Below, piece after piece: positions 1 to 53,771 of a DNA stretch of 53,771 nt. The position numbers and the translations under genes were made by a program. The DNA lies in NCBI GenBank assembly GCA_030066685.1, contig JASJBF010000053.1:1-53771 (forward strand), given 5' to 3'. Source of the DNA: Kiloniellales bacterium (GTDB lineage: Bacteria > Pseudomonadota > Alphaproteobacteria > Kiloniellales > JAKSBE01). The notes beneath the pieces are model-generated. The model made no database searches. It saw nothing but the letters and a program-made list of their open reading frames with translations, and was not told the origin of the DNA. How positions within the stretch are numbered: the stretch's first letter is position 1; every line of letters starts with the position of its first letter.

Positions 1-594
1 GCCGGGGCCGACATCGCCGAGTTCCCGGCGCTCCGGGCCTCGGCCGCCCAGGCCAAGGCCTATGCCGAGCGCATGGAGCCGGCTCTGGAGGGTCTGAAGC
101 ATTGCCGGCACCCGAGCGTCGCCATGATCCTGGGGGCCTGCAGCGGCGGCGGCCTGGAACTGGCCGCGCTCTGCGACATTCGGATCTGCGGCGAGGGCGC
201 GCGCCTGGGCATCCCGATCAACCGGATCGGCCACGCCTTGCCCTATCCGGGTCTCGAAGCTCTGGTCGCCCTGGTCGGCCGGGCCGGGGCCGCCGAGCTG
301 CTGCTCGAGGGCCGGGTCCTGACCGCCGCCGAGGCCCGGGCCCGCGGCCTGGTCCAGCGGGTCCTGCCCGACGCCGAGGTCGAGGCCGAGGTCCACGCCA
401 CCGCGGCGCGGATTGCGGCCGGGGCGCCCCTGGCCGCCCACCTGCACCGGGCCTGCCTGAACCGCCTGGAAGACCCGGCACCGCTCAGCGCCGCCGAGGC
501 CGAGCTGCCCTACAGCGCCTGCGACAGCGCCGACTACCGGGAGGGCATCGAGGCCTTCATGGCCAAGCGCCCGCCGCGCTTCCGGGGCCGCTGA
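1..594 (+). CDS. Enoyl-CoA hydratase/isomerase family protein (5' end cut off)
   Basis: The frame is open from base 1, so the N-terminus lies outside the window; 197 residues are visible. The first visible residues, AGADIAEF, match the crotonase oxyanion-hole segment, and SGGGLELAALCDIRI matches the second one, including its conserved Glu. Crotonases act on acyl-CoA thioesters, usually hydrating a 2-enoyl-CoA in beta-oxidation. In the stretch after this, hydratases normally show a P-E pair followed by a glycine-rich segment; here it reads IPINRIGHALPYPG, so the second catalytic Glu appears to be absent. That suggests an isomerase, a non-hydratase crotonase, or a degenerate member. The substrate cannot be told from the sequence. 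Confidence 0.85.
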   Translation, partial: AGADIAEFPALRASAAQAKAYAERMEPALEGLKHCRHPSVAMILGACSGGGLELAALCDIRICGEGARLGIPINRIGHALPYPGLEALVALVGRAGAAELLLEGRVLTAAEARARGLVQRVLPDAEVEAEVHATAARIAAGAPLAAHLHRACLNRLEDPAPLSAAEAELPYSACDSADYREGIEAFMAKRPPRFRGR

Positions 595-697
595 TCCGAC
601 CGCCCGGGCACGCTTCAAATCCCCGTGAAGTCAGGGTCCGTTAACCGGATTTTGCCCCGATGAGGCTTGAGTGGAGGCCCTTCGAGGAGGAACGGGC

Positions 698-1810
698 ATG
701 GCGGAGGTCGGCTCCACGGACTGGCATTCGGTGCGCGTCAAGGTCGACCTCTCGACCCTGCCGCAGACCGTCGACCTTTCGCCCTCGCGTGCCGGGGCGG
801 TCGTCCAGATCGTCTTCGGCACCGCCTGGACCCTCTTCGTCTGGAGCATGGTCACCGAGGTGCGGCAAGACGATCTCCTCGTCCTCGTTTTTGCGGTGCC
901 CTTTTCCCTGATCGGCCTCGGCATGGCCCTGCACGGGCTCGCGACCCTGCGGCGCAAGCGCAGCGTCGTGTTCCGCGGCGACGGCGTCGAGGTCGAGGGC
1001 CGGGGCCTCTGGGGCGCGGAGTCCTGGTACCAGCCCTATACGGCCTTCAAGGGCGTCCTGCATCGCGAGGAGGTCGTCAAGACCAAGAACAGCACCACGA
1101 CCTATCAGATCGTCGAGCTGCTCCACGAAGACCCCAAGCGGTGCGTCCTGCTCTACGTGAAGGCTACGACCGAGCGGCCGCGCGAGCGCTGGGAGGGCTA
1201 TGCCCGGCGGCTAAAGCTGCCGGCGCTGGAGGCGGGGGCCGACGGCGTGGTCGAGCGCGCCCACGGTGACCTCGACAAGTCGCTGAAAGACCTGGTCGGG
1301 GAAGGCAAGATCACCCATGCCTTCGATCCCGAAGCGGCGGCCCCCCGGGGCCTCTACGTCGAGCGCCGCGACGCGGACTCGCTCAAGGTCGTGATCACGG
1401 CGGGCCGCTATCCGATCTGGTTCCTGGCGCTCTTCATGCTCGCCGGGGCGGCCATGATGGTTGGAGCCTTCTTCAACGAGCAGAACCCCGTCGTCCTCTT
1501 CGGCGCCGGCCTGCTGTTCGGCGGCCTGCCAGGCTACATGCTGGTCCGGGACCGGGCCGCCCGCCGCGAGATCAGCCTGGACCGCCGCCGCCTTACCGTG
1601 ACCGACGCCCTGCGGCTGAACCGCCACAGCCGGGACGGACTGATGCTGGACGAGATCGAATCGATCGCCATCCGCCCGGCCCGCGGAAATTCCGGGCGCG
1701 AGCTGGTGATCGCCAGCGACCGCGGTCCGATCCACGTCGGCCTGGGCCTGTCGAAGGAAGCCCTGGCCTGGCTCAAGGACTTCATCACCGCCGCCATCGC
1801 GACAGCCTGA
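698..1810 (+). CDS. Integral membrane protein of unknown function
   Basis: 370 residues from ATG 698, chosen because GAGGAGG (684-690) sits 7 bases upstream; the frame is open further 5' but without a better start. Two hydrophobic segments lie near residues 30-50 and 58-78, followed by a hydrophilic domain of about 150 residues. Another pair of hydrophobic segments lies near residues 240-285, followed by a second hydrophilic domain. The two halves look alike in plan (membrane pair plus a beta-rich soluble part), which may reflect an ancient duplication. I recognise no catalytic motif or family. It stands alone between the crotonase and a convergent glycosyltransferase. Confidence 0.75.
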   Translation: MAEVGSTDWHSVRVKVDLSTLPQTVDLSPSRAGAVVQIVFGTAWTLFVWSMVTEVRQDDLLVLVFAVPFSLIGLGMALHGLATLRRKRSVVFRGDGVEVEGRGLWGAESWYQPYTAFKGVLHREEVVKTKNSTTTYQIVELLHEDPKRCVLLYVKATTERPRERWEGYARRLKLPALEAGADGVVERAHGDLDKSLKDLVGEGKITHAFDPEAAAPRGLYVERRDADSLKVVITAGRYPIWFLALFMLAGAAMMVGAFFNEQNPVVLFGAGLLFGGLPGYMLVRDRAARREISLDRRRLTVTDALRLNRHSRDGLMLDEIESIAIRPARGNSGRELVIASDRGPIHVGLGLSKEALAWLKDFITAAIATA

Positions 1811-1836
1811 GCCGGTCCGGCCGGCTGGCCGGAGGT

Positions 1837-2559
1837 TCAAGCTGTGCCCTTGTCTGCCGCCGCCCGCCTCCGGCCCCGGCGGCGCTGCGCTTCGTAGCGC
1901 CGGGCTAGCACTTCGGGCGAGATCCCGAGGTGAAACAGCAAGTGGATCTCGATCCAGCCCCAGACGATGGCGACGGGTCGGCGGCCTGCGAAGCGCCGCG
2001 ACGAAGTGGTCAGGGGCGGCTCCTCGATGCAGCAGGTCCGGCCCTTCTTTTCCAGGCGCCGGGTGAAGTCGTAGTCCTCCATCAGCGCGATCCGGCGGAT
2101 TCCGCCGATTTCCTCGTAGGCGCTGCGCCGCACGAAGATCGCCGAATCGCCGTAGTAGTAGCCCAGGCTGCGGATCCAGGCGTAGAAGCCGGTCAGCCAG
2201 CGGCTGAAGGGCGTGTCGCCGTCGAAGACCAGACGGAAGTTGCCGCCCGGTCGGGCCGGATGGGCGGCCAGGGTCGCGAGGATCTGCGCCAGCCCGCCGG
2301 CGGGAAAGCGCGAGTCCGCATGGAGAAAGAGCAGGATCTCGCCCCGCGCGGCCGCGGCACCGGCCGCGAGCTGCCGGCCGCGGCCGGGCGGCGAGGGTAG
2401 CACGCGCGCGCCGGCCTCACGGGCCAGGACGTCGGTTCCGTCGTCGCTGCCGCCGTCGACAACGATGACCTCGTGGGCCGGGGCCTCGGCGGCGAGATCC
2501 GCCAGGAGGCCCGGCAGGCGCTGCGCCTCGTTCAAGGTCGGCACGACGATCGAGATCAT
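1837..2559 (-). CDS. TIGR04283-type family 2 glycosyltransferase
   Basis: 240 residues. The start is ATG 2559 (MISIVVPTLNE), because the GT2 fold begins exactly there and GGGAAGG lies just upstream; the frame stays open to 2688 without family similarity. Visible GT-A features are SIVVPTLNEAQRLPGLL, the nucleotide-binding VVDGGSDDGT, the subfamily signature GRGRQLAAGAAAARGE, and LLFLHADSRFP with the metal-binding acidic residue. The subfamily is annotated as transferring a sugar from a nucleotide donor in small-molecule or lipid glycosylation, including putative arsenosugar synthesis, but its acceptor here is unknown. The usual partner, a TIGR04282 protein, is not adjacent. Confidence 0.85.
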   Translation of the reverse strand: MISIVVPTLNEAQRLPGLLADLAAEAPAHEVIVVDGGSDDGTDVLAREAGARVLPSPPGRGRQLAAGAAAARGEILLFLHADSRFPAGGLAQILATLAAHPARPGGNFRLVFDGDTPFSRWLTGFYAWIRSLGYYYGDSAIFVRRSAYEEIGGIRRIALMEDYDFTRRLEKKGRTCCIEEPPLTTSSRRFAGRRPVAIVWGWIEIHLLFHLGISPEVLARRYEAQRRRGRRRAAADKGTA

Positions 2560-2870
2560 GCCGGGCCTTCCCTGGCGCGCGACGGCCTCTGACCGCTTCA
2601 AGTCACTGTGCCTCTGCGGCGGCTTCATCTGCTCTCCGCCGACGACGGCTGTGACGCCCGAAGATCGACTGCTCATGAGAGGTGACATAGACCTGAGCGG
2701 AATGCCGGAAAGACACGAATCCCTTGCAGGCTCTTCAAAGTCGCGTGAGTGCCCTGACTACTGCGCCAAGCGGCAACCGGCTTCAGGCATCATTCGAGGC
2801 GCCGTGCCCGGTTTCAGGCCGGTCGATATGATGGATATCCGTTTTCCAACTTCGAGCCCTTGGAGGTGTC
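2560..2870. other. Divergent intergenic region, no gene seen
   Basis: About 310 bases separate the divergent glycosyltransferase and DUF488 genes and must hold both promoters. The only clear signal is a canonical GGAGGT (2861-2866) before the DUF488 start. Open frames crossing it lack ribosome sites and family similarity. I could not identify a convincing -35/-10 pair or operator. Confidence 0.5.
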
Positions 2871-3227
2871 ATGGTCCGGATCAAGCGTGTCTATGCGCCG
2901 CCCGCGCCGGAGGACGGCTATCGGGTGCTGGTCGACCGGCTCTGGCCCCGGGGGCTCGCCAAGGAGGCCGCCGCGGTTGCGCTCTGGCTCAAGGAGATCG
3001 CGCCTTCGACCGAGCTGCGCAAATGGTTCGGCCATGATCCCGAGCGCTGGCCGGCGTTCACGCGCCGCTACCGGGCGGAGCTGAAGGCTCCCGAGCGGAC
3101 GGCCGCGCTGGAACACCTGCGCCAGGTTGTGCGAGATCACCAGACGGTGACCCTGCTGTTCGGCGCCCGGGACGAGGCGCTCACCCATGCGGTCCTTCTG
3201 CGGGAGCTCCTGACCGGTCCGGACTGA
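2871..3227 (+). CDS. DUF488 family protein (YeaO-like)
   Basis: 118 residues, starting at ATG 2871 behind GGAGGT. The N-terminus IKRVYAPPAPEDGYRVLVDR and the following LWPRG are diagnostic of the short, YeaO-like branch of DUF488. WFGHDPERWPAF and the C-terminal TLLFGARDEALTHA complete the usual pattern and length. No biochemical role is firmly established for this family, and nothing adjacent explains it. It is monocistronic, with an 88-base gap before the proline-racemase homologue. Confidence 0.9.
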   Translation: MVRIKRVYAPPAPEDGYRVLVDRLWPRGLAKEAAAVALWLKEIAPSTELRKWFGHDPERWPAFTRRYRAELKAPERTAALEHLRQVVRDHQTVTLLFGARDEALTHAVLLRELLTGPD

Positions 3228-3315
3228 GGTCAGCCGTCGCGCAGCGGCTCTGGCCTTCGCCGCGCCGATGCTCTAAGGAGCTTGAGAGTCGGACGCGGCA
3301 AGCGGGATTTCGGCG

Positions 3316-4359
3316 ATGCGCTCAAGCAAAGCGGTCCATGTCATCGGCTGCCACGCCGAGGGCGAGGTCGGCGACGTCGTCGTCGGCGGTGTGGCGCCGC
3401 CGCCGGGCGAAACCCTCTGGGCGCAGGCGCGCTGGATCGCCGAGGACGGGCGCCTGCGGGACTTCCTGCTCAACGAGCCGCGCGGCGGCGTGTTCCGCCA
3501 CGTCAACCTCCTGGTTCCGGCCGTGGACCCGCGAGCCGCCATGGGCTTCATCATCATGGAGCCCATGCACACCCCGCCGATGTCCGGCTCCAACGCGATC
3601 TGCGTCGCGACGGTGCTGCTGGACAGCGGGATCCTAGCCATGACTGAGCCGGAGACCCGCTTCCACCTGGAGGCGCCGGGCGGGGTGATCGAGGTCCGGG
3701 CGGCCTGCCGCGACGGCAAGGCGGAGCGGATCACGATCCGCAACGTCGCCAGCTTCGTCGGTCGGCTCGACGCGGCGCTGGAGGTCGAGGGCCTGGGCAG
3801 CTTGACGGTCGACACCGCCTACGGTGGCGACAGCTTCGTCGTCGTCGACGCGGCGGCCCTGGGCTTCGAATTGACCGCCGCGGAGGCGCGGGATCTGGCC
3901 GAGGCCGGCGCCCGGATCACCGCGGCCGCCAACGCGCAGCTCGGTTTCTGGCACCCCGAGAACCCGGATTGGTCGCACATCTCCTTCTGCCTCTTCGCCG
4001 GCCCCCTAGGCCGGGAGGACGGTCTCTGGAGCGGCCGCAACGCCTGCTGCATCGATCCCGGCAAGATCGACCGCTCGCCGACCGGGACCGCGCTCTCGGC
4101 CCGCATGGCCCTGCTTCACGCCCGCGGCAAGATGAAGTTGGGCGAGGGCTTCCGCGCCCGCTCGATCATCGACTCCCGCTTCGAGGGCCGGATCGAGGCC
4201 GAGACCAGCCTCGGCGGCCGCCCGGCTATCCTGCCCTCGATCTCTGGGCGGGCCTGGATCACCGGCAGCCACCAGTACCTGCTCGACCCCGACGATCCCT
4301 GGCCTGCCGGCTACCGCCTGTCGGACACCTGGCCGATGCCGCGGAAGCCGAAGCCTTAA
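3316..4359 (+). CDS. Proline racemase superfamily enzyme, probable trans-3-hydroxy-L-proline dehydratase type
   Basis: 347 residues, full length for the superfamily of proline racemases, 4-hydroxyproline epimerases and trans-3-hydroxyproline dehydratases. Racemases use two Cys bases, one in an MCGHN motif and one in DRSPCGT. Here the corresponding motifs are MSGSNAIC (Ser90) and DRSPTGT (Thr256), so neither catalytic Cys is present. Thr at the second site is known from trans-3-hydroxyproline dehydratases, which makes dehydration to a pyrroline-2-carboxylate the best guess; racemization by the two-Cys mechanism is unlikely. The stop codon overlaps the 3' end of the convergent thioesterase gene. 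No ketimine reductase or transporter lies next to it; putA is about 10 kb downstream. Confidence 0.85.
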
Positions 4360-4772
4360 CCGGCCTCGGGCTCGCTGCCGCGGCGGTACTTGAAGACGCC
4401 GCTGCCCTCGGCGACCGGGCGGCCCTCCTGGTTGACGACCTTGCAGTCGCAGAAGAAAAGCTGCCGGCCGCCGCCGGTCCGGCGCGCCTCGGCGGTCAGA
4501 TGGTCGCCTTCGCGGACCGGGCCCAGGAAGTGGCAGGTCAGCGAGACGGTCATGGCCCGGCGCGGCCGTGCCGGATCCGGGCTGTAGCAGCCGCAGTAGC
4601 CGCAGGCGGAATCGATCAGGGTGGTCATGACGCCGCCGTGCAGGACCCCGCTGCGGTTGAGGTGCTCTTCCCGGATCTCCAGGCTGACCTCGGCGTGGTC
4701 GTCCCGCCAGGCGGTGACCCGGTAGCCGACCAGCTGGGCGAAGCGGCCCTGGTAGAGGTCTTGGCTCGACAT
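4356..4772 (-). CDS. PaaI-family hotdog-fold thioesterase
   Basis: 138 residues, single hotdog domain. The segment [21 protein letters not shown] is the PaaI/4HBT signature: HGG packs on the CoA and the following Asp takes part in catalysis. [16 protein letters not shown] and the final beta strand GSGVFKYR complete the fold. Family members hydrolyse acyl- or aryl-CoA thioesters. The gene is convergent with the proline-racemase homologue, and the two stop codons overlap by four bases. Upstream it faces the SOS promoter, so it is unlikely to belong to the neighbouring operon. Confidence 0.88.
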
Positions 4773-4844
4773 GCCCGCAGGCTGCCCGAGGCGGGCCCGA
4801 CTTGTCCAGGGACCTGGGCGGAGCGCCGGGGCAGGCTCCGTAAC

Positions 4845-4873
4845 TTGACTCCGGCAGGCGGGCTTTGTAGAAC
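4845..4873 (+). promoter_or_regulatory. Candidate sigma-70-type promoter of the imu operon
   Basis: TTGACT (4845-4850), a 17-base spacer, then TAGAAC (4868-4873). The -10 element overlaps the first LexA half-site, so repressor binding would block RNA polymerase directly. The predicted transcript starts only about 20-25 bases before the imuA ATG. Confidence 0.55.
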
Positions 4874-4884
4874 AAACATAGAAC
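4870..4884 (+). promoter_or_regulatory. LexA box 1 (GAAC-N7-GAAC)
   Basis: GAAC at 4870-4873 and GAAC at 4881-4884 with exactly seven bases between them. This direct repeat (GTTC-N7-GTTC on the other strand) is the known LexA operator of Alphaproteobacteria. It overlaps the candidate -10 element of the operon. Confidence 0.85.
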
Positions 4885-4885
4885 A

Positions 4886-4900
4886 GAACAAAAGCGGAAC
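4886..4900 (+). promoter_or_regulatory. LexA box 2 (GAAC-N7-GAAC)
   Basis: GAAC at 4886-4889 and 4897-4900, again with seven bases between. It starts one base after box 1, so the two 15-base operators are phased 16 bases apart, and it ends three bases before the imuA start codon. Confidence 0.8.
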
Positions 4901-4903
4901 ATC

Positions 4904-5743
4904 ATGCCGTCGGGGCCGGAAAATTGCGAAGCGGAGTTGCCGGAAGACTGCGAAGCTTGGGGGCTCGAGGCGCTGCGGGCGCGGATCCGCCTGCTCGAGC
5001 GTGGCGCCGGCCGGGCGGCGTGCGACGGCCTCGCCCTGGGCCTGCCTGCCCTGGACGCCGCGCTGCCGGCCGGCGGCCTGCCCCTGGCCGCCTTGCACGA
5101 GATCGCGCCGGGCAGGCCGGACTGGGACGACGGTCCCGTGACCGGCTTCTGCCTGGCCCTGCTGGTCCGGCTCGCCGCCCGCCGACCGGGGCCGGTGCTC
5201 TGGCTGGCCTCGAGCGGCGATCTCTACGCTCCCGGGCTGGCGGCCTTCGGCTTCGATCCGAGCCGCCTGATCGAGGGCCGGGCCAGGGGCGATGGCGAGG
5301 TCCTCTGGGCCATGGAGGAGGGTCTGCGCTCGGGCGCCCTGGCCGCGGTGGTGGCGGAGGTCGCCGAGCTCGAGGCCACCGCCGCCCGGCGCCTGCAGCT
5401 GGCGGCGGAATCCGGCGGACTTCCGGCCTTTCTGCTGCGCCGCTGGAGCCGGCCGGGGGCCGCGGCGCCGATCGCGGCGGCGACCCGCTGGCGGGTTTCG
5501 GCGCTGCCGGCCGACAGTTCTGCCCTGCCGGACAGCGGCATCGCCGAGCCGCGGCCGCGCTGGCGGGTCGAGCTCCTGCGCTGCCGGGCCGGACGACCGG
5601 GAAACTTTCTGATGGAGTGGGATCATGCGACGGGTGATTTCAGTCTGGTTGCCCCGTTTTGCGACCGACCGGGTGAGGCAGAGGGAAATCCGGGGGCAGG
5701 GGTCCCGGGGCGAGGCGCCGCGCAAGCCCGCCGGGCCGGCTAG
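4904..5743 (+). CDS. imuA: ImuA, RecA-like accessory protein of SOS mutagenesis
   Basis: 279 residues. It matches ImuA/SulA2-like proteins: LRARIRLLE near the N-terminus, LPALDAALPAGGLPLAALHEI (the RecA-like core without a true P-loop), VLWLASSGDLYAPGL, and the family's C-terminal RPGNFLMEWDHATGDFSLVAP. ImuA works with ImuB and DnaE2 in error-prone translesion synthesis after DNA damage. The start is ATG 4904. LexA box 2 fills the bases just upstream, so there is no good ribosome site; an in-frame TTG at 4937 is the alternative. The 3' end overlaps imuB by about 120 bases in another frame, and both proteins keep family-typical sequence through the overlap. Confidence 0.93.
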   Translation: MPSGPENCEAELPEDCEAWGLEALRARIRLLERGAGRAACDGLALGLPALDAALPAGGLPLAALHEIAPGRPDWDDGPVTGFCLALLVRLAARRPGPVLWLASSGDLYAPGLAAFGFDPSRLIEGRARGDGEVLWAMEEGLRSGALAAVVAEVAELEATAARRLQLAAESGGLPAFLLRRWSRPGAAAPIAAATRWRVSALPADSSALPDSGIAEPRPRWRVELLRCRAGRPGNFLMEWDHATGDFSLVAPFCDRPGEAEGNPGAGVPGRGAAQARRAG

Positions 5744-7328
5744 GCCCCGGGTCCTGCTGCGCCAGGAGCGCGGCTGCCTACTGCTGGCGGCGGTCGACGC
5801 CCGGGCCGCGGCGGCCGGGCTGGCGCCGGGGCTGCCCCTGGCCGATGCCCGGGCGATCCGGCCCGACCTGGAGACCGCCGAGCACGATCCCGCGGCCGAC
5901 CTCCGGGCCCTCTCGGCCCTGGCCGCCTGGTGCGGCCGTTTCACCCCCTGGATCGCCCCCGACCGCAGCGGCTGCGACGGCGGCGGGGCGGCCGGCCTGC
6001 TGCTCGACGTGACCGGCTGCGCCCATCTCTTCGGCGGCGAGGACGCCCTGCTGGCGGCCCTGGTCGCCGGCCTGGAAAGCCAGGGCTATACCGCCCGCGC
6101 CGCCCTGGCCGACACCCCGGGCCTGGCCTGGGCGGTCGCCCGTTTCGGCCCGTCCGAAGGCACCGGCCGCGTCGTCCCGCCCGGCGCGGCCGAAGCGGCC
6201 CTGGCCGAATTGCCGGTCGCGGCGCTGCGCCTGGGCCCCGGCCAGGTCGAACTGCTGGAGCGCCTCGGCCTGCGGCGGGTCGGCGACCTCTACGATCTGC
6301 CCGCCGGCAGCCTGGCGCGGCGCTTCGGGCCCATGGTCGCGCACCGCCTGGCCCAGGCCCTGGGCCGGGCGCGCGAGGCGATCTCGCCCCTGACCCCGGT
6401 GCCGCCCTTCGTCGAACGCCTGGCCCTGCCGGAGCCGAGCGACGCGCCCGAGGCCATCGCGCTGGGCCTGGAGGCCCTAATCCTGGCGCTCTGCCGCCGC
6501 CTGGAGGAACGCGGCCAGGGCGCGCGGCGCCTGGTCTTCACCCTCTACCGGGCCGACGGCAGCCTGAATCGCCTGAGGCTCGGCACCAGCCGGCCGAGCC
6601 GCGAGCCCCAGCACCTCAAGCGGCTCTTCGCCCAGCGCCTGGAGCGGGTCGATCCCGGCTTCGGGGTCGAGGTCATGACCCTGGCCGCCACGGCGGCCGA
6701 GCCGCTCACCGCCCTGCAGAGCGTCCTGCCCTGCGCCGCCGGCCTATCGGCCCGGGGTGCGGTGGTCCCGAAGGCCGAGCCCCCGGCTTTCGGGACCGCG
6801 CTCTGCCCGGACCGGACGCGCGAAGCGGCCCCGGCCTCGGAGGCGCCCGCTCTCCAGGCGGCCCCACCCGTGGCGCCCCCTCCCGAAGCTTTGGGCGAGG
6901 TGGTCGACCGCCTGGTGAACCGCCTGGGCGCCGCCCAGGTCGCCCGGCAAGCGCCGCGCGAGAGCCATGTCCCCGAGCGGGCGGTGGCCGCGGCGCCGCC
7001 AGTGGAAGCGCCGGCCGCGGCCCCGACCGCAGCCTGGCGGCGCCCGGCGCGGCCCCGGCCGCTGCGGCTCCTGTCGCGGGCCCAGCCGATCGAGGCCCTG
7101 GCGCTGCTGCCCGACCATCCGCCGGCCCAGTTCCGCTGGCGCCGGCTGCTGCACCGGGTCGCCGCCGCCGAGGGGCCGGAGCGGCTGAGCCCGGAATGGT
7201 GGCATCCCGAGCCGGACAAGGCGGCCGAGCCGGCCCGCGACTACTTCCGGGTCGAGGACGACGACGGCCGCCGCTACTGGGTCTACCGGGCCGAGGGGCG
7301 CTGGTACCTGCACGGCCTCTTCGCCTGA
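5625..7328 (+). CDS. imuB: ImuB, inactive Y-family polymerase homologue of the SOS mutasome
   Basis: 567 residues. It opens with the ImuB-typical RRVISVWLPRFATDRVR rather than the DinB-type acidic catalytic motif, so it should not polymerise. ImuB is known to bridge DnaE2 and the sliding clamp. Further marks are DVTGCAHLFGGEDALLAAL, helix-hairpin-helix-like RLGLRRVGDLYDLPAGSLA, a Pro/Ala-rich linker at about residues 385-470, and the conserved end DYFRVEDDDGRRYWVYRAEG followed by WYLHGLFA. It overlaps imuA and is followed after 30 bases by dnaE2, so the three are one operon. Confidence 0.94.
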   Translation: MRRVISVWLPRFATDRVRQREIRGQGSRGEAPRKPAGPARPRVLLRQERGCLLLAAVDARAAAAGLAPGLPLADARAIRPDLETAEHDPAADLRALSALAAWCGRFTPWIAPDRSGCDGGGAAGLLLDVTGCAHLFGGEDALLAALVAGLESQGYTARAALADTPGLAWAVARFGPSEGTGRVVPPGAAEAALAELPVAALRLGPGQVELLERLGLRRVGDLYDLPAGSLARRFGPMVAHRLAQALGRAREAISPLTPVPPFVERLALPEPSDAPEAIALGLEALILALCRRLEERGQGARRLVFTLYRADGSLNRLRLGTSRPSREPQHLKRLFAQRLERVDPGFGVEVMTLAATAAEPLTALQSVLPCAAGLSARGAVVPKAEPPAFGTALCPDRTREAAPASEAPALQAAPPVAPPPEALGEVVDRLVNRLGAAQVARQAPRESHVPERAVAAAPPVEAPAAAPTAAWRRPARPRPLRLLSRAQPIEALALLPDHPPAQFRWRRLLHRVAAAEGPERLSPEWWHPEPDKAAEPARDYFRVEDDDGRRYWVYRAEGRWYLHGLFA

Positions 7329-7358
7329 GGGTCTGGGCGTGAGCACGGTCACCCGGAA

Positions 7359-10300
7359 ATGAATGGAGCAGCGGGCTACGCCGAGCTCGAGGTCACGACC
7401 AACTACAGCTTCCTGCGCGGCGGCTCGCACCCGGAGGAGCTGGCGACCGCCGCCGCAGCCCTGGGCCTGGCCGCCCTCGGGGTCGCCGACCGCAACTCCC
7501 TGGCCGGGGTGGTGCGCGCCCACGTCGCCGCCAAGGAGGCCGGCCTGCGCCTGCTGGTCGGCGCCCGCCTGGTGCCCCGGGACGGGCCGGAGATCCTCTG
7601 CTATCCCCGCGACCGGGCCGCCTACGGCCGGCTGTCCCGCCTGCTGACCCTGGGCAAGCGCCGGGCCGAGAAGGGCGACTGCCATCTGACCCTGGCCGAC
7701 ATCTTGGCCGCGGCCCCCGGCGGCCCTGGCGGACAAGTCTTCATCGTCCTGCCGCCCGAGGTCCCCGACGCCGCCTTCGCCCGGCAGCTCCGGGCCTTCG
7801 CCGGGGAGGTCCCCGCCGGGTCCTGCTACCTGGCCGCCCGGATGCTCTACCGGGGCGACGACCGGCCGCGCCTTGCGCGCCTGGCCGGCCTGGCCCGGGC
7901 CGGCGCCGTGCCCCTGGTCGCGACCAACGACGTCCGCCTGCACCATCCCGGGCGCAAGCCCCTGCTCGACCTCGTCACCTGCATCCGCGAACATTGCACC
8001 ATCGACGAGGCCGGCCTCCGCCTGGAGAGCAACGCCGAGCGGCACCTCAAGCCGCCGGCTGAGATGGCACGGCTGTTCCGCGACCATCCCGAGGCCGTCG
8101 CAAGGACCCTGGAGATCGCCGAGGCCTGCCGCTTCTCCCTCGACGAGCTGAAGTACGAGTACCCCGACGAGACCACCAGCGAGGGCCGCAGCCCGCAGGA
8201 GGAGCTCGTTCACCTGACCTGGCAGGGCGCCCGGGAGCGCTATCCGCCCGAACGCTTCCCGGAGGGCGTACCCGAGAACGTACGTACGACGGTGACCCAC
8301 GAGCTGGCGCTGATCGAGGACCTCGGCTACGCGCCCTACTTCCTCACCGTCTACGACCTCGTACGCTTCGCCCGGAGCCGCGGAATCCTCTGCCAGGGCC
8401 GGGGCTCCGCCGCCAATTCCTCGGTCTGCTACTGCCTCGGCGTCACCTCGGTCGATCCGGCGCGGGTCGAGCTGCTGTTCGAGCGCTTCGTCAGCGCCGA
8501 GCGCAACGAACCGCCGGACATCGATGTCGACTTCGAGCACGAGCGCCGCGAGGAGGTGATCCAGTACGTCTACGACAAGTACGGCCGGGACCGGGCCGGC
8601 CTGGCGGCGACGGTGATCTGCTACCGCAGCCGCGGCGCGATCCGCGAGGCCGGCAAGGCCATGGGGCTCTCCGCCGACACGGTCTCGGCCCTGGCCGGCA
8701 CGGTCTGGGGCTGGAGCGAGCAGGCCATCGACGAGGCCCGGATCCGCGAGCTGGGCCTCGACCCCGGCGACCGCCGCCTGCGCCAGACCCTGGAACTGAC
8801 CCGCGAGCTGATCGGCTTCCCCCGCCACCTCTCGCAGCACGTCGGCGGCTTCGTCATGACCCGCGGCCCGCTGTCCGAGGTGGTGCCGATCGAGAACGCC
8901 GCCATGCCGGACCGCACGGTGATCGAGTGGGACAAGGACGACCTCGACGCCCTGGGCATCCTCAAGGTCGACGTCCTGGCCCTCGGCATGCTGACCTGCC
9001 TGCGCAAGGGCTTCGACCTCATGGCGCGGCACCTCGGCCAGCACCACGACCTGGCCAGCATCCCGGCCGAGGACCCGGCGGTCTACGACATGCTCTGCAA
9101 GGCGGATTCCCTCGGCGTGTTCCAGGTCGAGAGCCGAGCCCAGATGACCATGCTGCCCCGGCTCAAGCCACGCAGCTTCTACGACCTGGTGATCGAGGTC
9201 GCGATCGTCCGCCCGGGGCCGATCCAGGGCGACATGGTCCACCCCTACCTGCGCCGCCGCAACGGCCAGGAGCCGGTCACCTATCCCTCCGAGGAGCTGG
9301 CCCAGGTCCTGGGCCGGACCCTGGGCGTGCCCCTGTTCCAGGAGCAGGCGATGAAGATCGCCATCGTCGCCGCCGGGTTCTCGCCCTCGGAGGCCGACCG
9401 CCTGCGCCGCGCCATGGCGACCTTCCGCCACGTCGGGACCATTCACACCTTCCGCGACAAGTTCATCGAGGGCATGGCCGCGCGCGGCTACGAGCGCGAC
9501 TTCGCCGAGCGCTGCTTCAGGCAGATCGAGGGCTTCGGCACCTACGGCTTCCCGGAGAGCCACGCCGCCAGCTTCGCCCTGCTGGTCTACGTCTCCTCCT
9601 GGCTCAAGTGCCACCATCCGGCGGTCTTCGCCTGCGCCCTGCTGAACAGCCAGCCCATGGGCTTCTACGCCCCGGCGCAGATCGTCCGCGACGCCCGCGA
9701 GCACGGGGTCGAGGTCCGCCCGCTCGACGTCAATCTCAGCGACTGGGACTGCACCCTGGAGCCCTCGGCGGGTGCCGGCGGCTTGGCCCTGCGCCTGGGG
9801 CTCCGGCAGGCCAAGGGCCTGGCCGAGGCCGAGGGCCAGGCCCTGGTCGCGGCCCGGGGCAACGGCTACGCCGATCCCCTGCAGCTCTGGCGCCGCAGCC
9901 GGCTCAAGACCCGCGCGCTGGAGGCCCTGGCCCGGGCCGACGCCTTCCGCTCCCAGGGTCTCGACCGCCGCGCCGCGCTCTGGGCGGTCAAGGGCCTGCC
10001 CGAGGCCGCGCCCCTGCCGCTCTTCGCCGCGGCCGGGGAGGAGGAGCAGGGCGAGGAGCCGGCCGTCGCCCTGCCGGCCATGGGCCTGCCCGAGCAGGTG
10101 GTCGACGACTACCGCAGCCTGCGCCTCTCCCTGAAGGCGCATCCGGTCTCCTTCCTGCGCGAGCGGCTGGCGGCGGAGGGCGTGATCCCCAACGCCCGCC
10201 TGGCCGAGCTGGCCGACGGCGCCCGGGTCAAGGTCTCAGGCCTGGTCCTGGTCCGCCAGCGCCCGGGGACGGCCAGCGGGGTCATCTTCGCGACCCTGGA

Positions 10301-10616
10301 GGACGAGGGCGGGATCGCCAACACCGTCATCTGGCCCAAGGTCTTCCAGCGCTTCCGGGCCATCGTCATGGGCGCCAGCCTGGTCGCGGTCGAGGGCAAG
10401 CTGCAGAAGGAGGGCCTGGTGATCCACGTCATCGCCGACCGCCTGATCGACAAGACCGCCTGGCTCGCCGACCTGGCGACCCCGGCGCGCGACCTCTTCG
10501 ATCCGCCCTACGCCCGGGCCGACGAGGTCAAGCGCCCCGGCCGCGATCCGCGGAACAGCGAGCTCGGCCGGCATCCCCGCAACCTGCGCCTGTTCCGCTC
10601 CCGGGACTTCCATTGA
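7359..10616 (+). CDS. dnaE2: DnaE2, error-prone DNA polymerase III alpha subunit
   Basis: 1085 residues, normal for DnaE2 and shorter than replicative DnaE1. The N-terminal PHP domain starts at [20 protein letters not shown]. The polymerase III alpha catalytic core includes [15 protein letters not shown] and the aspartates of [17 protein letters not shown] helix-hairpin-helix region follows, and an OB fold near the C-terminus (about residues 950-1040, [21 protein letters not shown]). It is the polymerase that carries out damage-induced mutagenic bypass with ImuA and ImuB. ATG 7359 was chosen; a second ATG at 7363 is out of frame. No strong Shine-Dalgarno is visible, consistent with reinitiation or coupling behind imuB. 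Confidence 0.96.
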
Positions 10617-10654
10617 CCGCCCGGGACCACGACACTCACCTGGAGGAGACTTGC

Positions 10655-11245
10655 ATGACGCGTTGCAGCTGGGCCGAGAAGAACGATCTCGAGCGGGACT
10701 ACCACGACCGGGAGTGGGGCCTGCCGGTCACCGACGACCGGCGCCACTTCGAGATGATCATCCTGGAGGGCGCCCAGTCCGGGCTCAGCTGGCTGACCAT
10801 CCTGGCCAAGCGGGAGGGCTACCGGCGCGCCTTCGCCGGCTTCGACGCCGCCAAGGTGGCCCGCTTCAGCGACTTCAAGCAGGAGCAGATCCTCGACAAC
10901 GCCGAGATCGTCCGCCACCGGGGCAAGGTCGCCGCGACGGTCAAGAACGCCAAGGGCTTCCTGGCGATCCAGGAGGAGTTCGGCTCCTTCAACGCCTACA
11001 TCTGGCGCTTCGTCGACGGCCTGCCGGTCAACAACGGCTGGCGGACCACCGCCGAGGTCCCGGCGGCGACGCCGCTCTCCGAGCGGATCGGCAAGGACCT
11101 CAAGGCGCGCGGCTTCTCCTTCGTCGGCCCGACCACCGTCTATTCCTACCTCCAGGCGGTCGGGATCGTGAACGACCACCTGCACGACTGCTTCCGCTAC
11201 CAGGCGGTGCTCGAGGCCCAGGCGGCCTTGGGAGTCGTGGTCTGA
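10655..11245 (+). CDS. tag: DNA-3-methyladenine glycosylase I
   Basis: 196 residues from ATG 10655 behind GGAGGAG (10642-10648). The N-terminus RCSWAEKNDLERDYHDREWG carries the first two ligands of the Tag zinc snap (Cys4 and His17), and the C-terminal NDHLHDCFRY carries the other His and Cys. The catalytic segment FEMIILEGAQSGLSWLTIL is conserved. Tag removes 3-methyladenine from alkylated DNA. It begins 38 bases after dnaE2 on the same strand, with no terminator between, so it could be co-expressed with the SOS cassette; it also has its own ribosome site. Confidence 0.95.
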   Translation: MTRCSWAEKNDLERDYHDREWGLPVTDDRRHFEMIILEGAQSGLSWLTILAKREGYRRAFAGFDAAKVARFSDFKQEQILDNAEIVRHRGKVAATVKNAKGFLAIQEEFGSFNAYIWRFVDGLPVNNGWRTTAEVPAATPLSERIGKDLKARGFSFVGPTTVYSYLQAVGIVNDHLHDCFRYQAVLEAQAALGVVV

Positions 11246-11247
11246 GC

Positions 11248-11273
11248 GGGGCGGCGCAATCCGCCGCCGCCCC
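11248..11273 (+). terminator. GC-rich hairpin after tag
   Basis: GGGGCGGCG (11248-11256) pairs perfectly with CGCCGCCCC (11265-11273) across an 8-base loop, two bases after the tag stop. There is no T-tract, so termination may be weak or Rho-assisted, but its place fits the end of the imuA-imuB-dnaE2-tag unit. Confidence 0.5.
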
Positions 11274-11326
11274 GACGACGTATTTACCCCATGACCGAAA
11301 TCATGCGTCCGACCAGGAGTGACCGC

Positions 11327-11971
11327 ATGCTGCGCTGGGCCGTCCTACTCTCCGGCACGATCTTGCTGACCGGATGCTCCGTCTTCGGCATCCGCTCGGG
11401 CACCGAGCAGCCTTCTTACGAGGTGGTCGCGGAGCTGGGCGAAGCGGTCGAGGTGCGCCGCTACGGCCCGCGGCTGGCCGCCGAAGTCGACGTCGAGGCG
11501 AGCGACGACGGCGATGCGAGGAACGCCGCCTTCCGGATTCTCGCCGCCTACATCTTCGGTGCCAACCGCGCGCAACAGGAAATCGCCATGACCGCCCCCG
11601 TCGAGGTTTCCGCCGAGTCCGAGGGCGGAAAGATCGCGATGACCGCCCCGGTCGAGACGACGTCGGGCGAGGGCGGCCGCCTGACCATGCGTTTCTTCCT
11701 GCCGGCCGGCCTGACCGAGGCGACCGCGCCGGCTCCCGAGGATCCCCGGGTGCGGATCCTGACCGTGCCGGGCCAGACTCTGGCGGTCCGCCGCTTCACC
11801 GGCCGGCGCGGCGCGGCTGCGGTCGATACCCAGGAAATCGCCCTGCGCAAGGTTCTGAACACCACCTCCTGGCGTCCCGATGGCGAGACGATCGCCTTCT
11901 TCTACGACCCGCCCTGGACTCTCCTCTTCCTGCGCCGCAACGAGGTCGCCCTGCCTGTCGCAGAGGGCTGA
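11327..11971 (+). CDS. SOUL/HBP-family heme-binding-like lipoprotein
   Basis: 214 residues from ATG 11327, preferred over the upstream in-frame ATG 11291 because AGGAGT (11315-11320) precedes it and it gives a compact lipoprotein signal. The hydrophobic stretch ends in LLTGC, so Cys17 would be lipidated. The mature part shows SOUL features: YEVVAELGEAVEVRRYGP, the paired IAMTAPVEV and IAMTAPVET segments, and LAVRRFTGR. SOUL proteins are linked to heme or porphyrin binding, but the bacterial role is unproven. It appears monocistronic. Confidence 0.88.
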   Translation: MLRWAVLLSGTILLTGCSVFGIRSGTEQPSYEVVAELGEAVEVRRYGPRLAAEVDVEASDDGDARNAAFRILAAYIFGANRAQQEIAMTAPVEVSAESEGGKIAMTAPVETTSGEGGRLTMRFFLPAGLTEATAPAPEDPRVRILTVPGQTLAVRRFTGRRGAAAVDTQEIALRKVLNTTSWRPDGETIAFFYDPPWTLLFLRRNEVALPVAEG

Positions 11972-12084
11972 AAAGCAAGATTTTTGCTCTGATGACGCCT
12001 TAGGCGGCCAAGGAAGCGCCGCCTTCCGGCACCTCAACCCGTGGTAGGAAAAAGCTTAAGGAGCGGTGCTAGCCTTCTCGGGCT

Positions 12085-13857
12085 ATGAAGCTGCCCCTGC
12101 CGACGATCGAGAGAATCTGTATCGGCCTGATCCTGGCCGTGATCGCCCTGCGCCTCTGGCACCCCGGCGGCGAAGTCGCGCCGAACCAAGCCGCGCGGGT
12201 CGAGGCCGCGTCAAGCTGTGCCGAGGCGCCGACCGTGAGCTGCCTGCTCGCGCGGGCGCGAGAGGCTGCGGACGAGATCGAAGTCGAAAAACACCGCCGC
12301 GAGGTTGAGTGCACGATCGCGACGGCCGTCGGGCGTGCCGGCATGGCCGAGGAGGCGATCGCCATCCTAGAGGAGCCAAACATCGCTTGGCGCTGCCTTT
12401 TCAACCTGCGGGAGGTCATCTTCGATGGGTTGCGGAAAGCCGGCGACAGGCAAGCGATCAGGCAGGTTCTCTCGTCGGTCGGCCGGGACCTCGAACGCCT
12501 CGACCGCCGCTGGCTCTTCATCCTCGCCCGGAACTGGATCGAGATCGGTGAAATCGAGCGCGGATTGTCCGTCTTGGATCGGGCATTGGCGAAAGAGCAG
12601 GAAGAACGCAAGGCCTGCCTCGAAGAGCGTTCCGACAGGGGCCGATCGCACTGCAAGCGCGCGAACTACGACGCGATATCGACGCAGTCGATCGTTGCCG
12701 CGCTTTTCATTGCCGGCCGGCACTCAGAGGGCCAGAGAATCTTGGCGACCCAGGAGACGCCCGGCTGGCAGATCCAGACCCTGAAGGAGACTGCGAAGCG
12801 GGCGGTCCTCCAAGCGGACGCACGTCTGGGCGGCTGGGCTTTGCGGCGGGTCCTTACCCTGACGGCTGGGCTCTCGGACAGCGACCTGCAGCTGCTTCAC
12901 CTGAAGGACGTCTACAATCTGGCCGGGGATCTTGGTCGAGAGGATATCGCTTCGAACGCGCTGCAAAGTCATCGGGCGCTGGCGGCGAGCTGGGTGTCGG
13001 CCACTCCCGCCGTCGACCCCCTGATCAGGCTTGCCAGATTGGAAGCCAAGGCGGGCCATCGTGAACGCGCTCGCAACACCCTCCGACAGGCTTTCGACAT
13101 CGCCGTCGGGTTGCCGCGGAGCCCGGACCGCCGGCCGCCTGGCATCGGAGGAGTTCGCGGGTTCGCGCCTTTGCTGTTGCAGGACGAAGATCCGGAGCCG
13201 CCCGACTTGCCACCCCTGCCGCGAAACCCCAGACGGGAAGCGCTGGGAGAAATCGCATCGGAGCTGGGCCGACAGGGCTTCCTGGAGGATCTGCGCGAGG
13301 TCCTCGCTGCCTACGCAGAAGAAGTCCACAGCCTCGAGCACCCGCTTCATCGGGCCGAAACCCTGGTCTACCTTGCCGCCAAGACCAGACGCTTGAGCGA
13401 GGCCCGTGCCAGAGAGCTCCTGCTCGAAGCCAAGGCCTTCATCGATGGACAAGCGAGCCAGGAAAAACGCCGTCAGGCTGTCGAGGACCTGGCGTCCTCC
13501 GTCTACGGGAGCTTCGGGTTCGAAACCATGGAAGAGATCTTCGGCCAAGACATAGCGCAGCAGCATCAAGGCAAACGGTTCTTCTGGCCCGGGCTTAAGG
13601 CCGTCAGGGACGGGCGTTACGCGGAAGCGCTCGACCATGCCGAGCGGCTGACCGATATCTTGGAGAGATTCCGGGTTGCCTCCAGGGCTTTCGTGAAGCT
13701 GAGTGCCGGTGTCCAAGGTGTCGAGCAAAGGTCATTGCTCGACCGCGCGACCGAAGTAATGCAAGAAGCGATCCGCCAGGCCGAGGCCAGCGACGACCGC
13801 TACGCTCGCGCTTTGAGCCTGGCCTCCTTCGCTTACGACTTGGCAGAGGCGCAGTAG
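12085..13857 (+). CDS. Membrane-anchored alpha-helical repeat protein of unknown function
   Basis: 590 residues. Residues 9-27 (RICIGLILAVIALRLWHPG) form one N-terminal membrane anchor, and the rest would lie in the periplasm. It is strongly helical, with TPR-like stretches such as RLARLEAKAGHRERARNTLR and, at the end, DRYARALSLASFAYDLAEAQ. I do not recognise the family. Its codon use is somewhat less GC-rich than that of its neighbours, especially at 12,550-13,850. No good ribosome site precedes ATG 12085; the nearest AGGAG is about 20 bases away. Confidence 0.7.
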   Translation: MKLPLPTIERICIGLILAVIALRLWHPGGEVAPNQAARVEAASSCAEAPTVSCLLARAREAADEIEVEKHRREVECTIATAVGRAGMAEEAIAILEEPNIAWRCLFNLREVIFDGLRKAGDRQAIRQVLSSVGRDLERLDRRWLFILARNWIEIGEIERGLSVLDRALAKEQEERKACLEERSDRGRSHCKRANYDAISTQSIVAALFIAGRHSEGQRILATQETPGWQIQTLKETAKRAVLQADARLGGWALRRVLTLTAGLSDSDLQLLHLKDVYNLAGDLGREDIASNALQSHRALAASWVSATPAVDPLIRLARLEAKAGHRERARNTLRQAFDIAVGLPRSPDRRPPGIGGVRGFAPLLLQDEDPEPPDLPPLPRNPRREALGEIASELGRQGFLEDLREVLAAYAEEVHSLEHPLHRAETLVYLAAKTRRLSEARARELLLEAKAFIDGQASQEKRRQAVEDLASSVYGSFGFETMEEIFGQDIAQQHQGKRFFWPGLKAVRDGRYAEALDHAERLTDILERFRVASRAFVKLSAGVQGVEQRSLLDRATEVMQEAIRQAEASDDRYARALSLASFAYDLAEAQ

Positions 13858-14011
13858 CTCCGCCCCGATCGTGAGCCTTTCGCGGACTTCTGGGCGCCAG
13901 CTCCGACGGTCGCCGTCCGGAATTCCAATGCGGACGGCCCTTCCACCGGATCGGGGCAAGCTTTAGATTGTCGGAGTCCCTGCGGCTCACAGAGGTCCGA
14001 AGGCCCCGACC

Positions 14012-17000
14012 ATGCTCATCGATCCTGCACTCGCCGAGGTCTCGCCCCTGCGGCAGGCCTTGCGCGCCGCCTATCACGCCGACGAGACCGAGGTCGTCGA
14101 GGCCTTGCTGGCCGAGGCCGAGCTGCCGGCGCCGGCGCGCAGACGAGTCGAGGAGCGCGCGACCCAGCTGGTCGACGAGGTGCGCCGGCGACGCCTGGGC
14201 CAGGGCGGCATCGACGCCTTCATGAACGAATACGAGCTGTCCAGCCGCGAGGGCGTGGTCCTGATGTGCCTGGCCGAGGCCCTGCTGCGGGTGCCCGACG
14301 CCGACACCGCCGACCGGCTGATCAAGGACAAGCTCGCTGAGGCCGACTGGCAGGCCCACCTCGGGCAGAGCGAGTCGCTCTTCGTCAACGCCTCGACCTG
14401 GGCCCTGATGCTGACCGGCCGGGTGATCCGCCTGGACCAGGGCCAGACCGACGACCTCGCCGACGTGCTGCGCCGGGTCGTGGCGCGCAGCGGCGAGCCC
14501 GTGATCCGCGGCGCGGTGACCCAGGCCATGCGCATCCTGGGCCGGCAGTTCGTCATGGGCCGGACCATCGAGGAGGCCCTGGAGCGCGCCAAGCCGCTGG
14601 AGGCCAAGGGCTACACCTACTCCTACGACATGCTGGGCGAGGCCGCCTACACCCTGGCCGACGCCGAGCGCTACTTCGCATCCTACCGCAGCGCCATCGC
14701 CGCCATTGGCAAGGCCGCCCAGGGCAAGGGGCCGATCCTGGCGCCCGGAATCTCGGTCAAGCTCTCGGCCCTGCACCCGCGCTACCTCTTCGCCCAGCGC
14801 GACCGGGTCATGGCGGAGCTGGTGCCGCGCCTGAAGCGGCTCGCCGCCGACGCCAAGGCGGCCGACATTGGCCTCACCGTCGACGCCGAGGAGGCCGACC
14901 GCCTGGACATTTCCCTCGACGTCATCGAGGCGGTCTCGGTCGATCCGGAGCTGGCCGGCTGGAACGGCTTCGGCCTGGCGGTGCAGGCCTACCTGAAGCG
15001 GGGCGCCCCGCTGATCGACTGGTTGGCCGAGATGGCGCATCGGCACGAGCGCCGTCTCATGGTGCGCCTGGTCAAGGGCGCCTACTGGGACACCGAGGTC
15101 AAGCGCGCCCAGGAGCAGGGCCTGGCCGGCTATCCAGTCTTCACCAGCAAGGCCTCGACCGACGTCTCCTACCTGGCCTGCGCCAAGAAGCTGCTGGCCG
15201 ACCCCGAGGCCTTCTACCCCCAGTTCGCCACCCACAACGCGCACAGCCTGGCCACCGTCATGGAGCGGGCCGGCAACAGCGCCGACTACGAGTTCCAGCG
15301 CCTCCACGGCATGGGCGAGGCGCTCTACGAGCAGGTCGTGGAGGAGAGCCAGCTGGGCGTGCCCTGCCGCATCTACGCCCCGGTCGGCAGCCACGAGGAC
15401 CTGCTGGCCTACCTGGTCCGCCGCCTGCTGGAGAACGGCGCCAACACCTCCTTCGTCAACCGCATCCAGGACGAGAAGCTGCCGATCGCCGAGATCGTCG
15501 CCGATCCGATCGCCAAGGTCCGCGGCTGGGACAGGATCCCCCATCCCAACATCCCTCTGCCGGCAGACCTTTACGGCGCGGCGCGGCGCAATTCGCGCGG
15601 CCTCGATCTCTCCGACGTGCCGGCCCTGGCGGCGCTGGGCACGGCGGCGGCGAAGGCGGCGGCCCAGCCCTGGCAGGCCGGGCCCATCGTCGGCGGGCAG
15701 GAGCGCCACGGCGCCGCCCGGGACCTCCACAACCCGGCCGACCGCCGTCAGGTCGTGGGCGAGGTGACCGAGGCCTCGGAAGCCGACATCGAGCGGGCCC
15801 TGGCCCTGGCCGCCGAAGCGGCGCCGGCCTGGGACGCCGCCCCGGCCGAGGCCCGCGCGGCCTGCCTGGACCGCGCAGCCGATCTCTACGAGGCGAAGAC
15901 CGCCGAGTTGGTCGCGCTCTGCATCCGCGAGGCGGGCAAGACGGTCAACGACGCCATCGCCGAGATCCGCGAGGCGGTCGACTTCTGCCGCTACTACGCG
16001 CTCAAGGCGCGCGAGGACTTCGCCGCCCCCCTGGCCCTGCCGGGGCCGACCGGGGAGCGCGACGAGCTGGCGCTGCACGGCCGCGGCACCTTCCTTTGCA
16101 TCTCGCCCTGGAACTTCCCGCTGGCGATCTTCACCGGCCAGGTGACCGCGGCCCTGGCCGCCGGCAACGCGGTGATCGCCAAGCCGGCCGAGCAGACCCC
16201 GCTGATCGCCGCCGCCGCCGTGCGCCTGCTGCACGAGGCCGGCGTGCCGGGCGAGGTCCTGCACCTGCTGCCGGGCGACGGCCCCAAGGTCGGCGCGCCC
16301 CTGGTCGCCGACCCGCGCATCTCGGGCGTCGCCTTCACCGGCTCGACCGAGGTCGCGCGCCTGATCAACCAGGCCCTGGCCGCGCGCGAGGGCCCGATCG
16401 TCCCGCTGATCGCCGAGACCGGCGGCCAGAACGCCATGATCGTCGACTCCACGGCCCTGCCCGAGCAGGTGACCCGCGACGTCATCGCCTCGGCCTTCCA
16501 GAGCGCCGGCCAGCGCTGCTCGGCGCTGCGGGTGCTTTTCCTGCAGGACAGCGTCGCCGACCGGATGCTGGAGATGATCTCCGGCGCGCTCCACGAGCTG
16601 AAGGTCGGCGACCCGGCCTGGCTCGCGACCGACATCGGCCCGGTGATCGATGGCGAGGCCCAGGCCATGCTCCAGGCCCACGTCAAGCGCATGACCCAGG
16701 AGGGCCGTCTGGTCGCCGAGGCGCGCCTCGGCGAGGACTGCGCGGCCGGCACCTTCGTCGCCCCCGCGGCCTTCGAGATCGACGCGCTCAGCCGCCTGCA
16801 GCGCGAAGTCTTCGGGCCGATCCTGCACGTGATCCGCTATCCCTCGGACGGCCTGGACCGGGTGATCGAGGCGATCAACGGCACCGGCTATGGCCTGACC
16901 CTGGGCATCCACAGCCGGATCGACACGACGGTCGACTACATCCACCGCCGCCTCAGGGTCGGCAACGCCTACGTCAACCGCAACATCATCGGCGCGGTGG

Positions 17001-17164
17001 TCGGCGTGCAGCCCTTCGGCGGCGAGGGCCTCTCCGGCACCGGCCCCAAGGCCGGCGGCCCGCACTACCTGCACCGCTTCGCCACCGAACGCACCCTCAG
17101 CGTCGACACCACCGCCGCCGGCGGCAACGCCTCCCTGATGTCGCTGGAGGAACTGCCGCGCTGA
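14012..17164 (+). CDS. putA: PutA, bifunctional proline dehydrogenase / glutamate-semialdehyde dehydrogenase
   Basis: 1050 residues, the length of the two-domain PutA without an N-terminal ribbon-helix-helix repressor domain. It oxidises proline to glutamate in two steps, with FAD then NAD. The proline dehydrogenase barrel covers about residues 1-490 (RLMVRLVKGAYWDTEVKRA, FATHNAHS). The aldehyde dehydrogenase covers about 550-1040, with ISPWNFPLAIFTGQV, the Glu of AETGGQNAMIVDS and the nucleophilic Cys of FQSAGQRCSALRVL. Since it lacks the RHH domain it cannot autoregulate; no PutR-like regulator or proline permease is adjacent. The 155-base upstream gap should hold its promoter. Confidence 0.97.
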   Translation: MLIDPALAEVSPLRQALRAAYHADETEVVEALLAEAELPAPARRRVEERATQLVDEVRRRRLGQGGIDAFMNEYELSSREGVVLMCLAEALLRVPDADTADRLIKDKLAEADWQAHLGQSESLFVNASTWALMLTGRVIRLDQGQTDDLADVLRRVVARSGEPVIRGAVTQAMRILGRQFVMGRTIEEALERAKPLEAKGYTYSYDMLGEAAYTLADAERYFASYRSAIAAIGKAAQGKGPILAPGISVKLSALHPRYLFAQRDRVMAELVPRLKRLAADAKAADIGLTVDAEEADRLDISLDVIEAVSVDPELAGWNGFGLAVQAYLKRGAPLIDWLAEMAHRHERRLMVRLVKGAYWDTEVKRAQEQGLAGYPVFTSKASTDVSYLACAKKLLADPEAFYPQFATHNAHSLATVMERAGNSADYEFQRLHGMGEALYEQVVEESQLGVPCRIYAPVGSHEDLLAYLVRRLLENGANTSFVNRIQDEKLPIAEIVADPIAKVRGWDRIPHPNIPLPADLYGAARRNSRGLDLSDVPALAALGTAAAKAAAQPWQAGPIVGGQERHGAARDLHNPADRRQVVGEVTEASEADIERALALAAEAAPAWDAAPAEARAACLDRAADLYEAKTAELVALCIREAGKTVNDAIAEIREAVDFCRYYALKAREDFAAPLALPGPTGERDELALHGRGTFLCISPWNFPLAIFTGQVTAALAAGNAVIAKPAEQTPLIAAAAVRLLHEAGVPGEVLHLLPGDGPKVGAPLVADPRISGVAFTGSTEVARLINQALAAREGPIVPLIAETGGQNAMIVDSTALPEQVTRDVIASAFQSAGQRCSALRVLFLQDSVADRMLEMISGALHELKVGDPAWLATDIGPVIDGEAQAMLQAHVKRMTQEGRLVAEARLGEDCAAGTFVAPAAFEIDALSRLQREVFGPILHVIRYPSDGLDRVIEAINGTGYGLTLGIHSRIDTTVDYIHRRLRVGNAYVNRNIIGAVVGVQPFGGEGLSGTGPKAGGPHYLHRFATERTLSVDTTAAGGNASLMSLEELPR

Positions 17165-17315
17165 CGTGCGTCCAGCCCTTCGAGGACCACCCGAACCCGA
17201 AGGCGGTACGGAGCCTGGCGGCGCGCTTCGCGACCGGCTGTCCGGCGACGATCTGCGGATCGGCGGCGCTGGGAGAGGCAAAGGGGCGGCCCCTCAGATC
17301 GAGCAGCACCCTCGG

Positions 17316-17906
17316 TCAGGCCCGCAAGCGCACACCGGGGCCGCCTCCGTCGGGATCGATGAAGGCGATGCCGGCGCCTTCGAGGGCCACGCGGATGGCG
17401 GCGAGGTTTTCGCTGGTCGGCGTCCGTGTGGCGCGCTCGTAGTCGGCGAGCGTCGACCGGCCAAGGCCGGCGGCGCGGGCCAGCTCTGTCTGGGACAGCT
17501 TCAGGACCGCGCGGGCGGCCCGGCACTGCTCCGGCGAGATCGCCGCCACCGTGCCACCGTGCGCCGGGATGAACTCGGCCCCGCCCTCTTCCAGGCCGGG
17601 GCGGCCGGTCCGGTATTGATCAGGTGAGATCGCCGCGTCCTTCGCTCCCTCGACGTTCGGCCCTTTGCGTAACCTCGCGCCCGGCCCGCCGCCGTTGGCA
17701 GCGATGAACGCGACCCCGGCGGACTGCAGGGCGGTGCGGATCGCCAGCAGGTTGTTGTAGGTCGGGATTCGGGCGCTCCGTTCGAAATCTGCGATCGTCG
17801 ACTGTGCGACATGGGCCGACCTGGCGACTTGCGATTGAGAGAGGTTGAGCAGACCTCTGGCGCCCCGACATTGATCGGCGGTTATGGGCAAATCATTTGG
17901 TGTCAT
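17316..17906 (-). CDS. Tandem XRE-family (Cro/CI-type HTH) regulator with internal duplication
   Basis: 196 residues carrying two complete, closely similar 74-residue units (8-81 and 123-196). Each unit begins with an I-(T/S)-x-(D/E)-Q-C-R motif, has a HTH (LSQSQVARSAHVAQSTIADFE; LSQTELARAAGLGRSTLADYE) and ends in a GGGPGxRLR tail. Residues 93-118 look like a third unit that kept both ends but lost about 40 residues including the HTH. Such short XRE units normally form dimers to bind DNA; here one chain could supply both HTHs. Upstream palindromic AT-rich repeats overlap its start, suggesting autoregulation. The target is unknown; the divergent Tat-signal gene is the nearest candidate. Confidence 0.88.
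   Translation of the reverse strand: MTPNDLPITADQCRGARGLLNLSQSQVARSAHVAQSTIADFERSARIPTYNNLLAIRTALQSAGVAFIAANGGGPGARLRKGPNVEGAKDAAISPDQYRTGRPGLEEGGAEFIPAHGGTVAAISPEQCRAARAVLKLSQTELARAAGLGRSTLADYERATRTPTSENLAAIRVALEGAGIAFIDPDGGGPGVRLRA
17553..17630 (-). repeat. Internally deleted third copy of the XRE repeat unit
   Basis: These bases encode residues 93-118 of the XRE protein. ISPDQYRTGR matches the start of each full unit (ISPEQCRAAR), and PGLEEGGAEFIPAHGG matches its end (VALEGAGIAFIDPDGG). About 40 residues in between are missing without breaking the frame. Confidence 0.7.
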
Positions 17907-17962
17907 ATTAAATGATTGACTAGACGGGTTCGATCAGTCATCCTATTTGATATTAAATAATT
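17891..17962. promoter_or_regulatory. AT-rich operator cluster at the XRE gene start
   Basis: AATCATTT (17891-17898) and AAATGATT (17910-17917) form a perfect 8-base inverted repeat that straddles the XRE start codon (17904-17906). A 13-base element, ATATTAAATGATT (17905-17917), recurs as ATATTAAATAATT (17950-17962), 45 bases away. The region is far more AT-rich than its surroundings. Repeated half-sites around a start are typical of autoregulated XRE repressors; protein binding is inferred. Confidence 0.55.
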
Positions 17963-18068
17963 TGTCGGACGGCCTCAACATTCGGCCGGGCGACAAGGAC
18001 GCGGTGTCGACGGGCCTTCGCGCAGCCCTTGTGCGCCGGAACACAATACAGTCTGTGAGAGTCCGGTC

Positions 18069-18548
18069 ATGGCGGAACCGACCTTTGGCAAGAAACTTCC
18101 CCGACGTTCCTTGCTGGCCGGCGGCGCGGCCGCCTCAGGCATATCCGCCGTCGGAGCCTTCCCAGGCCTTGCCACGGGCGCCGATGATGACGCCCGGATC
18201 GCTGCCCTTGCCGTTCGCTATCGTCGGGCCAATGCCGCCCTGATCGACTGGATCGACGCGACGGAACGGCGGTGCGGGCCTTTGGCCTACCAGAATCGGC
18301 CCGAATACCGGGGCCGCTACGACGAACTTGCCGCGCTCGAGCGGCTTGCCACCGAGGCCTTGGCGCGGGCCCGTCCCGGCGGCCTCGAGGGCCTCGTCCT
18401 CAAGCTGCGCCCCGCATTCTATTGCGACACCCTTTACGACGCAGAACCGGACTGCCACGCCGAAATCCTGATCGCCGCCCTCCACGATTTGGAACGACTG
18501 GCCGGATACGTCGAGCCCGCCGCGGACACGGGCGTTGGCGCGCGGTGA
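18069..18548 (+). CDS. Small exported protein with Tat-type signal, unknown function
   Basis: 159 residues. The N-terminus has a twin-arginine motif (KLPRRSLLAGG) followed by a mild hydrophobic stretch ending near PGLATGA, so export by the Tat pathway in folded form is likely. The mature part of about 120 residues is helical and contains two Cys (in CGPLAYQ and in YCDTLYDAEPDC). No family is recognised. It is divergent from the tandem XRE gene and separated from it by AT-rich repeats, so it may be under its control. Confidence 0.65.
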   Translation: MAEPTFGKKLPRRSLLAGGAAASGISAVGAFPGLATGADDDARIAALAVRYRRANAALIDWIDATERRCGPLAYQNRPEYRGRYDELAALERLATEALARARPGGLEGLVLKLRPAFYCDTLYDAEPDCHAEILIAALHDLERLAGYVEPAADTGVGAR

Positions 18549-18604
18549 CGAACGGCGGGTCTTCCAGCTGCGGAGAGGGCAGATATCTTGGTTCCGGGCT
18601 TTGA

Positions 18605-19110
18605 ATGTGGGCCGCAATCATGACCACGCCAGCGCAGATCGAGATTCGTCATTTCCGTTCCTCAGACGTCGAGTCCTTGCGGCAGCTGATTTGCCAAACA
18701 ATTGATGTCAGCTATTCAGAGGCCACCCGCCTCGCGCCGTGGCGTTCTTCAAGGAGTTTCACGCCGAAGAGAAGATCATGGAGCGAGGTCGGGTCGGAAC
18801 CGTTCTCGTTGCGGCGCGGTCCGGCGAACTCATCGCAACAGGAAGCCTGGTCGATCGCGAGATATTCGCGGTCTTTGTCCATCCGAAGCACCAGCAAGCG
18901 GGGCTCGGCAAGGCTCTGATGAAAGCCTTGGAGGACCAGGCAAGGGCAAGCGGCGCGAGGTAATCCCCGCTCAGCGTTTCGCTGCCATCCAGGAGGTTCT
19001 ACCAAGGCCTCGGATACGAGATCGTCCAGGCGTGCTCGAAGGATCTTGGCGACGGGCAACACCTGGACTTCTGGCAGGCCAGGAAGCGGCTCGTCCCTCC
19101 CAAACGATGA
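18605..19110 (+). pseudogene. Broken GNAT acetyltransferase gene (one frameshift, one stop)
   Basis: A GNAT reading frame is spread over two phases. The N-terminal part starts at ATG 18605 or 18620 (IEIRHFRSSDVESLRQLICQ). Near 18718 the similarity moves to another phase, which continues PPRAVAFFKEFHAEEKI and the acetyl-CoA-binding VFVHPKHQQAGLGKALM. That phase meets TAA at 18961-18963, yet beyond it the same frame still encodes the last GNAT strands (SRRFYQGLGYEIVQA and HLDFWQARKRL) up to TGA 19108-19110. So there is one indel and one nonsense mutation. Two sequencing errors are an alternative. Confidence 0.85.
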
Positions 19111-19370
19111 GAGGTCAATCCGACTAGAGGCCGCCGGCGTCCAGCCACCGGGGCCGGAGGTCACCCAACGCAATCGCGTCGAACCGATCCGCGCTCTACG
19201 ACGAGTTTCCGACCGATCGACGCTTCCGCCGAGCTGCTAGGCGCCGCAACCGGCGCGCGTTAACATCCTTTGGGGCTTATGCAGGGCCGCCGCTGCGTCG
19301 CCGGAACGTTGCCGAATGCAACCGCCAAAGGCGGCCGGTCACGTCCGAGCGCTTGACCGATGGGAGCACG

Positions 19371-19790
19371 ATGAAGCACAGAATCATCCTGACCGTCGGG
19401 ATCGGATCTGGCGCCTTGATCTGGCTGTTCGGTCTTGCGAATGGGTACTTCGCCGATCCGGCCCCGCTTCCGTTCGGGATCTTCTACCCCTTCTTACTCC
19501 TTTCAATCGCCGCGATTTCCGTCTCGGTTTCGATCGGCTATTGCGTTCGGCTGATCTTTGTCAGGAAAACCAAACGGAACGTTGCGCTTGCCAAGCAGGC
19601 CGAAAGCCATCGTATGCCACAGGGATACGAGTGCTTCTACCTGTCTTTGGCAGTCCGGTTCCATGACTGGACGGTAGTTCCGATGCGCGCTGCCGGGCTG
19701 AAGCTGGATTCTTCCGCAGCCCGCCCGTGTTATTGTTTTTCAGCAAAAAGCTGGGGACGTCGAGAGGGTGCCGACTGGGATTGTCGGTGA
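19371..19790 (+). CDS. Possible small membrane protein
   Basis: 139 residues from ATG 19371, with GGGAG (19361-19365) a few bases upstream; an earlier in-frame ATG is at 19353. Two membrane segments are clear (about residues 4-24 and 36-62), followed by a basic stretch (RKTKRN). After about residue 80 the sequence has no visible structure and may be a degenerated tail. No family is recognised. The gene sits between a pseudogene and an intact GNAT gene in a poorly conserved-looking stretch, so it may be decaying. Confidence 0.4.
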   Translation: MKHRIILTVGIGSGALIWLFGLANGYFADPAPLPFGIFYPFLLLSIAAISVSVSIGYCVRLIFVRKTKRNVALAKQAESHRMPQGYECFYLSLAVRFHDWTVVPMRAAGLKLDSSAARPCYCFSAKSWGRREGADWDCR

Positions 19791-19812
19791 GCGCTACGTC
19801 GGGAGGCAAGCC

Positions 19813-20313
19813 ATGGATATCCAGGTCAGACGCTTAACGGAGGACGACGCCGAAGGGTTCCGCGAGATCCGTCTGGAGGCGCTCAAAAGTCATCCCGAGT
19901 CCTTTCAGTCCACCTACGAGAGTGCTGCGGAGCTGCCTCTGGACGCCTTCGCACAACGTCTGCGCCGGTACGCGCTGTTCGGTGGCTTCATCGGCGACGA
20001 ACTCTACGGCTTCGTCGGCTTCTTTCCGCTCAGAAACCCGAAGATCAGCCACAAGGGCATCATGTGGGGCATGTTCGTCAAGGAAGATGCCAGGGGCACC
20101 GGCCTGGCCGAGGCGATGGTCGGGGCCGTCTTGGACCACGCGCAGGGCACGGTCGAGCAGGTCCTTCTTTCCGTCATCGTGGAGAACAAGCGCGCCAGGC
20201 GCTTCTACGAGAAGATGGGCTTTGAACCTTTCGGGCTCGAACGCCGCGCGCTCAAGATCGATGGGCGCTACTATGATGAGGAGTTCCGCGTCAAGTATCT
20301 CGGTGAAGACTGA
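19813..20313 (+). CDS. GNAT-family N-acetyltransferase
   Basis: 166 residues from ATG 19813, chosen because GGGAGG lies just upstream and the fold begins at IQVRRLTEDDAEGFREIR. The acetyl-CoA-binding segment is MFVKEDARGTGLAEAMV (the R-x-x-G-x-A form), followed by VIVENKRARRFYEKMGFEPFG, the last strands of the domain. It transfers an acetyl group to an unknown amine. It differs clearly from the GNAT pseudogene 700 bases upstream, so the two are not recent duplicates. Confidence 0.9.
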   Translation: MDIQVRRLTEDDAEGFREIRLEALKSHPESFQSTYESAAELPLDAFAQRLRRYALFGGFIGDELYGFVGFFPLRNPKISHKGIMWGMFVKEDARGTGLAEAMVGAVLDHAQGTVEQVLLSVIVENKRARRFYEKMGFEPFGLERRALKIDGRYYDEEFRVKYLGED

Positions 20314-20507
20314 GCGCACAGCGGCGACACCGTCGTCGCGAACGTGAGCCCGTGACTTGACCGATCCGGGCTGGCGCGGAAGATCGGTGCTCGGACGCAG
20401 ACGTCGATCACCATCGAGTTGGTCATGTCGAAGTCTTCGCCGGCGAGCCGGCGCAGGGCGTGTCCGCTGATGTTTTTCGGATAGCTGTCCTCGAGGTCGA
20501 GTCCCCG
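20314..20507 (-). other. Unexplained open frame following the MarC stop codon
   Basis: On the minus strand the phase used by the MarC gene stays open after its stop and reads protein-like text (DLEDSYPKNISGHALRR and LAGEDFDMTNSMVIDVC). It has no start codon of its own at the expected place. It could be the remnant of a lost gene or chance; I recognise no family. Confidence 0.25.
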
Positions 20508-21146
20508 CTACGCCCCCGGCCAGACCGCGCCGAGGCCGTCGAGGATGAACTGGACCGCCAGGGCGGCCATGATGATGCCGAAGACCCGGGTCAGCACGTT
20601 GATGCCGGTCTGGCCGAGGACGCGCAACAGGCGGACGGTCGCCAGAAGGCAGAGCAAGGTGATGGCGAGGACCGCCAGCATCACCGCCAGGATGGCGCCC
20701 TGGGCGGCGAGCTGGTCCTGGGCCGCGCCCATCAGAAGGACGATCGAGGTCAGGGCGCCGGGCCCGGCGATCAGCGGGATGGCCAGGGGGAAGACCGAGA
20801 CGTCGGCGCGCTGCATGCCCTCCTCGGCCTCGCCCGGCGTGGTCTCGCGCAGGCCCGAGTGGCGCACCATCACCATGTCGATCGAGAGCAAGAGCAGGAG
20901 CAGGCCGCCGGCGATCTGGAAGGCCGGCAGGCCGATGCCCATGGCGGTCAGGAGAAGCTGCCCGCCGAGGGCGAAGGCGACCAGGATGACCGCGGCGATG
21001 ACGACGCCCTTGACCGCGATCTGGCGGCGCTGCGGCGCGGTGTCCCTGGGGGTGATCGAGGCGAAGATCGGGGCGATCCCGATCGGGTCGATGACCACGA
21101 AAAGCGTGACGAAGGCGGTGACCAGGGTCTCGACCATGGCGGCCAT
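20508..21146 (-). CDS. MarC-family integral membrane protein
   Basis: 212 residues with six predicted membrane helices. Family marks are AFVTLFVVIDPIGIAPIF in the first helix, a mid-helix IDMVMVRHSG and FPLAIPLIAGPGALTSIVLL, which mirrors the first as an inverted-repeat half. MarC/YchE/YhgN proteins are annotated as NAAT-type transporters, but their substrates are unsettled; the old link to multiple antibiotic resistance was withdrawn. A strong terminator separates it from the upstream dehydrogenase gene, so it should have its own promoter in only about 30 bases, or depend on readthrough. Confidence 0.93.
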   Translation of the reverse strand: MAAMVETLVTAFVTLFVVIDPIGIAPIFASITPRDTAPQRRQIAVKGVVIAAVILVAFALGGQLLLTAMGIGLPAFQIAGGLLLLLLSIDMVMVRHSGLRETTPGEAEEGMQRADVSVFPLAIPLIAGPGALTSIVLLMGAAQDQLAAQGAILAVMLAVLAITLLCLLATVRLLRVLGQTGINVLTRVFGIIMAALAVQFILDGLGAVWPGA

Positions 21147-21174
21147 GATACAGAAAAGACGAAGGCCGAAAAGA

Positions 21175-21201
21175 AAACGGCCGGGCAGTGCCCGGCCGTT
21201 T
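21175..21201 (-). terminator. Intrinsic terminator after the amino-acid dehydrogenase gene
   Basis: AAACGGCCGGGCA (21175-21187) and TGCCCGGCCGTTT (21189-21201) are perfectly complementary 13-base arms. Read on the minus strand, the hairpin is followed by TTTTC repeated twice. It lies between the dehydrogenase stop and the MarC start. Confidence 0.8.
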
Positions 21202-21239
21202 CCGTCTCGCCTGTGACCTCTGGGGTCGCCTTTTTTTGT

Positions 21240-22298
21240 TCAGGCCGCCGCCGAGTTGTGGGGCTCGGGCTGGCGGAAGCGCTCCTCGGCGATGCGGTCG
21301 GCCGCCTCGCCGGTCGGGATGTTCTCGGCCTCGGCGCGCCGGAAGATCTCCAGCAGGGTGTCGTGGATCTCGGCGACGTGGGCGAAGGCCTTGTCCTTGT
21401 CGTAGTCGCGGCCCTCGTGGCTGATGTCGATGACGCCGCCGGCGTTGATCACGTAGTCCGGGGCGTAGAGCACGCCGCGCTGCTTGAGGATCTCGCCGTG
21501 GCGCGGCTCGTGGAGCTGGTTGTTGGCCGAGCCGGCGACCACCTTGGCCTTGAGGAACGCCAGGGTGTCGTCGTTGATCACCGCGCCCAGGGCGCAGGGC
21601 GCGAAGACGTCGCAGTCGGCCGCGTAGATCTCCTCCGGAGCGACCCGCTCGGCGCCGAACTCGGATACGGCGGTCTGGACCGCGGCCTCGTTGATGTCGG
21701 TGACGACCAGGCGGGCACCGTCCTCGGCCAAGTGCTTGCAGAGGTAGTAGCCGACATGCCCCAGGCCCTGGACCGCGACGGTCAGGCCGTCGAGCTCGTT
21801 CTGGCCCAGCCTGTGCTGCACCGCGGCGCGCAGGCCCATGTAGACGCCGTAGGCGGTGGCCGGCGAGGGATCGCCCGCGCCGCCCGCCGTGGTGCCGGCG
21901 ACGTGACGGGTCTCCTGCTGCATGAGCTCGACGTCGGGCACCGAGATGCCGACGTCCTCGGCGACGATGTAGCGCCCGGCCAGGCGCTGTACGGCGCGGC
22001 CCATGGCGCGGAACAGCGCCGGCGACTTGTCGAGGCGCGGATCGCCGATGATCACCGACTTGCCGCCGCCGTAGGGCAGCTTGGCCAGCGCCGACTTGTA
22101 GGTCATGCCGCGCGACAGGCGCAGCACGTCGGTCACCGCCTCCGCCTCGCTGGCATAGGGCCACATGCGGCAGCCGCCGAGCGAGGGGCCGCGGTTGGTG
22201 TTGTGGATCGCGATGATGGCTTTCAGGCCGCTGGCCTCGTCGTGGCAGAAGACGACCTGCTCGTGGTTGTCGAAATCGGGTGAGCTGAAAACGGACAT
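21240..22298 (-). CDS. Leucine/phenylalanine/valine-type amino-acid dehydrogenase
   Basis: 352 residues from ATG 22298 ([15 protein letters not shown]), preceded by AGGGA; an upstream in-frame ATG at 22358 lacks family sequence. The N-terminal domain has [20 protein letters not shown] and [16 protein letters not shown] with the catalytic Lys; the Rossmann domain has [17 protein letters not shown]. It deaminates a branched or aromatic amino acid to its keto acid with NAD, or the reverse. It follows the sulfatase gene by 233 bases on the same strand, with an AT-rich promoter-like stretch between. It may therefore be independent of the TRAP operon. Confidence 0.93.
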
Positions 22299-22350
22299 GT
22301 TCAATTCCCTGTTCGCGCCGGCTGCTATGGCCCCTGGTAAGGATCTTGGG

Positions 22351-22395
22351 AATCGCAATTAATTACGCAATGGCAATCACTTACAATTGCTTAAA
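22351..22395 (-). promoter_or_regulatory. AT-rich upstream region of the amino-acid dehydrogenase
   Basis: The stretch 22351-22395 is unusually AT-rich for this genome. It contains GCAATT (22355-22360) and AATTGC (22385-22390) as an inverted pair. It lies 55-95 bases before the start, where a regulator such as an Lrp-type protein might bind; that identification is a guess. Confidence 0.35.
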
Positions 22396-22464
22396 AAGCC
22401 AGATGATTAGCGGCTACAGAGGGCAGTTGTCAGGATCGGTCCATTTGTCGGGACTTGCTGAAAT

Positions 22465-22482
22465 TTTCTTCTCCGGAAGAAA
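22465..22482 (-). terminator. Small hairpin after the sulfatase gene
   Basis: TTTCTTC (22465-22471) pairs with GAAGAAA (22476-22482) across a TCCG loop, 50 bases past the sulfatase stop. On the minus strand it is followed by ATTTC. It is a weak candidate for the end of the TRAP/sulfatase operon. Confidence 0.35.
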
Positions 22483-22531
22483 TCGACCGAAAAGGCCTCC
22501 GGGCAGAATCGGTCATCCGGCACCGCTGTCC

Positions 22532-23947
22532 TTAACCGAGCGGGGTGTGATTGAAGTCCGCCATCGCCCCGAGCTTCGCCGGCCCGCCCAGCGCTTCGAT
22601 CCGCCGTTTCTGGTCCGCGAAGGCGCGGGCGTTGACGGCCTCGGGGTCGAGAACGCCGCGCAGCCGCGCCTCGCAGTCCCGGCGCGTGGCTTCACGAGCC
22701 GAATCCAAGCCCAGGTCGACCAGTTCCTCGGGGTCCTCGGCCAGGTTGAAGAGCTGCGGTGGGTGGCCGACGTAGTGGACGTACTTCCAGTCTCCCAGCC
22801 GCAGCATGAAGAAGCCGGCGATCGAGCCGCCGTCGTGGTATTCGCTGATCACCGTGCGCTCGGGCCGTGCGCCCCGGGCCAGCGCGAAGAGGCTGCGGGC
22901 GTGGGGCGCCTCGGCCTCGTCCGCCGCGACGCCGACCGCTTCCAGGATCGTGGGATGGAGGTCGATCAGGGAGGCCGGTGTGTCGACGGCCGCGCCCGCG
23001 GGGACGCCCTCGCCGGCCAGGATCAGGGGGATCGCCGCCGACTCCTCGTACATCACCGATTTCGTCCAGAAGCCGTGCTTGCCCAGCATCTCGCCGTGGT
23101 CCGTGGCGTAGACGACGCGGGTGCGCCCGCCATGGCCGCCGGCGTCCAGGGCCTCGAGGACCCGGCCGACGTTGTGGTCGAGGAAGGAGCAGAGGCCGTA
23201 GTAGGCCCGGCGGGCGGTCTGGCGCCCTGCCGGGTCGAAATGATCGTCGTAGTCGAAGAAGCCCCGCAGCGCCTTCAGGACCGGATGGTTGGGCGGCCCG
23301 CCGTCGTGGGGCGCCGGGATCGGGGTTCCCTCGTAGAGCCGGAAGAAGGGCTCCGGCGCGATCAGCGGATAGTGCGGGCTGACGAAGGAGACGAAGAGGA
23401 CCCAGGGCTTGTCGTCCGCCGAGTCCCTGGCGCGCAGCCAGTCGCAGGCGGCCGCGCAGACGGCTTCGTCGTAGCGCGTGTAGCGGGTCCAGCCCGCGCC
23501 GACCTCCGCGGCGAGCTCCCGCGCCGCCTCGAAGCGGGGCAAAGGCGCGCGGAGCAGGCCCTTGGTCCAGCCGATCCCGTCGGCCACGTGGAGCGGCAGG
23601 ATCTCTTCGGAAAAGCCGTTGGAATCCGTGGAGCTCCGGTAGTGCAGCTTGCCGATGGAGACGACCTCGTGGCCGGCATCGATCAGGCGGTGGCCCCAGC
23701 CGGGCAGCTGGCCGTGATAGGGCTCGGCGCTGCTCCAGCAGCCGGTCTCGTGCGGATAGCGCCCGGTGGCCAGGCTGGCCCGCGCCGGCACGCAGATCGG
23801 CGAGGGCGTATAGGCCTGGGTGAAGCGGGTGCCACGCGCGGCCAGGCGGTCCAGGTTGGGCGTCTCGATGAGCGCATTGCCATAGCAGCCCAGGGCGCCC
23901 CTGGCGTGCTCGTCCGACAGGATGACGAGGAGGTTGTCCGGTTTCAC
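22532..23947 (-). CDS. Sulfatase-family hydrolase (type I, formylglycine-dependent)
   Basis: 471 residues. SPICVPARASLATGR contains the C-x-P-x-R signature, in which Cys52 would be converted to formylglycine. Metal-binding features are the N-terminal ILSDEH and the later VYATDHGEMLGKHG. No signal peptide is seen, so it should act in the cytoplasm on an imported ester. The layout resembles choline-sulfatases and phosphonate monoesterases, and the exact ester cannot be decided. It is the last gene of the run, 13 bases after the alcohol dehydrogenase. No anaerobic maturase is nearby; the C-x-P-x-R form can be matured by an unlinked enzyme. Confidence 0.92.
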   Translation of the reverse strand: MKPDNLLVILSDEHARGALGCYGNALIETPNLDRLAARGTRFTQAYTPSPICVPARASLATGRYPHETGCWSSAEPYHGQLPGWGHRLIDAGHEVVSIGKLHYRSSTDSNGFSEEILPLHVADGIGWTKGLLRAPLPRFEAARELAAEVGAGWTRYTRYDEAVCAAACDWLRARDSADDKPWVLFVSFVSPHYPLIAPEPFFRLYEGTPIPAPHDGGPPNHPVLKALRGFFDYDDHFDPAGRQTARRAYYGLCSFLDHNVGRVLEALDAGGHGGRTRVVYATDHGEMLGKHGFWTKSVMYEESAAIPLILAGEGVPAGAAVDTPASLIDLHPTILEAVGVAADEAEAPHARSLFALARGARPERTVISEYHDGGSIAGFFMLRLGDWKYVHYVGHPPQLFNLAEDPEELVDLGLDSAREATRRDCEARLRGVLDPEAVNARAFADQKRRIEALGGPAKLGAMADFNHTPLG

Positions 23948-23960
23948 GGCGCCGCCCCGG

Positions 23961-25139
23961 TCAGTCGAGCCGCCCCTCCAGCGCGTTCTCCATCATGCCG
24001 CGCAGGGTCGGGGGGTCGAGGGGGACCGGGTTGGTCGGCGCGGTCGGGTCGGACGCTGCCATCTCCGCGATCTCGTCGATCCGGTCGTCGCCGACGCCGA
24101 TCTCGCGCAGGCTGTGCGGAATCGAGAGCGCGCTGCGCAGGCCGAGGATCCAGCCCTGCACCGCCGCGAAGGAGGGCTGCGGCAGGCCGAGCCAGGCCGC
24201 CAAGCGGCCAATCTTGTCCTCCACGGCTGGCCGGTTGAAGGCCAGGACGTAGGGCATGACCACGGCGTTGGTCAGGCCGTGATGGGTGTCGTAGATCGCG
24301 CCGATCGGATGGGACAGGGCGTGGATCGCGCCCAGGCCCTTCTGGAAGGCGGTCGCGCCCATCGAGGCGGCGGCGAGCATGTGGGCCCGGGCGGCCAGGT
24401 TGCCGCCGTCCTCGACCGCTGTCGGCAGCCAGTCCTTGACCAGGCGCAGGCCCTCGACGGCGATGCCTTCGGCCATGGGATGGAACCCGGGTGCGCAGTA
24501 GGCCTCCAGGCAATGGGCCAGGGCGTCCATGCCGGTCGCCGCGGTGATCTGCGCGGGCAGCCCGAGGGTGAGTTCGGGATCGGAGATCACGATGCCGGGC
24601 AGGATCTTGGGGTGGAAGATGATCCGCTTGCTGTGGGTCTCCTCCTGCAGGATCACCGAGGCGCGGCCGACCTCGGAGCCGGTGCCCGCCGTGGTCGGCA
24701 CCGCGACGATGGGGGCGATGCCCTTGGGGTCGGCCCGCTTCCAGTTGCCGCCGCCGTCCTCGAAGTCCCAGATCGGCCGGTCCTGTCCGGCCATGAAGGC
24801 GATGGCCTTGGCGGCGTCGAGCCCGCTGCCGCCGCCGAAGGCGATCACCCCGTCGTGCCCGCCCTCGCGAAAGACGGCGACGCCGTCCTCGACGTTGCGG
24901 CCGACCGGATTTGCCTTCACCTCGCTGAAGACCGCGGTCGGCAGGCCCGCCGCGTCGTTGGCGGCGACCGCCTCGGTGACCATCGGCAGCGCGGCCAGGC
25001 CGGGATCGGTGACCAGCAACGGCCGGGACATCCCAAGGCTCTTGCAGGCGCGCGGCAGCTCGGCGATGCGGCCGGGGCCGAAGCGGACCTGGGTCGGATA
25101 GCTCCAGGTGCCGTTCAGGGACTTGGGATCGATCTGCAT
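23961..25139 (-). CDS. Iron-containing (group III) alcohol dehydrogenase
   Basis: 392 residues. The NAD-binding GGGSGLDAAKA and VPTTAGTGSEVG and the metal site (Asp of ISDPELTLGLP; His in GMDALAHCLEAY; His in ALSHPIGAIYDTHHGLTNA) are all intact. These enzymes interconvert primary alcohols and aldehydes with NAD(P) and Fe2+ or a similar metal. It lies 15 bases after the aldehyde dehydrogenase gene and 13 before the sulfatase gene. The pair suggests stepwise oxidation of an alcohol to an acid. Confidence 0.95.
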   Translation of the reverse strand: MQIDPKSLNGTWSYPTQVRFGPGRIAELPRACKSLGMSRPLLVTDPGLAALPMVTEAVAANDAAGLPTAVFSEVKANPVGRNVEDGVAVFREGGHDGVIAFGGGSGLDAAKAIAFMAGQDRPIWDFEDGGGNWKRADPKGIAPIVAVPTTAGTGSEVGRASVILQEETHSKRIIFHPKILPGIVISDPELTLGLPAQITAATGMDALAHCLEAYCAPGFHPMAEGIAVEGLRLVKDWLPTAVEDGGNLAARAHMLAAASMGATAFQKGLGAIHALSHPIGAIYDTHHGLTNAVVMPYVLAFNRPAVEDKIGRLAAWLGLPQPSFAAVQGWILGLRSALSIPHSLREIGVGDDRIDEIAEMAASDPTAPTNPVPLDPPTLRGMMENALEGRLD

Positions 25140-25154
25140 GCCGGGGCTTTTCCT

Positions 25155-26546
25155 CTAGACGGCGGTGCGCAGGTGGAAGGACTTGGGCCGGGTCAGCTGC
25201 TCGTAGCCGACCTGGGAGAGGGTGCAGCCGCGACCCGAATCCTTGACCCCGGTCCAGGCCAGGGCCGGGTCGAGATAGTCGCAGCGGTTCATGAACCAGG
25301 TGCCGGTCTCGACCCGGTCGCCGATTGCCAGGGCGGCCTGCTCGTCGGTGGTCCAGATCGAGGCGGTGAGGCCGAAGTCGGAATCGTTCATCCGCTCGAC
25401 GGCCTCCGCGTCGGAGGCGACCTTCATGATGCCGACCACGGGGCCGAAGCTCTCCTCACGCATGATCCGCATGGCGTGGTCGACCTCGACCAGGACCTGC
25501 GGCGCGAGATAGGGCGAGCCTTCGCGGTCGGCCGGGAACTCGGAGGGATCGATCAGGGCACGGGCGCCCTCGGCGACGGCCTCGGCGACCTGGCCGCGGA
25601 CGAAGTCGGCAGCCTTGGCGCGGACCATAGGCCCCAGGTTGGTGTCCGGATGCAGCGGGTTGCCGAGCTTGTAGGACCGGGCCGCCTCGACGAAGCCCTC
25701 GACGAAGGCGTCGTAGAGGCCCTCCTGCACGTAGATGCGCTCGATCCCGCAGCAGGACTGCCCGGCGTTGAAGACCACGCCGTCGACCAGGTTCTCGACC
25801 GCGTGCTTGAGCACGGCGTCGGCGCGGACGTAGGCCGGGTCCTTGCCGCCGAGCTCCAGGCCGACTCCGATGAAGCGCCTGGCGGCGGCCGCCTGCACGG
25901 CGTGGCCGCCGGGCACCGAGCCGGTGAAGGCGACGAAGTCGACGGCGTCCTGGCCGATGACCTCGGCGGTCGCCGCGTGGCTCAGGTGCAGGAACTGGAA
26001 GACGCCTTCCGGCAGCCCGGCCGCCGCGAAGGCCTCGGCGTAGCGCTCGGCGCAGAGCGGGGTCTGGGCCGAGGCCTTGAGGATCACCGCGTTGCCCGCC
26101 ATCAGCGCCGGGACGACCGTATTGACCGAGGTCAGGTAGGGATAGTTCCAGGGCGCTATGACGAAGACCACGCCCAGGGGATCGCGCCGGATGAAGCGGG
26201 TGAAGCCTGCCTTGGGCGCGACCGCGAGGTCGGCCAGGTGGCGCGGCGCGATCTCGATCATGTGCCGGGCCCGCTCCTCGAAGCCGTGGATCTCGCCCGG
26301 CGTATGGCTGATGGGCCGGCCCATCTGATGGGTGATCTCCTCGGCGATGGCTGCGCCCCGGGCGACGAAGGCGTCGACCGCCTCTTCGAGCAGGGCCTGG
26401 CGCTCGGCCAGCGGTCTGCGGCGCCAAGCCTCCTGGGCCCGGCGGGCGCGCAGGACGGTCTCGATGACCTCGGCCTCGCCGGCCAGCTCCCGCTCGACAT
26501 AGACGCTGCCGTCGATCGGCGTGATGCACTGCAGTCTCTCGGTCAT
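25155..26546 (-). CDS. NAD(P)-dependent aldehyde dehydrogenase
   Basis: 463 residues. The ALDH core is intact: IAPWNYPYLTSVNTVVPALM, the general-base Glu in LELGGKDPAYV, and the catalytic Cys in FNAGQSCCGIERIYV. It ends with the usual dimerisation strand (YEQLTRPKSFHLR). It oxidises an aldehyde to the acid, plausibly the product of the adjacent alcohol dehydrogenase. It follows the glutamine-synthetase homologue by 113 bases that contain a REP-like palindrome, and it is tightly packed with the alcohol dehydrogenase. Confidence 0.95.
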   Translation of the reverse strand: MTERLQCITPIDGSVYVERELAGEAEVIETVLRARRAQEAWRRRPLAERQALLEEAVDAFVARGAAIAEEITHQMGRPISHTPGEIHGFEERARHMIEIAPRHLADLAVAPKAGFTRFIRRDPLGVVFVIAPWNYPYLTSVNTVVPALMAGNAVILKASAQTPLCAERYAEAFAAAGLPEGVFQFLHLSHAATAEVIGQDAVDFVAFTGSVPGGHAVQAAAARRFIGVGLELGGKDPAYVRADAVLKHAVENLVDGVVFNAGQSCCGIERIYVQEGLYDAFVEGFVEAARSYKLGNPLHPDTNLGPMVRAKAADFVRGQVAEAVAEGARALIDPSEFPADREGSPYLAPQVLVEVDHAMRIMREESFGPVVGIMKVASDAEAVERMNDSDFGLTASIWTTDEQAALAIGDRVETGTWFMNRCDYLDPALAWTGVKDSGRGCTLSQVGYEQLTRPKSFHLRTAV

Positions 26547-26584
26547 GCCGATTTTCCTATCTTGGAGGCGGCGCCATCCTCATG

Positions 26585-26639
26585 CTTCGACAGGCTCAGT
26601 ACCAGGCAGGTCTTTCACCTCGTCCTGAGCTCGTCGAAG
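26585..26639. repeat. REP-like intergenic palindrome
   Basis: CTTCGACAGGCTCAG (26585-26599) faces CTGAGCTCGTCGAAG (26625-26639); 13 of 15 positions pair. This CTTCGACAAGCTCAG/CTGAGCTTGTCGAAG type is known as a dispersed intergenic palindrome in many GC-rich proteobacteria. Here it lies inside the operon, between the glutamine-synthetase homologue and the aldehyde dehydrogenase. Confidence 0.75.
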
Positions 26640-26659
26640 GGCGAGGTCGGGACCAAGCC

Positions 26660-28030
26660 CTAGGACCGCTCGAAGCCGCGCTGCAGCTCCCAGCTGGTGA
26701 CGCGGCGGTCGTATTCGAACTGCTCCCATTCGGCGGTGTGGACGTAGTGGTCGACGACCTCGTCGCCGAAGGCGGCGCGCAGCATCTTGGACTTCTTCAT
26801 CAGCGCGGTCGCCTCGCGCAGGGTCTTGGGCACCTCGCGCAAGCGCTTGCCATAGTAGGCGTCGCCCTTGAAGGGCGCTTCCAGCTCCAGCTTCTCCTCG
26901 ATGCCGGCCAGGCCCGCGGCCAGCAAGGCCGCGAAGGCGAGATGGGGGTTGAGGTCGGCGCCGCCGACCCGGCATTCGATGCGGATCGACTTGCTGTTCT
27001 CGGCGCAGAGGCGGAAGCCGGCGGTGCGGTTGTCGCGGCTCCAGATCGCCTTGGTTGGGGCGAAGGTCCCGACCTGGAAGCGCTTGTAGGAGTTGATGAA
27101 GGGCGCCAGGAAGTAAGTGATCTCGCGGGCGTACTTGAGCTGCCCGGCCAGGTACTGGCGCATCAGCGTCGACATGCCGAACTCGGCCTTGGGATCGTGG
27201 AACAGGGCCTTCTTGCCGGCCTTGTCCCAGAGCGAATCGTGGATGTGGCAGGAGTTGCCGGCCAGGTCGTAGTGCCACTTGGCCATAAAGGTCACGGCCT
27301 TGCCCTGCAGGTGAGCGATCTCCTTGATGCCGTTCTTGAGGATCGCGTGGCGGTCGGCCATGTCCAGGGGATCGGCGTAGCGGACGTTGATCTCCTCCTG
27401 GCCCGGGCCCCACTCGCCCTTGGAGTTCTCGACTGGGATGCCGGCGCCCTGCAGGCCGGTGCGGATCGCCCGCATGACGCCCTCTTCCTTGGTTGTCTGG
27501 AGGATGTGGTAGTCCTCGATGTAGGTGCCGGCCGTCGCCAGCTCGGCGTAGTGCTTGGCCCGGGCGCTCTCGTAGGTCTCGTCGAAGAGGTAGAACTCCA
27601 GCTCCGAGGCGAAGAAGGCGCGCATCTTCATCGCGTCCAGGCGCGCCGTCTGGCGCTTCAGGATCGCCCGCGGCGAGACCGAGACGTCTTCGTGATGGTG
27701 GTGATCGAGCACGTCGCAGAGCACCAGGGCCGTGCCCTCAAGCCAGGGGATCCGGCGCAGGGTCGAGAGGTCCGGCTTGAGCACGAAGTCGCCGTAGCCC
27801 TTCTCCCAGTTGGTCAGGGCGTAGCCGGGCACCGGCTCCATGTCGATGTCGTTGGCCAGCAGGTAGTCGCAGCCGTGGGTCTCGCCGTGGGCCTCCTCGG
27901 CGAAGTACTCCGCCTGGAAGCGCTTGCCGACCAGGCGGCCGAACATGTCGACCATGCAGACCAGCACGGTGTCGATCTCGCCGCCGGCGACGGCCTTCTT
28001 CAGTTCGTCGAGGGTGATGTTGCCAGACAC
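26660..28030 (-). CDS. Glutamine-synthetase-family ligase (gamma-glutamyl-amine/amino-alcohol synthetase type)
   Basis: 456 residues. Ligase features are FFASELEFYLFDE (metal-binding Glu), GPGQEEINVRYADPLDMADR, the His pair in GNSCHIHDSLWD, and RIECRVGGADLNPHLAFAA. It lacks the adenylylation loop and the length of canonical GlnA, and groups by eye with PuuA/GlnA4/IpuC-like enzymes. These join glutamate's gamma-carboxyl to a polyamine, ethanolamine or amino alcohol using ATP. Lying between a TRAP transporter and an alcohol/aldehyde dehydrogenase pair, it most likely glutamylates the imported amine; nitrogen assimilation as a spare glutamine synthetase is less likely. Confidence 0.9.
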   Translation of the reverse strand: MSGNITLDELKKAVAGGEIDTVLVCMVDMFGRLVGKRFQAEYFAEEAHGETHGCDYLLANDIDMEPVPGYALTNWEKGYGDFVLKPDLSTLRRIPWLEGTALVLCDVLDHHHHEDVSVSPRAILKRQTARLDAMKMRAFFASELEFYLFDETYESARAKHYAELATAGTYIEDYHILQTTKEEGVMRAIRTGLQGAGIPVENSKGEWGPGQEEINVRYADPLDMADRHAILKNGIKEIAHLQGKAVTFMAKWHYDLAGNSCHIHDSLWDKAGKKALFHDPKAEFGMSTLMRQYLAGQLKYAREITYFLAPFINSYKRFQVGTFAPTKAIWSRDNRTAGFRLCAENSKSIRIECRVGGADLNPHLAFAALLAAGLAGIEEKLELEAPFKGDAYYGKRLREVPKTLREATALMKKSKMLRAAFGDEVVDHYVHTAEWEQFEYDRRVTSWELQRGFERS

Positions 28031-28086
28031 GGAGCGCCCCTTGTCGATGGGGATGGGAAGGCGGAACGGCCGCCGGAAGACGGCTG

Positions 28087-28111
28087 CCCCCGGGGAAGCG
28101 TTCCCCGGGGG
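28087..28111 (-). terminator. Strong hairpin between the TRAP and ligase genes
   Basis: CCCCCGGGGAA (28087-28097) pairs perfectly with TTCCCCGGGGG (28101-28111) across a 3-base loop. No T-tract follows on either strand. It lies just after the dctP-like stop. It may attenuate transcription or protect the 3' end of the transporter mRNA rather than terminate fully. Confidence 0.5.
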
Positions 28112-28129
28112 TGCCGATAGAAGCGCCGG

Positions 28130-29188
28130 TCAGGAGTAGCGGTAGGGCTTGCCCGCTTCGGCCATGACCGCGGCGTATTCCTTGAAGATCTTGATCACCT
28201 TGGCGCTGCGCTCGCTCTTGGCGGCGATCTCGTCCCAGAACTTCAGGGCCTCGTCCTCGACCTTCTTCCACTCCTCGTCGGGAATCGTGGTCAGCTTCAG
28301 CTTGGTGCCCTTGGTCCGCAGGTGCGCCTCGCCGCCCCAGTACCAGTGCTGTCGGTAGTAGTGCGAGGAGTCCATGCAGAGCCGGAACAGCTCCTGCAGG
28401 TGCGGGGGCAAGGCCTCCCACTTCTCGGTGTTGGCGAAGTAGGAGCCGCACCAGGCGCCGGAGATGTTGTTGGTCAGGAAGTAGTTGGTCACGTCCGCCC
28501 AGCCGACGGTGTAGTCCTCGGTGATGCCCGACCAGGCGATGCCGTCGAGTTCGCCGGTCTGCACGGCGACCTCGATGTCCTCCCAGGGCAGGGTCACCGG
28601 CACGACGCCGAAGCGGCTGAGGAACTTGCCGGCGGTCGGAAAGGTGAAGACCCGCTTGCCCTTGAGGTCCTCCAGGCTGCGGATCGGCTCGACCGTGTTG
28701 AAGTGGCAGGGATCCCAGGCGCCGGCGCTGAGCCAGGTGACGTTCTCGACCTCGCCGTAGGCCTCCTCCCAGATCTCCTTCAGGCCGTACTGGTTGAACA
28801 GCACGGGCACGTCCAGGGAATAGCGGGTGGCGAAGGGGAAGTAGCCGCCGAAGACCGATACGTCGACTGGCGCCGCGATGGAATCGTCGTCGCTCTGCAC
28901 CGCGTCGATGGTGCCGCGCTGCATGGCGCGGAACAGCTCGCCGGTCGGCACCAGCTGGTCGGCGAAGTAGAGCTCGATCTCCATCTGGCCGTTGGCGACC
29001 TTGTTGAAGGAGTCGATCGAAGGCTTGATGACGTGCTCGGCCAGGGCCGCGCCGGCATAGGTCTGGAGGCGCCACTTGATGGTCTTGCCCGACTGCGCAT
29101 GCACGGCGGGTGCAGCCAGGGTGGCGGCGCCCGCGGCGGCGGCCGTCGCGGCCCCCGCGGTCTTCAGGAATTCACGTCTGTTGGTCAT
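28130..29188 (-). CDS. dctP: TRAP transporter periplasmic substrate-binding protein (DctP family)
   Basis: 352 residues from ATG 29188, behind GGGAG; the longer open frame to 29233 adds no family sequence. The N-terminus has a Tat-type signal (NRREFLKTAG, then an Ala-rich stretch ending APAVHA). The mature protein has DctP-family segments: VANGQMEIELYFADQLVPTG, the ligand-binding LKGKRVFTFPTAGKFL and VQTGELDGIAWSG. It captures an organic anion or zwitterion for the membrane subunits. The usual binding-site Arg position reads GKRVFTF, so it may not be a simple C4-dicarboxylate binder. It is downstream of its permease genes, not upstream. Confidence 0.94.
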   Translation of the reverse strand: MTNRREFLKTAGAATAAAAGAATLAAPAVHAQSGKTIKWRLQTYAGAALAEHVIKPSIDSFNKVANGQMEIELYFADQLVPTGELFRAMQRGTIDAVQSDDDSIAAPVDVSVFGGYFPFATRYSLDVPVLFNQYGLKEIWEEAYGEVENVTWLSAGAWDPCHFNTVEPIRSLEDLKGKRVFTFPTAGKFLSRFGVVPVTLPWEDIEVAVQTGELDGIAWSGITEDYTVGWADVTNYFLTNNISGAWCGSYFANTEKWEALPPHLQELFRLCMDSSHYYRQHWYWGGEAHLRTKGTKLKLTTIPDEEWKKVEDEALKFWDEIAAKSERSAKVIKIFKEYAAVMAEAGKPYRYS

Positions 29189-29252
29189 GTTTCTTTTCTC
29201 CCTGTCGGTGTCGTGTTTGGAATTGAACCACATTCCACGGCGCCCTTCCGCA

Positions 29253-30581
29253 CTAGCGTTGCTTGTCGTAGTGCCACTCGGGCAGCCAGAGCGCGATATC
29301 GGGGAAGATCGTCACCAGGGCCAGGCCCAAGGTCATGACCAGCACGAAGGGCAGGATCGAGCGGTAGATGTCGGCCAGGGTCACCTCGGGCGGCGCCATG
29401 GCCCGCATCAGGAACAGATTGTAGCCGAAGGGCGGCGTCATGTAGGCGATCTGGCAGGTGATGGTGTAGAGCACGCCGTACCAGATCAGGTCGAAGCCGA
29501 GCGCCCCGACCAGGGGCACGTAGAGGGGGGCGACGATCACCAGCATGGCCGTGTCGTCCAGGAACATGCCCATCAGGATGTAGGAGAGCTGCATCATGAT
29601 GAGAATCTGCCAGGGCCCCAGGCCGAGCTGGCCGACGAAGAAGGCCTCGATCGCCTTGACCGCGCCCAGGCCGTCGAAGACCGCGCCGAAGCAGAGGGCG
29701 GCCAGGATGATCCACATGAACATGCAGCTGACGCCCAGGGTCTTGCGGGTCGTGTCGTGGATCACCTGCCGGGTCAGCCGGCCGCGGAACAGGGCGGCGA
29801 GGGTCGCGGCCACGGCGCCGACGGCCGAGCTCTCGACCAGGCTGGTGACGCCCATCAGGAACAGCCCGGTCATGCAGAAGAAGATCAGCAGCGGCGTGAT
29901 GCCGGCCTGCAGCAGCCGGAACCTCTCTCCCCAGCTCACCCGGCGCTCCGCCTCGGGCAGGGGCGGCCCCAGGTGGGGCTGCAGCCGGCAGCGGACGACG
30001 ATGTAGAGGATGAAGAGGCCGGCCATCAGCAGCCCCGGGAAGACGCCGGCGAGCCAGAGCTGGCCGATCGGCTGGCGCGCGATCATGCCGTAGAGCACCA
30101 GGACCACGCTCGGCGGCACCAGAATGCCGAGCGAACTGCCGGCCTGGATCACCCCGGTGACCATGATCTTGTCGTAGCCGCGGCGCAGCAGCTCGGGCAG
30201 GGCGATGGTGGCGCCGATCGCCATGCCCGCGACGCTGAGCCCGTTCATCGCCGAGATCGCGACCATCAGGCCGATCGTGCCGATCGCCAGGCCGCCGTTC
30301 AGTGGGCCCATCCAGACGTGGAACATGCGGTAGAGGTCGTCGGCGATCCCCGACTCCGAGAGCATGTAGCCCATGTAGATGAACAGCGGCAGGGTCAGCA
30401 GCGGATACCACTTCATCAGCTTCATGGCGGCGCTGAAGGCCATCTCGGTGCCGCCGTCGCCCCAGAGCAGCAGCGCCGAGGCGGCGGCGACGAAGCCGAT
30501 GGCGCCAAAGACCCGCTGCCCGGTCAGCAGCATCAGCATCATGGTGGAGAACATCATGAGCGCGATGGACTCGTAGCTCAT
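29253..30581 (-). CDS. dctM: TRAP transporter large permease (DctM family)
   Basis: 442 residues from ATG 30581, preceded by GAGGAG. About twelve hydrophobic segments. DctM family marks are LLTGQRVFGAIG, the helix NGLSVAGMAIGATIALPELL, SSLGILVPPSVVLVLYG and the C-terminal TPPFGYNLFLM. It is the sodium-coupled translocation channel. Its ATGA start overlaps the stop of the small subunit gene, so the two are translationally coupled. The 64 bases before dctP hold only a ribosome site. Confidence 0.95.
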   Translation of the reverse strand: MSYESIALMMFSTMMLMLLTGQRVFGAIGFVAAASALLLWGDGGTEMAFSAAMKLMKWYPLLTLPLFIYMGYMLSESGIADDLYRMFHVWMGPLNGGLAIGTIGLMVAISAMNGLSVAGMAIGATIALPELLRRGYDKIMVTGVIQAGSSLGILVPPSVVLVLYGMIARQPIGQLWLAGVFPGLLMAGLFILYIVVRCRLQPHLGPPLPEAERRVSWGERFRLLQAGITPLLIFFCMTGLFLMGVTSLVESSAVGAVAATLAALFRGRLTRQVIHDTTRKTLGVSCMFMWIILAALCFGAVFDGLGAVKAIEAFFVGQLGLGPWQILIMMQLSYILMGMFLDDTAMLVIVAPLYVPLVGALGFDLIWYGVLYTITCQIAYMTPPFGYNLFLMRAMAPPEVTLADIYRSILPFVLVMTLGLALVTIFPDIALWLPEWHYDKQR

Positions 30582-31087
30582 GACAGCTCCTCGCCCCGAG
30601 CCTTCGCCAAGTCCTTGAAGAAGGTCGCAATCACCTGCAGCAGCATCAGGGTGATGCCGACGCACATGATGATCTTGATCGGCGCCATGGGCGGCGCCCA
30701 GGCGGAATAGCTCTCCTCGCCGTATTGGATCGCGTAGCGGGTCGAGGAGATCCCGCCGAAGAGCAGCAGCACCATGTAGACGAACAGGAAGAGGACGGTG
30801 ATGGCGTCGACGATGGCCTTGGTGCGGTCCGACCAGCGGCTGTAGAGCAGGTCCATCCGGACGTGGTCGCCGGTCTGCATCGAGTAGCCGCCGCCGAGCA
30901 GGTAGTAGGTGACCATCGTGAACTGGGCCATCTCGAGGGTCCAGAGCGACGGGTCGAAGAAGTTCTTGCTGATGGTCGAAAAGAACAGGATTCCGATCAT
31001 CGCGTAGACCAGGTACATCGCGATCAGGCCGAAGACCCGGTTCACCGCGTCGACGTACCTCACGAAGAGCTTGATCGGCTTCGGCAT
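30578..31087 (-). CDS. dctQ: TRAP transporter small permease (DctQ family)
   Basis: 169 residues with four predicted membrane helices (about 17-37, 52-70, 91-111 and 133-154). The segment WTLEMAQFTMVTYYLLGGGY and the following GDHVRMDLLYSR are typical of the DctQ family. It partners the large permease. It begins one base after the stop of the amidohydrolase gene, so it is co-transcribed with it. Confidence 0.93.
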   Translation of the reverse strand: MPKPIKLFVRYVDAVNRVFGLIAMYLVYAMIGILFFSTISKNFFDPSLWTLEMAQFTMVTYYLLGGGYSMQTGDHVRMDLLYSRWSDRTKAIVDAITVLFLFVYMVLLLFGGISSTRYAIQYGEESYSAWAPPMAPIKIIMCVGITLMLLQVIATFFKDLAKARGEELS

Positions 31088-31088
31088 C

Positions 31089-31904
31089 TCACCCGAGTCC
31101 GTCGAGGGCTTCGGTCAGCCAGCCCGCCAGGCGCTCGGCCATGGCGGACTGGCTCCGCGGATCGGCGACGAGGTCGCTGCGGATCTCGATCATCACGTTG
31201 AGCAGGCCGCGCGGCACCGCCTGCGCCTTCAAGGTGTGCGTGACCCCGTCCGCCGGGCCGTAGGGTTCGTTGCGCCGTACGTCGAGCTCGCCCGCCGCGG
31301 CCAAATCCAGCAGCGCCTCCGCGAGACGCGGGTCGCTGTCGTGCAGGATGCCGAGCTCGACCTTGCGCGGCCGCCCGTGATAGCGCGGTACGAAGGAGTG
31401 TATCGTGGCCAGGACCGGTCGCCTCTCGGCCTTCAGGCGCCGGTCGAGCAGGCCGCCTAAAGCGTCGTGGAAGGGGGCGTAGACGGCCGCACCGCGGGCC
31501 TTGCGCGCCGCCGCGTCGAGGCCCCGGTTTCCGGGGATCTCGAAGGTCTCGCTGCGGGCCGGCACGGCCTCCGCCGAGCCCGCCGGCCGGTTGCAGTCGT
31601 GCACGAGGCGGGAGAAGCGCTGCAGGATCGCGGCCGCGTCGAGCCGCCGCGCGAGCGCGCGGGCGACCTCGGCGGCACCGGGATCCCAGGCGATGTGGCT
31701 CTCCAACGCCTCGGCTTCGAGGCCGAGGCTGCCGAGGGCGCGGGGAATGCGGTTGGCGGCGTGCTCACAGGCGACGACGACCTCGGCGGCGCCCTTAGGG
31801 TTCACCACCTCGACCGGCGGACCGTCCTCGGGGCTGAGGAGGCCATTGGCTTCATCAAAGCTCGCAAGTCCTGGTTCCGCGCCATCGCGGACCGAAAGCA
31901 CCAT
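31089..31904 (-). CDS. N-formylglutamate amidohydrolase family protein
   Basis: 271 residues from ATG 31904; the ribosome site is weak (TAGGA). Family features are VVVACEHAANRIPRALG, HIAWDPGAAEVARALA, VHDCNRP, TIHSFVPRYHGRPRKVELGI and NVMIEIRSDLV, giving the His/Glu zinc site. Characterised members hydrolyse N-formylglutamate in histidine degradation, but no hut genes are near. As first gene of the TRAP operon, with a gamma-glutamyl ligase downstream, it may hydrolyse a gamma-glutamyl or N-acyl amide instead; this is inference. It lies one base before the dctQ start. Confidence 0.88.
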   Translation of the reverse strand: MVLSVRDGAEPGLASFDEANGLLSPEDGPPVEVVNPKGAAEVVVACEHAANRIPRALGSLGLEAEALESHIAWDPGAAEVARALARRLDAAAILQRFSRLVHDCNRPAGSAEAVPARSETFEIPGNRGLDAAARKARGAAVYAPFHDALGGLLDRRLKAERRPVLATIHSFVPRYHGRPRKVELGILHDSDPRLAEALLDLAAAGELDVRRNEPYGPADGVTHTLKAQAVPRGLLNVMIEIRSDLVADPRSQSAMAERLAGWLTEALDGLG

Positions 31905-31944
31905 GACGAAGCGCGTCCTACCGCCATCCCCTAGACTTGTAACG

Positions 31945-31984
31945 AGTATTCCAGATGTGACAATCATGTCAATTATGGAATACT
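31945..31984. promoter_or_regulatory. Nested dyad operator between the RpiR gene and the TRAP operon
   Basis: Outer arms AGTATTCCA (31945-31953) and TGGAATACT (31976-31984) are perfect inverted repeats. Inner arms TGACA (31958-31962) and TGTCA (31967-31971) are also perfect and share the same axis. The dyad lies in the 117-base divergent gap, 41 bases from the amidohydrolase start and 38 from the regulator start. The TGGAATA/TATTCCA form resembles sites of RpiR-type regulators. Confidence 0.8.
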
Positions 31985-32021
31985 GAATACAACACCCGAA
32001 GCGGGGGAAAGGTCGGCGGCC

Positions 32022-32894
32022 TTGACCGTTGCACAGCAGATCCACGATGCCCTGCCCGGCATGACCGCGGCGGAGAAGAAGACCGCCCGCGTCCTCTTGG
32101 CGCGCTATCCCATCGCCGGGCTGTCTTCGGTCGCCGAGTTCGCCGATCTGGCCGGGACCAGCGGTCCGACGGTGCTGCGCTTCGTCGCCAAGCTCGGCTA
32201 TCCGAGCTATCCGGAGTTCCAGCGGGCCCTGCGCGGCGAGATTCACGAGAGCCTGATGTCGCCGCTCGACAAGGACCGGACCGACCTTGGGGACGCGGCC
32301 GTTCCCTCCGTCCTGAGCCAGATCTTCGAGCGGGTGCGCGCCAACCTTGCCGAGACGGCCCGCGACCTCTCGGACTCCGAGCTCGATGCGGCCTGCGCCT
32401 TGCTGGGCGACCTGAAGCACCAGTGCTACTGCCTGGGCGGCCGCTTCTCGGATTCGGTCGCCGCCTACATGGCCTCGCACCTGCGGATCGTGCGGCCCGG
32501 GGTTCGGCGCTTCGAGGGCCAGGTCTCGACCTGGCGGGACCAGATTCTCGACGTGCGGGCCGGCGATGTCGCCGTCATCTTCGACATCCGTCGCTACCAG
32601 GAAGACCTGCTGGAGGTCGCCGGGCTGCTGAGCGAACGCAAGGCGCGGATCGTCCTGGTCACCGATCAATGGCTCTCGCCGATCGCCCGCCACGCGCAGG
32701 TGGTCCTGCCCTGCCGGATCGACACCGGCCGGACCTGGGATTCCAGCGCCGCCCTGCTGGTGGTCGCCGAGGTCATCGTCAATCGGGTGACCCAGGAAGG
32801 CTGGGCCACCTCCAAGGAGAGGATCAGGAAGCTCGAGACGCTCGCCAAGGTCTCTGGCGGCTCGCGGACCGATGACGGCTGCGAGGATGGGTGA
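32022..32894 (+). CDS. RpiR/MurR-family transcriptional regulator (HTH plus SIS domain)
   Basis: 290 residues from TTG 32022, with GGGGGAAAGG upstream; the N-terminal TVAQQIHDALPGMTAAEKK matches the family's start, so TTG is well supported. The HTH domain spans about residues 1-77 (LAGTSGPTVLRFVAKLGYPSY). A SIS sugar-isomerase-like ligand domain spans about 125-265 (CYCLGGRFSDSVAAYM, VAVIFDIRRYQEDLLEVAGLL). It is divergent from the TRAP/amidohydrolase operon and should control it through the shared dyad. The SIS ligand is probably a phosphorylated or similar intermediate and cannot be deduced. Confidence 0.93.
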   Translation: MTVAQQIHDALPGMTAAEKKTARVLLARYPIAGLSSVAEFADLAGTSGPTVLRFVAKLGYPSYPEFQRALRGEIHESLMSPLDKDRTDLGDAAVPSVLSQIFERVRANLAETARDLSDSELDAACALLGDLKHQCYCLGGRFSDSVAAYMASHLRIVRPGVRRFEGQVSTWRDQILDVRAGDVAVIFDIRRYQEDLLEVAGLLSERKARIVLVTDQWLSPIARHAQVVLPCRIDTGRTWDSSAALLVVAEVIVNRVTQEGWATSKERIRKLETLAKVSGGSRTDDGCEDG

Positions 32895-32909
32895 CGGCGG
32901 GACCGGTCG

Positions 32910-33533
32910 TCAGGGCAGGGCCGGCTGGTGGACCCAGAAGCCGTCGATGTAGGCGTGGGCTTCCAGGGGCAGGTGATGCGGCTCCAGGGACAGCAGGGGC
33001 CGCGCGGTCACGGCGGCCAGGAGGTGGGTCACGCCGCCGTCGGCCTCTCCGAAGGGCAGCAGCAGCGTGCGGAAGCGCGCCCGCTGGCCGTCTTCCCGGC
33101 GGAAACCGCCGCCCAGGGTGATCGGCCGGCGCGCCTGGAAGGCGAGGTCGAACCAGCGCAGGATCCGGCTCTGCAGGCTGGACCCGAGCCTCGGGTTCGG
33201 ACTCCCGCTGGGGTCGAAGCCCGTCGCGGCGAAGGCCTCGCCCAGGTATTCGAAGCTCCAGCTCTCCTGGAGCGGCTCGCGGCGGGCCAGCAGGCAGTTC
33301 CGCCAAGCCACCGGCAGGGCCTCGGGGTCGAGGGCGCCGATCCTTGGCAGCGCGGCGTCTCCGGCCAGGTTCGCCCAGTGGCAGAGGACGCCGACCACCA
33401 GGCTGCGCTCGCGCGGCAGCGGGATCACCCGCCAGGACTCCCGGAACGCGACCGGCGGCCTGTCGAGGGTCTCGGTGGTGAGATCGGGATGGTCGAGGTC
33501 GAGAACTTGGGCGGGGACTGCGCTTGGACTCAT
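32910..33533 (-). CDS. PAS_5-like (PAS-fold) sensory protein
   Basis: 207 residues. The arrangement fits the single-domain PAS_5 family common in Rhodospirillales: W-x-N/D region followed by LPRIGALDPEALPVAWRNCL, then SFEYLGEAFAATGFDPSGS and RARFRTLLLPFGEADGGVTHLLAAV. Such proteins have no output domain and are thought to sense a ligand or interact with other regulators. It ends 15 bases from the convergent RpiR gene. Upstream is a 244-base gap with a perfect hairpin and a CtrA-like site. Confidence 0.65.
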   Translation of the reverse strand: MSPSAVPAQVLDLDHPDLTTETLDRPPVAFRESWRVIPLPRERSLVVGVLCHWANLAGDAALPRIGALDPEALPVAWRNCLLARREPLQESWSFEYLGEAFAATGFDPSGSPNPRLGSSLQSRILRWFDLAFQARRPITLGGGFRREDGQRARFRTLLLPFGEADGGVTHLLAAVTARPLLSLEPHHLPLEAHAYIDGFWVHQPALP

Positions 33534-33680
33534 CTTCTTGATATCTCCTCGGCGCGGCAGCGGCCGTTCGCTTATGTGCAGGCTTGATCGGACTGGCGCT
33601 CCGGCGGGGTGCGAACCGAGCCAGGCCGCTCAACGCGCTGCGCGGCGGCTTTGCCGTCCTGGCCTCGGCCGCCGTGCTGC

Positions 33681-33713
33681 AGGTATGGCGCCGGCCGCGC
33701 CGGCGCCATACCT
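33681..33713. repeat. Perfect 15-base inverted repeat
   Basis: AGGTATGGCGCCGGC (33681-33695) and GCCGGCGCCATACCT (33699-33713) are exact complements around a CGC loop. No T-tract follows. On the minus strand it lies downstream of the DsbA-fold gene and upstream of the PAS gene, so it could be a terminator-like or protective structure. Confidence 0.65.
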
Positions 33714-33738
33714 CGCGGGCAGAGGCTAGGCGAAACAG

Positions 33739-33757
33739 GGTTAACGTTGCGTTAACC
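33739..33757. promoter_or_regulatory. CtrA-like box in a perfect palindrome
   Basis: TTAA (33741-33744), seven bases, TTAA (33752-33755) fits the alphaproteobacterial CtrA consensus TTAA-N7-TTAA. The site is embedded in GGTTAACG, TTG, CGTTAACC, a perfect palindrome. The nearest downstream start is the PAS gene, 206 bases away on the minus strand. Confidence 0.45.
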
Positions 33758-33777
33758 AAGGGCGCCAAAGGCCCTGG

Positions 33778-34377
33778 TCAGCTAGCTTTCAGGGCTTCGT
33801 CCAGGAAGTCGATCCGATCCTGGCCCCAGAAGAGCTCGCCCTCGTAGATGTAGGTCGGAGCGCCGAAGACGCCGCGCGACAGGGCCTCCTGGGTCAGGGC
33901 CTCGTAGGCAGCGGCCGTCTCCGGCCGCTCGGCCAGGGCCAGCAGGGCGTCGCCGTCGTGGTCGTTTTCCTCGGCGATCGTCTTCAGGGTCGCGGGGTCG
34001 TCGATGTGGCGCTCCTCGGTCCAGACCGCGCGCAGCACGGCGTGGGCGAGGCGCAGGGGATTGCCGCCGCTCTGGCCGGCCGCGATGACCAGCCTGGCGG
34101 CCGGCGCCTCGTCGACCGCAAAGCCCCTGGGCTCAAGGTTCAGCGGCAGGCCCAACCGGCTGCGCCAGCGCCGCAGCTCCATCAGCCGGTAGGCCTGGCG
34201 CGCCGGCGCCCGCTTGGGCAGGGGCAGGCCGCCGGTCTGCGGAAAGATGGTGCCGTAGTCGACCGGCTTCACCGCGACCTCCGCCCCGTGGCGCGCCGCG
34301 ATCTCCTCCAGCCGGCCGCTGCCCAGGTAGGCCCAGGGCGAACGCAGTGAGAGGTAGTAGTCGATCGACTTCGGCAT
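33778..34377 (-). CDS. DsbA-fold oxidoreductase / 2-hydroxychromene-2-carboxylate isomerase family
   Basis: 199 residues from ATG 34377, with GGAG upstream; the thioredoxin fold starts at IDYYLSLRSPWAYLG. The S-P-W replacing the DsbA C-x-x-C is the mark of the HCCA isomerase/GST-kappa-like branch. YGTIFPQTGGLPLPKRAPAR and the C-terminal RGVFGAPTYIYEGELFWGQDRIDFL are typical. Members use glutathione to isomerise aromatic breakdown products, but many have no known substrate. No aromatic pathway genes are adjacent. Confidence 0.88.
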   Translation of the reverse strand: MPKSIDYYLSLRSPWAYLGSGRLEEIAARHGAEVAVKPVDYGTIFPQTGGLPLPKRAPARQAYRLMELRRWRSRLGLPLNLEPRGFAVDEAPAARLVIAAGQSGGNPLRLAHAVLRAVWTEERHIDDPATLKTIAEENDHDGDALLALAERPETAAAYEALTQEALSRGVFGAPTYIYEGELFWGQDRIDFLDEALKAS

Positions 34378-34453
34378 GGTGCAGGGCTCCGGCAGAACTT
34401 TTGGTGGGCGGCCCCTAGCCTGCCCTACCAACTACCCCGAGCCAAGGCGAAGG

Positions 34454-35362
34454 TCACTCGGCCGCCGGCCGGGAGGCCTTGTCGCCGACCTTCGGGAACT
34501 CCGAGACGTCGAGCTGGCCGGCGAACTCCCAAATCTCATCGCGTGCGCTGTCCAGGCTCTTGCAGGACAGCTTGCGCAGCTTTTCGTAGGGCAGGTCCAG
34601 GACCGTCAGGCCGTAGAGGAAGGCGTCGCGGTAGATCACCCGGTCGGACAGCCCCGGAATGATCCGGTAGCCCAGGGGATCGGCCAGCTCTTCGAGCAGG
34701 GCCGAGGTCTGCCGGCGATTGTGGCTTCTCGTCTTGGACACCCGGTTGCGCGCGACGCACCATTCGATCGGCCTGCCGCCGGTACGCATCCTGTGTCCCC
34801 AGCGGCTCAGGACCGAGAGGGCGTAGGTGCTCGGCCCGAAGACGGTCTGCGCATCGGCGTCGACCCGTGCGAAGACGTCCAGGTCCAGGAAGCTGTCGTT
34901 GATCGGCGTGATCAGCGTGTCGGCGACGATGTGGCCGAGGCGGGAAGCGTTGCTCTCGTTCCCGGGCGTGTCGACCACGACGACGTCCTTGTCCGAAAAC
35001 TCCTCCAGCGCTTCGAAGAAGCACTGGGCTTCCTCCCGATCGGCCTTGTGCCGGCTTGTCTTCGCAGAGGGCGCGATCAGGTAGTGCTTGGGCAGGTCCA
35101 GCTCGATACCCGGCGTCGACCTGAAGCGGTGGCGGTTCTCGAAGAAATGCGTGAGCGTGGCTTGGTTGCCGTCAAGGTCGATGCTGCCGACCGAATAGCC
35201 GCATTTCATCAGGCCGACGCTCAGATGAATGGCGGCCGTCGACTTACCCGATCCGCCCTTGAGGTTGCCGAGCACCACCACCCTGGGCCGGTAGATCTTG
35301 CCGAACCAACTTCGCAGGAACGACTCGATCAGGCTCGCACCGGTCCGGCGGAGAGGGAACAT
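34454..35362 (-). CDS. MipZ-like ParA-superfamily ATPase
   Basis: 302 residues from ATG 35362 (MFPLRRTGASLIE), with AGGAG 13 bases upstream. A deviant Walker A (LGNLKGGSGKSTAAIHL), SIDLDGNQATLTHFFENR and the Walker B-like VVVVDTPGNES are intact. ITPINDSFLDLDVFARVD closely matches MipZ, the ATPase that places the division plane by inhibiting FtsZ away from midcell in many Alphaproteobacteria. It carries a longer N-terminus and may be a second, specialised paralogue. It is divergent from another ParA gene across a 300-base region. Confidence 0.82.
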   Translation of the reverse strand: MFPLRRTGASLIESFLRSWFGKIYRPRVVVLGNLKGGSGKSTAAIHLSVGLMKCGYSVGSIDLDGNQATLTHFFENRHRFRSTPGIELDLPKHYLIAPSAKTSRHKADREEAQCFFEALEEFSDKDVVVVDTPGNESNASRLGHIVADTLITPINDSFLDLDVFARVDADAQTVFGPSTYALSVLSRWGHRMRTGGRPIEWCVARNRVSKTRSHNRRQTSALLEELADPLGYRIIPGLSDRVIYRDAFLYGLTVLDLPYEKLRKLSCKSLDSARDEIWEFAGQLDVSEFPKVGDKASRPAAE

Positions 35363-35663
35363 GGCCGTTGCATTGCTCCTGCTTGATTTCCAAGGGATTT
35401 CAGCCGGACCTTGACACAAGCTGGGCCGCGTGGCAACGAAATGTTGCGATAATTGTGTTTCAATCTACTACATATGGGGTCTCGCGCTTGTTGAACCTGC
35501 CCGATGCGTCCACCCATCGACCGCCGCCGCTCGCGGACGTGGGTGCGGCGGTAGGGCGGTGGATCGACCATGACCCGAACACGCAGTCCCGCAGAACCAA
35601 CTCGATACCTGCATGCCGTGGCTTGGGAAGTCGGTCGGCCGGAGGTGAAGGAGAACGCGCGAA
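35363..35663. promoter_or_regulatory. Divergent control region between two ParA-type ATPase genes
   Basis: About 300 bases without a supported gene. It contains a perfect dyad GCAAC (35433-35437), gaaat, GTTGC (35443-35447), in an AT-richer stretch. A possible plus-strand promoter is TTGCGA (35444-35449) with TACTAC about 16 bases on. ParA-type proteins often control their own promoters; the dyad is the only candidate site I see. Confidence 0.4.
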
Positions 35664-36359
35664 ATGAAGATTCTTGTGCTTGCCGCGCAGAAGGGTGGCT
35701 CCGGCAAGACGACTCTGGCCACCAACATCGCCGTCGAGGCCGAGCGCATGGGCGACGGTCCGGTCGCGCTGATCGACACGGACCCGCAGGGCAGCCTTGC
35801 CGAGTGGTCGGAAGAGAGGGAGTCGCGCACCCCGATCCTCGCGCAATGCTCCACCCACAAGCTGGCGCAGAAGCTGACAGAGATGCGGGACGCCGGCGTC
35901 GGGCTGGTGGTCATCGACACCCCGCCGGCGATCAAGGCCGCCATCGCCCAGGTGATCAGCGCCTCCGACCTGGTCGTTATCCCGATGCGCCCCAGCGCGC
36001 ACGACCTGCGGGCGGTCGGCAAGACCATCGATATCGCGGAGAACCTCGGCAAGCCTTTCGTCTTCGTGGTCAACGGCGCACACCCGACCGCGCGGATCAC
36101 GATGCAGGCCGTCCTGGCGCTGTCGGAGCACGGCCCCGTCGCACCGAGCATCATTCACCAACGGATGGACTTCGCGGCCAGCGCCATCGACGGCCGCGCG
36201 GTGATGGAGGTTGCGGGACGGTCGCGCTCGCCCAGCGAAATCGCCGCGCTCTGGCAGTACCTGAAGGACTGCCTCAGCGGCACCCGGGATCGGTCCCGTG
36301 TCAGGCCAGTGCCGTCGCGGGAGCCGGTGGCGGCGCCGGTCGGAGAGGCAAGGGCTTGA
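35664..36359 (+). CDS. ParA-family partition-type ATPase
   Basis: 231 residues. The P-loop LAAQKGGSGKTTLATNIAVEA, LIDTDPQGSLAEWSEERE and VVIDTPPAIKAA are standard for small ParA/ParF-type ATPases that bind DNA nonspecifically and move cargo along the nucleoid. No ParB or centromere-like repeat lies nearby, so this is an orphan ParA rather than the chromosome-segregation one. The stop TGA overlaps the TTG start of the next gene, so its partner is probably that protein. Confidence 0.9.
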   Translation: MKILVLAAQKGGSGKTTLATNIAVEAERMGDGPVALIDTDPQGSLAEWSEERESRTPILAQCSTHKLAQKLTEMRDAGVGLVVIDTPPAIKAAIAQVISASDLVVIPMRPSAHDLRAVGKTIDIAENLGKPFVFVVNGAHPTARITMQAVLALSEHGPVAPSIIHQRMDFAASAIDGRAVMEVAGRSRSPSEIAALWQYLKDCLSGTRDRSRVRPVPSREPVAAPVGEARA

Positions 36360-37168
36360 GCAAGCGGAAACCCAAACCCTTGAAGCGGGCCGCGTCGCTT
36401 TCGAGCGCCCTGCTCAAGACCGGCGGGGCGGCGCGCGAAGCCAGCGCCCCGAGGCCGGTCGCGAAGCGGCCGAGCTTCGCCCAAGAGCCGGGGCCCTCGA
36501 CGCAAGAGCCGGGGCTCCAAGCAAAGGCGCCCCAGCCTCTGGCGCAGGAATCAAGGCCTATGGCGCAAGAGCCGAGGCCCTTGGCCAAGCAGACGCCCGC
36601 AGACCCGCCCGTTGAGCCAAAGCCCTCGGTTTCGGGGCTGGAGCCGGATGCCTTCGACGGCTTGCTGCCCGGCCTGCTGAGGTCCGAGCCGGAGGCGGCG
36701 CCGGCGAAGAAGCGCCCTGCAGAGCCGTCGCCTCCGCCGCGACTGCTGGATCAGTTCGAGTGCCTGCAGTCGAGGAACCAGGAACTGGCCCTGAAAGAGG
36801 CGGGCAAGGCCGGCTCCTTCTCGACGAGTTTCCTGAGAAATCTGCGCGCCGGCCGCTTTGCCGATGCGGAGGTCGACTTCGCCCGGGTCATGACCCTCGA
36901 ACCTCAGATCGCGCGGAAGGTCCTCTACAACGCCGAGCTTGAGGATCTCGCCATCATTTGTCGCGCGATCGGCTTCAAGCCCCTGGAGTTCGCCACCATC
37001 GTCGCCTTGCTTCGGGGGTCGAAGGGGACCAGGGGCCTCTCCGCGCCGGACCAGCTCAAAGCCTCGCTTGGCATCTTCGAGAGCATCGACCGCGACTGCG
37101 CCCTGGGGCTTCTGGAGCACATCCCCTGGCTGCCGCAGCGGGACTGGCAAGCCCTGAAGAGCGCCTGA
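36356..37168 (+). CDS. DUF2336-like protein with Pro/Glu/Gln-rich linker, coupled to ParA
   Basis: 270 residues starting at TTG 36356, which overlaps the ParA stop by four bases (TTGA), with GGAGAGGCAAGGG upstream. Residues 40-100 are a low-complexity linker with repeated Q-E-P/S-x-P units (AQEPGPSTQEPGL; LAQESRPMAQEPRPLA). The C-terminal half is helical; FLRNLRAGRFADAEVDFARV and ARKVLYNAELEDLAIICRA recall the C-terminus of DUF2336 proteins. It could be the adaptor that links the ParA to its cargo. The gene is convergent with the acyl-CoA synthetase gene. Confidence 0.7.
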   Translation: MSKRKPKPLKRAASLSSALLKTGGAAREASAPRPVAKRPSFAQEPGPSTQEPGLQAKAPQPLAQESRPMAQEPRPLAKQTPADPPVEPKPSVSGLEPDAFDGLLPGLLRSEPEAAPAKKRPAEPSPPPRLLDQFECLQSRNQELALKEAGKAGSFSTSFLRNLRAGRFADAEVDFARVMTLEPQIARKVLYNAELEDLAIICRAIGFKPLEFATIVALLRGSKGTRGLSAPDQLKASLGIFESIDRDCALGLLEHIPWLPQRDWQALKSA

Positions 37169-37190
37169 AGCGGGATCCGAAGAGCCCGCG

Positions 37191-38807
37191 TCACGATCCC
37201 GAGTCCGCCTCCCGCAGCTTGCGGCGGATGATCTTGCCCGTTGCGGTCATCGGCAGGCTGTCGACGAAGGCCACGTCGCGCGGGTATTCGTGGGCGGCGA
37301 GGCGGGTCTTGACGAAGTCCCGGATCTCGGCGGACAGGGCCTCGTCGGCCTCGAATCCGGGCTTGAGGACCAGGAAGGCCTTGACCCTCTCGCCGCGCAG
37401 CGGATCGGGCACGCCGACCGCGGCGGCCAGGGCCACGGCCGGGTGCTTGATCAGACAGTCCTCGATCTCGCCCGGACCGATGCGGTAGCCGCCCGAGGAG
37501 ATGACGTCGTCCTCCCGGCCCTGGAACCAGAAATAGCCGGCCTCGTCTTGCCGGGCCGTGTCGCCGGTCAGCAGCCAGTCGCCGGCGAACTTGGCCGCCG
37601 TCGCCTCCGGGTTGCGCCAGTACGCCAGGAACATCACCGGGTCGGGGCGGCGCACGGCGACGATGCCGGGCTCGCCGGGCGGCAGCGGCCGGCCCACGGA
37701 ATCGACCACGGCCAGCTCGTGGCCGGGCACGGCGCGGCCCATGGAGCCGCCGCGCACCGGCAGGATGCGGGCGCTGTTCGAGACGATCAGGTTGCACTCG
37801 GTCTGGCCGTAGAACTCGTTGATGGTCAGGCCAAAGACCTCGCGGCCCCAGTCGAGCAGCTCCTCGCCCAGGGTCTCGCCGCCGCTGCCGATCGAGCGCA
37901 GCTCGTAGGCCCAGCGCGCCTTCGGATCGGCCACGCCGCGCATCATCTTCAGCGCGGTCGGCGGCATGAAGGCATTGCGCACGCCGAACTCGGCCAGGAT
38001 CGCGAAGGCCTCCTCCGGGTCGAACTTGGGGAAGCGGTAGGCCAGCACCGGCACGCCGTGATGAAGCGAGGGCAGGAGCACGTCCAGCAGGCCGCCGATC
38101 CACGCCCAGTCGGCCGGGGTCCAGAAGAGGTCGCCCGGCTGCGGGAAGAGATCCTGGGGCATCTCGACCCCGGGCAGGTGGCCGAGCAGGACCCGCTGGG
38201 CGTGCAGCGCGCCCTTGGGCGGGCCGGTGGTCCCCGAGGTGTAGATGATCAGCGCCGGGTCCTCGGCCGCGGTGTCGCAGGGCGCGAAGGCCTCCGAGGC
38301 CCGCGCCAGCTCGGCGTGGAAATCGAGGGCCGGGCCGCCGTCGATCGACAGCAAGGCGCCGAGCGCCGGCAGGCGGTCGCGCAGGGGCGAGACCTTCTCC
38401 AGGCCGCCGCGGTCGGTGATCAGGGCCGCGGCGCCGCTGTCGCTCAGCCGGTACTCCAGGGCCTCGGGCCCGAAGAGGGTGAAGAGCGGGACCGCGATCG
38501 CGCCCAGCTTGTAGGTCGCGATGTGGGCGATTGCGGTCTCGGGCGCCTGGGGCAGCAGGATGCCGACCCGGTCTCCGCGGCCGACCCCCTGGGCGGCCAG
38601 GACGTTGGCCAGGCGGTTGCTCAGGCGCTTCAGCTCGAGGAAGCCGTAGCGCCGGACCGCGCCGTCCGCCTGCTTGTGGATCAGCGCGGTGCGGTCCGGG
38701 TCCTCGGCCCACTTGTCGCAAGCGTCGACGCCGATGTTGTAGCGGGCCGGAACCTGCCAGCGGAAGCGGGCGCGGAGGTCTTCGTAGGTGTCGGCGCTGG
38801 GCAGCAT
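37191..38807 (-). CDS. AMP-forming acyl-CoA synthetase
   Basis: 538 residues from ATG 38807, behind CAGGA. ANL-family motifs are all present: ALIIYTSGTTGPPKGALH (P-loop), EFYGQTECN, the hinge region after DTARQDEAGYFWFQGREDD, and the catalytic Lys in MTATGKIIRRKLRE. By layout it is close to medium-chain or acetyl-type synthetases (DLFWTPADWAWIGG, YRFPKFDPEEAF). It activates a carboxylic acid to its CoA thioester with ATP. It is divergent from an SDR resembling dienoyl-CoA reductases, which suggests joint work in fatty or unusual acid degradation. Confidence 0.93.
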   Translation of the reverse strand: MLPSADTYEDLRARFRWQVPARYNIGVDACDKWAEDPDRTALIHKQADGAVRRYGFLELKRLSNRLANVLAAQGVGRGDRVGILLPQAPETAIAHIATYKLGAIAVPLFTLFGPEALEYRLSDSGAAALITDRGGLEKVSPLRDRLPALGALLSIDGGPALDFHAELARASEAFAPCDTAAEDPALIIYTSGTTGPPKGALHAQRVLLGHLPGVEMPQDLFPQPGDLFWTPADWAWIGGLLDVLLPSLHHGVPVLAYRFPKFDPEEAFAILAEFGVRNAFMPPTALKMMRGVADPKARWAYELRSIGSGGETLGEELLDWGREVFGLTINEFYGQTECNLIVSNSARILPVRGGSMGRAVPGHELAVVDSVGRPLPPGEPGIVAVRRPDPVMFLAYWRNPEATAAKFAGDWLLTGDTARQDEAGYFWFQGREDDVISSGGYRIGPGEIEDCLIKHPAVALAAAVGVPDPLRGERVKAFLVLKPGFEADEALSAEIRDFVKTRLAAHEYPRDVAFVDSLPMTATGKIIRRKLREADSGS

Positions 38808-38934
38808 GCGTCCTGACCTTTGTTCCCACAAGGCGGCGGATTTCTCGGGCCGGCGGCAAATGACGCCTTGCCTCGCCTAGCCCGCTGATGTTTAGAGAGG
38901 GCGGGCAGGGCGGCGAAATCAAACAGGAAAAGAG

Positions 38935-39777
38935 ATGTTCGTTTCCGACCTTCTGAAAGACAAGCGCGTCCTGGTCACGGGCGGCGGCACCGGCCTCGGC
39001 AAGTCCATGGCCCGCCGCTTCCTCGAGCTCGGTGCCGGGGTGATCCTCCTGGGCCGCCGCGAAGAGGTCCTGGGCGAGACCAAGGCCGAGTTCGACCGGG
39101 ACTTCGACGGGCGTACCGCGACCGCGTCCTGCGACATCCGCGATCCGGAGGCGGTCGAGGCCACGGTCGGGACGCTCTGGGCCGAGCAGGGCGGGCTCGA
39201 CGCCCTGGTCAACAACGCCGCCGGCAACATCCTGGCGCCCAGCGAGAGCCTGTCGCATCGGGCGGTCGACGCGGTGCTCGGCATCGTGCTCCATGGCAGC
39301 GCCTACATGACCCTGGCCTGCGGCCGGCGCTGGCTCGAGAGCGGGACCGCTGGCAACGTCCTCAGCATCGTCACCACCTACGCCTGGACCGGCTCCGGCT
39401 ACGTCCTGCCCTCGGCCATGGGCAAGGCCGGCGTCCTGGCCATGACCCGCAGCCTGGCCGTGGAATGGGGCGGCCGCGGCATCCGCCTCAACGCCATCGC
39501 GCCGGGGCCCTTCCCGACCGAGGGCGCTTGGTCGCGCCTGGTCCCCAACAAGGAGATCGAGAAGACCTGGCTCAACCGGGTGCCCCTGGGCCGGGTTGGC
39601 CGGCACGAGGAGCTGACCGACCTGGCCGCCTACCTGCTCGCCGAGCAGTCCGGCTACGTCAATGGCGAGGTCGTGACCATCGACGGCGGCGAGTGGCTCA
39701 AGGGGGCCGGCCAGTTCTCGGTCATGGACCAGCTCAGCGACGAGGAGTGGGCGGCCTTCCGTCCGAAGAAGGGATAG
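38935..39777 (+). CDS. SDR-family oxidoreductase, 2,4-dienoyl-CoA-reductase-like
   Basis: 280 residues from ATG 38935, with AGGAAAAGAG directly upstream. Cofactor motif VTGGGTGLGKSMARRF (TGxxxGxG) and VNNAAGN are present. The active site differs from classical SDRs: instead of Y-x-x-x-K the sequence reads TYAWTGSGYVLPSAMGKAGV, with Ser-x-x-x-Lys where Tyr is expected, as in decadienoyl-CoA reductases. It then probably reduces 2,4-dienoyl-CoA in unsaturated fatty acid oxidation with NADPH. It is divergent from an acyl-CoA synthetase gene. Confidence 0.9.
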   Translation: MFVSDLLKDKRVLVTGGGTGLGKSMARRFLELGAGVILLGRREEVLGETKAEFDRDFDGRTATASCDIRDPEAVEATVGTLWAEQGGLDALVNNAAGNILAPSESLSHRAVDAVLGIVLHGSAYMTLACGRRWLESGTAGNVLSIVTTYAWTGSGYVLPSAMGKAGVLAMTRSLAVEWGGRGIRLNAIAPGPFPTEGAWSRLVPNKEIEKTWLNRVPLGRVGRHEELTDLAAYLLAEQSGYVNGEVVTIDGGEWLKGAGQFSVMDQLSDEEWAAFRPKKG

Positions 39778-39787
39778 CCACCGCCCG

Positions 39788-40462
39788 ATGGGACTCGCCC
39801 CGCGCCGCGCCCTGGCCGCTGCCTTTGCTTGCGCCGTCCTTTCCCTGGCCGCCTGCCAGGCCTCCGAACAGCGCCGGGAGCGGATCTACCGCTTCGTGGA
39901 CGAGATCTCCTTCGGCGGCCCCCTGGACCCGGTGACGCGGCGCGACCGACGTCTGGCGCGCTGGGACGAGCCTCTGCGGGTGGCCTTCCTCGAAGGGGAG
40001 ACGCCCGAGCGAATCACTCTGGTCCAGGAGCATCTGGAGGTCTTCACGCGCCTGACCGGGGTGGCCGTCGCCTATCTGGACCAGGGTCAGGACGCCAACG
40101 TCACGGTGAGCTTCAAGGCCGATCCCGACTTCCTGGCCAACCGAGAATACGTGCCCTGCTATGTGGGCCTGCGCTCGACCGGCAGGGAGTTGAAGCAGGC
40201 CGATATCGAGATCAGCGTCGCGGATCCCGAGCGGGTGCAGCGCTGCGTCGCGCACGAGCTGATGCACAGCTTCGGCTTTCGCTATCATTCTGGGGTTGTG
40301 CGCTCGATCCTGTCTCCGGCCCACGACCAGGAGACTTTCAGCGAATGGGATGAACTCGCGGTGCGAATCCTTTATCATCCCTCGGTTGAGGCCGGAATGA
40401 CCCGGGCCCAGGCCGCGCCCGTCTTCCGGCGCCTGATCGCGGAGCTCTTGGAGGCGTCATGA
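39788..40462 (+). CDS. DUF2927 lipoprotein, possible metallopeptidase-like
   Basis: 224 residues. The signal sequence ends in SLAAC, a lipobox, so Cys23 would be lipidated. The body matches DUF2927: ERIYRFVDEISFGG, ANREYVPCYVG, the motif CVAHELMHSFGF, SGVVRSILSPAHDQETFSEWD and ILYHPSVEAGMT. The H-E-x-x-H and the distant second motif suggest a zinc peptidase fold, but activity is unproven. It starts 10 bases after the SDR stop and overlaps the next gene by four bases. Confidence 0.85.
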   Translation: MGLAPRRALAAAFACAVLSLAACQASEQRRERIYRFVDEISFGGPLDPVTRRDRRLARWDEPLRVAFLEGETPERITLVQEHLEVFTRLTGVAVAYLDQGQDANVTVSFKADPDFLANREYVPCYVGLRSTGRELKQADIEISVADPERVQRCVAHELMHSFGFRYHSGVVRSILSPAHDQETFSEWDELAVRILYHPSVEAGMTRAQAAPVFRRLIAELLEAS

Positions 40463-41022
40463 GTCCCTCGCGCGCCGGCGGGGTCGGCCTGCTGGTTTCC
40501 CTGGTCGCCGGGCTCGCCGCCTGTGCGGAGGATCTGGGGCGCGAATGGCAGGCGCTCGACGCCGAGAACAGCGCGATCGTGTTTCGCGCGCCGGGGCTTG
40601 AGAACCAAAACGTGAGGTTCATGCGGTCCTACAACGAGCGACAGTCGCTGCTCGTCGAGAACGCCATGTGGGTCGGGCCGAAGGCCCGCCATGCCAAGGC
40701 CATGGTGCAGTACTACCGCACCAGCCCGGGCTACCACTTCCGGCGCGACGTCGACCCCCAGGACCTGGTGGAGAGCTCCGAGAGCTTCAAGGACAAGGCG
40801 GTGAGCGTCGGTCCCCTGAAGTCCGAGGTGAACGGGCTCGGCCGGATCAGCCATCGAAGCTTCGACTTCGACAACGTCCGCTGCGTCAGTTTCCAGCAGC
40901 TCTGGGGGGCCAGCGAAGGCGCCGGGGACCAGCAGGTCGTGGGCTACTACTGCGCGGACCCCGGGCAGCCACTCGACGACGGCGCGATCAAGCAGGTCGT
41001 CAAGTCGATCGACATCAGGTAG
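40459..41022 (+). CDS. Lipoprotein of unknown function coupled to DUF2927
   Basis: 187 residues, with an ATGA start overlapping the DUF2927 stop. The signal sequence ends LAAC, giving a lipid-modified Cys at about residue 22. The mature part contains ALDAENSAIVFRAPGLENQN and a late pair of Cys (VRCVSFQQLW; GYYCADPG) that may form a disulfide. No family is recognised. Coupled translation implies it works with the DUF2927 protein in the cell envelope. Confidence 0.7.
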   Translation: MSPSRAGGVGLLVSLVAGLAACAEDLGREWQALDAENSAIVFRAPGLENQNVRFMRSYNERQSLLVENAMWVGPKARHAKAMVQYYRTSPGYHFRRDVDPQDLVESSESFKDKAVSVGPLKSEVNGLGRISHRSFDFDNVRCVSFQQLWGASEGAGDQQVVGYYCADPGQPLDDGAIKQVVKSIDIR

Positions 41023-41119
41023 CCGCTCCTCTCGGCGGCACTGTGGTCGCCGCTGCCGAATTGCGCGCCTTCGGCGCCGGGGATAGATTGTCGGCGGGAT
41101 CCAAGAAGCGGAAGGAGCC

Positions 41120-43192
41120 ATGCCCGACAGCGCCGCCGTCCAGTTCGTGCAGTCGACCTGCCCGCACGATTGTCCCAGCACCTGCGCGCTCGAGGTCGAG
41201 CGGCTCTCGCCGACTCGCATCGGCAAGGTCCGAGGGGCCCGCGACAACCCCTACACGGCCGGCGTGGTCTGCGCCAAGGTCGCGCGCTATGCCGAGCGGG
41301 TGCATCACCCTGAGCGCCTGGCGACCCCGCTGCGCCGGGTCGGCGACAAGGGCCGGGGTATCGAGGCCTTCGAGCCGATCGCCTGGGACGACGCCCTCGA
41401 CCTGGTCGCCGAGGGCCTGCTCAAGGCCGAGCAGAAGCACGGTCCCGAGGCGGTCTGGCCCTACTTCTACGCCGGCACCATGGGCCATGTGCAGCGCGAC
41501 GGCATCGAGCGCCTGCGCCACGTCAAGGGCTATTCCCGGCAGTGGTCGACGATCTGCGTCATGCTGGCCGAGTCCGGCTGGCTGGCCGGGGTCGGCGCCA
41601 AGAAGGGGGTCGACGCGCGCGAGATCGCGCTCTCCGACCTGATCGTGGTCTGGGGCGGCAATCCGGTCAGCACCCAGGTCAACGTCATGACCCACATCGC
41701 GCGCGCCAGGAAGACTCGGGGCGCCAAGCTGGTCGTGGTCGATCCCTACCGCACCGGGACCGCCGAGCAAGCCGACCTGCACCTCGCGCTGCGGCCCGGC
41801 ACCGACGGCGCCCTGGCGGCGGCCGTGATCCACGTCCTGCTGACGGAGGGCTTCGCCGACCGGGGCTACCTGGCGGCCTTCACCGACTGGAGCCCGGAGG
41901 TCGAGGCCCATTTCGCCGAGACCACCCCGGCCTGGGCCAGCGCGATCACCGGCCTCAGCGTCGAGGCGATCGAAGGCTTCGCCCGGCTCTACGGCCGCCA
42001 CAAGCGCAGTTTCATCCGCGTCGGCTACGGCTTCTCCCGCTCGCGTAACGGCGCGGCCAACGTCCACGCCGCGTCCTGCCTGCCCGCGGTCACCGGCGCC
42101 TGGCAGGAGGAGGGTGGCGGCGCGCTCTGGGGCAACGGGCCGATCTATCACCTGGACAAGACCCTGGTCGAAGGCCTGGACCGGCTCGATCCCTCGGTCC
42201 GGCTCCTCGACCAGTCGCGCTTCGGGCCGGTCCTCACCGGCGACAAGCGGGATCTGGGCGAAGGCCCGCCGGTCACCGCGCTCCTGGTCCAGAACACCAA
42301 CCCCGCCGTGGTCTGCCCGGAATCGCGCAAGTGCGTGGAGGGCCTGGCGCGCGACGACCTTTTCGTCGCTGTGCATGAGCAGTTCATGACCGACACCGCG
42401 GCCTTCGCCGACGTGGTCCTGCCGGCGACGAGCTTTCTGGAGCACGACGACTTCTATACCGCCAGCGGCCACACCTTCTTCCAGGTGACCAAGGCGGTGA
42501 TCGAGCCGCTGCCGGACTGCCGCTCCAACCACGAAGTCGTCTGCGCCCTGGCCAAGCGCCTGGGGGCCGAGCACCCGGGCTTCGAGATGACGGCCTGGGA
42601 GATCATCGAGGCGACCATGGCGGCCTCGGGCCTGCCCGACGCCGAGAGCATCCATCGCGGCCGCTGGCTGGACTGCGCTGAGCCTTTCGAGGAGATGCAT
42701 TTCCTCAATGGCTTTCCGCAGCCGGACGGCCGCTTCCGCTTCCGTGCGGACTGGGCGGGGGTCGGCCCGGACCATGACGGCATGCCGGCCTTGGCCGGGC
42801 ATCACGGCAACATCGACGCGCCGGATCCCGAGCACCCCTACCGCCTGGTGGCGGCGCCGGCGCGCAGCTACCTAAACACCAGCTTCACCGAGACTCCAGG
42901 ATCTCTGAAGCGCGAGCGCCGGCCGGAGGCGATGATCCACCCGGAGACCCTGGCGGCCCTCGGGCTGGCCGAGGGCGATCGCCTGCGCCTGGGCAACCGT
43001 CTAGATTCCATCGTGCTCCACGCCCGCGCCTTCGACGGCCTGCAGCCCGAGGTGGTCGTGGTCGAGAGCATCTGGCCCAACGCAGCCTTCGAGGAGGGCC
43101 TCGGAATCAACGCCCTGGTCAGCGCCGATCCCGGCCCGCCGCGCGGCGGTGCCGTCTTCCACGACACGGCGATTTGGATCAAACCCGCCTGA
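41120..43192 (+). CDS. Molybdopterin-dependent oxidoreductase (formate dehydrogenase/DMSO reductase superfamily)
   Basis: 690 residues. The N-terminal CPHDCPSTCAL with the later VVCAK supplies the four Cys of a [4Fe-4S] cluster. The Mo-bisPGD domains follow: VVWGGNPVSTQVNVM, VVVDPYRTGTAEQADLHLAL, ASCLPAVTGAW and the family's ALLVQNTNP. A C-terminal dinucleotide-binding domain begins at about residue 565 (YRLVAAPARSYLNTSF). No Tat signal is present, so it is cytoplasmic. The substrate is unknown, and no iron-sulfur or diaphorase partner lies next to it. There is no preceding coupled gene; an AGGAG (41113-41117) precedes the ATG. Confidence 0.93.
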   Translation: MPDSAAVQFVQSTCPHDCPSTCALEVERLSPTRIGKVRGARDNPYTAGVVCAKVARYAERVHHPERLATPLRRVGDKGRGIEAFEPIAWDDALDLVAEGLLKAEQKHGPEAVWPYFYAGTMGHVQRDGIERLRHVKGYSRQWSTICVMLAESGWLAGVGAKKGVDAREIALSDLIVVWGGNPVSTQVNVMTHIARARKTRGAKLVVVDPYRTGTAEQADLHLALRPGTDGALAAAVIHVLLTEGFADRGYLAAFTDWSPEVEAHFAETTPAWASAITGLSVEAIEGFARLYGRHKRSFIRVGYGFSRSRNGAANVHAASCLPAVTGAWQEEGGGALWGNGPIYHLDKTLVEGLDRLDPSVRLLDQSRFGPVLTGDKRDLGEGPPVTALLVQNTNPAVVCPESRKCVEGLARDDLFVAVHEQFMTDTAAFADVVLPATSFLEHDDFYTASGHTFFQVTKAVIEPLPDCRSNHEVVCALAKRLGAEHPGFEMTAWEIIEATMAASGLPDAESIHRGRWLDCAEPFEEMHFLNGFPQPDGRFRFRADWAGVGPDHDGMPALAGHHGNIDAPDPEHPYRLVAAPARSYLNTSFTETPGSLKRERRPEAMIHPETLAALGLAEGDRLRLGNRLDSIVLHARAFDGLQPEVVVVESIWPNAAFEEGLGINALVSADPGPPRGGAVFHDTAIWIKPA

Positions 43193-43247
43193 AGCGGCGC
43201 CCTTGCCTCTGGACCCGGCGCCCCGGGCAGCCTACGTCTTGATTGCT

Positions 43248-43952
43248 ATGGCCAAGGACAAGAGCCTTCAGACCAGTTCCTCCGGCGCCGAGGTCGAGGC
43301 CTTTCTGAAGAAGGTCGCCCTGACGGCACGGCCGACCCTCTCCGAGGGACGGGGACGCCTGATCTTCGCCATGGACGCGACCGCGAGCCGGGAGCCGACC
43401 TGGGACCGCGCGTGCCATATCCAGGCCGAGATGTTCTCCGAGACCGCCAGCCTCGGCGGCCTGGAGATCCAGCTCGTCTACTACCGGGGATTCCGGGAGT
43501 TCAAGGCCAGCCCCTGGGTCGCCGAGGCCAAAGCCCTGCTCCAGCAGATGACCGCCGTCTCCTGCCTGGGCGGCCACACCCAGATCGAACGGGTTCTGCG
43601 CCACGCGATCCGCGAGACCAAGGAAAAGAAGGTCGCCGCCCTGGTGTTTGTCGGCGATTGCCTGGAGGAGGACCTCGACCGCCTGGCCAACCTCGCCGGC
43701 GAGCTCGGCGTCCTCGGCCTGCCCTGCTTCCTTTTCCACGAGGGTGCCGACCGGACCGCCCGGCGCGCCTTCGAGCAGATCGCCCGCCTTTCGGGCGGGG
43801 CTTGCTGCAGCTTCGATTCCGGCAGCGCGCAGCAGCTGAAGGACCTGCTCTCGGCGGTCGCGGTCTTCGCCGCCGGCGGGCGCAAGGCGCTGGCCGACTT
43901 CTCGGAGCGCAAGGGCGGCGTGGTTCGCCTGCTGACCCATCAGATCACCTGA
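43248..43952 (+). CDS. VWA-domain protein
   Basis: 234 residues from ATG 43248; the frame is open upstream into the previous gene but without family sequence. The MIDAS-type motif is LIFAMDATASREPTWD (D-A-T-A-S in place of D-x-S-x-S), then AVSCLGGHTQIERVLRHA with the conserved Thr, and LVFVGDCLEEDLDRL. It is a single von Willebrand A domain without signal or membrane segment, so it is likely a cytoplasmic metal-dependent binding module. It lies 7 bases before a membrane J-domain gene. Confidence 0.88.
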   Translation: MAKDKSLQTSSSGAEVEAFLKKVALTARPTLSEGRGRLIFAMDATASREPTWDRACHIQAEMFSETASLGGLEIQLVYYRGFREFKASPWVAEAKALLQQMTAVSCLGGHTQIERVLRHAIRETKEKKVAALVFVGDCLEEDLDRLANLAGELGVLGLPCFLFHEGADRTARRAFEQIARLSGGACCSFDSGSAQQLKDLLSAVAVFAAGGRKALADFSERKGGVVRLLTHQIT

Positions 43953-43959
43953 GCGGGCT

Positions 43960-44652
43960 ATGTTCACCTACTTCCTTCTGGGACTGGTCCTGGTCGCGGC
44001 AGTCTACTTTCTGCTGCGCTGGTTCATCGCCGCGCCGCCGGCGCAGATCCGCAAGGTTCTGCTGGCCGCCGGCCTGGTCCTCGGGCCCGTGCTGCTCGTC
44101 GCCCTGGCGCTCGGTGGGCGCCTCACCCTGGCCTCGCTGCTGGTGCCGGCCCTGATTCTGCTGCTGCTGATGCGGCCTTTGAAGCGCATGCAATCCGCCC
44201 AGCGCGGGCCGGCGCCCGGGCAGGGCTCGGAAGTGACGACCCGCTTCCTGAAGATGCGGCTCGATCACGACAGCGGCGAGCTCTCCGGCACGGTGCTGGA
44301 AGGCCCCTACGCCGGTCGGACGCTGGAGGCGCTCGGCGAAGAGGACCTCTTCGCGTTGTGGCGGCATTGCCTGGCGGAGGACGAGCAGTCCGCACGGATC
44401 CTGGAGAGCTACCTGGACCGCCGGCTGGGTGGCGGCTGGCAGTCCGAGGCGGGCGCGCCCGCGGCCGCCTCCGGCGAGCCCATGACCCGGGAGGAGGCCT
44501 TCCGGATCCTCGGCCTTGAGCCTGGCGCCGGAACGGAAGAGATCCGCGACGCCTACCGCCGGATGATGCGGCGGCATCACCCGGACCAGGGCGGCTCCGA
44601 CTACCTGGCCGCGAAGATCAACCAGGCCAAAGCGCTGCTTCTTGGGGATTGA
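43960..44652 (+). CDS. Membrane-anchored J-domain protein
   Basis: 230 residues. Three N-terminal hydrophobic segments (about residues 4-24, 32-52 and 56-71) precede a linker with RLDHDSGELSGTVLEGPYAG. A C-terminal J domain covers about residues 174-228: EAFRILGLEPGAGTEEIRDAYRRMMRRHHPDQGG, including the HPD tripeptide that stimulates DnaK. It should recruit DnaK to the inner membrane. It follows the VWA gene by 7 bases. Confidence 0.92.
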   Translation: MFTYFLLGLVLVAAVYFLLRWFIAAPPAQIRKVLLAAGLVLGPVLLVALALGGRLTLASLLVPALILLLLMRPLKRMQSAQRGPAPGQGSEVTTRFLKMRLDHDSGELSGTVLEGPYAGRTLEALGEEDLFALWRHCLAEDEQSARILESYLDRRLGGGWQSEAGAPAAASGEPMTREEAFRILGLEPGAGTEEIRDAYRRMMRRHHPDQGGSDYLAAKINQAKALLLGD

Positions 44653-44653
44653 C

Positions 44654-44670
44654 GGCCGCGCGGCGCGGCC
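44654..44670. terminator. GC hairpin between convergent genes
   Basis: GGCCGCGC (44654-44661) and GCGCGGCC (44663-44670) are exact complements around one base. It occupies the 21-base gap between the J-domain gene and the convergent gene. There is no T-tract, so it may act as a weak bidirectional terminator. Confidence 0.4.
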
Positions 44671-44673
44671 GGC

Positions 44674-45252
44674 TCAGTCGCGTCTCGGCCCGCGGCGCAG
44701 GTAGACGACGATCAGGCCGACGAGGAGTCCAAGGGTCGTGAGACCGCCGCCCGCCACGGGCGACGCCGGGGCCGAGACGACGTCCTTCACATGCCGTGCG
44801 GCCGTCTCCGCATTCAGACCCGTCAGGAAGCTGTCGCCTTCCTTGAAGAGCTTCACGACGTTCTTCATCAGGTCCGCATCGGTCGGGGTCCTGCCCCGCT
44901 GGTCCAGGGCGTTGAGCTCCCGCAGCACGCGGAGGGCCTTGTCTTGAACCCTTTTCAAGTGGGTCTGATGGTCGCCGATCGACTGCGCCGCGGAATAGCG
45001 CCGGTCGCGCGGCAGGCTCCAGAGGCCCCGCCGCCGCAGGTCGATGGCATGTCCCATGGAGGCGAGCTCGCGCCGGATGCTCTCGATCCTCGGTCGAAAG
45101 GCTTGAACGCGCCGCCAGAAATCATGGTAGAGCATGTCGGTGATCTGCGGCGTCGTGCCCTTTGCGGCGAGCTTGAGTTTCTCCTGGTCGATTGCGACCC
45201 GTAGCTGATCCAGGACGGTTTCGATCGTGTTCAAGCGCTGGCCCAGGCTCAT
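44674..45252 (-). CDS. Helical protein with C-terminal membrane anchor, unknown function
   Basis: 192 residues from ATG 45252, with GAGGAAAGG about a dozen bases upstream; the frame is open for another 48 residues without a ribosome site. The body is largely alpha-helical and charged (LNTIETVLDQLRVAIDQEK; HLKRVQDKALRVLRELN). The single membrane segment is at the end (GLTTLGLLVGLIVVYLRRG), with a positive tail, so it is tail-anchored with the N-terminus in the cytoplasm. No family is recognised. It is convergent with the J-domain gene. Confidence 0.6.
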   Translation of the reverse strand: MSLGQRLNTIETVLDQLRVAIDQEKLKLAAKGTTPQITDMLYHDFWRRVQAFRPRIESIRRELASMGHAIDLRRRGLWSLPRDRRYSAAQSIGDHQTHLKRVQDKALRVLRELNALDQRGRTPTDADLMKNVVKLFKEGDSFLTGLNAETAARHVKDVVSAPASPVAGGGLTTLGLLVGLIVVYLRRGPRRD

Positions 45253-45531
45253 GGTCTCGACGCCTTTCCTCTGCCCGACGGTGCCCGCGCTATTCTGGCG
45301 GCGGCTCGGCCGGCCGCAACCCGTGATTCTCGTAACGGTCCGCTGGCAGACGCGCCGGCCTTGCGAGATCTCGCCTGCGACCGGGCCTTTCGGCATAGCC
45401 TCTAAGGCGAGATCCAGCGGCGCAGGTTGCGGGCCCGGAACCGGAGCGGCCGATCGCTTGTTTCGCCACAGGCGCTATGGCACAACTCCGCCGCCAGCTA
45501 CCTTTCATCGCGAAGCGGAATCACCCGAGCC

Positions 45532-46422
45532 ATGGCACTCCCCGTCCGCAAGGCGGTGTTTCCCGTCGGCGGCCTCGGCACGCGTTTCCTGCCGGCGACC
45601 AAGGCCGTGCCCAAGGAAATGCTGCCGGTCGTCGACAAGCCGCTGATCCAGTACGCCGTCGAAGAAGCCCGTGCCGCCGGAATCGAGGAGTTCATCTTCG
45701 TGACCGGCCACGGCAAGACCGCGCTGGAGGACCACTTCGACCGCCACTGGGAGCTGGAGACGACCCTGAACCAGCGCGGCAAGACGCTCGAGATGGGGCT
45801 GCTCGCCGAGACCCAGCAGACGGCCGGCTCGGTGGTCTACACCCGCCAGCCGGAGCCCCTCGGCCTCGGGCATGCGGTCCGCTGCGCGGCGAAGCTGGTC
45901 GGCGAGGAGCCCTTCGCCGTGCTGCTCGCCGACGATCTGGTGCTCGCCAAAAGGCCCTGTCTCGCCCAGATGGTCGAGGTCCACGCCGAGACTGGCGGCA
46001 ACGTGGTCGCGGTCATGGACGTGCCTCGCGCACACACGGCCCGCTACGGCGTGCTCGACGTCGTCTCCGACGACGGTCGCCTCGCCAAGGCGCAGGGCCT
46101 GGTCGAGAAGCCCAAGCCGGAAGAGGCGCCCTCGACCCTCAGCATCATCGGCCGCTACATCCTCCAGCCCGAGGTCATGACCGAGCTGGACCGGGTCCGC
46201 GAGGGCGCGGGCGGCGAGATCCAGCTGACCGACGCACTCGCGGGGACCTTGGACCGGGTCGACTTCTACGGTCTGCGCTTCGAAGGCACGCGCTTCGACT
46301 GCGGCGACAAGGCCGGATACCTGGAGGCCAATGTCGCCTTCGCCTTGGCCCGGGACGACCTTCGGGACAAGGCGCGGGAGATCCTGGCGCGCTACGCCAC
46401 GCCGGGCGGCGCAAAGGGCTGA
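45532..46422 (+). CDS. galU: UTP-glucose-1-phosphate uridylyltransferase
   Basis: 296 residues from ATG 45532. The nucleotide-binding signature AVFPVGGLGTRFLPATKAVP and KEMLPVVDKPLIQYAVEEA, LLADDLVLAKRP, YGVLDVV and the catalytic EKPKPEEAPS are those of GalU. It makes UDP-glucose from UTP and glucose-1-phosphate. It is first in a run with a UDP-glucose dehydrogenase and a phosphohexomutase, whose products feed it or use its product. Confidence 0.96.
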   Translation: MALPVRKAVFPVGGLGTRFLPATKAVPKEMLPVVDKPLIQYAVEEARAAGIEEFIFVTGHGKTALEDHFDRHWELETTLNQRGKTLEMGLLAETQQTAGSVVYTRQPEPLGLGHAVRCAAKLVGEEPFAVLLADDLVLAKRPCLAQMVEVHAETGGNVVAVMDVPRAHTARYGVLDVVSDDGRLAKAQGLVEKPKPEEAPSTLSIIGRYILQPEVMTELDRVREGAGGEIQLTDALAGTLDRVDFYGLRFEGTRFDCGDKAGYLEANVAFALARDDLRDKAREILARYATPGGAKG

Positions 46423-46447
46423 GGCCGAGAGCCGGAGGAGGACCAGC

Positions 46448-47788
46448 GTGCGGATCGCGATGATCGGAACCGGCTACGTCGGGCTCGTCTCGGGGGCCTG
46501 CTTCTCGGAGTTCGGCATCCATGTCACCTGCGTCGACAAGGACCGGGACAAGATCGCCCAACTGGAGACCGGCGGGATCCCGATCTTCGAGCCCGGCCTG
46601 GAGCGCCTGGTTCGCTCCAACGTCGCAGCCGGGCGCCTCGACTTCACCACCGACCTGGGTGCCGCCACCAAGGCCGCGCGCGCCATCTTCATCGCGGTCG
46701 GCACGCCCAGCCGGCGGGGCGACGGCTTCGCCGACCTCAGCTACGTCTTTGAGGCGGCACGGGAGGTCGCCGCTCACCTCAACGGCCCGACCGTCATCGT
46801 GACCAAGTCCACGGTGCCCATCGGCACCGGACGCAAGGTCGCGGAAGAGATCCGTAAGGTTCGGCCTGACGCCGACTTCGACATGGTCTCCAACCCGGAG
46901 TTCCTGCGCGAAGGCTCGGCCATCAACGACTTCATGCGGCCGGACCGGGTCGTGATCGGCGCCGAGACCGAGCGCGCCCGACAGATGATGCGCGAGCTCT
47001 ACCGGCCGCTGTTCCTGATCGAGACGCCGATCCTCTTCACCGGCCTGGAATCCGCAGAGCTGACCAAGTACGCCGCCAACGCCTTCCTGGCGACCAAGAT
47101 CACCTTCATCAACGAGATCGCCGACCTCTGCGAGAAGGTCGGCGCCGACGTTCACGACGTCGCCAAGGGCATCGGCCTGGACGGCCGGATCGGCGCCAAG
47201 TTCCTCCACCCGGGCCCGGGCTATGGCGGCTCCTGCTTCCCGAAGGACACCCTGGCACTGGTGCGCTCGGCCGAAGAGGTCGGCGCGCCGCTCGCCATCG
47301 TCGACACGGTCACGCGCCTGAACAAGGCGCGCAAGGCGCGCATGGCGGAGCGGGTGATCGCGCACTGCGGCGGCTCGGTCGCCGGCAAGACCATCGCGGT
47401 CCTCGGCGTCACCTTCAAGCCGAACACCGACGACATGCGCGAGGCCCCCAGCCTCGACATCATCCCCACGCTGCAGGCGGCCGGGGCGGAGATCAGAGCC
47501 TATGATCCGGAAGGCATGTCCGAGGCCGGGAAGCTGCTCGAGGGCGTGACCTGGTGCCGGGATGCCTATGACGCGCTGAGGGAGGCCGAAGCCCTGGTGA
47601 TTCTGACCGAATGGAACGAGTTCCGCGGCCTCGACTTGGTGCGGGTGAAGCAGTCCATGCGCAGACCGGTGATGCTGGACCTCAGGAACATCTACAACCC
47701 GGCCGAGATGCTGGCCGCCGGCTTCGATTATGTCTGCGTCGGCCGGCCTTTCGCCTCGACCGGGGCCGGTCCGGAGGTGGCGCCATGA
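46448..47788 (+). CDS. ugd: UDP-glucose 6-dehydrogenase
   Basis: 446 residues from GTG 46448, chosen because GGAGGAG (46434-46440) precedes it and [12 protein letters not shown] starts the fold there. Family features are the Rossmann [56 protein letters not shown] and the catalytic Cys in [12 protein letters not shown]. It oxidises UDP-glucose twice to UDP-glucuronate, a precursor of capsule or exopolysaccharide sugars. It follows galU by 25 bases and overlaps the next gene by four. Confidence 0.96.
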
Positions 47789-49164
47789 ACGGCCATCGCT
47801 TTCAGCCCAGCCTGCTGCGCGAATACGACATCCGCGGGATCGTCGGCGAGACCCTGCACGAGGCCGACGCCGGCGCGATCGGTCGGGCCTTCGGCACCCT
47901 GGTGCGCCGCGACGGCGGCGCCTGCGTCGCGGTGGCCTACGACGGCCGCCTGTCCTCGCCGGCCCTGGCCGAGGCCGTCGCCGCCGGCTTGAAGGCTTGC
48001 GGCCTGAAGGTGCTGCGCTGCGGCCGGGGACCGACCCCGCTGCTTTATTTCGCGGCCCAGCGCCCGGAGGTCCATGCCGGCATCATGGTCACCGGGTCGC
48101 ACAACCCGCCGGACTTCAACGGCTTCAAGTTTGTCTTCGCCGGCAAGCCCTTCTTCGCCGAGCGGATCCAGGAGCTCGGGGCGATCGCTGAGGCCGGCGA
48201 CTTCGAGACCGGCGAGGGCAGCGAAGAGACCATTGCGCCGCTCGAGGACTACGTCGCACGCCTGGTCCGGGACTACGACGGCGACCGGCCCCTGAGCGTC
48301 GCCTGGGATGCCGGCAACGGGGCCGCGGGCGAGGCGATGGCTAATCTGACCCGGCGCCTGCCCGGACGGCATTTCCTGCTCTACGAGGAGATCGACGGCC
48401 GCTTTCCCAACCACCACCCGGACCCGACCAAGGAGGAGAACCTGGCGGACCTGCGCGCGCTGGTCGCCAGGGAGGGCTGCGACCTCGGCGTCGCCTTCGA
48501 CGGCGACGGCGACCGGATCGGCGTGATCGACGATACCGGACGCGTGCTCTGGGGCGATCAGCTCCTGATCCTCTTCGCCCGCGACGTCCTGCGCGACCAC
48601 CCCGGGGCGCCGATCATCGCCGACGTGAAGTCGAGCCAGGTCCTCTTCGACGAGATCGCCAAGGCCGGCGGCCGGCCGATCATGCACCGCACCGGGCACG
48701 CGCCGATCAAGGCCAAGATGGCCGAGGAGTCCGCGCCCCTGGCCGGCGAGCTCTCGGCGCACATCTTCTTCGCCGACCGCTACTACGGCTACGACGACGC
48801 GCTCTATGCGGCGGTCCGGCTGCTCGGGATCCTCAGCCGCTCCGGCCAGAGCCTCTCGGCGATCCGCGCGGCCTTGCCGGCCGTCGTGAACACGCCGGAG
48901 CACCGGCTGCACTGCCCGGAAGACCGCAAGTTCGCCGTGGTCGAGGAGGTCGGCGCCCGGCTGCGGGCCGCTGGCGCCGAAGTCAACGACATCGACGGCG
49001 TCCGGGTCAGCAGCGCGGACGGCTGGTGGCTGCTGCGCGCGTCCAACACCGAGCCGGCCCTGGTCCTGCGCTGCGAGGCCAGCGACGAGGCCGGCCTGGC
49101 GCGCCTCAAGGCCGAGGTGGCGGCGCGGCTCGCGGAGAGCGGGCTGGAGGTCCCGGCCTTCTGA
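47785..49164 (+). CDS. Phosphomannomutase/phosphoglucomutase
   Basis: 459 residues, starting with an ATGA overlap on the ugd stop. The phosphoserine loop [15 protein letters not shown], the metal-binding [13 protein letters not shown], the sugar-binding [19 protein letters not shown], and the phosphate-binding [15 protein letters not shown] are all present. It converts hexose-6-phosphates to hexose-1-phosphates; in this operon it would supply glucose-1-phosphate to GalU. Whether mannose or glucose is preferred cannot be told from sequence. Confidence 0.94.
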
Positions 49165-49188
49165 CTCGCCGGCGCGGCGCGGCCGCGA

Positions 49189-50916
49189 TCAGTTGGCGGC
49201 GACGGAGGTCCGCGCCGGACTGGCCGCGACCTTGGTGCTGCGCCCGACCCGCACGACCATACAGTCGATCTTGAGTGAACGGAGCTTGCGGCAAGCCTGG
49301 CGAGCGTTGCGTTTCGACAGGCCGACCAGACGGCTGCGGTAGAGCTTGCCTCGGGCGCCCCGCACGTGGGTCACCGAGACCTCGGCCTCGGCCAGGAGCT
49401 TGGGCGCTTTCCTGAAGGCCTTCTGGGCCGCCTTTTGGGCCGGCCGATAGCGGTAGAAGGCGCCGACCTGAACCCCGTAGGCCCCCGGCTTGCGGCGCGG
49501 CTCCACGACTTGGTTCTCCAGGGAGGTCCCGGCCTTGGCCGCCGCGATGGTGGCCGGCTTCGAGGGCGGTGTCGGCGCGGCGTCGGCCGGCTTGGCCGTC
49601 ACCGGCGCCGGCGTTTGGGCCGCCGCGACCGGGTTCCGGTCCGGCTGCGGATCGGCCAGGGGTACGCTCTCGACGGCCACGGGCGGCGGCACGGCCGCAT
49701 CTGTGGCCAGGGCTCCGGGGCCGGCCAGCGGCTGCGCGGCGAGATCCTCGGCGGTCAAGCTGCCGACCGCCACCTCGGCCTCGGGCCTCTTGCCGTTGTG
49801 AGGCTGCCCCGCCTTGAGCTCCGCCAGGAGGGCCTGCGGGTCCAGCCCGGGCCCCGAGCCCGGCGCCGGCGGCCTGAAGGTCGCCACGGTCTCGGTCTCC
49901 AGCGAGGTCCCGCCGTGACGTTGCGGCGGGATCGCCGGGGCCGCGGCGGTCGGCAGGGTCGCCCCAGGCGTCACCGGCACCAGGGCGGTTTGGGTCTCGC
50001 GCGCTTGGCGGGCGGCCGCGATGGCCGTCGGCTTGCGCGGCGGCGGCGGCGGGTAGGTCTTGGCGATCAGGGTCAGGCGCTTGAAGCCTCGGTCCAGCAA
50101 GCTCGCGGTATGGCGGTTGCGGGATCGCGATGTCTTGCCGCCGAAGACCACGGCGATGACCCGGCGGCCATTGCGCACGCTCGAAGCCACGAGGTTATAG
50201 CCGGACGCGCGAATGTAGCCGGTCTTGATGCCGTCGGCGCCGGCATAGGTCCGCAGCAGCTTGTTGTGGTTCCGGTACCTGCGCCCGCGGTACTTGAAGC
50301 TCTTGGTGCCGAAGTAGTGGTAGTACTGCGGAAAATCCCGGATCAGCGCCCGCGCCAGGGTCGCCATGTCCCGCGCGGTGCTGAGCTGCCGGCGGTTGGG
50401 CAGGCCCGAAGCGTTGCGGAAGGTGGTCCGCTTCAGGCCGAGCTTGCGGGCCTTCTTGGTCATCTTCTGGGCGAACTGGCTTTCGGTGCCGCCGATCGAC
50501 TCGGCCACGACGACGGCCACGTCGTTGGCCGACTTCGTCACCAGAGCCAGGATCGCGTCCTTCACGCGGATCGTCTGGCCCCGGCGCAAGCCCAGCTTGG
50601 AGGGCGGCATCCCCGCGGCCCGGCGTGAAACCCTAAGGCCCTGATTCAGCTTGAGCCGGCCCTTCTCCAAGGCGTCGAAGACCATGTAGAGGGTCATCAT
50701 CTTGACTAGAGAGGCCGGATGGTTGCGGGTGTTGCTGTTCTTGGCGTGCAGGACTTCGCCGGTCTCGGCGTCAATGACGACCGAGGCGTATTTCGCCTGC
50801 GCCGGTGCGGCCGTCAGAAGAGCGGCGCCCGCGACCAGAAGGCAGACCAGAGCCAAGGCGACGACGCGCGTCGCAGGGCCAAAACGGATAACGCCGTCAC
50901 CTGAGATAGTGGTCAA
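49189..50916 (-). CDS. D-alanyl-D-alanine carboxypeptidase (S11) with C-terminal SPOR domain
   Basis: About 575 residues. The start is uncertain: no ATG precedes the signal peptide, so TTG 50916 behind GGGGAC is preferred to TTG 50970, which has no ribosome site. The signal peptide ends APAQA. S11 active-site motifs are HPASLVKMMT (S-x-x-K), TKSANDVAV (S-x-N) and GIKTGYIRA (K-T-G). A Pro/Ala-rich linker of about 190 residues leads to a SPOR domain (GAYGVQVGAFYRYRPAQKAA). SPOR domains bind denuded septal peptidoglycan, so this D,D-carboxypeptidase should be directed to the division site. Confidence 0.9.
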   Translation of the reverse strand: MTTISGDGVIRFGPATRVVALALVCLLVAGAALLTAAPAQAKYASVVIDAETGEVLHAKNSNTRNHPASLVKMMTLYMVFDALEKGRLKLNQGLRVSRRAAGMPPSKLGLRRGQTIRVKDAILALVTKSANDVAVVVAESIGGTESQFAQKMTKKARKLGLKRTTFRNASGLPNRRQLSTARDMATLARALIRDFPQYYHYFGTKSFKYRGRRYRNHNKLLRTYAGADGIKTGYIRASGYNLVASSVRNGRRVIAVVFGGKTSRSRNRHTASLLDRGFKRLTLIAKTYPPPPPRKPTAIAAARQARETQTALVPVTPGATLPTAAAPAIPPQRHGGTSLETETVATFRPPAPGSGPGLDPQALLAELKAGQPHNGKRPEAEVAVGSLTAEDLAAQPLAGPGALATDAAVPPPVAVESVPLADPQPDRNPVAAAQTPAPVTAKPADAAPTPPSKPATIAAAKAGTSLENQVVEPRRKPGAYGVQVGAFYRYRPAQKAAQKAFRKAPKLLAEAEVSVTHVRGARGKLYRSRLVGLSKRNARQACRKLRSLKIDCMVVRVGRSTKVAASPARTSVAAN

Positions 50917-51080
50917 GTGCCAGTCCCCGAAAACCGCCGAATCGCTAAAAGACGCCGAAACTCTAAGCAATTCTGGATTCGCTGTCCAGAAATGGCGTTC
51001 TAGCTTCGAACAAAATGGTTAACCATTCTCTAGTCTCGTGAGATGTTCTAAAGATGACATACGCTCCAAGGCGTCAAGAT

Positions 51081-51830
51081 ATGCCGAAGAAGGCGCCTAG
51101 GCGCTTCCGAATTCTGCGCCGCGTCGGATCCGTCGCCGGGGTTACGGGCGGTCTGCTCCTCGTGGCCTGCGTCTACGAGGGTGCGATCGATTCCCCCGCG
51201 ACCCAGAAGTTCACCTGGTTCAGCTACGTCAGCGGCGACGATATCCGTGCCGACTGCGAGCCCGGCAGCCCCGAGACCTATCGTTTTGTCTACAATGCCC
51301 GCTATGACGAGCAGATCCGCAGCTACGAGGTGCTGGTCGACGAAGCCGAGGGGAGCGCCTCGATCACTGCCCGGGCCCAGGGCAAGGCGTCGATCTCGAC
51401 CCTGCGGCTCGACGACATCCTGGCCCCCTGGCGGTGGAAGAAGGCGCAGAGCCGGCTGGACGGCCAGGAGATGTCGCAGCTGCGCGAGGCCCTGGCCGAG
51501 GCCGGGTTCTACGGCCGGCCGGAGGTCGGGCTGGAGCTGAACTCCAAGGCCTTCTACTGGGCCGTGGTCGGTTGCATTGAGGGTAACTTCTACTACGGGG
51601 GCTGGCAGGATCCCGCCGCGTCCTTCAAGGACCTGCGCTTTCCGGCGATGCTCTTGGACCAGGACGGCACCGGCCTGGCGGTCAACCCGCCGCGGCCCCT
51701 GGACCCGATCGAGCTCGGGCGCTCGAACGGACCCGCTCAGGACCGGGGCGGAGACATCCCGCGCTTCCTGATCACGGTGGGCGAGGACGGCCTCGAGGGC
51801 GGCGGCCTGGGGCTGCGCGACCCCTTCTGA
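51081..51830 (+). CDS. Lipoprotein of unknown function
   Basis: 249 residues from ATG 51081 (an in-frame ATG at 51054 is possible; neither has a strong ribosome site). A basic N-terminus (PKKAPRRFRILRR) is followed by a hydrophobic stretch ending LLLVAC, a lipobox with Cys30. Visible features in the mature part include FVYNARYDEQIRSYEVL and AFYWAVVGCIEGNFYYGGW. I do not recognise the family. It is divergent from the D,D-carboxypeptidase gene; the gap contains a perfect palindrome AATGGTTAACCATT (51014-51027). Confidence 0.7.
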   Translation: MPKKAPRRFRILRRVGSVAGVTGGLLLVACVYEGAIDSPATQKFTWFSYVSGDDIRADCEPGSPETYRFVYNARYDEQIRSYEVLVDEAEGSASITARAQGKASISTLRLDDILAPWRWKKAQSRLDGQEMSQLREALAEAGFYGRPEVGLELNSKAFYWAVVGCIEGNFYYGGWQDPAASFKDLRFPAMLLDQDGTGLAVNPPRPLDPIELGRSNGPAQDRGGDIPRFLITVGEDGLEGGGLGLRDPF

Positions 51831-51926
51831 CCCCGGGCGGGACCGGGCCGGCCGCAAGCCAGGAGCAAGCCGCCAAGAGCCTCAAATACGGGTCAAAATT
51901 TCTTTTGTTGCAGTGCACAATAATCC

Positions 51927-51954
51927 TTGACTTCGGGCTTGTCCGGTCTAATTA
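51927..51954 (+). promoter_or_regulatory. Candidate phasin promoter
   Basis: TTGACT (51927-51932), a 16-base spacer, and TAATTA (51949-51954). The spacing is slightly short but the elements are the best in the gap. The transcript would begin near 51961, inside or just before the CTGC-N3-GCAG site. Confidence 0.45.
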
Positions 51955-51962
51955 TTGGGCCA

Positions 51963-51977
51963 TGCTGCAACGCAGCA
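51963..51977 (+). promoter_or_regulatory. PhaR-like operator upstream of the phasin gene
   Basis: TGCTGC (51963-51968), AAC, GCAGCA (51972-51977) is a perfect inverted repeat. It contains CTGC-N3-GCAG, the type of site reported for PhaR, the repressor of phasin genes in Alphaproteobacteria. A second TGCA-rich dyad, TGCAGTGCA (51909-51917), lies about 50 bases upstream. Confidence 0.6.
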
Positions 51978-52033
51978 ATGGATAGATCGCCGACCCGGTG
52001 GCTGCACTGGGTCCGAAGCAGGAGGAAGCCAGT

Positions 52034-52621
52034 ATGGCCGTCAGGAAGAGCACCGCCGCGAAGAAGCCCAGGGCCGCGGCGCGGAGCACCCAGAAGAAGA
52101 CCGAGACTGTCGTAGCGGCGGGCACCGAGGTGGCGCAGAGCGTCGTCGACGCCGGCGTCGAGACCGTCGAGGCCGCCGTTAAGACCGGCACTGAAGCCGC
52201 CGCTCAGAACGTGGAGCGGGCGGTGACGACTACCAACGCGCAGGTCAAGAAGGCCTCCAAGGCGATGTTCGCCGGCTATGGCGACTTCTCGGCCATGAGC
52301 CAGGAGAACATCGACGCCGTGGTCAAGGCCGGGCAGATCATGGCCGTCGGCATGGAGAGCGTGAGCCGCGAGCTGATGAGCTTCGCCAAGGCCCATGCCG
52401 AGGCCAACGCTGCCGCGGCGACCAAGATGTTCAGCGCCAAGACCATGCAGGAAGCCATCGACCTGCAGAACGCCTACGCGCGCGAGAGCTTCGACAAGGC
52501 GGTCGCGGAGACCGGCAAGCTGACCGAGATGTCGGTCAAGTTCGCCACTGACGCCTTCGCGCCGATTCAGAGCCGCGTCAACGTCACGGTCGAGAAGCTG
52601 CTGAAGCCGACCGCCGTCTGA
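52034..52621 (+). CDS. Phasin family protein
   Basis: 195 residues from ATG 52034, behind GGAGGAAG. A Lys/Ala-rich N-terminus resembling histone-like tails (RKSTAAKKPRAAARSTQKK) leads to a helical region with amphipathic Ala/Val repeats. The phasin domain spans about residues 80-190 (MSQENIDAVVKAGQIMAVGM, AQNVERAV, FAPIQSRVNVTVEKL). Phasins coat polyhydroxyalkanoate granules and regulate their size. No PHA synthase is in the window. A strong terminator follows, so it is monocistronic. Confidence 0.92.
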   Translation: MAVRKSTAAKKPRAAARSTQKKTETVVAAGTEVAQSVVDAGVETVEAAVKTGTEAAAQNVERAVTTTNAQVKKASKAMFAGYGDFSAMSQENIDAVVKAGQIMAVGMESVSRELMSFAKAHAEANAAAATKMFSAKTMQEAIDLQNAYARESFDKAVAETGKLTEMSVKFATDAFAPIQSRVNVTVEKLLKPTAV

Positions 52622-52648
52622 CGCTTTGTCCACAGATTATGGACGACC

Positions 52649-52680
52649 GGGCCCGGATCCAGCATCCGGGCCCTTTTTTT
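52649..52680 (+). terminator. Intrinsic terminator after the phasin gene
   Basis: GGGCCCGGAT (52649-52658) and ATCCGGGCCC (52664-52673) are perfect 10-base arms around a 5-base loop, followed directly by seven T residues (52674-52680). Confidence 0.92.
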
Positions 52681-52789
52681 GCTTCCATCACCCCTTTTCC
52701 CCATCCGGTAAAATCCAATATGATTCGCAGGATGCGGCGTCGAGCGGCGCGGCATCCTTTGTTAACGGTGCCGTCAGACAATCGCGGAT

Positions 52790-53122
52790 ATGACCGACAA
52801 GCGCAAAGATCAGGGCCCGGACAATGGGAACGCCACCGGCGTCGTCGTCGAAAGCAAGCCCAGGACCAAGAAGCCGTCGATGTACAAGGTCCTGATGCTG
52901 AACGACGACTACACGCCGATGGAGTTCGTCGTTCACGTTCTGGAACAGTTCTTTTGCAAGAACCGCGAAGAGGCCACGCAGATCATGCTCCACGTCCATC
53001 GGCGGGGCGTGGGCATCTGTGGCGTCTACACCTATGAGGTGGCTGAGACCAAGGTGACCCAGGTGGTCGATTACGCGCGTCGCCACCAGCACCCCCTTCA
53101 ATGCACTCTGGAGAAGGAATAG
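52790..53122 (+). CDS. clpS: ClpS, N-end rule adaptor of ClpAP
   Basis: 110 residues. The disordered N-terminal tail is followed by [20 protein letters not shown], the amino-acid-binding surface that recognises N-terminal Leu, Phe, Tyr and Trp. [20 protein letters not shown] and the final helix [15 protein letters not shown] complete the fold. ClpS hands such substrates to ClpA. It is 8 bases before clpA, which is the usual arrangement. An upstream gap of 110 bases after the phasin terminator holds the promoter. Confidence 0.96.
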
Positions 53123-53129
53123 GCCTCCC

Positions 53130-53771
53130 GTGTTATCGAGCAACCTGGAACAGACCCTTCACCGAGCCCTGGCCGCGGCCAACGAGCGGCGTCACGAGTA
53201 CGCCACGCTCGAACACCTCATGCTGGCGCTGACCGAGGATCCGGACGCGGTCGCGGTCCTGCGCGCCTGCGGGGTCGAGCTCGACCGCCTGCGCAGTGAT
53301 CTGCTGGACTACATCGACAACGAGCTGTCCAACCTGATCACGGCCCAGCCGGGCGACGCCAAGCCGACGGCGGGCTTCCAGCGGGTCCTCCAGCGCGCCG
53401 CGATCCACGTCCAATCCTCGGGGCGGGAGGAAGTCACCGGCGCCAACGTCCTGGTCGCGATGTTCTCCGAGCGGGAGAGCCATGCCGTCTACTTCCTGCA
53501 GGAGCAGGAGATGAGCCGCCTCGACGCGGTCAACTACATCAGCCACGGCATCGCTAAGGTCCAGGGCCAGACCCAGGAGCGCACCGTTCACGGCGCCGAC
53601 GAGGACGTGGCGGCCGAGAACGTCGTGCGCCGGGGCCACGAGGCGCTGGACTCCTACTGTGTTGATCTGAACAAGAAGGCGCGGGACGGGAAGGTTGATC
53701 CGCTGATCGGTCGAGAGCTTGAGATCGAGCGTACGATCCAGGTTCTGTGCCGTCGGACGAAGAACAACCCG
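53130..53771 (+). CDS. clpA: ClpA, ATP-dependent Clp protease ATP-binding subunit (3' end cut off)
   Basis: 214 codons are visible before the window ends. The GTG start at 53130 gives [20 protein letters not shown], the usual ClpA beginning, with AAGGAA upstream. The double-clp N-domain, which docks ClpS, spans about residues 1-150 ([41 protein letters not shown]). The linker to the first AAA+ module starts at [20 protein letters not shown] and the sequence stops just before its Walker A loop. It unfolds proteins for ClpP. Confidence 0.96.

Follow-up and report, generated by a model that had tools for sequence, protein, structure and literature searches.

In the ParF-ParG system of plasmid TP228, a small ParA without an N-terminal helix-turn-helix (HTH) is coupled to a partner with a disordered N-terminal tail, and the flexible N-terminal tails of ParG are reported to stimulate ParF (PMC7308502). 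PpfA-TlpT, McdA-McdB and ParC-ParP likewise combine a ParA that lacks ParB with a dedicated partner. According to one account, a disordered N-terminus with positive charge is what partners have been shown or suggested to use for docking on ParA/MinD ATPases, and many ParAs have been termed orphan merely because their partners went unrecognised (PMC10241942). The locus described here shares with ParF-ParG a small ParA without an HTH and a coupled partner, and with the other three systems a ParA that lacks ParB and has a dedicated partner. It differs from ParF-ParG in being chromosomal, in having no known centromere and in a partner that carries the C-terminal part of DUF2336 and gives no ribbon-helix-helix match; it differs from PpfA-TlpT, McdA-McdB and ParC-ParP in that one peptide is common to several unrelated adaptor bodies within one ParA family.

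The window, by which we mean the whole stretch of 53,771 nt analysed, is contig C53 of a 5.96-Mb assembly of 73 contigs. Based on the ORF list and the sequence, the locus (34454-37168) consists of a MipZ-family gene, mipZ2, encoding a second MipZ of 302 aa (34454-35362, minus strand), a divergently oriented orphan ParA gene of the ParF-like kind (231 aa; 35664-36359, plus strand) and, directly behind parA, a partner gene encoding a 270-aa adaptor from a TTG start (36356-37168, plus strand), a call supported by same-genus orthologues. We set the mipZ2 start at ATG 35362, an ATG kept in both same-genus genomes (G001 and G002), whereas the listed 321-aa ORF begins at TTG 35419; counted from the ATG, the shared intergenic control region is 301 nt long (35363-35663) and contains blocks conserved in G001 and G002. 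The first-pass annotation had described two different ParA-superfamily ATPases with a common control region of about 300 bases, and a ParA stop codon overlapping the TTG of the partner. Both descriptions proved right, the overlap being the 4-nt TTGA at 36356-36359, which recurs in both same-genus genomes. The control region also contains a perfect inverted repeat, GCAAC-N5-GTTGC (35433-35447), a candidate operator that is the same in three same-genus genomes; its 17-nt core occurred once in the window versus 0.07 expected when up to three mismatches were allowed, and the repeat was not seen in the loci of G013, G019 and G006. A promoter and terminator scan returned nothing beyond shuffled sequence.

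The window ParA starts at its deviant Walker A box, KGGSGKT, located at residue 10, and has no N-terminal HTH. Its top Pfam match was AAA_31 (PF13614; 54.8 bits, 1.5e-14); it also exceeded the lax MipZ cut-off (35.1 versus 20.7 bits for PF09140, a cut-off exceeded in 14/14 control genomes) and fell under that of NF041546 (163 versus 180 bits). Among solved structures, 5u1g (1.7e-15) and ParF (4dzz, 1.8e-15) tied as closest, making the protein a sequence relative of ParF. Within its own genome the closely related ParAs were those of C53, C31 (52%) and C51 (60%), further ParA-like matches being weaker. A profile search of this genome gave no ParB_N match on the window contig; matches above cut-off were confined to C10, where the match immediately follows a canonical ParA, and to C18, with a weaker one on C8. 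The window ParA therefore has no linked ParB. The earlier statement that this ATPase lacks a ParB is thus right for linkage, and, as far as gene order tells, the ParA does not appear tied to an unlinked ParB. The C18 match (G000:C18:115248-115526) lies in a 615-aa frame away from the canonical parAB.

The C-terminal part of the adaptor (helical domain, 36740-37165) matched DUF2336 (PF10098) at 36791-37108 with 42.9 bits (cut-off 34.6), although only profile positions 155-259 of 262 were aligned, so that the whole profile is not covered; instead of the first ~150 profile positions, the adaptor has a peptide and a linker. DUF2336 was the sole Pfam family found at E values up to 1. In the predicted structure (four sequences), the N-terminal half was disordered and the C-terminal domain helical, with helices from residue 130 and confident modelling from about residue 151 except for a loop at 221-230, in agreement with the DUF2336-like helical end proposed at first pass. 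The repeat-rich linker proposed there is present (36443-36739; low-complexity, predicted disordered, pLDDT <60), but it is proline-rich and weakly repetitive, and both its length and its sequence vary among relatives. Fold searches with the model yielded nothing informative (best Foldseek E 0.71, best VIA-align Z 3.9), and we therefore name no fold for the adaptor. Elsewhere in the same genome, seven open frames contain a further nine matches to PF10098; inspected by eye, one full-length DUF2336 gene stands amid apparent two-component genes, and no common pathway was seen among the neighbours of these genes.

Neighbourhood conservation, suggested as a check in the first-pass annotation, was found: two families of Kiloniellales, with six genomes between them (those of the window, G001, G002, G013, G019 and G006), have the divergent mipZ2-parA-partner arrangement, and a seventh genome (G059) has the parA-partner pair at a contig end, several loci in the analysis being cut by contig ends. 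In a quick-method tree of 69 rows that left out the G059 ParA, the six trio ParAs group together as a single clade (SH-aLRT 97), as do the six MipZ2 proteins in a tree of 31 rows (100/100, with a program warning that long branches meet). The deviant Walker A KGGSGKT was present in 6/6 aligned trio ParAs, and position 21 was N in all six versus H in 63/63 others. When 190 genomes were searched with the partner, same-genus orthologues (G001 and G002; 68 and 64% identity) and shorter relatives were recovered. Across 385 sampled genomes of the class, 117, the window genome included, had matches to the partner alignment; among the matches listed, no other one spans the full partner, most lie in 370-460-aa frames corresponding to full-length DUF2336, and partners with only the C-terminal part of DUF2336 occur in 7 genomes of one order. 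The G059 partner scored 34.5 bits against PF10098, just below the 34.6 cut-off.

The gene behind ParF-like ParAs usually begins with one peptide, approximately ASLxxxLLxRKGxAxP, whatever body follows. To score it, we used a PSSM built from 32 non-DUF2336 partners and run on 11,685 ORFs, with the best unrelated ORF (13.5 bits) as threshold; a first regex motif had missed the DUF2336 class, and the PSSM took over. The next gene scored above 13.5 at 123/131 loci overall and at 70/74 loci outside training, the out-of-sample failures being L139, L140, L172 and L173, of which L172 ends inside a visible peptide start. The 131 exclude six named loci that repeat order loci (L113, L114, L115, L121, L124 and L126), and L109, which ends inside ParA, contributed no partner. 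Of 20 further class loci (from 60) scanned for the peptide, 18 passed and L312 and L313 failed. K15, G16, A18 and P20 were invariant in 70/70 scored out-of-sample partners. The peptide lies a median of 20 nt, and up to 297 nt, from the gene junction. Searching 59 order genomes with a profile of 31 peptides gave 52 matches at E<=0.01, of which 45 lay within 600 nt of a ParF-like ParA and 5 more within 6 kb; the remaining two were a 457-aa frame of receiver-MipZ size on another contig and one probably chance match. Because the 31 peptides in this profile were themselves taken from loci of this kind, this is a test of specificity and not of sensitivity. In the window genome, peptide matches at E<0.3 were solely the three ParA partners.

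In the window adaptor, a degenerate docking-peptide-like segment, LKRAASLSSALLKTGGAAREA (36380-36442, plus strand), scored 11.0 bits, with six distinct unrelated ORFs of the 11,685 scoring higher; it keeps ASLSxxLL, G16 and A18 and has lost K15 and P20. The same-genus partners scored 7.2 and 8.5 bits and the G059 partner 1.2, and the other trio partners retain mainly the first half of the peptide, most of RKGxAxP being gone in all. Among proteins outside the training set and its near copies, this non-DUF2336 PSSM ranked the G013 and G019 partners (17.5 bits) and the G006 partner (16.2) above every unrelated ORF. An HMM of the same rows, which is less sensitive than the PSSM, gave E values of 0.022 (G006), 0.29 (G019) and 0.49 (G013), and the window partner was not among the matches listed in that search; against the A4 peptide profile, in which its own peptide is included, it gave 5.6e-4. 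Judged from these sequences, the N-terminus of the window adaptor seems to be a worn form of the shared docking peptide, and the missing lysine may imply weaker stimulation or a co-evolved interface.

The bodies behind the peptide differ and include ribbon-helix-helix-like, SPOR, receiver and DUF2336 domains. Partner classes were assigned on the ParA tree partly by eye, with Pfam confirming SPOR in 23/56 and DUF2336 in 6/56 partners, the G059 partner having scored too low to enter the set. In a second set SPOR was found in 8/70, and the commonest ribbon-helix-helix model, Antitox_RHH, matched 9/56 and 26/70 partners, mostly weakly. Locus L084 has two tandem adaptors at one ParA (4273-5031, minus strand), the first with the docking peptide; the second also combines the peptide (30.0 bits, beyond the training rows) with a Response_reg receiver (PF00072, 3.3e-25). 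Fusions of a receiver to MipZ lie a few kb from ParA at L074, L095, L097, L100 and L102. That of L074 (10855-12249) runs receiver-linker-MipZ (PF00072 5.8e-28, PF09140 313 bits), and its linker reached 16.1 bits with the peptide PSSM, the other four linkers scoring 6.7-11.9. The adaptors of L081, L083, L085 and L086 carry the docking peptide with a body of unclassified kind, that of L081 giving no Pfam match. The cultured relative Pelagibius litoralis has a ParA whose partner looks SPOR-like by eye.

The ParF-like ParA family was present in 53/385 sampled class genomes (profile, E<=1e-60), and matches to the window ParA in 33/61 order genomes. DUF2336 genes occurred within ~7 kb at 16/60 class ParA loci (24 genes, seven families), all 24 upstream of ParA on the same strand, and at 3/74 named loci. 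These 60 class loci are what remains of 65 listed places once five that were already covered, three from the window genome and two from G011, are taken away; seven DUF2336 loci had first been noticed through hit proximity. Pfam placed 10/10 of the upstream proteins run above cut-off, the other DUF2336 neighbours being identified with profiles built in this analysis. The loci concerned are L294-L300, L308-L311, L317, L331, L334, L346 and L347, about half of which have two such genes. A MipZ gene was near 30/58 Kiloniellales ParA loci, in three arrangements (divergent at 6 loci, convergent on the far side of the partner gene at 19 and as receiver-MipZ at 5), compared with 1/60 class and 0/74 named loci outside the Kiloniellales set, the named count rising above 0 if L121 and L126, left out with MipZ nearby, are included; the MipZ link is therefore largely confined to Kiloniellales. 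The named and class counts are not additive because contigs are partly common to both, and G005 belongs to the order set as well; nor are locus counts independent events, since many loci are closely related. At L024 (G000:C31), the stronger MipZ of the window genome is convergent to a ParA that precedes a SPOR protein, in which a membrane span is likely by eye.

The MipZ-like identity assigned to the first ATPase was borne out by PF09140 (257.4 bits) and by the match to the Caulobacter MipZ structure 2xj4 (4.4e-48). Counting the mipZ and parAB genes of the genome, as had been proposed, gave two strong MipZ matches, on C31 (325 bits) and C53 (257 bits), five far weaker ones, and the canonical ParA-ParB_N pair on C10. 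With residue roles taken from accounts in PMC7229837 and PMC3355305, MipZ2 resembles Caulobacter MipZ in retaining all the nucleotide-cycle residues K13, G14, K18 and D42. Unlike it, MipZ2 is encoded divergently from an orphan ParA, has another N-terminal stretch and is changed at some DNA-binding residues: of nine such positions, 3/9 are identical and one is a K-to-R change, and R194 and R198, termed essential for DNA binding in Caulobacter (PMC7229837), are among those changed. Two MipZ-like proteins per genome are also described for Magnetospirillum (MipZ1/MipZ2; PMC7022226), a likeness in number. Common to the MipZ2 proteins is a short hydrophobic pattern at the N-terminus, around WF and before RPRV, which was not seen by eye in MipZs convergent to ParA and is possibly a membrane or protein contact. 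A docking peptide in the MipZ2 N-terminus was considered and rejected (PSSM -14.3 bits).

That the orphan ParA has a coupled adaptor, as the first-pass annotation held, is well supported: the pair is conserved, as the trio in six genomes and the contig-end pair attest, no ParB lies nearby, and the partner occupies the slot of the peptide protein. Judging from sequence, we think it probable that the locus is a nucleoid-based, chromosomal ParF/ParG-like positioning module with the DUF2336 adaptor as partner. ATP-bound ParA would coat the nucleoid as a dimer, the partner would dock on this dimer with its disordered N-terminus and trigger hydrolysis, and the C-terminal DUF2336 domain, standing in for the usual DNA-binding partner, would hold a cargo that is thereby moved or spaced along the nucleoid; the divergent MipZ2 would be co-regulated and would couple positioning to division-site (FtsZ) control. 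We infer ParA-partner binding, control of hydrolysis, the cargo and the division link alike. Counting against this positioning module are the erosion of the RKGxAxP half of the peptide in the trio partners, the loss of R194 and R198 in MipZ2, the confinement of C-terminal-only DUF2336 partners to one order and the rarity of MipZ near ParA outside Kiloniellales.

The same pair might instead form a regulatory switch, in which the partner acts as an ATPase activator or sequestering protein feeding a signalling pathway. Receivers in sister adaptors (the second adaptor of L084 and the receiver-MipZ fusions near ParA) and the full-length DUF2336 gene among apparent two-component genes would fit such a switch; we nevertheless regard it as improbable, since the nearest solved relative of the window ParA is a segregation ATPase and sister partners are SPOR proteins or give mostly weak ribbon-helix-helix matches, both kinds being natural positioning targets. 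Still less probable, in our judgement, is that the N-terminal peptide is another common element, such as a membrane, degradation or translation-coupling signal, and not a ParA-binding tag. The peptide, for which ParA binding is predicted, usually sits close to the gene junction, but it is conserved as protein, can stand far from the junction, and recurs in the second adaptor of L084 and in receiver-MipZ frames away from the junction. MipZ2 could also be a mere neighbour, a second division regulator whose control region is common with an unrelated ParA pair, and divergent promoters often join unrelated genes. The missing docking peptide in MipZ2, the near absence of the MipZ link beyond Kiloniellales and the minor division effect described for the second MipZ of Magnetospirillum (PMC7022226) favour this neighbour relation, which we consider rather doubtful given that MipZ accompanies about half of the Kiloniellales ParA loci in several arrangements, that the divergent pair is maintained across two families and that receiver-MipZ linkers are peptide-like, although only 1/5 (L074) tops the best unrelated ORF.

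We found no mention of DUF2336 in the open PMC papers searched. Nor did the system appear in the titles and abstract starts of open PMC papers listed for paralogues of MipZ, for ParA together with SPOR, for orphan ParAs or for a conserved N-terminal motif. The suggestion of an undescribed positioning system thus stands, as far as open papers go, for DUF2336 and the common peptide; it does not extend to docking through a disordered N-terminus, which is already published (PMC10241942). More tentatively, and with somewhat less than even confidence, we propose that one ParF-like ParA family is a general-purpose nucleoid transporter of alphaproteobacteria, its docking tag acting as an interchangeable-cargo code on DNA-binding, septal-wall (SPOR), phospho-receiver, MipZ and DUF2336 bodies, with the trio as the DUF2336 branch in which the tag has diverged and the ATPase has changed with it. 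If this were true, sister ATPases would move chromosome, division-site and signalling proteins. The conserved docking peptide provides a sequence handle for finding ParA partners and cargoes, DUF2336 gains a testable context, and the locus suggests that MipZ division control is linked to other positioning ATPases.
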